In this document: positions 1 to 29,026 of the stretch, piece after piece
How the letters are laid out: every line of letters starts with the position of its first letter
How positions within the stretch are numbered: the stretch's first letter is position 1
Source: a virus
Virus record (IMG/VR): IMGVR_UViG_3300030103_004582
Location: 70,845 to 99,870 of that record
Length of the DNA stretch: 29,026 nt
Reading direction: 5' to 3' (one strand)
The notes under the pieces: generated by a model
The model's input: only the letters and a program-made list of their open reading frames with translations
Told to the model about the DNA's origin: nothing
Databases searched by the model: none
Translations under genes and position numbers: made by a program

Positions 1-1559
1 TAGAAGTAATTCAATATATTAATAATGGTAAATACTCTTTAACTGAAATATATAATAAAGCACTTAAAGAAACTACAAATAATATTGTGGTTTTTTGTCA
101 TGATGATATTATTTTTGAAACTAAGAATTGGGGTAAAAAACTATTAAAGTTATATGAAAAAAATACAGAATATGGTATTATAGGTATTGCTGGTAGTAGA
201 GAAATGCCTGTTTCTGGAAAATGGTGGGAAAACTCTAACCATATGTACGGTCAAGTTTACCACCAACATGAAGGAAAAAAATGGCTTTCTAAGTATTCAA
301 ATAAAAATAATGGTTATATTGATAATGTAATAATTGTTGATGGTTTATTTTTTAGTGTAAATAAAGAAAAAATAAAATGTGAGTTTGATGAAAATGTTAA
401 AGGATTTCATTTTTATGAAATAGATTTTTGTTTCAGAAATTATTTAAAGGGGGTAAAAATAGGTGTAATATCAGATATAGATGTCACCCACTTATCTATT
501 GGTGCAACTAATAAAGAATGGGAAGAAAATAGAATTATTTTTAGTGAAAAATTTAAGGATAATTTACCTGCAAAGGTAAAAAAAATATTTAGTAAAAATA
601 ATAAAATGAAAGTTTTAATAGGTTGTCTATTTTTTAATGATTACACTGGATCAGAACTATATGTATATGAATTAGCCAAACAGTTAGTAAAAGAGAATTG
701 TGAAGTAGATATCGTTTCTAATATTGGACCTAAAATGGTGCAAAGAATTAAAAAATATGGGGTAAATTGTTATCCTATACAAGAACCGCCAGGATATAAA
801 TTAGGTGATGGTAAATGGATTTTAAAAACGAGTAATGGGCCTACAATATCTGAAAAAAATAAATTATATAAATTAAGTGATGTAAAATATGACATTGTGC
901 ATATAAACCATAAACCTATTGGTAATCACTTAATAAAGTTATACCCTAACTTAACATTCATAAACACAATACATTCAGAAGTGATTCCGGAATTAGAAGA
1001 ACCGGTATTAAATGAAAAAGTAGGGAAGTATATAGCTATAAGAGAAAGTATAAAAGATTTTATAAAGACTGATTGGGGTATTGATGACGAAAAAATAAAG
1101 GTAATTTATAATCCTATAGATGATACTAGATTTAAAATCTATGATAATATTAAAACTAAACCATCAATTTTATTTGTAGGTTCTATAGATTATCTTAGAA
1201 AAAATACAATATACGATTTAGTAAAATATTGTGAAGATAATGAAAAAGAATTATGGTTAGTCGGTAAAAATAAGTCAGATTATTTAGAAGATTTAATTAA
1301 AAATAAACACGTGAAATATCATGAATCTTTATGGGGTGTGGAAAAATATGTTAGAGAATGTGAACAAACTGCAAGTATATTGATGGGTAGAACCACTATT
1401 GAAGGGTGGTTATGTGGTAAATCAGGTTGGATATACAATATTGACGAAGAAGGTACGATAATAGATAAAAAATTACATAGTATACCTACAGATATTGAAA
1501 AATATAAATCTTCTAATATAACTAATCAAATAAAAAAAGAATATGAAAGTTTGATATGA
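1..1559 (+). CDS. Two-domain glycosyltransferase (GT2-like + GT4-like), 5' end missing
   Basis: The reading frame is open to the window edge (first complete codon at position 3), so the 5' end is missing. A GTG at 87 lies inside a conserved strand (NNIVVFCHDDI) and is not the start. The first ~190 residues look like a GT-A transferase of the StrF/Glyco_tranf_2_5 type: FCHDDI as the metal-binding acidic motif, then VDGLFFSV, FHFYEIDFCFR and VTHLS. After a Lys-rich linker, a new domain begins at about position 606 (MKVLIGCLFFNDYTGSELYVYELAKQL), a GT-B N-terminal fold, followed by HINHKP, IHSEV, KVIYNPID and a second Rossmann half beginning at SILFVGS; this resembles GT4. It probably adds two successive sugars to one glycan. 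It overlaps the next gene by ATGA. Donor and acceptor are unknown. Confidence 0.82.
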   Translation, partial: EVIQYINNGKYSLTEIYNKALKETTNNIVVFCHDDIIFETKNWGKKLLKLYEKNTEYGIIGIAGSREMPVSGKWWENSNHMYGQVYHQHEGKKWLSKYSNKNNGYIDNVIIVDGLFFSVNKEKIKCEFDENVKGFHFYEIDFCFRNYLKGVKIGVISDIDVTHLSIGATNKEWEENRIIFSEKFKDNLPAKVKKIFSKNNKMKVLIGCLFFNDYTGSELYVYELAKQLVKENCEVDIVSNIGPKMVQRIKKYGVNCYPIQEPPGYKLGDGKWILKTSNGPTISEKNKLYKLSDVKYDIVHINHKPIGNHLIKLYPNLTFINTIHSEVIPELEEPVLNEKVGKYIAIRESIKDFIKTDWGIDDEKIKVIYNPIDDTRFKIYDNIKTKPSILFVGSIDYLRKNTIYDLVKYCEDNEKELWLVGKNKSDYLEDLIKNKHVKYHESLWGVEKYVRECEQTASILMGRTTIEGWLCGKSGWIYNIDEEGTIIDKKLHSIPTDIEKYKSSNITNQIKKEYESLI

Positions 1560-2215
1560 AATTACTGATAAAGTTTCCAACAAGAGGTAGATCAAATAAA
1601 TTTTTAAAAGTTTTAAAAAAATATAATGATTTATTAGAAGATAAGTCTACTAAAATTATTGTTAGTTGCGATAATGATGATAAAGATATGAATCAAACTC
1701 ATGTAAAAGAAGTATTAAGTGGTTATAAAAATGTTAAAGTTTTTTGGGGTGACAATAAAAGTAAAATAGAAGCAATAAATGCTAATATTGAAGGTGAAGT
1801 TTTTGATATTATATTATTAGCGTCAGACGATATGATACCGGTAGAAAAAGGTTATGATAAAATCATTAAAAACAAAATGAATAAATATTATCCAGATACT
1901 GATGGGGTATTGTGGTTTAATGATGGTTATCAAAAAGAAAAATTAAATACTCTTTGTATTTTAGGTAAAAAATATTACAATAGATTTAATTATATATATT
2001 ATCCTAAATATATTTCGGTATGGTGTGATAATGAATTTATGGACGTTGCTAATATTTTGAAAAAACAAACTTATTTTAGTGATGTAATAATTAAACATGA
2101 ACATCCTGATTGGGGGCATGGGAATAGAGATGAAATCCATCAAACTAATATGAAAAATGAAAAACATGATAGAGAGCTTTATAATTTAAGAAAAAGACAA
2201 AATTTTAACTTATGA
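1556..2215 (+). CDS. GT-A fold glycosyltransferase-like protein
   Basis: A 219-residue protein with the look of a small GT-A transferase. The N-terminus is a beta strand followed by PTRGR (residues 8-12), common in GT2-like proteins. A second strand ends in SCDNDD (37-42), and LLASDDM (87-93) fits the metal and nucleotide-sugar binding DxD position. A downstream HEHPDWG could supply the C-terminal metal-binding His. It is short for GT2 (usually 250-330) and has no membrane segment, so it should be soluble. Its ATG overlaps the stop of the preceding fusion gene and its stop overlaps the next start, so the three are probably translationally coupled. Sugar specificity cannot be told. Confidence 0.65.
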   Translation: MKLLIKFPTRGRSNKFLKVLKKYNDLLEDKSTKIIVSCDNDDKDMNQTHVKEVLSGYKNVKVFWGDNKSKIEAINANIEGEVFDIILLASDDMIPVEKGYDKIIKNKMNKYYPDTDGVLWFNDGYQKEKLNTLCILGKKYYNRFNYIYYPKYISVWCDNEFMDVANILKKQTYFSDVIIKHEHPDWGHGNRDEIHQTNMKNEKHDRELYNLRKRQNFNL

Positions 2216-2991
2216 AATTAGACGTTTATATACCTACATATCCACCACATTTCACTTATTTAAATAAAATTGTTGATATGTATTTAAAATCAACGGAAAA
2301 AGCCGATAATATTATTATTAGTGTTTCAGGATACAAAGACGTAAATAAAATTTTTTTCGATGATTTAGAAAAAAAAGAAAGTGTTAAAATAATTAGGAAT
2401 AAAGAAAACAAATTAACTGCAGAAAATTTAATAGACTCTAATAAAACAAATTCAGATATAATTTTATATCATGGTTCTGATGATTTTCCACATTTTCATA
2501 GAATCGAATTAGTTAAGTATTTTTTTAAAAATTACGATATAAAACATTTACATCATTCTTACCATAAATGTAATGGTAATTTAACACATGGTAAAAATTG
2601 GGACGCAAAAAAAGAATCTTGGGGTAGTTCACATAAACTTAAAAACTTACATCATACATTTAATTTAGATGATATTAATATTTACACTACCGATCAAATA
2701 TATAAGAAATATTTTCCTGATGGTAATATAAAAACAGGATCACAAATTCAAAAACAGATTGGTTATTCATTTGCCGTCTTTAACCATTCAATGGCGATGG
2801 GAGCTTGCGCTATAAAAAGAGATGTTATGGATGAAATAAAATGGAATAGTAGAGATTTTTTATTTAGTATAAATAACCCAATAGGAAGAGGTCAAGACTA
2901 TGAGTTTTTTATGAGAATGGTACATAAATATAATAAAGGTTTACTTATATCCTACCCTCTTTATTATTATAATACATCTAGTTATAAATAA
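2212..2991 (+). CDS. Glycosyltransferase family 2-like protein
   Basis: A 259-residue protein beginning MKLDVYIPTYPP, the first strand and loop of a GT2 GT-A domain. The acidic metal-binding motif is GSDDF (residues 88-92) after the strand DIILY. Near the C-terminus, GRGQDYEFFMRM corresponds to the acidic ED-containing motif that contacts the acceptor in GT2 enzymes. There are many His residues between 110 and 150 (HLHHSYHK, HHTF), whose role is not clear. It overlaps the preceding gene by 4 bp and is followed after 4 bp by another transferase, so it sits in an operon of sugar-transfer genes. No transmembrane helices are visible, so it is likely cytoplasmic. Confidence 0.7.
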   Translation: MKLDVYIPTYPPHFTYLNKIVDMYLKSTEKADNIIISVSGYKDVNKIFFDDLEKKESVKIIRNKENKLTAENLIDSNKTNSDIILYHGSDDFPHFHRIELVKYFFKNYDIKHLHHSYHKCNGNLTHGKNWDAKKESWGSSHKLKNLHHTFNLDDINIYTTDQIYKKYFPDGNIKTGSQIQKQIGYSFAVFNHSMAMGACAIKRDVMDEIKWNSRDFLFSINNPIGRGQDYEFFMRMVHKYNKGLLISYPLYYYNTSSYK

Positions 2992-2995
2992 AAAA

Positions 2996-3694
2996 ATGAA
3001 AAAAATTGTATCATATAGTTTATGGGGTAACCATCCAATGTATTGGATTGGGGCATTAAGAAATATTGAAATAATAGAAAAATACCTACCAGACTTTATA
3101 TGTCGATTCTACATTGATAAAAATAGTAATCAGTCTCTAATAGACTCTATACCAGAAAATGATTTAGTAGAAAAGATATTAGTAGATTCAAATAAAGAAT
3201 CTTTTTATGGGATGTTTTGGAGATTTTGGGCGGCAGATGATCCAGAAGTTGATGTTATATTAAGTAGAGATTGTGATAGCAGAATTAGTGAAAGAGAGAT
3301 AAAAGCTATAAATGAATGGTTAGAATCAGATAAAGATTTTCACATAATGCGAGATCATCCGCACCATAATGTCCCAATATTAGGTGGAATGTGGGGTGCA
3401 AGAAATGGTATTTTAAGAGAAGTTAATATAACAAATAAAATAAAACAGTGGACTAAATTTGATCGTAAAGGTGTGGATCAAGATTTCTTAGACCAAATTA
3501 TATATCCATTAGTAAAAGATAAATCATTGATACATGACGATTGGGGTAGATTTGGTGGTAACATAAAGAAGTTTCCTGCTGGAAGAATAGATAGAGGATT
3601 TGTTGGGGAAATATATGATGAATATGATAATAGAAATAAAGAACACTATAAATTAATCCCTTATGATAATATTATGAGAAATATATCTAAATAA
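2996..3694 (+). CDS. Nucleotide-sugar glycosyltransferase with DxD motif
   Basis: A 232-residue protein with the layout of a GT-A sugar transferase: an N-terminal strand (KKIVSYSLWG), a FYIDK strand near 38-42, the helix MFWRFWAADDP (73-83) and then a clear DxD motif in ILSRDCDSR (D92, D94). The order RFW..AAD...RDCDSR recalls phage and bacterial proteins usually annotated as glycosyltransferases. GGMWGARNG (about residues 122-130) may form the acceptor-side loop. The start follows an A-rich leader without Shine-Dalgarno, 4 bp after the previous stop. The protein is soluble; donor and acceptor are unknown. Confidence 0.65.
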   Translation: MKKIVSYSLWGNHPMYWIGALRNIEIIEKYLPDFICRFYIDKNSNQSLIDSIPENDLVEKILVDSNKESFYGMFWRFWAADDPEVDVILSRDCDSRISEREIKAINEWLESDKDFHIMRDHPHHNVPILGGMWGARNGILREVNITNKIKQWTKFDRKGVDQDFLDQIIYPLVKDKSLIHDDWGRFGGNIKKFPAGRIDRGFVGEIYDEYDNRNKEHYKLIPYDNIMRNISK

Positions 3695-3717
3695 CAATAA
3701 ATAAAAAAACAAATATA

Positions 3718-4563
3718 ATGAAAAGAGTATTTTTAAGCACCGATGATAATCCTTTATATATCCAATTTTGGCCGATTGCTGCTACCGCATGGAGGAATAT
3801 GGGGTATGAACCTATGTTAACTTTAATAACTAACAGAAATTATGAGTCGTGGAAATGGATGGAAGAGTTTGGTGAAGTGAGTAAATTTAATCTGAGACCG
3901 GAAATACCAGCCGGTAATTGGGCTAAAGTAGCTAGATATTTTAGTTATTATAAATATAAAAATGATAAAGGGATGGTAGGTGATATGGATATGTTACCAT
4001 TGAATAAAGAATATTTTGATAGTTTATTCAATTATGATGACGATAAACTAGTACTATCTTCGTATGAAGCTTATAAAAATACTCCATATTGGGGTACATT
4101 TCCTTATTATAAATTTCCTGGTTGTTATATGATTGCAACAGGTAAAATATGGAAAGAAATAAATAATCCTAATAATTTATCAGAAGATGAGTTAATTAAA
4201 AGTTTTTACAATTTAAAAGTGTATAAAGAAAACGGAATTTATAAAGAAGGTATTAATTATCCTTATAGTCAATTTTCTGAAGAATCTTTATGTAGAGTAT
4301 TAGTATACAGGTGGGATCCAAAACTTAAAAATATAGTCAAATTAAAACGTCCTGGAGGTTGGAGTAATGGAATGGCAGTTAGACGTATTGATAGAGCTAA
4401 CTGGAGATATGATGTGGAACAACTAAAAAAAGGATTTTATTTAGATGCTCATTGTTTACGACCTCTATCACAACATAGACAACAATTACAACCTCTTTAT
4501 GATTATTTAGGGATTGATAAAGAATTAGTAGAATTGGGTATAAAAAAATCTCAAGAGAAATAA
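3718..4563 (+). CDS. GT-A glycosyltransferase with DMD motif
   Basis: A 281-residue protein. The key feature is MVGDMDMLPLN (DxD at D89/D91), typical of retaining nucleotide-sugar transferases of the GT8/GT77-like type. It follows a beta-alpha-beta start (RVFLSTDDNPLY) and the helix WAKVARYFSYYKY, where the Arg usually contacts the diphosphate. The C-terminal HCLRPLSQHRQQLQPLYDYL is rich in His and Gln and may close the active site. The gene lies 23 bp after the previous one, in an A-rich leader. It fits the surrounding operon as a further sugar-adding enzyme; which sugar is not known. Confidence 0.65.
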   Translation: MKRVFLSTDDNPLYIQFWPIAATAWRNMGYEPMLTLITNRNYESWKWMEEFGEVSKFNLRPEIPAGNWAKVARYFSYYKYKNDKGMVGDMDMLPLNKEYFDSLFNYDDDKLVLSSYEAYKNTPYWGTFPYYKFPGCYMIATGKIWKEINNPNNLSEDELIKSFYNLKVYKENGIYKEGINYPYSQFSEESLCRVLVYRWDPKLKNIVKLKRPGGWSNGMAVRRIDRANWRYDVEQLKKGFYLDAHCLRPLSQHRQQLQPLYDYLGIDKELVELGIKKSQEK

Positions 4564-4572
4564 AATTATCTT

Positions 4573-5433
4573 ATGAAAATATTAATTATTCAGGAAAAAG
4601 GTAGAAACAGTGGTAATTTAGAATATCGGGAAGCCCTAAACTTAAATAGATCCTTACAGAAATATAACGTTGAGTCTATAGTGTGGGGGCTCAATTATGA
4701 TAATTTTATAATACCATTTAATGAAATTTCTAAAGATTGTGATGTGATTCTATTGTTGGAGAATTATGAAGAAAATAACTGGGTGCCTGATTTAAGTAAT
4801 TTCACAGGACTAAAAATATTTTGGTCAATAGATTCTCACTGCATACACCAAAAACATATTAATACCTGTAATAAACATAATATTGATATTGTTTTACATG
4901 CGGTATACGGACATGAAAAATATTTCACTCAAAAATGTATTTATTTCCCTAATGCGTATCCTGATGATTTAATTTATCCAATAGACAATGTGGAAAAAAT
5001 AAATAATGTAGGTTTTTGTGGTAATTGGTTAAATAGAAGACAATGGATTAATTTAATTGAAAGAAATAAAATACCGGTGAAAAAAGATATATTTGTCATT
5101 GGTGATGAAATGGTGAAAGCAATTAATTCCTATAAAATACATTTTAATAGAAATTTATCTGAGGACATAAATTTCAGAACCTTTGAGACTTTAGGGTGTA
5201 AAACTTTATTAATTACTAATCGTACTGCAGGATTAGAAAACCTATTCACTATCGGTGAAAACATTGTTGTTTACGAAAATGAAAAAGACTTAATAGATAA
5301 AATAAAATTTTATTTAGACAATGATAAAGAAAGGGAAAAGATGGTAGAAAAAGGTTATGAACATGTTAAGAAAAACCACACATATTATAAAAGGGCTGCA
5401 CAATTAATAAATATTATAAAAGAAAATCTATAA
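4573..5433 (+). CDS. GT-B glycosyltransferase, CgeB/Glyco_trans_1_2-like
   Basis: A 286-residue GT-B type protein. The N-terminal half has the Rossmann-like start MKILIIQEKGRNSGN and a strand-rich core (VILLLENYEE, LKIFWSIDSHC). The C-terminal half begins at about residue 145 with VGFCGNWLNRRQW and contains HFNRNLSEDINFRTFETLGC (about 189-208), a hallmark of the Glyco_trans_1_2 / CgeB group, in which the Glu binds the nucleotide sugar. It ends with the usual helices (KEREKMVEKGYEHVKKNHTYYKRA). The whole protein is shorter than typical GT4 enzymes (350-400). It is the last transferase before gmd in the operon. Confidence 0.75.
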   Translation: MKILIIQEKGRNSGNLEYREALNLNRSLQKYNVESIVWGLNYDNFIIPFNEISKDCDVILLLENYEENNWVPDLSNFTGLKIFWSIDSHCIHQKHINTCNKHNIDIVLHAVYGHEKYFTQKCIYFPNAYPDDLIYPIDNVEKINNVGFCGNWLNRRQWINLIERNKIPVKKDIFVIGDEMVKAINSYKIHFNRNLSEDINFRTFETLGCKTLLITNRTAGLENLFTIGENIVVYENEKDLIDKIKFYLDNDKEREKMVEKGYEHVKKNHTYYKRAAQLINIIKENL

Positions 5434-5444
5434 AAACAAAATAA

Positions 5445-6485
5445 ATGAAAAAAGTTTTAATAACAGGAATTAATGGACAAGATGGTTCTTATTTGGCTGA
5501 ATTTTTAATAGAAAAAAAATATGAGGTTTGGGGTACAGTTAAAAGAAACTCTGTTTCAGAAACTCAATCTACTAGAATAGAGCATTTAAGAGAATTAAAT
5601 AAAATTAATTTAGAATATGCGGATTTAACAGATATGGCTTCTTTAGTGAGGGTTTTACAAAAAGTACAACCAGATGAAATATATAATTTAGCTGCACAGT
5701 CACATGTTAGGATTAGTTTCGATCAACCAATATATACTGCGAATGCAACAGGTTTAGGAACACTTAACTTATTAGAAGCAATACGAATGGTTTCACCACA
5801 ATCTAAGATGTATCAAGCATCCTCTTCAGAAATGTTTGGTAATAATATAGATATAGATGGTTATCAGAGGGAAACTACACCATTGAGCCCAGTATCACCT
5901 TATGGTTGTGCTAAAGTATTTTCTTATAATATATGTAGAAACTATAGGAATTCTTATAATATGAAAATATGGAATGGTATTTTATTTAACCATGAGTCGC
6001 CTAGAAGAGGGACTAATTTTGTAACCAACAAAGTGGTTAAAGCGGCAGTTAAAATCAAATTAGGGTTACAAAAAGAATTACGTTTAGGTAATTTAGATGC
6101 AACTAGAGATTGGGGACACGCGAAAGATTATGTTGAGGCTATGTGGTTAATGTTACAAGACGATAAACCAGAGGATTATGTTTGTGCTACAGGCGTATCT
6201 CATTCGGTAAGAGATTTATGTGAGTACACATTTAAATCACTAAATTTAAATTATGAAGATTATGTTAAAGTAGATGAAAAACATAAAAGACCTGAAGAAT
6301 TAAGAAACTTAAAAGGTGATTCAACAAAGATTAAAAACAAATTAGGGTGGAATCCTAAATATACGTTTGAGTCTATGATTGATGAAATGATTAAATATTG
6401 GTTAGATTATTATTATAACAAAAAACCTTATTTAAATAATAACTGGATAGTAAATAATGAAAAAGTAGAAAATTTAGATTTATGA
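5445..6485 (+). CDS. gmd: GDP-mannose 4,6-dehydratase
   Basis: Converts GDP-D-mannose to GDP-4-keto-6-deoxymannose, the first step toward GDP-L-fucose. It is a short-chain dehydrogenase-type protein: the NADP-binding loop TGINGQDG (7-14), NLAAQSHVRISFDQP, the catalytic SSSEMFG (S126-E129) and the Tyr/Lys pair in SPYGCAKVF (Y153, K157), followed by FNHESPRRGTNFVTNKV and RDWGHAKDYVEAMW, both strongly characteristic of GMD. Length 346 matches the family (about 340-370). The stop overlaps the start of fcl, the next enzyme of the pathway, so they are coupled. GDP-mannose itself would have to come from the host or from genes outside the window. Confidence 0.95.
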   Translation: MKKVLITGINGQDGSYLAEFLIEKKYEVWGTVKRNSVSETQSTRIEHLRELNKINLEYADLTDMASLVRVLQKVQPDEIYNLAAQSHVRISFDQPIYTANATGLGTLNLLEAIRMVSPQSKMYQASSSEMFGNNIDIDGYQRETTPLSPVSPYGCAKVFSYNICRNYRNSYNMKIWNGILFNHESPRRGTNFVTNKVVKAAVKIKLGLQKELRLGNLDATRDWGHAKDYVEAMWLMLQDDKPEDYVCATGVSHSVRDLCEYTFKSLNLNYEDYVKVDEKHKRPEELRNLKGDSTKIKNKLGWNPKYTFESMIDEMIKYWLDYYYNKKPYLNNNWIVNNEKVENLDL

Positions 6486-7432
6486 GTAAAAAAATTTTAG
6501 TAACGGGTGGTAATGGGTTAGTTGGTTCTAACTTTAAAGGTAAAAAAAACTATGTAACTTGGGGTAGAGATCATTGTGATTTACGTAATAAATATTCAGT
6601 TGAGAAAAGTATGAGTGAAGAGATTTTTGATGGTGTAATTCATGCTGCAGCTAAAGTAGGTGGTTTAGGTGGTAATATGAATTTTAAAGGTGAGTTTTTC
6701 TATGAAAATATAATGATTAATACTAATGTTATTGAAACTGCGAGAAAAACTCGTGTTGAAAACTTAGTTTGTTTCTTATCAACCTGTGTGTTCCCAAATG
6801 ATGTAGAATACCCATTAACGGAAAAAAATATACATATGGGTCCACCACATTTTAGTAATGATGCTTATGCATATGCCAAAAGAATGGCAGACATTCAAAT
6901 AAGAGCGTATAGAGAACAATATGGTTTAAATTATAAATCAGTCATACCTACTAACATATATGGAATAAACGATAATTTCGATATAGAAAATGGACATGTA
7001 GTACCTTCTTTAATCCATAAATGTTACATCGCAAGAGAAACTAATACTCCCTTAACTATTTGGGGTAGTGGAAAACCTTTAAGAGAATTTATATATAATA
7101 AAGATGTTGCTAAACTTACTGAATGGGTATTACATAATTATAACGAAGATGAACCAATAATTTTATCCACTTCTGAAGAAATATCAATAAAGGAAGTGGT
7201 TGATATGATTATAGAAATAATGAATTTTAAAGGTGAAGTTAAATGGGATATTAATAAACCAGATGGACAGTACAGAAAACCTTCGGATAATAGTAAAATA
7301 AAACATTATTTACCTAATTTTAAATTCACCCCAATTTATAAAGGTTTAAGTGAAACTATAAGTTGGTTTGAGACTAATTATGACAAAATTAGAGGAACAA
7401 AAAATCAATCAATAGTTACATCTCAACAATAA
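6482..7432 (+). CDS. fcl: GDP-L-fucose synthase (epimerase/reductase)
   Basis: Turns the product of GMD into GDP-L-fucose by 3,5-epimerisation and NADPH-dependent 4-reduction. Visible motifs are VTGGNGLVG (7-15), AAAKVGGLGGNM, the active-site LSTCVFP with its Cys, and the YxxxK pair in AYAYAKRMAD (Y129, K133), then PTNIYGINDNFD and NGHVVPSLI, whose His matches the second acid/base residue of the family. Length 316 is normal (about 310-320). It overlaps gmd by 4 bp. Together they give this phage its own route from GDP-mannose to GDP-fucose, presumably to feed one or more of the neighbouring transferases. Confidence 0.94.
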   Translation: MSKKILVTGGNGLVGSNFKGKKNYVTWGRDHCDLRNKYSVEKSMSEEIFDGVIHAAAKVGGLGGNMNFKGEFFYENIMINTNVIETARKTRVENLVCFLSTCVFPNDVEYPLTEKNIHMGPPHFSNDAYAYAKRMADIQIRAYREQYGLNYKSVIPTNIYGINDNFDIENGHVVPSLIHKCYIARETNTPLTIWGSGKPLREFIYNKDVAKLTEWVLHNYNEDEPIILSTSEEISIKEVVDMIIEIMNFKGEVKWDINKPDGQYRKPSDNSKIKHYLPNFKFTPIYKGLSETISWFETNYDKIRGTKNQSIVTSQQ

Positions 7433-7456
7433 AAAAATATAATAAGTATTAAAAAA

Positions 7457-8080
7457 ATGAAAATAGGTATAACAATAGATGGTGTTGTAAGAGATTTTAT
7501 AACAAAATTTGAATTAGTGTATGATAAATATTATCCTGTTATTGATGAAGAAACAGGTGAGAATAAAGAAATAGAAAGGGATATAAAAGATTTAAATTTA
7601 TTGAGTCATTTTGAATTTACTGGTGGTACAAAAGACTTAAACAAATTTATGTATGTTGATGCATCATTAGAAATATTTGGACATGCGGGTGAAGTAAAAT
7701 TAAATTCTGTGGAACACTTAAACCAATTACATAATATGATAGAGGATATGGGCCATACCCCAATTATTATTAGTAAAGAGTTAAATAATAGTAAACCGGC
7801 AACATTATTCTTTTTATCTAAATTATCTTGTAAAGTAAATACCATTAAATTTGTAAGAGACTACAAAGATAAATGGGAACATGTTGATGTATTAATAACT
7901 GCGTCTCCTGATACATTATTAACAAAACCATCAGAAAAAGTATCAATTAAAGTTATCAATACGTACAATAAAAATTGTAACTCAGATTATACAATAGTTG
8001 ATTTAAAAGAATTATTAGAAGATAAAAGTATGTTAGAAAAAATTTTAAGTACTGAAACAATTGAATATGAAGATATATAA
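7457..8080 (+). CDS. HAD-like protein lacking catalytic residues (putative pseudoenzyme)
   Basis: A 207-residue protein shaped like a HAD-superfamily phosphatase or 5'-nucleotidase. It starts MKIGITIDGVVRDF, where the family has DxDGV: the nucleophilic Asp is Thr (T6) while D8 is kept. Motif II fits PIIISKE, and a Lys-containing helix follows. Motif IV, usually DVLIDD, reads DVLITASPDTL (144-154), so both metal-binding acids there are gone as well. Two independent catalytic sites being lost suggests a non-catalytic role, such as binding a nucleotide or a partner protein, rather than simple decay; the frame is intact. It lies 24 bp after fcl behind an A-rich leader. The fold assignment is inferred from motif positions only. 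Confidence 0.5.
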   Translation: MKIGITIDGVVRDFITKFELVYDKYYPVIDEETGENKEIERDIKDLNLLSHFEFTGGTKDLNKFMYVDASLEIFGHAGEVKLNSVEHLNQLHNMIEDMGHTPIIISKELNNSKPATLFFLSKLSCKVNTIKFVRDYKDKWEHVDVLITASPDTLLTKPSEKVSIKVINTYNKNCNSDYTIVDLKELLEDKSMLEKILSTETIEYEDI

Positions 8081-8136
8081 TCAGTTTAATGTTTACTTAT
8101 GACAATAATAATTTAAATTAAAAAAAAAAGATTAAT

Positions 8137-8451
8137 ATGGATGATATATTATTAAATGTGGGGGGTAAAGAATTTTATTTCGATATCGATCAATTAGCAA
8201 ATCAAGTACAATATGACATTGAAACTAAGTGTGAGGACAATTCAAAAGAAACTAATGAAGATGAATCTTTAGCATCGTTAAAAATAGATGTAACTAAATA
8301 CGAAATGTATAGAGATTTAATTGGTGCATTACTTAGTTATAATGATATAGTAGACGATAAAATGGGTATGATGGGATTAAATCAATTACCAATACCATTT
8401 AAACTATCATTTAACACCTTACTAATGAAAGGTATAATAAAAGAATTATAA
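8137..8451 (+). CDS. Small acidic protein of unknown function
   Basis: A 104-residue protein I do not recognise. It begins with a predicted beta hairpin (DDILLNVGGKEFYFDIDQL), has an acidic loop (about residues 34-45) and a helical C-terminal half (YEMYRDLIGALLSYNDIVDD, then LSFNTLLMKGIIKEL). No signal peptide, membrane segment or Cys motif is present. A 56-bp leader separates it from the HAD-like gene and 22 bp from the next transferase, with no Shine-Dalgarno. Its place between sugar genes and just before the transferase pair leading to the late sigma factor suggests co-transcription, not a function. Confidence 0.6.
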   Translation: MDDILLNVGGKEFYFDIDQLANQVQYDIETKCEDNSKETNEDESLASLKIDVTKYEMYRDLIGALLSYNDIVDDKMGMMGLNQLPIPFKLSFNTLLMKGIIKEL

Positions 8452-8473
8452 TAAATAAATTAAAAACGAAAAA

Positions 8474-9604
8474 ATGAGTGAAAATAAAAGTACAGTAAAA
8501 GATACTATCGAAAAGATAGTTAAAAAAGATTTCGGTATCTACTTCTTTACTTTAGATACTAAAGGTAATCCCACTGCAGGTGTGGCAACCATTTATGAAC
8601 ATGTTAAAATATTAAGAGAATTAGGTTTTAATGCTCAAATATTACATGATAAAAATGATTACAAATTAAGAGGTGATGAAGAAGGTATGGGTATTGCTGA
8701 ATGGTTGGGTGAAGAATATGCAGAATTACCACACATATCCATTGAATCTCAAACACTTAAAGTGGGACCACAAGATTTTGTAATAATTCCTGAAGCATTT
8801 GCTAGTATTATGAAACAAACAGTAAATTTTCCTTGTAAAAGAATAGTATTCTTACAATCTTACGAATACATTTTCGAAATGTTAGAGATTGGTGAAAATT
8901 GGAGTGCCTTTGGTATTAATGAAGTAATAACCACTAATGAAAATTTAAAAAAGTATGCCGAGTCAATTTTTAGAAACTTAGTTACAGAAGTAATTCCTAT
9001 TGGTATCCCTAATTATTTTAAAAATAGTGATAAACCTAAAATACCTACAATTGCTATTTCTGCTAGAGATAAAAGAGAAATTTTGAAAATTGTAAAAGTA
9101 TTTTTCCAAAAATACCCTCACTATCGTTTTATAACTTTTAGAGATATGTCAGGTTTACCTAGAAAAGAATTTGCAAAAACTTTATCTGAATCATTTTTAG
9201 GTGTTTGGGTAGATGAATTATCAAGTTTTGGTACATTTCCACTAGAAGCTATTAAGTCAAAAACACCAGTTATTGGTAAAATTCCTAGAATGATACCTGA
9301 ATGGATGGGTGAAACAGATGAAAATGGATCACTTAAGTTAATAGATAATGGTGTTTGGGTTACTAATTTAAATGCTATACCAGACATGATATCCACTATG
9401 GTTGGTTTATATTTAGAGGATGCGTTACCTCAGAACGTATTAAGTAAGATGGAAGAGTATGAAAATAAATATAGTGAAGAAGAAACTAGACAACACATTA
9501 AAGAGGTATATAATAGAATTTTTAGTAGAAGACTAACAGAATTAGGTGTAGTAGATGCTAAAGAGACTGAAAATAACAAAAAAGAAGAAATTACAACAAA
9601 ATAA
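8474..9604 (+). CDS. GT-B glycosyltransferase (GT1/GT4-like)
   Basis: A 376-residue GT-B protein. After an N-terminal Lys-rich helix (1-20), the first Rossmann half starts FGIYFFTLDTKGNPTAGVAT, where the Gly-rich turn follows strand 1, then the helix HVKILRELGFNAQIL. The second half begins near residue 195 (PTIAISARDKREILKIVKVF) and carries VDELSSFGTFPLEAIKSKTP (about 251-270), the E-x7-E-like donor-binding segment of GT4 enzymes. The last 45 residues form a charged helical tail ending in KETENNKKEEITTK. It sits 9 bp before a GT2 gene that abuts the late sigma gene, so sugar and late-control genes share one transcript. Confidence 0.72.
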   Translation: MSENKSTVKDTIEKIVKKDFGIYFFTLDTKGNPTAGVATIYEHVKILRELGFNAQILHDKNDYKLRGDEEGMGIAEWLGEEYAELPHISIESQTLKVGPQDFVIIPEAFASIMKQTVNFPCKRIVFLQSYEYIFEMLEIGENWSAFGINEVITTNENLKKYAESIFRNLVTEVIPIGIPNYFKNSDKPKIPTIAISARDKREILKIVKVFFQKYPHYRFITFRDMSGLPRKEFAKTLSESFLGVWVDELSSFGTFPLEAIKSKTPVIGKIPRMIPEWMGETDENGSLKLIDNGVWVTNLNAIPDMISTMVGLYLEDALPQNVLSKMEEYENKYSEEETRQHIKEVYNRIFSRRLTELGVVDAKETENNKKEEITTK

Positions 9605-9613
9605 AAAATAGTT

Positions 9614-10411
9614 ATGAAAACAGATATTAGTTTAATTATTCCAATTCACAAGTTAGATGATAGTGTAAGTGAATATTTTGAAAAAGCAATTAAAAGTGTT
9701 AATGAACAAAAAACACTTCCGGATGAGGTTTTAATCGTACATGCAAAAAATAAAAAATTAAAAGACTTTTTAAATTCCTTTGAATACGGTGATATATCCT
9801 CAATTACAAAAGTTGTGGAAAATAAAAGTGGTGATTACGACTTTCAGTCACAAATAAATTACGGTGTAGAACAATCTACATCTAAATACTTCTCATTTTT
9901 AGAATACGATGATTCATTATCCCCTATATGGTTTGATAATGTAGTTAAGTATAGAGATGCATATCCTGAAGTAGATGTATTTTTACCTATAATTTTTGAA
10001 TGTAACGAAAATGGTGAATTTATTTCTTTTACTAATGAAAATGTTTGGGTGCAAAATGTATCAGAAAGTATGGGACTATTAGATCATGAGACGTTACAAA
10101 AAATACAAAATTTTAATTTTGATGGTATGGTAGTTAATAAAGAATTATTTAAAGAACATGGTGGGTTAAAAAAACATATGAAATTAACTTTTACTTATGA
10201 ATTTTTATTACGATTAAGTTACTTAGATGTACAAATAATGGTGATACCTAAATTAGGTTATAAACATATTAATAATCGTGCTGGATCATTGTTTGACGAA
10301 TATAAAAACAATATTAATGTATTAGAAAGTAAATTTTGGGTTAATAAAGCAAAAAAAGAATATTTTTTCACCGAAGACAGAGAAATAACATATGATGTAG
10401 AAACAACTTAA
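9614..10411 (+). CDS. Glycosyltransferase family 2
   Basis: A 265-residue GT2 enzyme. It opens DISLIIPIHKLDDSVSEYFE, the first strand and nucleotide-binding loop. It continues with the helix KAIKSVNEQKTLPDEVLIVH and the metal-binding motif FLEYDDSLSP, where YDD matches the DxD position. The second half has VVNKELFKEHGGLKKHMKLT, the usual GT2 acceptor region, and TYEFLLRLSY where an ED-xx-R motif is usual. No membrane helices are seen, so it is not a polyprenyl-phosphate transferase of the integral type. The stop codon is directly followed by the ATG of the sigma factor gene, with no spacer. Confidence 0.8.
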   Translation: MKTDISLIIPIHKLDDSVSEYFEKAIKSVNEQKTLPDEVLIVHAKNKKLKDFLNSFEYGDISSITKVVENKSGDYDFQSQINYGVEQSTSKYFSFLEYDDSLSPIWFDNVVKYRDAYPEVDVFLPIIFECNENGEFISFTNENVWVQNVSESMGLLDHETLQKIQNFNFDGMVVNKELFKEHGGLKKHMKLTFTYEFLLRLSYLDVQIMVIPKLGYKHINNRAGSLFDEYKNNINVLESKFWVNKAKKEYFFTEDREITYDVETT

Positions 10412-11149
10412 ATGTCTGAAGAATCTAAAAAGAGAGGTAGGAAAAGAACCACTAATTTATATTTCGGACCAGAAGAAGAAAAAGCGGTTGTAGAATTTTT
10501 AACTTGTGAAGATGATCATAAACGTAATCGTATATATAATAATAGTTTACGTGCACCTTTAAATAAAATGATAGAGTCTATAATAAGAAGATATAAACTT
10601 TATAGGAAAGATATGGAGTTCGAAGATCTTCATGCCGATACCTTATCATTTTTAGCAATGAAAATGAATAAGTTTGAACCTGAACAAGGTAAAAAAGCCT
10701 ATTCATATTTTGGTACTATTTGTAAAAATTACCTATTAGGTCAATTACTTAAGTCTGATAAAAGAATGAAAACAGACTTAGCATATGATGATGTTTATAA
10801 GACTGTAGAAGAAATGGATGACTATCAATATACATTAGAAGAAAGAGATAAAACCCCATTAGATGAATTTATTAGAGAAATATCAGCAAATATTAAAGCT
10901 GAAATTGAACACGGTAAATTAAATGAAAATGAATTAGCCGTTGGTAATTCTCTAATGCAAGTTTTAGATAACTGGGAAACTATTTTTGAACAAGTAGAAA
11001 GTGGTAATAAGTATAATAAAAATTTAATACTAGCTTATATTAGAGAATTATCAGGTTTAACTACTAAAGACATACGTGTAGCTATGAGAAGATTTAAAAA
11101 GATTTACTCTGCATTAAAAGGATTCAAAATAGAAAAGGGATTATTATAA
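10412..11149 (+). CDS. gp55: gp55-like late-transcription sigma factor
   Basis: A sigma-70-type protein most like T4 gp55, which redirects host RNA polymerase to late promoters. Region 2 spans about residues 40-125: LRAPLNKMIESIIRRYKLYR, the helix FEDLHADTLSFLAMKMNKFEPEQGKKAYSYF with its polymerase-core contacts, and FGTICKNYLLGQLLKSDKR, the promoter-melting part. The C-terminus (about 205-240: NKNLILAYIRELSGLTTKDIRVAMRRFKKIY) resembles a helix-turn-helix. At 245 residues it is longer than T4 gp55 (185), and I do not see an acidic-hydrophobic clamp-binding tail; it ends KGFKIEKGLL. The N-terminus has a basic KKRGRKR stretch. It abuts the upstream transferase gene and precedes structural genes. 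Confidence 0.82.
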   Translation: MSEESKKRGRKRTTNLYFGPEEEKAVVEFLTCEDDHKRNRIYNNSLRAPLNKMIESIIRRYKLYRKDMEFEDLHADTLSFLAMKMNKFEPEQGKKAYSYFGTICKNYLLGQLLKSDKRMKTDLAYDDVYKTVEEMDDYQYTLEERDKTPLDEFIREISANIKAEIEHGKLNENELAVGNSLMQVLDNWETIFEQVESGNKYNKNLILAYIRELSGLTTKDIRVAMRRFKKIYSALKGFKIEKGLL

Positions 11150-11162
11150 TTTTAATTTTCCA

Positions 11163-11173
11163 GTATTTATATA
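11163..11173 (+). promoter_or_regulatory. Putative late promoter element (loose match)
   Basis: GTATTTATATA lies 12 bp upstream of the ATG at 11186, on the coding strand, in the only real gap after the sigma factor gene. It shares TATTTAT with the four exact GATATTTATTA copies elsewhere in the window. A loose match in an AT-rich leader, so weak alone. Confidence 0.35.
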
Positions 11174-11185
11174 AAAACATATCTT

Positions 11186-11569
11186 ATGGGAAGACCAAAG
11201 AAAACTAAAATAAATTTAGATAAGGGTAGTTTACAAGAATTTATGCAAGAAATTTATAACGACTGTGTGAATGTTATGAATAGTGCTCGCAAAGAACTTA
11301 ATGAGCGTAAAAATAGAGCGGAGATTGAGGATATTAATGATGAATCTATGATTGGTAAAGTAAATAATGATACACTAAAAATAATAGAGGGTACTATAGA
11401 TAGAAAGTTAGCATTAGCCAAATTACAAAGTCAAATTGTTGACACTGATAATAAAGAAGACAATAAAATTAACAATGATAGTTCTTTAAGTGAAGATGAT
11501 AAAAGTTTATTAAGGGATTTATTTAACGAACAAAAAGAAAAAAATAATACCGATTACGAATTAGATTAA
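11186..11569 (+). CDS. Small helical protein, possible small terminase subunit
   Basis: A 127-residue, almost wholly helical protein with a basic N-terminus (MGRPKKTKINLDKG), a long helix (LQEFMQEIYNDCVNVMNSARKELNERK), a second helix (NDTLKIIEGTIDRKLALAKLQSQI) and an acidic, Asn-rich tail. Two antiparallel central helices with a charged tail resemble the architecture of T4-like gp16, the small terminase that works with gp17 to start packaging; no conserved motif proves it. It has its own candidate late promoter and is followed after 3 bp by a structural gene. Another possibility is a baseplate or chaperone protein. Confidence 0.45.
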   Translation: MGRPKKTKINLDKGSLQEFMQEIYNDCVNVMNSARKELNERKNRAEIEDINDESMIGKVNNDTLKIIEGTIDRKLALAKLQSQIVDTDNKEDNKINNDSSLSEDDKSLLRDLFNEQKEKNNTDYELD

Positions 11570-11572
11570 TCA

Positions 11573-13264
11573 ATGGGAGAAGGAAAAAGAGATAGACTAA
11601 ATAAAATTTGTGATAATATTGAAACGTTAAAAGAACAACTGAATATTAAACAAAAAATTATAGATGAGATAAAAAGATTGAAGTCTCAATGTAATGGTGC
11701 ACCACAATTTTCTATAGATGCTTCTTTACCTTCTTTAAATGTAAATTTCGCAATATTTTATTTTATAAAAGATATTTTAGCAGTTGCCGGTGATTTAAAA
11801 GTAGATGAAATAAAAACAAAAATAATTAATTGGTTGGTGTCAGTAATTGATCCTTTATCAAATAGATTAAACAATATTTTTAAACAAGGTTTAAAAAGTT
11901 GTTATACATGTAAATGCCAACCTAATATTGGACCTTGGATGTTTAAAAATAATCCAGATACTGGACAATCAGGAAATGGTTTTAACATTAAAGTTGAGGA
12001 TATAGATGAAAGATGTATACTTAAAATAAATCCTAATAGTGAAATAGGTGCAACAAAATATGATGATGGGTTTAATAGATTTTTATGGGATGTAATACAA
12101 CAAACTCCAGCAACAATACCGTGGGTTAATCCTAATAATGGTAGAACTATTGCACATTTTACTTTTTTAGAAAATTCATCTACGGCATTTACTGTCGGTT
12201 CAACAAATAATCCACAAACTACTAATCCAGAACCTAATGTTATTAATGTTAAAATAGATGATTACTATCAAAATAAAACATTAACAGATTTTACTATGGA
12301 GTATTTAGATAGTATTTTACCACTTTTTGATGTACAAACTGTTTTTACTACCGCATTAGATGGAGTTTTTGGTGTATCTATTAGTGAGTTAAGGAAAAGA
12401 AGTCAAATTAGTGATAGATGTATTGAAAAAGAAATGGAGGCTGATGCCTATATTGAACAAATTTTAGAGTTTGGTTTAGAAGATGAAACAGAAACTGTTT
12501 TAGACGATTCTTTATTTGAGTTCAGTGAGAGAAGAATTACTAATATAAGACAGACTATAGAAGATAAGAAAAAAGGTGAAATGGTTTTTACTGATTGTTG
12601 TAATAAAAAAACTGCATCGATAAATTCTCAAACATTGGTTGATATTAATAACCAAATGTCACAAGCAGTTAATGATGGAGAAAAAGTAGAAATATTAGAA
12701 AAGGGAATGACTGATATTATTAATCAAACAACTAATAACGTAGACCCAATTGATTCACCTAAAGCAAGTTTAGAATTTTTAATTAGATTATTAAGTAATA
12801 TGACTAAAGAAATATTTAAGTTGACTAATTCACCTAAAAATAAAATGTTAACCCAAATGATGGAATATTTTACTAACGGTGAGACAAAAGGTGTTTTAAA
12901 AAGTTATTATAAATCTAGTTCTTGTACATGGAAAGACATATTAAAAGAATTACTTAAAAAACTAATATATGAATTATTATTGCCATGGTTAATAAAAAAT
13001 CTAAAACCGATAATTATCTGTGTAATAACTAAATTATTAAAAGAAAAAATAAAGAATACTCAATTATCTATGACATCTTTAGTTCCAGGATTTGGTTTAT
13101 TACCTCCAGAAGCTCAATTAAAAATACTTAAAGCAATAAGTGGTATATCTAATGGTTTAAGTAAAGCCAATAATGTTGCGGGTAACTTTACAAATAAATT
13201 AAATCTAGGTTCAGTTAAGGACGCATTAGGTTTAAAGGGAGAGGGGTTAGGAAAATTCTGTTAA
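11573..13264 (+). CDS. Putative virion structural protein, Cys-containing
   Basis: A 563-residue protein I cannot assign to a named family. A coiled-coil start (about 1-40, DRLNKICDNIETLKEQLNIKQ) leads to a helical part, then a Cys cluster SCYTCKCQ (about 110-117, C-x2-C-x-C), a beta-rich middle (about 120-240), a helical part with a CC pair (DCCNKK, about 340) and a strongly hydrophobic segment near 465-490 (LIYELLLPWLIKNLKPIIIC). The end is Gly/Leu-rich (LGSVKDALGLKGEGLGKF). The hydrophobic stretch carries Lys and Asn, so it may be a buried interface rather than a membrane helix. It lies in a run of closely spaced genes leading to the spike, which suggests a tail or baseplate role. Confidence 0.6.
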   Translation: MGEGKRDRLNKICDNIETLKEQLNIKQKIIDEIKRLKSQCNGAPQFSIDASLPSLNVNFAIFYFIKDILAVAGDLKVDEIKTKIINWLVSVIDPLSNRLNNIFKQGLKSCYTCKCQPNIGPWMFKNNPDTGQSGNGFNIKVEDIDERCILKINPNSEIGATKYDDGFNRFLWDVIQQTPATIPWVNPNNGRTIAHFTFLENSSTAFTVGSTNNPQTTNPEPNVINVKIDDYYQNKTLTDFTMEYLDSILPLFDVQTVFTTALDGVFGVSISELRKRSQISDRCIEKEMEADAYIEQILEFGLEDETETVLDDSLFEFSERRITNIRQTIEDKKKGEMVFTDCCNKKTASINSQTLVDINNQMSQAVNDGEKVEILEKGMTDIINQTTNNVDPIDSPKASLEFLIRLLSNMTKEIFKLTNSPKNKMLTQMMEYFTNGETKGVLKSYYKSSSCTWKDILKELLKKLIYELLLPWLIKNLKPIIICVITKLLKEKIKNTQLSMTSLVPGFGLLPPEAQLKILKAISGISNGLSKANNVAGNFTNKLNLGSVKDALGLKGEGLGKFC

Positions 13265-13266
13265 TT

Positions 13267-13665
13267 ATGAGTATAACATCATTAAATACAATAGCTAAGT
13301 TTTTAAAAGGTTTAATGTCACCACCAACGCCATTACCACCAATAACTAAATTACAGATTTCATTGGGTATGCCATTAAGACCTGGTTTAAGTGCACAAAA
13401 AATATGGTCTAGAATTGCTTCACAAAAAGGAGACGCTGGTTTACCTCAAGTACCTTCGGAAGAAGATTTAGCAATGGAAATGATAAGAATAGAGGCAATA
13501 GTTGATGCTCTATTAACAGATGCTAAAATAGAAGTAGTAATACCTGAAGGACAAATTAAAGTAACCGTATATAGTATTTCTCCGGCAGGACCAACACCCA
13601 TTGGGTTTGGAATTAATGATCAACCAGTAATTGGTCAAGCAAAAGGTGCAGGTATAATTAGATAA
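13267..13665 (+). CDS. Putative baseplate/tail-associated protein
   Basis: A 132-residue protein of unknown family. It has a Pro-rich loop (SPPTPLPPITK, about 18-28), a middle helix rich in acidic residues (EEDLAMEMIRIEAIVDALLTD) and a beta-rich, Gly/Pro-rich C-terminus (VVIPEGQIKVTVYSISPAGP, then GFGINDQPVIGQAKGAGI). Such short beta ends are common in virion parts. It begins 2 bp after the previous stop and ends directly against the next ATG, in the cluster before the OB-fold spike. Function is assumed from position only. Confidence 0.5.
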   Translation: MSITSLNTIAKFLKGLMSPPTPLPPITKLQISLGMPLRPGLSAQKIWSRIASQKGDAGLPQVPSEEDLAMEMIRIEAIVDALLTDAKIEVVIPEGQIKVTVYSISPAGPTPIGFGINDQPVIGQAKGAGIIR

Positions 13666-13863
13666 ATGGAAAAAGAAAAAGAAATAATAAAGTGGAATAA
13701 TATGTCTAATGCTTCTATTAAACATGAATTAGAAAGTATAAAAGAATATCACTTATCACTAAAAACACAAATATCTAAATTGTTAGATAAAATAGATGAA
13801 TTAGAAAAAGAATACTTCTTAGGTAATAACATATTAGAAAAAAGAAAAAAAGGAATTGATTAA
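13666..13863 (+). CDS. Small coiled-coil protein
   Basis: A 65-residue Lys/Glu-rich protein, nearly all helix: ELESIKEYHLSLKTQISKLL and KIDELEKEYFLGNNILEKRK have heptad spacing of Leu/Ile, so a dimer or trimer is likely. The chosen ATG directly follows the previous TAA. An internal ATG at 13702 (MSNASIKHEL) is an alternative start that would remove a very Lys-rich lead. Its stop shares one base with the next start (TAATG), which argues for translational coupling with the spike gene. It could be a small chaperone or a structural linker; not recognised. Confidence 0.6.
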   Translation: MEKEKEIIKWNNMSNASIKHELESIKEYHLSLKTQISKLLDKIDELEKEYFLGNNILEKRKKGID

Positions 13864-15185
13864 TGTCTACTGCAAATGCTACATATGAAAAGTTAAACAG
13901 AGAAACAATACCATTTATTAGGGTAGGTGAAGTTGTAGATGTTTATGATCCTAAAAAAACTGGTAGAATTAAAGTTCGAATTGAGGGTATTGATAAAGGT
14001 GATGTTACAGTTAATTCTTTACCGTATTGTGTTCCTTTAACTCCTCGTTTTTTAAATGTAATGCCTAAATTAGGTGAATTAGTTTTAGTATTTCAGTATG
14101 AACATAAGAAAGGTATTAAATATACTGAATTTACAAGTCAAAGGTTTTGGATGGGTCCTTTAATATCCCAATCTAATAAATTGAATTTTGATCCTATTAT
14201 AGATGCTAGGTCAGTAATGACTGGTGGTAAATTTAAAATTCCTGATATAACTTTAAGTAATACAACTGGTGTTTATCCGAATGATGAAGATATTGCGTTA
14301 CAAAGTAGAGGTAATACTGATGTAATATTAAAAGAAGGGCAGATATGGTTAAGAGCAGGTAAATATAAAGATACTGAAGAAAAAAATCAATTCAACGATA
14401 AAGATTTAGGTTACATTCAAGTAAAGTATGGTGGTAATGAATTAGTAAGAACATTAAAAGATAAAGTTATTAGTAGTTATGTTTATGATAAAGCAGAAAC
14501 ACTAATTGATGTTCAAATAGACACATTAAATGTTGATAATGAAGTTTTAGCAGGTAATTTAACACCTAATGAGTATAGTCAAAGTACTAAAAATGTAGTT
14601 AGAATAAATGTTAGTAAAATAAAAAACAAGTCTACTGTTTTTGAACAAGATTTTTTAAATCCAGGATTTACTACTAGAGATGAAGCAATTATTGCGGCAA
14701 CCACTGCAGTTAAACCTTTTATTAGTGGTAAATGGAAGTTAAAATCTAACTCAGATGAAATATTAAAAGAATTTGGTGGTGATTTAGCAGTAAAAACTGG
14801 TGTTGCGTTTTTTAAAGGTAATAAAAAAGAGGTTAAAAAAACAATAAAAGTTGTAAAATCAGAAGTTAATAAAGGTAAGGGTGGTAGTGTAATTAATGTG
14901 GTAGGTAATAAAATTAATTTAATTAGTCACGATGGGCCTCATACTTTTAATTTAACAAATCCTGAAGAACTAATTTCTACTGAAGAACAAAATAAAATAA
15001 ATAATGACGCACACCCTTTAGTATATGGAGATATATTAGTAGAATTTTTAGAATTAGTTAAATCATATGTTGCAGGACACATTCATAATTATCATGGAAT
15101 GCCGGCAACAGAATTACCAAATAAAATAAATGTTCTAAATTTTAACTTAGATAGGATATTAAATAAAAACATTAACAGTAATTAA
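13863..15185 (+). CDS. gp5-like baseplate hub/spike protein with OB-fold, no lysozyme
   Basis: A 440-residue protein. Residues about 17-110 form an OB-fold like the N-terminus of T4 gp5 and gpV/VgrG-type spikes: IRVGEVVDVYDPKKTGRIKV, a loop with LPYCVPLTPRF and then LGELVLVFQYEH. Later segments are beta-rich (DVILKEGQIWLRAGK, GYIQVKYGG, GSVINVVGNKINLIS). The C-terminus holds GHIHNYHGMPATE (H406, H408, H411); His motifs near the tip of phage spikes can bind iron, but this one sits about 30 residues before the end. No glutamate-led lysozyme domain is present, unlike T4 gp5 (575 residues). It should sit at the baseplate centre and pierce the outer membrane. Confidence 0.68.
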   Translation: MSTANATYEKLNRETIPFIRVGEVVDVYDPKKTGRIKVRIEGIDKGDVTVNSLPYCVPLTPRFLNVMPKLGELVLVFQYEHKKGIKYTEFTSQRFWMGPLISQSNKLNFDPIIDARSVMTGGKFKIPDITLSNTTGVYPNDEDIALQSRGNTDVILKEGQIWLRAGKYKDTEEKNQFNDKDLGYIQVKYGGNELVRTLKDKVISSYVYDKAETLIDVQIDTLNVDNEVLAGNLTPNEYSQSTKNVVRINVSKIKNKSTVFEQDFLNPGFTTRDEAIIAATTAVKPFISGKWKLKSNSDEILKEFGGDLAVKTGVAFFKGNKKEVKKTIKVVKSEVNKGKGGSVINVVGNKINLISHDGPHTFNLTNPEELISTEEQNKINNDAHPLVYGDILVEFLELVKSYVAGHIHNYHGMPATELPNKINVLNFNLDRILNKNINSN

Positions 15186-15196
15186 GATATTTATTA
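15186..15196 (+). promoter_or_regulatory. Putative late promoter element GATATTTATTA
   Basis: An exact copy of GATATTTATTA, ending 10 bp before the ATG at 15207, on the coding strand. The only copy on the + strand; the same 11-mer precedes three - strand genes. It would separate transcription of the beta-sandwich protein from the spike operon. Confidence 0.5.
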
Positions 15197-15206
15197 ATAA
15201 AAAGAA

Positions 15207-16682
15207 ATGGTAATAAGAACTTACATAGATAAAAACAACACTATAATTAAAAATAGTGACGTTAATACGGGTAGAAATCCTATAGTAGAATTATTTTATG
15301 GTGGAAAAACTGGAGAAACTGATTTTACTAGACATTTATTATACTTTGATGTTGAAGATTTACAAAATAGATATAATAATGGAGAATTAGGGGATTTATC
15401 TAAAGTTACTCATACTCTAAGAATGTGTAACAGTTCTTTTTTTGATAGTAATCTTCAAGCACAAAAAGTATTAGATGATAAACAACGAACATCTTCTTTT
15501 GAATTAATGTTATTTAGAGTTAATCAAGATTGGGATGAAGGTACAGGTTATGATTACCAAAGATATATGAAATTAGAGGACGACAATGACATTACATTTG
15601 TACAAAGTGCTAGTAATTGGTTTTTGGCAGATACATTGAATCCTTGGTCTAGTGAGGGAGTCTATTCTGCAGAAACTTATTGTGATTTTAATGGAGATAG
15701 TGGATCAACTTGTGAAGGTTTGACAGGTCATACAACAGTAACACCTTCAGTAACAGGAATTACAGTTACAACACAACATTTTGATAAAGGTAATGAAAAT
15801 ATTGAAATGGATATGACTGAAGAAGTTAATAGTTTAATTACTGGTGGAACAACTAATTATGGTTACGGAATTGCCTTTGTCCCACCATTAGAAGAAACTA
15901 TTATAGTTCCTGCACAATATGTAGGTTTTTTTAGTAGACATACACAGACATACTACCAACCATTTTTAGATACTGATTATAATAACCCAATTAAGGATGA
16001 TAGAAAAAATTTCTATAAAAATAAAAATAATAAAATATACCTTTATAGTAACGTAGGTGGAGAACCTAAAAATTTAGATAGTAATCCTAGTGTTACCATA
16101 TATGATAATGAGGGCACTATATTTTCTTCTATTACAGAAACAGTACAAGTCTCAACTGGAATTTATTACGCAGAAGTATTCGTACCAAATACTGTTGAAA
16201 GTGGTGTATTATACTTCGATGAATGGAGTGATTTAACAGTAGATGGTATAAATATTGAAAATGTTGAATTATCATTTGAAATTAAACCAGAAAGTGAATA
16301 CTATCAAATAGGTAATAATGATTCTCTTCCTGTAGATTATGCAATGTCATTAAGTGGTGTTAAAAGAGATGAAAGAATCAAAAGAGGTGATGTAAGAAAA
16401 ATTTTAGTATCTGCGAGGTTACCTTTTACAGTTGACGAAAGTAAAACTATTGATAATTTAGAATATAGAGTTTGGGTTACTGAAGGAAACACACAAGTAA
16501 ATGTAATTGATTGGAGGGATGTTAATATGGCATATCTATCTAATTATTTCTTATTGGATACTTCTTGGATGATACCTAATGAATATTATATAGACATTAA
16601 ATTAACGTCAAATCAAGAAGTTAAACAGTATACTAATGTAATGAACTTTAATATTGTCAATCAAGTAGACAAATTACACTGA
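15207..16682 (+). CDS. Putative beta-rich virion protein, tail or fibre associated
   Basis: A 491-residue protein with strongly beta character and no helical segments of length. The N-terminal ~220 residues look like a jelly-roll of the DNRLRE/carbohydrate-binding sort: LLYFDVEDLQNRYNNGELG, a HTLRMCNSS strand, FELMLFRVNQDWDEGTGYDY, and W/aromatic residues near NPWSSEG. A Thr/Gly-rich loop (about 175-190) leads to further strands (KIYLYSNVGGEPKN, TGIYYAEVFVPN) and an Ig-like end (about 390-485). It may bind sugars or form a fibre or baseplate plate. It is the last gene of the + strand set and has its own candidate promoter. Confidence 0.5.
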   Translation: MVIRTYIDKNNTIIKNSDVNTGRNPIVELFYGGKTGETDFTRHLLYFDVEDLQNRYNNGELGDLSKVTHTLRMCNSSFFDSNLQAQKVLDDKQRTSSFELMLFRVNQDWDEGTGYDYQRYMKLEDDNDITFVQSASNWFLADTLNPWSSEGVYSAETYCDFNGDSGSTCEGLTGHTTVTPSVTGITVTTQHFDKGNENIEMDMTEEVNSLITGGTTNYGYGIAFVPPLEETIIVPAQYVGFFSRHTQTYYQPFLDTDYNNPIKDDRKNFYKNKNNKIYLYSNVGGEPKNLDSNPSVTIYDNEGTIFSSITETVQVSTGIYYAEVFVPNTVESGVLYFDEWSDLTVDGINIENVELSFEIKPESEYYQIGNNDSLPVDYAMSLSGVKRDERIKRGDVRKILVSARLPFTVDESKTIDNLEYRVWVTEGNTQVNVIDWRDVNMAYLSNYFLLDTSWMIPNEYYIDIKLTSNQEVKQYTNVMNFNIVNQVDKLH

Positions 16683-16710
16683 TTTTAGTCGATTTTAGGG
16701 GATTTTTAAC
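16681..16710 (+). repeat. Three imperfect decamers, GATTTTAGTC type
   Basis: GATTTTAGTC, GATTTTAGGG and GATTTTTAAC follow one another in the space between the converging gene sets. The first begins inside the stop codon of the + strand gene. The last unit is diverged. They lie directly before the 12-bp hairpin. Confidence 0.5.
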
Positions 16711-16711
16711 A

Positions 16712-16738
16712 GTCTTATATGTAATATACATATAAGAC
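16712..16738. terminator. Perfect 12-bp hairpin between converging transcripts
   Basis: GTCTTATATGTA, a 3-base loop ATA, then TACATATAAGAC, a perfect inverted repeat of 12 bp per arm. It lies between the stop at 16682 (+) and the stop at 16753 (-), the place for a two-way terminator. No T-run follows on either side, so it may instead stop by blocking RNA polymerase, protect RNA 3' ends, or bind a protein. Confidence 0.55.
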
Positions 16739-16752
16739 AGGATTTATGTCAT

Positions 16753-17643
16753 TTAGTCGTCTTTTACACCTTTACCATAAATAAACGTCATTCCATTAAG
16801 TGTAGAACGTAATTTTTCTATTAACATATCTATAAATTCAATAACACTTTCCTTAGATAAAACTTCAGGTAATTTTATGTCCTCAGTCCATATTATACCC
16901 TCATCTTTATACTCATGTCCGAATTTATATTCACATTTACCTTGAAGATAATTTTGAGATTTTTCATCTTCATCTTTGTAATAATCTAATCGTATTGATG
17001 CAGTTATACCCATATTACGCATAGTATCCCAACTAGTAGCCTCTATATCCTTTGGTTCTATAATATTTTCTTCAGTAGGTTGAATATATAACATCACACC
17101 ATTATAAGTAGACCAAACCAGAGGTCTTACAGATAATTTTACTTCATTTGCTTCTTTTCTAGATTCCTCCAATTCCTTATAACTTCTTGGTGGGAAACTT
17201 TGATATATTATACCAGGAAGTACCTCATTTTCATTTTGAGTTTTAACGTTATATTCTACAGGTTTTGTTAGATAAAAATTATTATCTTCATTTTTCTTTG
17301 ATTCAATGTAGTCATCTAATATATCTCTAAATGCGTGATTCATAAATAAATCACTTCTATTATTTTTTTTCCTAAGACTTTCGAACTCCTTAAACAATTT
17401 TTCACCATTCCAAAAATACGTAGATGCCAAATCGTGTGCAATATCATAAGGTATTTCAAAAAATTCTATTAAGAATGCTGCTGCAGCCCACTTATCAAAA
17501 TTCCACGATTTTTCAATCTTACCTGATGCCATACCAAATTTCTGATGAAGAACAGATAATAACTTTTTTTCTTGTGGTGTAAACTCATCAATAGTGTCAA
17601 TTAAAAGTGATTCTAATAATACGTGCTTTTTCTTAATAATCAT
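16753..17643 (-). CDS. Unknown protein downstream of the capsid gene
   Basis: A 296-residue protein I do not recognise. The first ~100 residues are helical (ESLLIDTIDEFTPQEKKLLS, then WAAAAFLIEFFEIPYDIAHD), the middle is charged, and the last ~170 are beta-rich and acidic (VKLSVRPLVWSTYNGVMLYI, ASIRLDYYKDEDE), closing with a helix (SVIEFIDMLIEKLRSTLNG). No signal peptide or membrane helix is seen. A strong terminator separates it from the capsid gene and it has an exact late promoter element upstream, so it is a single-gene late unit. It is probably a minor virion or morphogenesis protein, by context only. Confidence 0.7.
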   Translation of the reverse strand: MIIKKKHVLLESLLIDTIDEFTPQEKKLLSVLHQKFGMASGKIEKSWNFDKWAAAAFLIEFFEIPYDIAHDLASTYFWNGEKLFKEFESLRKKNNRSDLFMNHAFRDILDDYIESKKNEDNNFYLTKPVEYNVKTQNENEVLPGIIYQSFPPRSYKELEESRKEANEVKLSVRPLVWSTYNGVMLYIQPTEENIIEPKDIEATSWDTMRNMGITASIRLDYYKDEDEKSQNYLQGKCEYKFGHEYKDEGIIWTEDIKLPEVLSKESVIEFIDMLIEKLRSTLNGMTFIYGKGVKDD

Positions 17644-17658
17644 AGTATGCTAATATAA

Positions 17659-17669
17659 TAATAAATATC
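17659..17669 (-). promoter_or_regulatory. Putative late promoter element GATATTTATTA
   Basis: An exact GATATTTATTA on the minus strand, 15 bp before the ATG at 17643 and just past the capsid gene terminator, where a fresh promoter is needed. Confidence 0.52.
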
Positions 17670-17678
17670 TTATAAAAC

Positions 17679-17709
17679 AAAAAAAAAGGGTAGAAAATAA
17701 ATTCCACCC
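17679..17709 (-). terminator. Rho-independent terminator of the capsid operon
   Basis: On the minus strand the RNA folds GGGUGGAA, a 6-base loop, UUCUACCC (8 bp with one G-U pair), followed directly by nine U. It lies 28 bp after the stop of the major capsid gene. On the plus strand the same stem has an A-C mismatch, so the minus direction is the functional one. Confidence 0.85.
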
Positions 17710-17737
17710 TTTTTAGTATTAAGTTGTATTATTAAGA

Positions 17738-19480
17738 TTATCTTAATAAGTTAACATCAAATGTTACAACTCCATCAATTGTCAACGTTGCGTAGAAACG
17801 GTTATTAACCATTTTCTTAGCGTATCTAGTCATGATACCCTTAGTTGGTGCAAAGTTGAATGGGTTTTGTAACGTAGGAGTCAATTGTAATGGTACGTAA
17901 GGTGCATAAATGTACCCAGTGTCCAATAATGACTTTCCTTTGTGTCCAACAATGATTGAGTTAGCTGGTGCGTAAGGATCTCTATATACAGTGTATCTTC
18001 CTCCTAATGAACCAATCTTCTCAATACCCATATTGTACTGATCTTGCTCTGGTGCTGCGTTAGATACGTGGAAGTATTCTAAATCATCAAATATCGCAGA
18101 AGCTTCAGAAGAAACTACGATAAAGTTAGCACCACCTCTTAGAGTTGATTTATGAATTTGTGCAGATAATTGGTTAATTCTAGTGATTAACGTCTGATTC
18201 CACTCTTTCTGAGTGTATGCGTTAAATCCACCACCATTATTAGCTCTTTTCCATCCGTTGTAATCCCATCTTAATGTCCAAGCTGCACCAGATCTTAAAT
18301 CTCTAAGGATTTCCCTGTCGATTTCAGCTGCTACTTGCTCAGATAATAAAGCCGTTAATTCAGCTTCAGCATCAATGTTATGGAATGCACTAACGTCTTG
18401 TGCTAATTCTGGAGACCAAGTTGCTCTTAATTTTCTTTCAGTTACCGAAACAACTACTTCATCAAGTTCGAAAGAAACTTCTCCCATTTCAGTTGCAAAT
18501 TCTAAAGTTGCATATTGCATCCAAGATGCAGTAATTGTAGGATTAGTTCCTGTTACTGCTCCGATATAACCATCGAATGTACCTGCATTACAACTAACAC
18601 ACGCTGGGTGAGATAAGTCTGCAGTTAACATTAAACATCCTTGTGGATCACAGATATCATCATAATTAACGATACCTTTACCGTATACTTGTGCAGTTAA
18701 GTTAAATGGAATTGAATCACCAGCAGTGATAATAACTTCACCATCACCGTCTACGATATCAACATCAGCAACAATTCTTAATGAAGATAAGAAAGATTCT
18801 GTATCCATTTCGTTTCCGTCAGGTCCAGTTAATCTTCCAGCTCCAGCAGATGTAAATCCTGATACACACATTGTAAGATTTCTAACTGATCCATCAGCAG
18901 CAGCTGGTTGATCGTCAAATGCAGTAACAACAGTTTCACCGTTTGCACTTACAATAACACCATAAGCGGTAGATTCAAAAATTGTAGCAGTACCTTTAGA
19001 TGCATCAAACATACCATCATTATAGAATACATCATATAATGATTTTTGTAAGAATTCTGAAACGGCATTTCCACTACAAGAACTAAATACACATTCTGGT
19101 AAAGAACCGTTTTCAGCATTACCATTTAAAGGATTGTGATTTCTTCCAGTTGTTTTTGGTACAAAGTAGAATAATTTTCCAATTGGCATGTTCATCGCCT
19201 GTACCGATACGATATCGTTAGCCAATAATTTTGAGAATACCCTTCTTACGATAGGGAAAACTACAGTTTCGAAAGAACCAGACGATTGAGCATCTGTTGC
19301 TTCTGTCAATAAAGCTGAAGCTTGGTTTTCGTATAACTGAGCGATGTTCTCTTTTACGTGACCTTTTAAACCTTCTAAGAATCCTAAAGAATCCCATTTT
19401 CCGATGGTTTTAGATCTAATTTGCTTCAAGTGTTCAAGTCCGATATTTCCAACTTCACCTGAATTTAATAAATGTCCCAT
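17738..19480 (-). CDS. gp23: Major capsid protein, gp23-like
   Basis: Forms the hexamers of the head shell. The conserved gp23 block FPIVRRVFSKLLANDIVSVQ (residues 75-94) leads into the HK97-fold body. Before it, LLTE|A (cut after E60) matches the L/I-x-E rule of the T4 prohead protease and stands near where T4 gp23 is cut (after residue 65), so residues 1-60 are likely a removed delta region. A C-terminal block near 525-575 (VPLQLTPTLQNPFNF, GIMTRYAKKM) is also typical. Length 580 compares with 521 in T4. Codons are visibly less AT-biased than in neighbours, as expected for a very highly expressed gene. The leader is A-rich with no Shine-Dalgarno. Confidence 0.93.
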   Translation of the reverse strand: MGHLLNSGEVGNIGLEHLKQIRSKTIGKWDSLGFLEGLKGHVKENIAQLYENQASALLTEATDAQSSGSFETVVFPIVRRVFSKLLANDIVSVQAMNMPIGKLFYFVPKTTGRNHNPLNGNAENGSLPECVFSSCSGNAVSEFLQKSLYDVFYNDGMFDASKGTATIFESTAYGVIVSANGETVVTAFDDQPAAADGSVRNLTMCVSGFTSAGAGRLTGPDGNEMDTESFLSSLRIVADVDIVDGDGEVIITAGDSIPFNLTAQVYGKGIVNYDDICDPQGCLMLTADLSHPACVSCNAGTFDGYIGAVTGTNPTITASWMQYATLEFATEMGEVSFELDEVVVSVTERKLRATWSPELAQDVSAFHNIDAEAELTALLSEQVAAEIDREILRDLRSGAAWTLRWDYNGWKRANNGGGFNAYTQKEWNQTLITRINQLSAQIHKSTLRGGANFIVVSSEASAIFDDLEYFHVSNAAPEQDQYNMGIEKIGSLGGRYTVYRDPYAPANSIIVGHKGKSLLDTGYIYAPYVPLQLTPTLQNPFNFAPTKGIMTRYAKKMVNNRFYATLTIDGVVTFDVNLLR

Positions 19481-19516
19481 TTTTTGAGTTTTTTATTTTT
19501 TTGTTATTTTATTATT

Positions 19517-21019
19517 TTATGATAATTTTCTCATCAAATCTTTAATCGCAGTTATTTGTGGATCTACATAAGCAGTAGATTCATTCAAATCCGATTTAGA
19601 AGACTTAACAGTTTTATTAACTTTATTCTCTACAGATTCTGTAATTGGTGACTTAGAATCTAATTCACTTTTTACTGACTTGTAGATAGATTTTGATTCT
19701 TTGATACTTTCTGCATTATCAAATCTTTTTAAGATTTCCATCTTTTCTGATTTGGTTGTAGAATGTTCAGTGAATAATCTATTTACGTATGCTAAATTTG
19801 TGTTGAATAAAGCAACTTCGTTTAACTTATTCTTGAATACTTTAAGTGCTCCTTTATACTCTTCGTTTTTGGATTTTAACTCTTTGTATTCCTTCATAAT
19901 TTTTGATTCCGATACTTTTTGTACATTTTTAGGTGTTCTTCTTTTTCTAGATTCTGATACACCACCGTAAGGACTTGCTTGATCTGACCCAGCTTTGGCA
20001 CCACTATATCTTTGGTAACCAGTTGATTGGTGTCTTTTAAGTTTGTCTTCTTCGATTGCTTCTTCTTCGTCTAAATCAACGATTTCTTCGGTTTCATCCA
20101 TATAGTCTCTATGACTTCTAGACTCATCGCCTTTATTTCCGCCATATTCACCTTCTTTCATATAGTCTTCACCTTCTTCCATATAGTCTTCACCTTCTTC
20201 CATATAGTCTCTGTGACTTCTAGACTCATCGCCTTTATTTCCGCCATATTCACCTTCTTCCATATAGTCTCTGTGACTTCTAGATTCGTCTCCTTTATTG
20301 CCGCCATATTTACCTTCTTCCATGTAATCTCTACGACTTTTAGATTCGTCTCCTTTATTGCCTCCATAAGGTTGTTCTTCAGAAAGTTCGATTTCGTACA
20401 TTACTTCTTCGTCAATAGGATCGTGACCTTCATATTTTTTACCACATCCTGCTTCCTCATTCATACATCCTTCCTCTTCGTCAAGACTATCGTATGATTC
20501 TTCATAATGTTCGTCACCTTCTTTGATGTAGTATTCTGCACCGGTTTCGTTATCTGTTAAGTGGATTCCGTCAGCGTCTTTAACAACTTCAACTTCGTCT
20601 TCATCGCTCATTTTCTTAAATACTGCGATTACTTCTTCGTCTGATGCACCAGTTAAATCTAATTCTTCCTCATCACCCATATCTAATTCTGCAGGTAATT
20701 CAGCAACATCTAATTCAACTTCTTCACCACCGTCTCCCGCCAAAGCGTCAAGATCGACATCTAAATCCATTAATTCTGACTCTTCTGAGTCATCTCCAGC
20801 TTCTGCTGGCATTTCTTCCATTTCTTCATCGGACCCTTCCACATCGATTTCTAATTCTTCTTCGTCTTCTTGTTCATTTAGAGACGACTCAACGATGTTC
20901 TCAATTTCTTGTTTCATATGTGAAGCAAGCATTTCTTTCGTATTGGCTTTTAAGGCATCCTCTAAAGACTTCGCTTCTAACAAAGCCTCTTCGATGATTG
21001 ATTTTCTTTTTGTAGCCAT
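19517..21019 (-). CDS. gp22: Prohead core scaffold protein, gp22-like, with acidic repeats
   Basis: The inner scaffold on which the capsid assembles, cut up by gp21 afterwards. The best family match is the C-terminal third (about 381-444): GALKVFKNKLNEVALFNTNL, then LFTEHSTTKSEKMEILKRFD and IKESKSIYKSV, with the helical pattern of T4-like gp22. The N-terminal 200 residues are extremely acidic (runs such as EDEEELEIDVEGSDEEMEEM). Residues about 217-308 are tandem repeats of YGGNKGDESRSHRDYMEEGE with extra 7-residue units. It is 500 residues against 269 in T4; the acidic region and repeats account for the gain. L-x-E sites suited to gp21 are frequent. The gene lies between protease and capsid genes, in T4 order. 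Confidence 0.85.
   Translation of the reverse strand: MATKRKSIIEEALLEAKSLEDALKANTKEMLASHMKQEIENIVESSLNEQEDEEELEIDVEGSDEEMEEMPAEAGDDSEESELMDLDVDLDALAGDGGEEVELDVAELPAELDMGDEEELDLTGASDEEVIAVFKKMSDEDEVEVVKDADGIHLTDNETGAEYYIKEGDEHYEESYDSLDEEEGCMNEEAGCGKKYEGHDPIDEEVMYEIELSEEQPYGGNKGDESKSRRDYMEEGKYGGNKGDESRSHRDYMEEGEYGGNKGDESRSHRDYMEEGEDYMEEGEDYMKEGEYGGNKGDESRSHRDYMDETEEIVDLDEEEAIEEDKLKRHQSTGYQRYSGAKAGSDQASPYGGVSESRKRRTPKNVQKVSESKIMKEYKELKSKNEEYKGALKVFKNKLNEVALFNTNLAYVNRLFTEHSTTKSEKMEILKRFDNAESIKESKSIYKSVKSELDSKSPITESVENKVNKTVKSSKSDLNESTAYVDPQITAIKDLMRKLS
20098..20370 (-). repeat. In-frame 60-bp tandem repeat with nested 21-bp units
   Basis: Units of 60 bp lie at 20098-20157, 20200-20259, 20260-20319 and, diverged, from 20320 to about 20370. 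Two 21-bp units (20158-20178, 20179-20199) repeat only the DYMEEGE part between the first two. All are multiples of three, so copy number can change without a frameshift. Adjacent units are near-identical in DNA, consistent with recent duplication. Confidence 0.9.
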
Positions 21020-21057
21020 TGTAAATTTTTATTTTTTTTACATTTTGTTATTATAAT

Positions 21058-21089
21058 AAAAAATGCAGCACTATAAAATGCCATTTTTT
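21058..21089 (-). other. AT-rich hairpin in the gp22 leader
   Basis: On the minus strand AAAAAATGGCA pairs with TGC-TG-CATTTTTT: a stem of 8 plus 3 bp with a 2-base bulge and an 8-base loop. It lies between the gp21 stop and the gp22 start. It could weaken read-through from gp21 or shape the gp22 leader. Weakly stable because mostly A-T. Confidence 0.35.
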
Positions 21090-21100
21090 TATAAATATGC
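21087..21100 (-). promoter_or_regulatory. Putative late promoter element (loose match) before gp22
   Basis: GCATATTTATAAAA on the minus strand, about 67 bp before the gp22 ATG, holds the ATATTTAT core. It is farther from the start than the other copies and partly overlaps the leader hairpin. Confidence 0.3.
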
Positions 21101-21133
21101 AAAAAATGATAAAAGTGTGGATTTATTGTGAAA

Positions 21134-21823
21134 TTAATCTGACAAAAAATTATCTAAAGAATCAATTAATAAATCTTTATCTTTATTTTCTTTAGATTCG
21201 GACATTTGTTGTTCTTTGGAAGGTGATTCATTATATATCCAAGATCCTGGTGTTGATGGTGAAGTAACTACATCCCAACATATTAATTCGAAGTCATCTT
21301 GTACAATGTTTTTACCATCTTCTTTTTTTAATGAACCTACACCTCTAGATGATACACCTATCTTTAAACCTTTTCTTAAAAGGTTAGCAACTTGATCTCC
21401 TTCACATGATATAATACCTTGTGTAACAAATCCTGGTGACATAATGATTTCTAATTTACCCATTAGCACATTACCTTCCCACCATAGTTCAGTTACGTTA
21501 TGAGAAATTCTACTAATAGCAACAATTGAAGAATCTGGATGGTCTGCCTCACCCATAGCCCTTTTTTCTTCAATAAGTTTCATATAGTTTTCAGATTCTT
21601 TTTTAAGTATCTTTTCAGGATATACTCTACCATTTCTATTCTCCACACCATATTTTTGCATTACTGCATAAACAACTAAAGGATCTTCGACTATTTGTCC
21701 ACCTTTAGTTAGTTTATTTATTTCATTAATGAAGTGTCTATTATCTTTAGGAGAGATGTATCCCGCATCATATTCTACTAAGATACCTTTTTTATTTAAC
21801 TCATTGTTTTTTAAAATTTCCAT
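21134..21823 (-). CDS. gp21: Prohead core protease, gp21-like
   Basis: Serine protease that cleaves scaffold and capsid proteins at L/I-x-E sites during head maturation. Characteristic blocks are YGVENRNGRVYP (58-69), GEADHPDS with the catalytic His (H95), KIGVSSRGVGSL with the nucleophilic Ser (S158 or S159) and FELICWDVVTSPSTPG with an Asp (D184) that may complete the triad. These place it in the T4-type prohead protease group (MEROPS S77/S80). Length 229 is close to T4 gp21 (212). The C-terminal ~30 residues are charged and may be removed by self-cleavage. It lies directly upstream of its substrates gp22 and gp23. Confidence 0.92.
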   Translation of the reverse strand: MEILKNNELNKKGILVEYDAGYISPKDNRHFINEINKLTKGGQIVEDPLVVYAVMQKYGVENRNGRVYPEKILKKESENYMKLIEEKRAMGEADHPDSSIVAISRISHNVTELWWEGNVLMGKLEIIMSPGFVTQGIISCEGDQVANLLRKGLKIGVSSRGVGSLKKEDGKNIVQDDFELICWDVVTSPSTPGSWIYNESPSKEQQMSESKENKDKDLLIDSLDNFLSD

Positions 21824-21840
21824 AATATAGATATACTTTA

Positions 21841-21854
21841 CATATAAATATACC
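21841..21854 (-). promoter_or_regulatory. Putative late promoter element (loose match) before gp21
   Basis: GGTATATTTATATG on the minus strand, 17 bp before the ATG at 21823, has the ATATTTAT core. It lies in the only gap between the unknown gene and gp21. Confidence 0.38.
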
Positions 21855-21870
21855 TTTATTATAAAAAACT

Positions 21871-22305
21871 TTAGTTTTTAGTTTTATAAAAAGAGAAATG
21901 GTTGTTAGTGTCTAAACAATCTTTTATAACATCTTTTATAATTTGTTTAGATGAATCTACAATTAATGGATTATTAACAGGTATTGATTCTTTTTGAAAT
22001 AAAGTTATTTCACAAGACATAAAACTTCTTTTGGTTGGTTTTATACCTGAAGATCTCATATCAAGATCTACTATATATTTTCCTCTATGGAATTCATTTA
22101 AATTATAACTATTAATTTTGTGTTTAATATTTTTTCTTAATTTATTAATTACACCTTCATAGTTTAAATCTATATCATATTTTTTTAATTGTCCCCAAGC
22201 GGAGAGATTTATGTATATTGTTTTTGGGTTTTTATTATCCACCGTCCCAACTTTTATTTTATAATTTGGGTTTAAATCTAATTTTAATTCTTTTCCTCGT
22301 TTCAT
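21871..22305 (-). CDS. Unknown 144-residue protein between portal and protease genes
   Basis: Not recognised. The N-terminal half is basic and beta-rich (KELKLDLNPNYKIKVGTVDN, then KTIYINLSAWGQLKKYDIDL); a helix with Lys follows (VINKLRKNIKHKINSY), then a beta hairpin (KYIVDLDMRSSGI, RSFMSCEITLFQ) and a C-terminal helix (SSKQIIKDVIKDCL). No membrane part. It stands apart from its neighbours: a strong terminator ends the transcript upstream and its own candidate promoter is of the host type rather than late type, so it may be made earlier than the head genes. Function unknown. Confidence 0.65.
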   Translation of the reverse strand: MKRGKELKLDLNPNYKIKVGTVDNKNPKTIYINLSAWGQLKKYDIDLNYEGVINKLRKNIKHKINSYNLNEFHRGKYIVDLDMRSSGIKPTKRSFMSCEITLFQKESIPVNNPLIVDSSKQIIKDVIKDCLDTNNHFSFYKTKN

Positions 22306-22337
22306 TCATAGTTAATTTCTTTTATGTTATTTTAATA

Positions 22338-22369
22338 TAAAGATAATCATTTTTATTTATGATGTCAAA
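22338..22369 (-). promoter_or_regulatory. Bacteroidota-type housekeeping promoter candidate
   Basis: On the minus strand TTTG (22369-22366), a 20-bp spacer, then TATCTTTA (22345-22338), close to the Bacteroidota -33 TTTG / -7 TAnnTTTG promoter. It lies 32 bp before the ATG at 22305 and downstream of a terminator. The last G of the -7 box is A. Confidence 0.42.
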
Positions 22370-22377
22370 CTATGCAT

Positions 22378-22404
22378 AAAAAAACCCACTGTTTAGTGGG
22401 TTTT
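22378..22404 (-). terminator. Rho-independent terminator after the gp67/gp68-position gene
   Basis: On the minus strand AAAACCCACT, loop AAAC, AGTGGGTTTT, then three more T: a perfect 10-bp stem with a run of seven T in total. It lies 7 bp after the stop of the gene at 22412. The flanking A and T would also permit some stop in the plus direction, but no plus gene ends here. Confidence 0.88.
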
Positions 22405-22411
22405 AATAGGT

Positions 22412-23173
22412 TTATTCTGTTACTGAATTTTTTAAATTATATATACTATCGATATCAGTAGGGAATGTTTCTTCATTAAAAGATGTTCTTAATAATTTAT
22501 CTTTAACTTTTAAAAGTTTATCTTTTAAATCTAAATCTGAATTTTCATTTAAACGTTTATCAATAATATCTATACACTCATTTTTTAAATTAGTATAAGT
22601 TTCTTTCTTATCTTCCTCATTACCGTTTAAAATGTTTTTAATAATACTTTTTTCTTCTTCACTAATATTTTCATATTTGTTATTAAATTTATTTACTGCT
22701 AATTTAGTTAAAATTGAAGGTGGTACACCTGTAGCATCATATTCACTTTCTACTATTATTTCTTCTTTTAACATTCTTTCTTTAAAGAAATTTAAAGACT
22801 TTTGTATTTTTTCTAAACTATTAGGTGTCTTTTTAGTGTTACGTAAAATATTAAGATGTTTATATATTTCATCATTTTCATTTACTAATTCCTTATCACC
22901 TAGAATACTTTTAAGTTTATTTAATCCTTTAGATGGATTGTTATTTTTTAATAAATCTATGTTTTCTTTGATATAATCTTTAGCGTCAGATTCATTATTA
23001 AATTTTTTAGTAGTTAAGTTTTTATAAATAAGATATTCTCTTTTTAAGCTACTATCTTCTTTAAGTACTTGTATATATTTTTTAAATAATTTTTTACCTT
23101 CATTATTTTTAGTTAAAATAGATTCAGATAATATATTATTAAAAGTGTCCTTTATGTGTCCAAAATTAGTCAT
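22412..23173 (-). CDS. Helical Lys/Asn/Glu-rich protein in the gp67/gp68 position
   Basis: A 253-residue, nearly all-helical protein rich in Lys, Asn and Glu. It starts MTNFGHIKDTFNNILSESIL. Leu-rich helices (GLNKLKSILGDKELVNENDE, SLEKIQKSLNFFKERMLKEE) precede the segment PPSILTKLAVNKFNNKYENI and a closing helical pair. Between portal and protease genes T4 has small core proteins gp67 and gp68, so a prohead core role is the natural guess; I see no direct sequence match. L-x-E sites are present and could be cut by gp21. It is bounded by a candidate late promoter and a clear terminator. Confidence 0.65.
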   Translation of the reverse strand: MTNFGHIKDTFNNILSESILTKNNEGKKLFKKYIQVLKEDSSLKREYLIYKNLTTKKFNNESDAKDYIKENIDLLKNNNPSKGLNKLKSILGDKELVNENDEIYKHLNILRNTKKTPNSLEKIQKSLNFFKERMLKEEIIVESEYDATGVPPSILTKLAVNKFNNKYENISEEEKSIIKNILNGNEEDKKETYTNLKNECIDIIDKRLNENSDLDLKDKLLKVKDKLLRTSFNEETFPTDIDSIYNLKNSVTE

Positions 23174-23184
23174 ATTCTTTTGTT

Positions 23185-23198
23185 TATTTATAAATATT
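23185..23198 (-). promoter_or_regulatory. Putative late promoter element (loose match)
   Basis: On the minus strand AATATTTATAAATA lies 11 bp before the ATG at 23173. It contains both the ATATTTAT core and, overlapping, the T4 late consensus TATAAATA in coding orientation. Confidence 0.42.
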
Positions 23199-23215
23199 AA
23201 GTTTTAATAAAAAGT

Positions 23216-25168
23216 TTACTTTTCTTCGTTTTCAATAATACTATCTATTTCTTTTGACATTTCTTCTATCTTAGAGTTAATTGTATTAACTTCATCGTCT
23301 AAATTTTCTACATTAAAAACTTTTTCATTTTCATCTATACTTTCCATTAATCTTTTGAAGTACATATTTTGATATTTTTTAACTTTACTATTTAACACTT
23401 CTCTTTGTTTTTCTTCCATTAAAAGATTTTCTTTTTTGTCTATAGATTCGACTGCTGCACCCGCTTCAGCTGCCGCTGCTTCTCCACCTGCATCAGTAGC
23501 CGCAGCATCATCCATACCACCAGCTAAGTCTGCACCAAAGTCAGATCCACCTCCGAAGTCATCACCACCAGTGTCTCCACCCATATCACCTCCTGCTGCG
23601 TCACCTCCAGATTCTCCTTCAGCACCCATTGGATCACCATATAATGTATCAACTCTATCAAAGATACCTGTTTTCTTAATTACTGTAGACGTTTGTTCCA
23701 TTTCTGCACTAGCCGCTTTTTCCATTCTTTGTTGTTCTAAGTCATTGCGTATTTCTTCTTCAGACATACCTAATATATCTCTTTTAGCTCTAGTCATAGA
23801 ATAAGCACCAAACCCATTACCTGCGTCTGACACTGCGTCTTTATATAAGGTAACTTTTAATTGGGTTTGTTCTATCTTCAACATCTCTGCTTGTGTAGAT
23901 GGGTTATTAAGTGTTAATGTAAAATTTTCTAATTCATCTTCTAAACCTAAAATATAAAGGTGTATGATTGCAATTTTATTTAATTCTTGTATAATTGCCT
24001 GTTGTACTCTATTAATTGTCCTAGAGAATCTAATATCTTGTAATGCTAAATTTTTACCCTCACCTGTTACTTCTTCAAAACCTAAAAATGGTTTAGGTAC
24101 TCTTAATGCAGTAAATAATTTCTTTTGAAGGAATTGTATATCAGCAATTTCAGATAGGTTAGTAGCACCAGGAAGAGTATCAATAGGGCTAGGTGCATTT
24201 TGATCCCTTACAGGTACAAAATAATCTTGATCTTGTGCCATTTGATTGTAACGTGTATCTATTTGTCCTGTTTGTTGGTCAATTACAGGACTTCTTTTAA
24301 AGTTATCTGCGATTTTGTTCACATATGCTGGTACATCTTTCTCATCGATGTTACCAACAAATATTTTAAATATTCTTCTTTCAGGTGCTCTAGTTACTCT
24401 ATATATTAACATAGCATCTTCGGACAAAAGTAATTGTTTCCAAATTCTTCTAGCTTTTTCTAAAATAGAAGTCCCATATGGTAATCTTCTATCATCACCT
24501 AATAATCTAAAGTGTGCCACTTGCCACGCATTAAACTCCATATCTTTTTGTCCCCACACAAATTTAACTGGATTAAATTTATCTTGTGTAGATAAGTTAG
24601 AATTTTCACCAAATCCATCATTTTCTTTTCTCGCAATTTCAATATTAGGTAATTGTTTTACACTTTGGACTCCATCTTCACTATCGATAGACAAATATAA
24701 AAAATTATCACCATATTTACATGTGTTTCTCACCCACATTGGTAAGTTAGTGTGAATATCTAGTCTATTAAAAAATAAGTCTTGTAATATTCTTCTTACT
24801 CTTTTACTTTCTGAAAATATATTAAGTATTTTACCATCACTATTAGGTGTTGTAGATTCCTCCATAAAAATATCCAACGCCGCAGCAATTTCTGGAAAGA
24901 ATTCCATCCCCTCAAAATCTGCATAAGATGCCAATCTTGTTGTTTCATAATATATTGAGTGTTGGTAAATCTCATTGTCTACCTTTTTCCATTGATTCGC
25001 TAGATATGCGTCTTGTTGTTTTTGAAGTAATTCATAATCATATTCTTCTTTTGATTGAGTTTTTAACAACTCTTTATCGTTTATTGAATATCTTGATTTA
25101 CTTTCCGCTTGTTTTCTTTCAGGACCAAATAAGTCACTTAACTGTTGAAATATTGTTTTTCTTGCCAT
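23216..25168 (-). CDS. gp20: Portal protein, gp20-like, with Gly/Ala/Asp linker and extra tail
   Basis: Forms the dodecameric ring at the head vertex through which DNA enters. The T4-like portal core spans about residues 60-500: ADFEGMEFFPEIAAALDIFM, VAHFRLLGDDRRLPYGTS and the signature YRVTRAPERRIFKIFVGNI (about 256-274), followed by the clip and crown parts and FLGFEEVTGEGKNLALQDIR. From about 513 to 573 comes a linker made almost only of Gly, Ala, Asp and Ser, then a charged helical tail (about 574-650). Length 650 exceeds T4 gp20 (524) by this addition. It directly follows gp17 with no tail sheath or tube genes between, unlike T4. Confidence 0.93.
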   Translation of the reverse strand: MARKTIFQQLSDLFGPERKQAESKSRYSINDKELLKTQSKEEYDYELLQKQQDAYLANQWKKVDNEIYQHSIYYETTRLASYADFEGMEFFPEIAAALDIFMEESTTPNSDGKILNIFSESKRVRRILQDLFFNRLDIHTNLPMWVRNTCKYGDNFLYLSIDSEDGVQSVKQLPNIEIARKENDGFGENSNLSTQDKFNPVKFVWGQKDMEFNAWQVAHFRLLGDDRRLPYGTSILEKARRIWKQLLLSEDAMLIYRVTRAPERRIFKIFVGNIDEKDVPAYVNKIADNFKRSPVIDQQTGQIDTRYNQMAQDQDYFVPVRDQNAPSPIDTLPGATNLSEIADIQFLQKKLFTALRVPKPFLGFEEVTGEGKNLALQDIRFSRTINRVQQAIIQELNKIAIIHLYILGLEDELENFTLTLNNPSTQAEMLKIEQTQLKVTLYKDAVSDAGNGFGAYSMTRAKRDILGMSEEEIRNDLEQQRMEKAASAEMEQTSTVIKKTGIFDRVDTLYGDPMGAEGESGGDAAGGDMGGDTGGDDFGGGSDFGADLAGGMDDAAATDAGGEAAAAEAGAAVESIDKKENLLMEEKQREVLNSKVKKYQNMYFKRLMESIDENEKVFNVENLDDEVNTINSKIEEMSKEIDSIIENEEK

Positions 25169-25193
25169 TTTATTAAATATCTTTTTACTATTA

Positions 25194-25204
25194 TAATAAA
25201 TATC
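25194..25204 (-). promoter_or_regulatory. Putative late promoter element GATATTTATTA
   Basis: An exact GATATTTATTA on the minus strand, 25 bp before the portal ATG at 25168. A weaker relative (GATATTTAATA, 25171-25181) lies 2 bp before the ATG. Confidence 0.5.
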
Positions 25205-25220
25205 TAGTAAAAACTAAATA

Positions 25221-27014
25221 TTACTTTATACCAAATAACCAATTATATTCTCCATTATCGTTATTTCCATTATTTTGTTTAGGTTCATATGTAGGGGTAT
25301 TACTATAAAATGGATTTACATGTGTTTGTTTAGGTGTAATCTTATTAGTATTATTACTAACTGTAGTCCAACTATCTAACATTGCTCTAGTTTGATTTTC
25401 TATCTGTTTTAATTTTTTAAACGTAGTTTGTACCACAAATATTGGCATTGCTAATGCCATAATTATATCATCATGATATCCATCCATATGATCTGGTCTA
25501 CCATTTCTATAGACAAAAGTTTTTAATTCTGAAATTAATCTTACTGATCGTATAATAGTTTTATTCTCCCTAATATGTTCTTCTAAATCACTAACCATTT
25601 GTAATCTACTACTACCCACATTAAAACCAGGTACTTTATCCCCTTGTTTATATAAGGTTTTAGCATATTTTTCACTTAATTTTCTACTTTTAGGATCATC
25701 GTAGTGTAAATGTGTGTATCCCATTTCTAATAATTTCATAACTGTAGAAACTCCCATACCACCTGTAATATCTACTACAGTATATGCATTATATAAATTA
25801 CCATATTTATAAACTATTTCTGCCAACAAATCTGGAGGTAATTTATATTTAAATTCTGCAACTTGTTCTAAGTTTTCAAAATCTAAAATAACAATAGTAG
25901 AACTATCTTTACCATCACCTCTAGAAACATCCACACCCATAATATATTTATGACCTTCTTCTGGTTCTTTCCATATCCACATAGATTTTTCCATCTCTGC
26001 CTTATATTTAGGTTCTTGTACATTATTTTGTTCTTGAAATTCTATGTATTCATCATCAATAACATTACCACCAGAGGATACAAATGATACATCTAATTCT
26101 TGTGCAATTTGTTTTTTATCCCCATTCATGTCTCTACACATTTCTTCATACCATGGAGAAGAACCTTTCCAACCATCACTAACCATTATATTATAGTCTT
26201 TAATATCTATACTATTAGTTTCGTAAGTTTTACCACTATATTCCCACCTTAATGTTTCTCTACCTACTGTCTCACAAACAATTTCCTCATTTTCACCTCT
26301 TAACCACCTTAAACCTCTATTGTATCTAATATCTTCATGCCACCTCATTTCAATTATATTGAAGTTATTATCCCCTTGTTTTGCACCATCATAAGTTTTA
26401 TAATATAATGCATCTTGACCATTAGGTGTTGAAATAAGTGTTACCTTACCACCCGTACCTAACGATGTTAAAGCGGCACCGAATACTTCTGCACCATTAT
26501 CGATAAACGCTGCCTCATCCATAATTAAAAATGTCGGTGTATAACCCCTAAGTGCATCTTTTGATGTTGCTAATGCTTTTACTTCACATTGAGTGTCTTT
26601 AGTTTTGATATGTCCTTTGGCTTCAATAGATAAATAAGAATCCCCTTCATCAATACCCCATACCCATGATGGTATCTGATCTAAGAAATCTTTTATTTTT
26701 TTTAAAAACTCTTGTGCTAATGTTTGTTTATTGGCTAATACTAGTACTTTCCAAGGATTATTAGGATCACCAAACGCAATTTTTGCTGCAATATATGCTG
26801 CAGTAGTTGTAGATACACCTGCCTGTCTTGGTTTAGTTACAATATTACGATTATGTTTTTCATATGATTTAATTATTTCTTTCTGTTTATGAAATAATTT
26901 AAAAGGAACAAATCCTTTTTGTGTTAAATCATATGTTTTAAGAAACGTCTCTATTGCGTATATAGGATCACCCAAACACTTCGCATATACCTTTAATTGT
27001 TGTCCTCTATCCAT
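25221..27014 (-). CDS. gp17: Terminase large subunit, gp17-like
   Basis: ATP-driven motor and nuclease that packages DNA. The ATPase half has the P-loop TKPRQAGVSTTT (60-71), in which the usual GK pair is absent and K61 stands at the front of the loop, as in many terminases; Walker B FLIMDEAAF with D166 and catalytic E167; and coupling motif VTLISTPNG (191-199). The nuclease half has GVDVSRGDGKDSS (D362), YTVVDITGGMG (D415) and YHDDIIMALAM, the three acid positions of the RNase H fold. Length 597 matches T4 gp17 (610). The C-terminus is Asn/Thr/Pro-rich and probably flexible. It has its own candidate late promoter. Confidence 0.95.
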   Translation of the reverse strand: MDRGQQLKVYAKCLGDPIYAIETFLKTYDLTQKGFVPFKLFHKQKEIIKSYEKHNRNIVTKPRQAGVSTTTAAYIAAKIAFGDPNNPWKVLVLANKQTLAQEFLKKIKDFLDQIPSWVWGIDEGDSYLSIEAKGHIKTKDTQCEVKALATSKDALRGYTPTFLIMDEAAFIDNGAEVFGAALTSLGTGGKVTLISTPNGQDALYYKTYDGAKQGDNNFNIIEMRWHEDIRYNRGLRWLRGENEEIVCETVGRETLRWEYSGKTYETNSIDIKDYNIMVSDGWKGSSPWYEEMCRDMNGDKKQIAQELDVSFVSSGGNVIDDEYIEFQEQNNVQEPKYKAEMEKSMWIWKEPEEGHKYIMGVDVSRGDGKDSSTIVILDFENLEQVAEFKYKLPPDLLAEIVYKYGNLYNAYTVVDITGGMGVSTVMKLLEMGYTHLHYDDPKSRKLSEKYAKTLYKQGDKVPGFNVGSSRLQMVSDLEEHIRENKTIIRSVRLISELKTFVYRNGRPDHMDGYHDDIIMALAMPIFVVQTTFKKLKQIENQTRAMLDSWTTVSNNTNKITPKQTHVNPFYSNTPTYEPKQNNGNNDNGEYNWLFGIK

Positions 27015-27027
27015 AAGATAAGTTTAC

Positions 27028-27038
27028 TAATAAATATC
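27028..27038 (-). promoter_or_regulatory. Putative late promoter element GATATTTATTA
   Basis: An exact GATATTTATTA on the minus strand, 13 bp before the terminase ATG at 27014, in the 41-bp gap after the preceding gene. Confidence 0.52.
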
Positions 27039-27055
27039 AAAATGTAAATAAATAG

Positions 27056-27892
27056 TTAAAATGCAACTAAATTACCGTTTTTCCACGCTTCGTAATTGGG
27101 TCCTAATTCGTAAGTGATTGTTCTACCATCCCTAACTTTTTTAATAATACCCGCATGTACTGCCGCTCTAAAAAATGTTGAGTGTTGTCCTGATGATCTA
27201 CCTCTAGAATTTATATATCTTAAAAATCCTTCTTTAGTTTTCTTAGGTTTTTCTTGAATGTAATTTATTAGTGACTGTATCATACCATCCTTTTTCTCAA
27301 AAGTTAGTCCCGCAGTTTTAGGGAATAGCACTAGTCCGTGTCTTTCTGCAAAATTATGAATTTTATTTATAATTTCCCCATCAAAACCTATACCCCTTAT
27401 TTTTTTATATAAAATTGATGCTAATTGTATTGCTTTTTTAGGTGGGTTATTTTTAAAAAGGTATTCTAGTGCGGGTTCTATTGACAATAGAATTCTTTCT
27501 ACGGTTTCATTTCCTGCCACCGAATCATCAAATAAATAAAGTATTTGTTTTAGTTCTATTGCCTTCTGTGGGGGTGGGATATTGGATACATATACGTCAT
27601 CACTAAGTTTTTCTGCAATTGCATTCATATACCTTCTATAAGGTCTAGGATTAAAACCTAAGTAACCCGAATTTCGTACTCTATCTAACATTTTATAACC
27701 TAATAAGTGATATAACATCTCATCTTCTATAACTTCATCTACAGTAAACCCATATGTATTTACTATTAAATCCCAAACATATTCAAAATCATCATTTTCA
27801 ATTTCTTTATAAACTTTATCCATAAAGTTAGTGCGGTTAGTATCTTCCGATACAAACTTACGATATTGTTCCTCTGTTAATTTAATCTTCAT
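27056..27892 (-). CDS. Unknown protein with winged-helix-like C-terminus, upstream of gp17
   Basis: About 278 residues from the ATG at 27892 (MKIKLTEEQYRKFVSED). A GTG at 27904 would add four residues but overlaps the preceding gene. The N-terminal 200 residues are helical, with ALEYLFKNNPPKKAIQLASI echoing an earlier IPPPQKAIELKQILYLFDD, perhaps an internal duplication. The last ~75 look like a small DNA-binding domain: MIQSLINYIQEKPKKTKEGF, STFFRAAVHAGIIKKV, then a wing (GRTITYELGPNYEAW). Being just upstream of the large terminase, it might help in DNA recognition for packaging, but it is longer than known small terminases. Function is an open question. Confidence 0.65.
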   Translation of the reverse strand: MKIKLTEEQYRKFVSEDTNRTNFMDKVYKEIENDDFEYVWDLIVNTYGFTVDEVIEDEMLYHLLGYKMLDRVRNSGYLGFNPRPYRRYMNAIAEKLSDDVYVSNIPPPQKAIELKQILYLFDDSVAGNETVERILLSIEPALEYLFKNNPPKKAIQLASILYKKIRGIGFDGEIINKIHNFAERHGLVLFPKTAGLTFEKKDGMIQSLINYIQEKPKKTKEGFLRYINSRGRSSGQHSTFFRAAVHAGIIKKVRDGRTITYELGPNYEAWKNGNLVAF

Positions 27893-27896
27893 AATA

Positions 27897-29026
27897 TTAC
27901 GCACTCATTTCTAAATAATTATATAAACTCTCTTCAAACCACTCTTTCGCCTTTGTAGTGTCAGGATAGTAGTAGTCTAAATTAGGTAAGTCTAATAAAT
28001 CACTTTCCTGATCTAACATTTCTACAACCGCATCTACAAAGTTTGATTCTTGTTCCTCAACAAAAGCGCTTTCAACATCAATATAATGTTCAATTACCCT
28101 ATCTATTAATTCTGTAGGTATTGGTACTTTTAAATCATATCTTCTACTATCCCCACTTTTAGTATTTTCTACCCAATCTGGTTTACTACCAAATAACTCA
28201 GTAATTTCTTCTATACCCCTATTCCTCATGTCTGTTTCTATCACATCATTCATTGTTCTTTCGTATGCACTTCTAATATCTCTTTCTAAGTCAATCAGTT
28301 CACCATGATTTAATAAAAATTCTAAAACATCTTCCCCATCTACTTCATTATTTTTTATCTGTGTTCTTAATGTATTTATAAAAGTTGGGTTAATGTCTAA
28401 GAAATCATCATCACCTACAACCTCTTCAGACATACCCATTTCATATAACTCTTCTCCTCCATTCACACCAACCATAATTTTGTCTGTATATGCAGGAATG
28501 GATTCTATTACACTATCCATTGCCTTTCCTGTCATATCTGAGACTATCTCATCCATTGGGGTATCGTAATAAGAAAAGAAATCACTATGATCTTCACTAA
28601 ATACCTCTTCTGCCAACTCCTCATTTTTAAATAACTCTGTTAAATCATCCCACCCATCAACAGACAATACCATATTAGGATATAATCCTTCGGTATCACT
28701 AAATGACATAGTATCATAATAATTAAGTTTTTCGGGATTCCCATCTTTATCAGTTTTTCCTGTGTTAAAAGTTTTATTGAAAAAATCTAACTTTTTCAAT
28801 ATACCATATATATTAGTTATATCTCTCCAACCCCTTAACTCATCTATCTGAAACTCACTAAATATATTACCAATATCTTCTTCATTCCATTTAGAATTAG
28901 GATCTAGTGTCCATTTTATGAAAAAATATAAAACAACTTCCTGTTCTAATGCAACCATTTCTCCAAAGTAATCTAATACCTGTGCAACATTATCGTACCT
29001 AAAACCTGTTCTATGAGGACTATCAT
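27897..29026 (-). CDS. Unknown acidic protein, 5' end missing
   Basis: Begins outside the window: the frame stays open to the right edge, and codons upstream of the ATG at 28958 read DSPHRTGFRYDNVAQVLDYF, which looks coding, so that ATG is probably internal. At least 375 residues are seen. The protein is strikingly acidic and helical (SEEVVGDDDFLDINPTFINT, IDRVIEHYIDVESAFVEEQE). Aromatic residues cluster near the end (YYYPDTTKAKEWFEESLYNY). No motif, signal or membrane helix is recognisable. It is followed after 4 bp by the winged-helix-like gene, so both are probably on one transcript with an unknown function near packaging genes. Confidence 0.65.
   Translation of the reverse strand, partial: DSPHRTGFRYDNVAQVLDYFGEMVALEQEVVLYFFIKWTLDPNSKWNEEDIGNIFSEFQIDELRGWRDITNIYGILKKLDFFNKTFNTGKTDKDGNPEKLNYYDTMSFSDTEGLYPNMVLSVDGWDDLTELFKNEELAEEVFSEDHSDFFSYYDTPMDEIVSDMTGKAMDSVIESIPAYTDKIMVGVNGGEELYEMGMSEEVVGDDDFLDINPTFINTLRTQIKNNEVDGEDVLEFLLNHGELIDLERDIRSAYERTMNDVIETDMRNRGIEEITELFGSKPDWVENTKSGDSRRYDLKVPIPTELIDRVIEHYIDVESAFVEEQESNFVDAVVEMLDQESDLLDLPNLDYYYPDTTKAKEWFEESLYNYLEMSA

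Follow-up and report, generated by a model that had tools for sequence, protein, structure and literature searches.

The tandem repeats in the scaffold gene of this virus are, on balance, probably one allele of an exchangeable scaffold peptide region that is cut by the prohead protease. Scaffold proteins are usually regarded as disposable building aids. The patterns described here suggest that this scaffold may carry small interchangeable peptides besides shaping the virus head. The window, meaning the whole stretch of 29,026 nucleotides that was analysed, corresponds to positions 70,845 to 99,870 of IMG/VR record IMGVR_UViG_3300030103_004582.

The minus strand of the window holds a T4-superfamily head module. 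It is composed of the large terminase (25221-27014, minus strand), the portal (23216-25168, minus strand; Pfam Portal_T4 match), a gp21-type prohead protease (21134..21823, minus strand; Pfam Peptidase_S77, E 1.6e-25; PHROG 207), the scaffold, or prohead core, gene of 500 aa (19517..21019, minus strand) and a gp23-type major capsid protein (17738..19480, minus strand; Pfam Gp23, E 2.2e-72). Two genes of unknown product lie between the portal and protease genes, and the gene order is that of T4 genes 20, 67, 68, 21, 22 and 23. Because this order matches the T4 head genes, the acidic 500-aa gene occupies the scaffold place, the position of gp22. The protein itself has no Pfam or PHROG match up to E 0.1. 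The initial annotation had called it a scaffold with the repeats in an acidic context, and both points are borne out, the first by its place in the order protease, scaffold, capsid protein. Net charge is -64 in the N-terminal part, -18 in the middle and +6 in the C-terminal part. Like a gp22-type protein, the scaffold is acidic and has a helical C-terminal part.

Three parts make up this scaffold. The conserved N-terminal part (residues 1-210; 20390..21019, minus strand) is delimited by alignment A1 and an AlphaFold2 model. The hypervariable middle (residues 211-368; 19916..20389, minus strand) is predicted to be disordered and is marked by a drop in DNA identity to the relative L007. The conserved C-terminal helical part (residues 369-500; 19520..19915, minus strand) is delimited by alignment A1, AlphaFold2 and DNA identity, which is 97-100% to L002, L003 and L007. 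The model, made with 64 sequences, has a mean pLDDT of 56.4. It predicts one helix near the start (residues 8-47), a small alpha/beta element further on (121-170) and, from residue 369 to 455, helices of high confidence. Residues 171-362 have a pLDDT below 50, as does most of an acidic stretch of the N-terminal part, residues 52-117. From this profile, the repeats and the basic cassette described below lie within a predicted disordered region between ordered parts. A fold search of the model against viral models returned two matches with E <0.001, both uncharacterised phage proteins.

The repeats of 60 bp and 21 bp are real and in frame in the scaffold gene, and the full array covers 20087-20368. 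Tandem Repeats Finder reports a 60-bp period with 3.0 copies and 90% matches (20189-20368) and a 21-bp period with 3.0 copies and 97% matches (20147-20210). Read on the minus strand, the array consists of four 20-codon and two 7-codon units, all in frame. These are 60-bp unit 1, YGGNKGDESKSRRDYMEEGK (20309..20368); 60-bp units 2 and 3, both YGGNKGDESRSHRDYMEEGE (20249..20308 and 20189..20248); the 21-bp units DYMEEGE (20168..20188) and DYMKEGE (20147..20167); and 60-bp unit 4, YGGNKGDESRSHRDYMDETE (20087..20146). The units had been described as near-identical in DNA, which is not the case. Over the six pairs of 60-bp units, pS is 0.51 (0.19-0.76) and pN is 0.06, a ratio of 0.12, so that on average about half of the synonymous sites and 6% of the nonsynonymous sites differ. 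Most of the array is therefore old and protein-constrained. When the units, the basic cassette and the scaffold N-terminus were searched against the window's record with tblastn, only weak matches were found elsewhere. These include a collagen-like GDKGDKGD stretch.

Relatives were taken from IMG/VR viral contigs. Scanning with the scaffold yielded 48 loci (54 matching stretches in 49 relatives), and a scan with the capsid protein contributed the best 80 of at least 599 loci. Of these 128 loci, 118 had both conserved ends in one frame and were kept; 10 were dropped. Removal of 20 identical genes left 98 distinct genes. The middle was definable in 94 of them (four lacked the middle anchor), and 12 near-duplicates were then dropped to give 82 representatives, with capsid identity <95% where known and no identical middles. 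In the 94 genes, the middle is 52-207 aa long with a median of 93 aa, and the median lengths of the N-terminal and C-terminal parts are 213 and 135 aa.

Comparison of these relatives indicates that copy number is not fixed and that units number four or five. The window, L002 and L008 each have four units, separated by different inserts, and L003, which is the same as L004, has five. The last two L003 units are synonymously identical, pointing to a recent in-frame duplication. In the window, 7 differences separate units 1 and 2, but only 1-3 of 60 bases distinguish either of them from its counterparts in L002 and L003, which makes both units older than these phages. For units 3 and 4, the distance to the counterparts is at least as large as the distance between the two, so this end of the array has turned over. 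Assemblies with identical or near-identical genes share their unit count (L003 and L004; L002 and L008). The proposed change in copy number thus stands as an in-frame difference between related phages, and not as rapid tuning from near-identical DNA.

The difference between relatives is larger than unit number. The window and L002 are 97% identical in DNA upstream and in the N-terminal part, 94% in the middle and 100% in the C-terminal part. The corresponding values for L007 are 95% upstream, 95% in the N-terminal part, 57% in the middle and 98% in the C-terminal part, and those for L009 are 85, 89, 49 and 95%, with a capsid gene that is 91% identical. Over 40 pairs with 90-95% identical capsid proteins, the relative middle score ranges from 0.08 to 0.93. 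A diversity-generating retroelement target, marked by a reverse transcriptase, a template repeat and A-directed changes, was considered; the variation here takes the form of unrelated blocks and indels. By these alignments, the middle differs between close relatives as whole blocks and not merely in unit number.

Other relatives have units of their own, such as DMEEGY copies in L006 and periods of 43 aa in L009, 32 aa in L012 and 49 aa in L005. Internal repeats beyond those of shuffled sequences are present in 32 of the 82 representative middles, where 1.6 are expected, and a significant internal repeat is absent from the remaining 50. A repeat score >=12 is reached in 15 of the 82; some of these are acidic runs and three are the window's own array type. 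As judged from these repeats, in-frame duplication of units is recurrent among the relatives. A Pfam search of ten scaffolds of other phages, with E up to 1, gave one match above its curated cut-off. This was ANAPC5 in a unit of phage immuto (23.7 bits against a cut-off of 23, over 28 residues), which we attribute to chance similarity of a helix. All other matches, including NET2A in L096 (E 3.1e-05), fell below their curated cut-offs. Among 64 scaffolds searched against PHROGs, nine families were found with one member matched each, and the window protein was matched by none. The window scaffold therefore points to a protein missed by sequence libraries, in a group with at least 599 IMG/VR capsid-gene matches.

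The acidic part of the middle is followed by a basic cassette. The cassettes of 89 of the 98 genes fall into 20 classes, and the classes and their start points are defined by motifs that were written after reading the sequences. The other nine genes have no cassette class, and two of them (L006 and L060) resemble class A by eye. The window has a class A cassette (KLKRHQSTGYQRYSGAKAGSDQASPYGGVSE; 19952..20044, minus strand), which begins after the acid-to-basic break at residue 325 and whose downstream end was placed by eye. On a capsid-protein tree of 73 rows, covering the classed genes other than the 16 of 89 without a capsid protein >450 aa, 32 changes are required to explain the distribution of the classes (minimum 18; mean of 54.8 after shuffling). 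Well-supported branches alone force at least three changes, gains or losses, for nine classes. On a scaffold-flank tree of 89 rows, which replaced an earlier strict-motif version of 28 rows, they need 34 changes (minimum 19; shuffled 65.3), and this is the weaker tree because it has several long branches. Both trees are quick searches with SH-aLRT support only.

Exchange is also visible in the DNA. The L-class cassettes of L005, L010 and L013 are 96.4-97.3% identical over 111 nt, in surroundings that are 73-77% identical in the upstream DNA, 77-89% in the N-terminal parts and 88-93% in the C-terminal parts. The C-class cassettes of L009 and L012 are 94.9% identical over 78 nt, and their surroundings are 75% (upstream), 76% (N-terminal part) and 88% (C-terminal part) identical. 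Against the rate of the C-terminal part, the binomial chance of such likeness is 0.002 for L005-L010, 0.0005 for L005-L013 and 0.035 for L009-L012, the last pair being weak on its own at this value. Together, the trees and these identities show, at the level of sequence comparison, that basic cassettes move between lineages.

In T4, the gp21 protease cuts after L/I-X-E, and gp22 is cut into several fragments (PMC9026906). The propeptide of the T4 capsid protein is 65 residues long (PMC9026906). In the window, L-T-E (19301..19309, minus strand) is a candidate site for a cut of the capsid-protein propeptide after residue 60. In the relatives, the 40 most frequent strings at this edge, which by our own count make up 70 of 88 aligned rows, contain [LIM]-x-E. 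The specificity of the protease here is inferred from T4 and from this capsid-protein site. Within the scaffold, I-E-E (20048..20056, minus strand), which fits the L/I-X-E motif (PMC9026906), is a candidate site at the start of the basic cassette, and V-S-E (19907..19915, minus strand) is, by its position, a candidate site before the C-terminal helix. At the end of the window units stands Y-M-E-E-G, with M, a conservative step from the L/I of T4, at P3 and G at P1'. Among the capsid-site strings, M occurs at P3 once and G never occurs at P1'.

The motif is enriched in the middles. [LIM]-x-E is seen 325 times there, and 165.5 are expected after shuffling; these motif counts are not to be read as probabilities because related sequences and repeats are not independent. 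Two controls are flat ([LIM]-x-D, 91 against 83.1 expected; [LIM]-x-x-E, 168 against 163.3), and two are mildly raised ([LIM]-E, 202 against 166.7; E-[LIM], 207 against 165.8). [LIM]-x-E is below expectation in the N-terminal part (624 against 708.3) and above it in the C-terminal part (456 against 200.6). [LIMV].E followed by a charged residue is also raised (190 against 104.1), and the residue after E is unspecific.

The motif is also placed at the cassette edge. [ILMV]-x-E lies no more than 6 residues before the basic cassette in all 65 tested genes, and in 21% of random 6-mers; this test covers the representatives other than the 14 of 82 outside the tested classes and three without a core match. 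When the edge was placed by charge alone, the motif was present in 72 of 82 representatives, compared with 25.0 at random places and 48.5 at equally acidic places, and enrichment over the latter is 1.5-fold. At this edge, [ILMV]-x-D (12 against 14.4) and [ILMV]-x-x-E (18 against 30.5) are not raised, and E-x-[ILMV] (51 against 33.1) and [ILMV]-E (43 against 35.2) are. Of the 82 representatives, 51 have [ILMV].E[STA] ahead of the C-terminal helix and 31 lack it. The cassette edges resemble places where the head protease of the phage itself would cut.

A mechanism can be proposed from these observations. It is presumably the conserved ends of the scaffold, the N-terminal helix and the C-terminal helical domain, that form the prohead core. 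The middle between them would be exchanged by homologous recombination in the conserved flanks. During head maturation, the gp21-type protease encoded by the adjacent gene would cut at the [ILMV]-x-E bounds of the cassettes, as the placement of the motif suggests. Cutting there would free the YGGNKGDESRSHRDYMEE units as short amphoteric peptides, along with a basic peptide of ~30-40 residues.

The strongest alternative, possible in our judgement yet somewhat doubtful, is that the middle is a plain spacer, a disordered acidic stretch that is loosely constrained and reshuffled by duplication and recombination because nearly every sequence with a suitable charge would do, and that the sites serve the shredding of the core and its exit from the head. 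The predicted disorder at residues 171-362 and the middle length of 52-207 aa are as expected for a spacer, as is the departure of most T4 core fragments from the head (PMC9026906). Local alignments between middles give a median pN/pS of 0.61 over 923 informative pairs. The acidic parts are weakly constrained, and the two units of immuto (pS 0.046, pN 0.043) have no sign of constraint. Free drift does not predict that similar cassettes recur in separate lineages, as they do here. The units of the window type also argue against a spacer, with pN/pS of 0.12 in L001, 0.10 in L002, 0.09 in L008 and 0.08 in L003, four values that are not independent because these relatives share one array. By these ratios, the sequence of window-type units is under protein-level selection, and it is therefore probable that the pieces, or the region if left uncut, have a specific function.

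Outside the window type, the evidence of constraint on cassettes is mixed. Near-zero pN in the units of L128 (pS 0.77, pN 0), L096 (0.35, 0) and L012 (0.18, 0.009) looks like constraint and speaks against a spacer, and the units of LR756508 (pS 0.83, pN 0.15) also look constrained. Those of L005 (pS 0.165, pN 0.058) are less constrained, and those of L009 have zero synonymous differences. Within 10 of 13 classes, pN/pS is 0.23-0.64 for the first 24 basic codons, values that are biased low because the defining motif lies inside the measured stretch, and 0.31-0.78 for the preceding 24 acidic codons. The C-terminal part has a pN/pS of 0.12-0.46 in 10 of 13 cassette classes, and the basic cassettes are less constrained than this part in 7 of 10.

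If the middle is an exchangeable region that is cut, its most likely roles would be interaction inside the core or with the DNA in the head. A more far-reaching idea, which is speculative and rather unlikely, is that the scaffold acts as a polyprotein and fills the head with a peptide payload that can change. Its middle, once cut by the prohead protease, would release short peptides in many copies; some of these would stay with the DNA and enter the host, and each allele would be directed against other functions of the host. In that case, an arms race would account for the many alleles, their exchange and the increase in dose by tandem copies. There are ~580 copies of gp22 per T4 prohead (PMC9958956), and at this copy number the 20-residue unit of the window would be present in ~2,300 copies per prohead. 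Cutting would not imply retention, given the loss of core fragments from the T4 head noted above (PMC9026906). Bounded and exchanged scaffold cassettes suggest that a single protein could serve both head building and peptide delivery.

The initial annotation had proposed that repeat copy number sets the mass or charge of the scaffold, and thereby head volume. Relatives do differ in having four or five units, and T4 gene 22 belongs to a set of genes that can, through their interplay, lengthen heads (PMC2993671). Middle length and record length are not correlated (rho 0.26, p 0.62), in what is a weak test on six records >150 kb that are possibly incomplete, and 50 of the 82 representative middles have no significant internal repeat. 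This proposal is unsupported, and we consider it improbable. Equally improbable is a self/non-self code, in which mixed heads are avoided because the middle accepts as partner only another copy of itself or a core or capsid component that matches it. Many block-wise different alleles at one place in an assembly protein would fit such a code, but L003 and L009 have capsid proteins that are 93.7% identical and middles that are largely unrelated (relative score 0.19).

Collapse or expansion of the repeat by assembly error is the least credible explanation, since the array is identical in a second record, L001 (a 127-kb contig with 1 mismatch in 17,500 bases and an identical gene), possibly from the same sample as the window record, L003 and L004 share the 5-unit gene, and L002 and L008 share a unit arrangement; 6 of 29 right-hand contig ends do fall before the C-terminal helix, at an end rate that is equally high 1.5-2 kb downstream.

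Returning to the reading of an exchangeable region that is cut, several known systems share some of its features. T4 gp22 (269 aa) also lies between the protease and capsid protein genes and is helical, but by eye it has no comparable repeat-bearing middle or basic cassette. The profile match to gp22 of T4 and three cyanophages is not significant (hhalign of alignment A1, 60 of 64 rows, against these four gp22 sequences; E 0.015, probability 3). Variable segments do occur in gp22 of cyanophages and of Caulobacter phage Cr30, with internal repeats in ACG-2014f and Cr30. By eye, in nine gp22 sequences, this segment is N-terminal, unlike the middle described here, and it is absent from gp22 of T4 and Vibrio PC-Liy1. 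In the proteins of Borg elements, rapidly changing tandem repeats form disordered regions. The in-frame tandem repeats in a predicted disordered region are similar here, but Borg proteins are not scaffolds.

The T4 internal proteins IPI-III are a closer parallel in that they are variable, protease-processed head content of related phages. Ip1-Ip3 have nothing in common but an N-terminal leader; they are injected, and the GmrSD enzymes that they block differ (PMC12373910). A precedent for scaffold pieces staying in the head is gp22*, which is counted among the internal proteins of the T4 head (PMC7697877). The T4 internal proteins are encoded by separate genes with a leader peptide, whereas the variable pieces of the window are embedded in the scaffold gene; in the window they form no separate small gene with a capsid-targeting leader. 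Internal scaffolding proteins are named among the flexible genes of T4-like phages (PMC3037559, citing Comeau et al. 2007). As described in that source, flexibility concerns whole genes, but here it concerns cassettes inside one scaffold gene. Among the literature matches listed, in a search with subscription papers and preprints outside its scope, the passages returned describe no exchangeable cassette region in a T4-type scaffold.

The C-terminal domain is related to that of the scaffolds of immuto, Mel-JY01 and LR756508 (hhalign E 2.2e-14, 85 columns). Mel-JY01 is a Microcystis phage, and vB_FspM_immuto is a cultured Flavobacterium phage whose scaffold is annotated as a 'DNA polymerase phi-like protein'. 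The immuto scaffold occupies the same gene place and contains a ~60-aa unit in two tandem copies, with VNE|G, LEE|G and EE|S at the bounds. It differs in that its units are unrelated to those of the window by eye and are two recent copies with no sign of constraint. Far-T4-like phages, in a statement about Far-T4 only, have been linked to Bacteroidetes in work on marine Bacteroidetes viruses (PMC7198788). Five relatives of the capsid gene were found in a genome collection. Three are in Bacteroidota-named assemblies, one is in a Mycoplasmatota assembly, and the fifth is the L005 contig, in a Prochlorococcus single-cell record.

Repeats also occur in gp22 scaffold (prohead core) proteins of two other phages. 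The gp22 proteins of Synechococcus phage ACG-2014f and Caulobacter phage Cr30 (L149 and L150) carry repeated motifs (VVTKGAK.. and LDQDNGQ) in an N-terminal segment, whereas T4 gp22 is without this repeat-bearing segment.

By eye, a CxxCG-type motif lies directly ahead of the hypervariable scaffold middle in many relatives, for example as CSECGSG or CEGCGS, and the scaffold of locus L058 holds two copies. The corresponding cysteine motif of the window's scaffold, also found by eye, is GCMNEEAGCGK (20441-20470). The CxxCG-type motif is a possible metal or disulfide site. In three loci that are close relatives of each other (L101, L106, and L108), the scaffold middle holds a glycine-rich, amphipathic-looking insert, GGGSDVEG...GLGEIIDGLKKLMKMGGAVGQRAKNALMGLSKN, which may be similar to a membrane-active peptide. 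The scaffold gene of Flavobacterium phage immuto (L130:3659-4900) is annotated as a "DNA polymerase phi-like protein", perhaps because the protein is acidic.

The phage contig L005 (the same as L142) belongs to Prochlorococcus sp. AG-409-L21, a single-cell genome record. Among more distant relatives, three are in Bacteroidota-named assemblies and one is in a Mycoplasmatota assembly.

The portal protein has a low-complexity C-terminal tail rich in Gly, Asp, and Ala (window 23440-23635), and DNA matches to several relatives also end near it. Elsewhere in the window's record, collagen-like GDKGDKGD repeats (L135:7078-7548) are possibly part of a tail fibre. Two neighbouring genes at window 5445-7432 presumably resemble sugar-nucleotide enzymes, a GDP-mannose dehydratase and a GDP-fucose synthase, and the pair adjoins genes that by appearance resemble glycosyltransferases.
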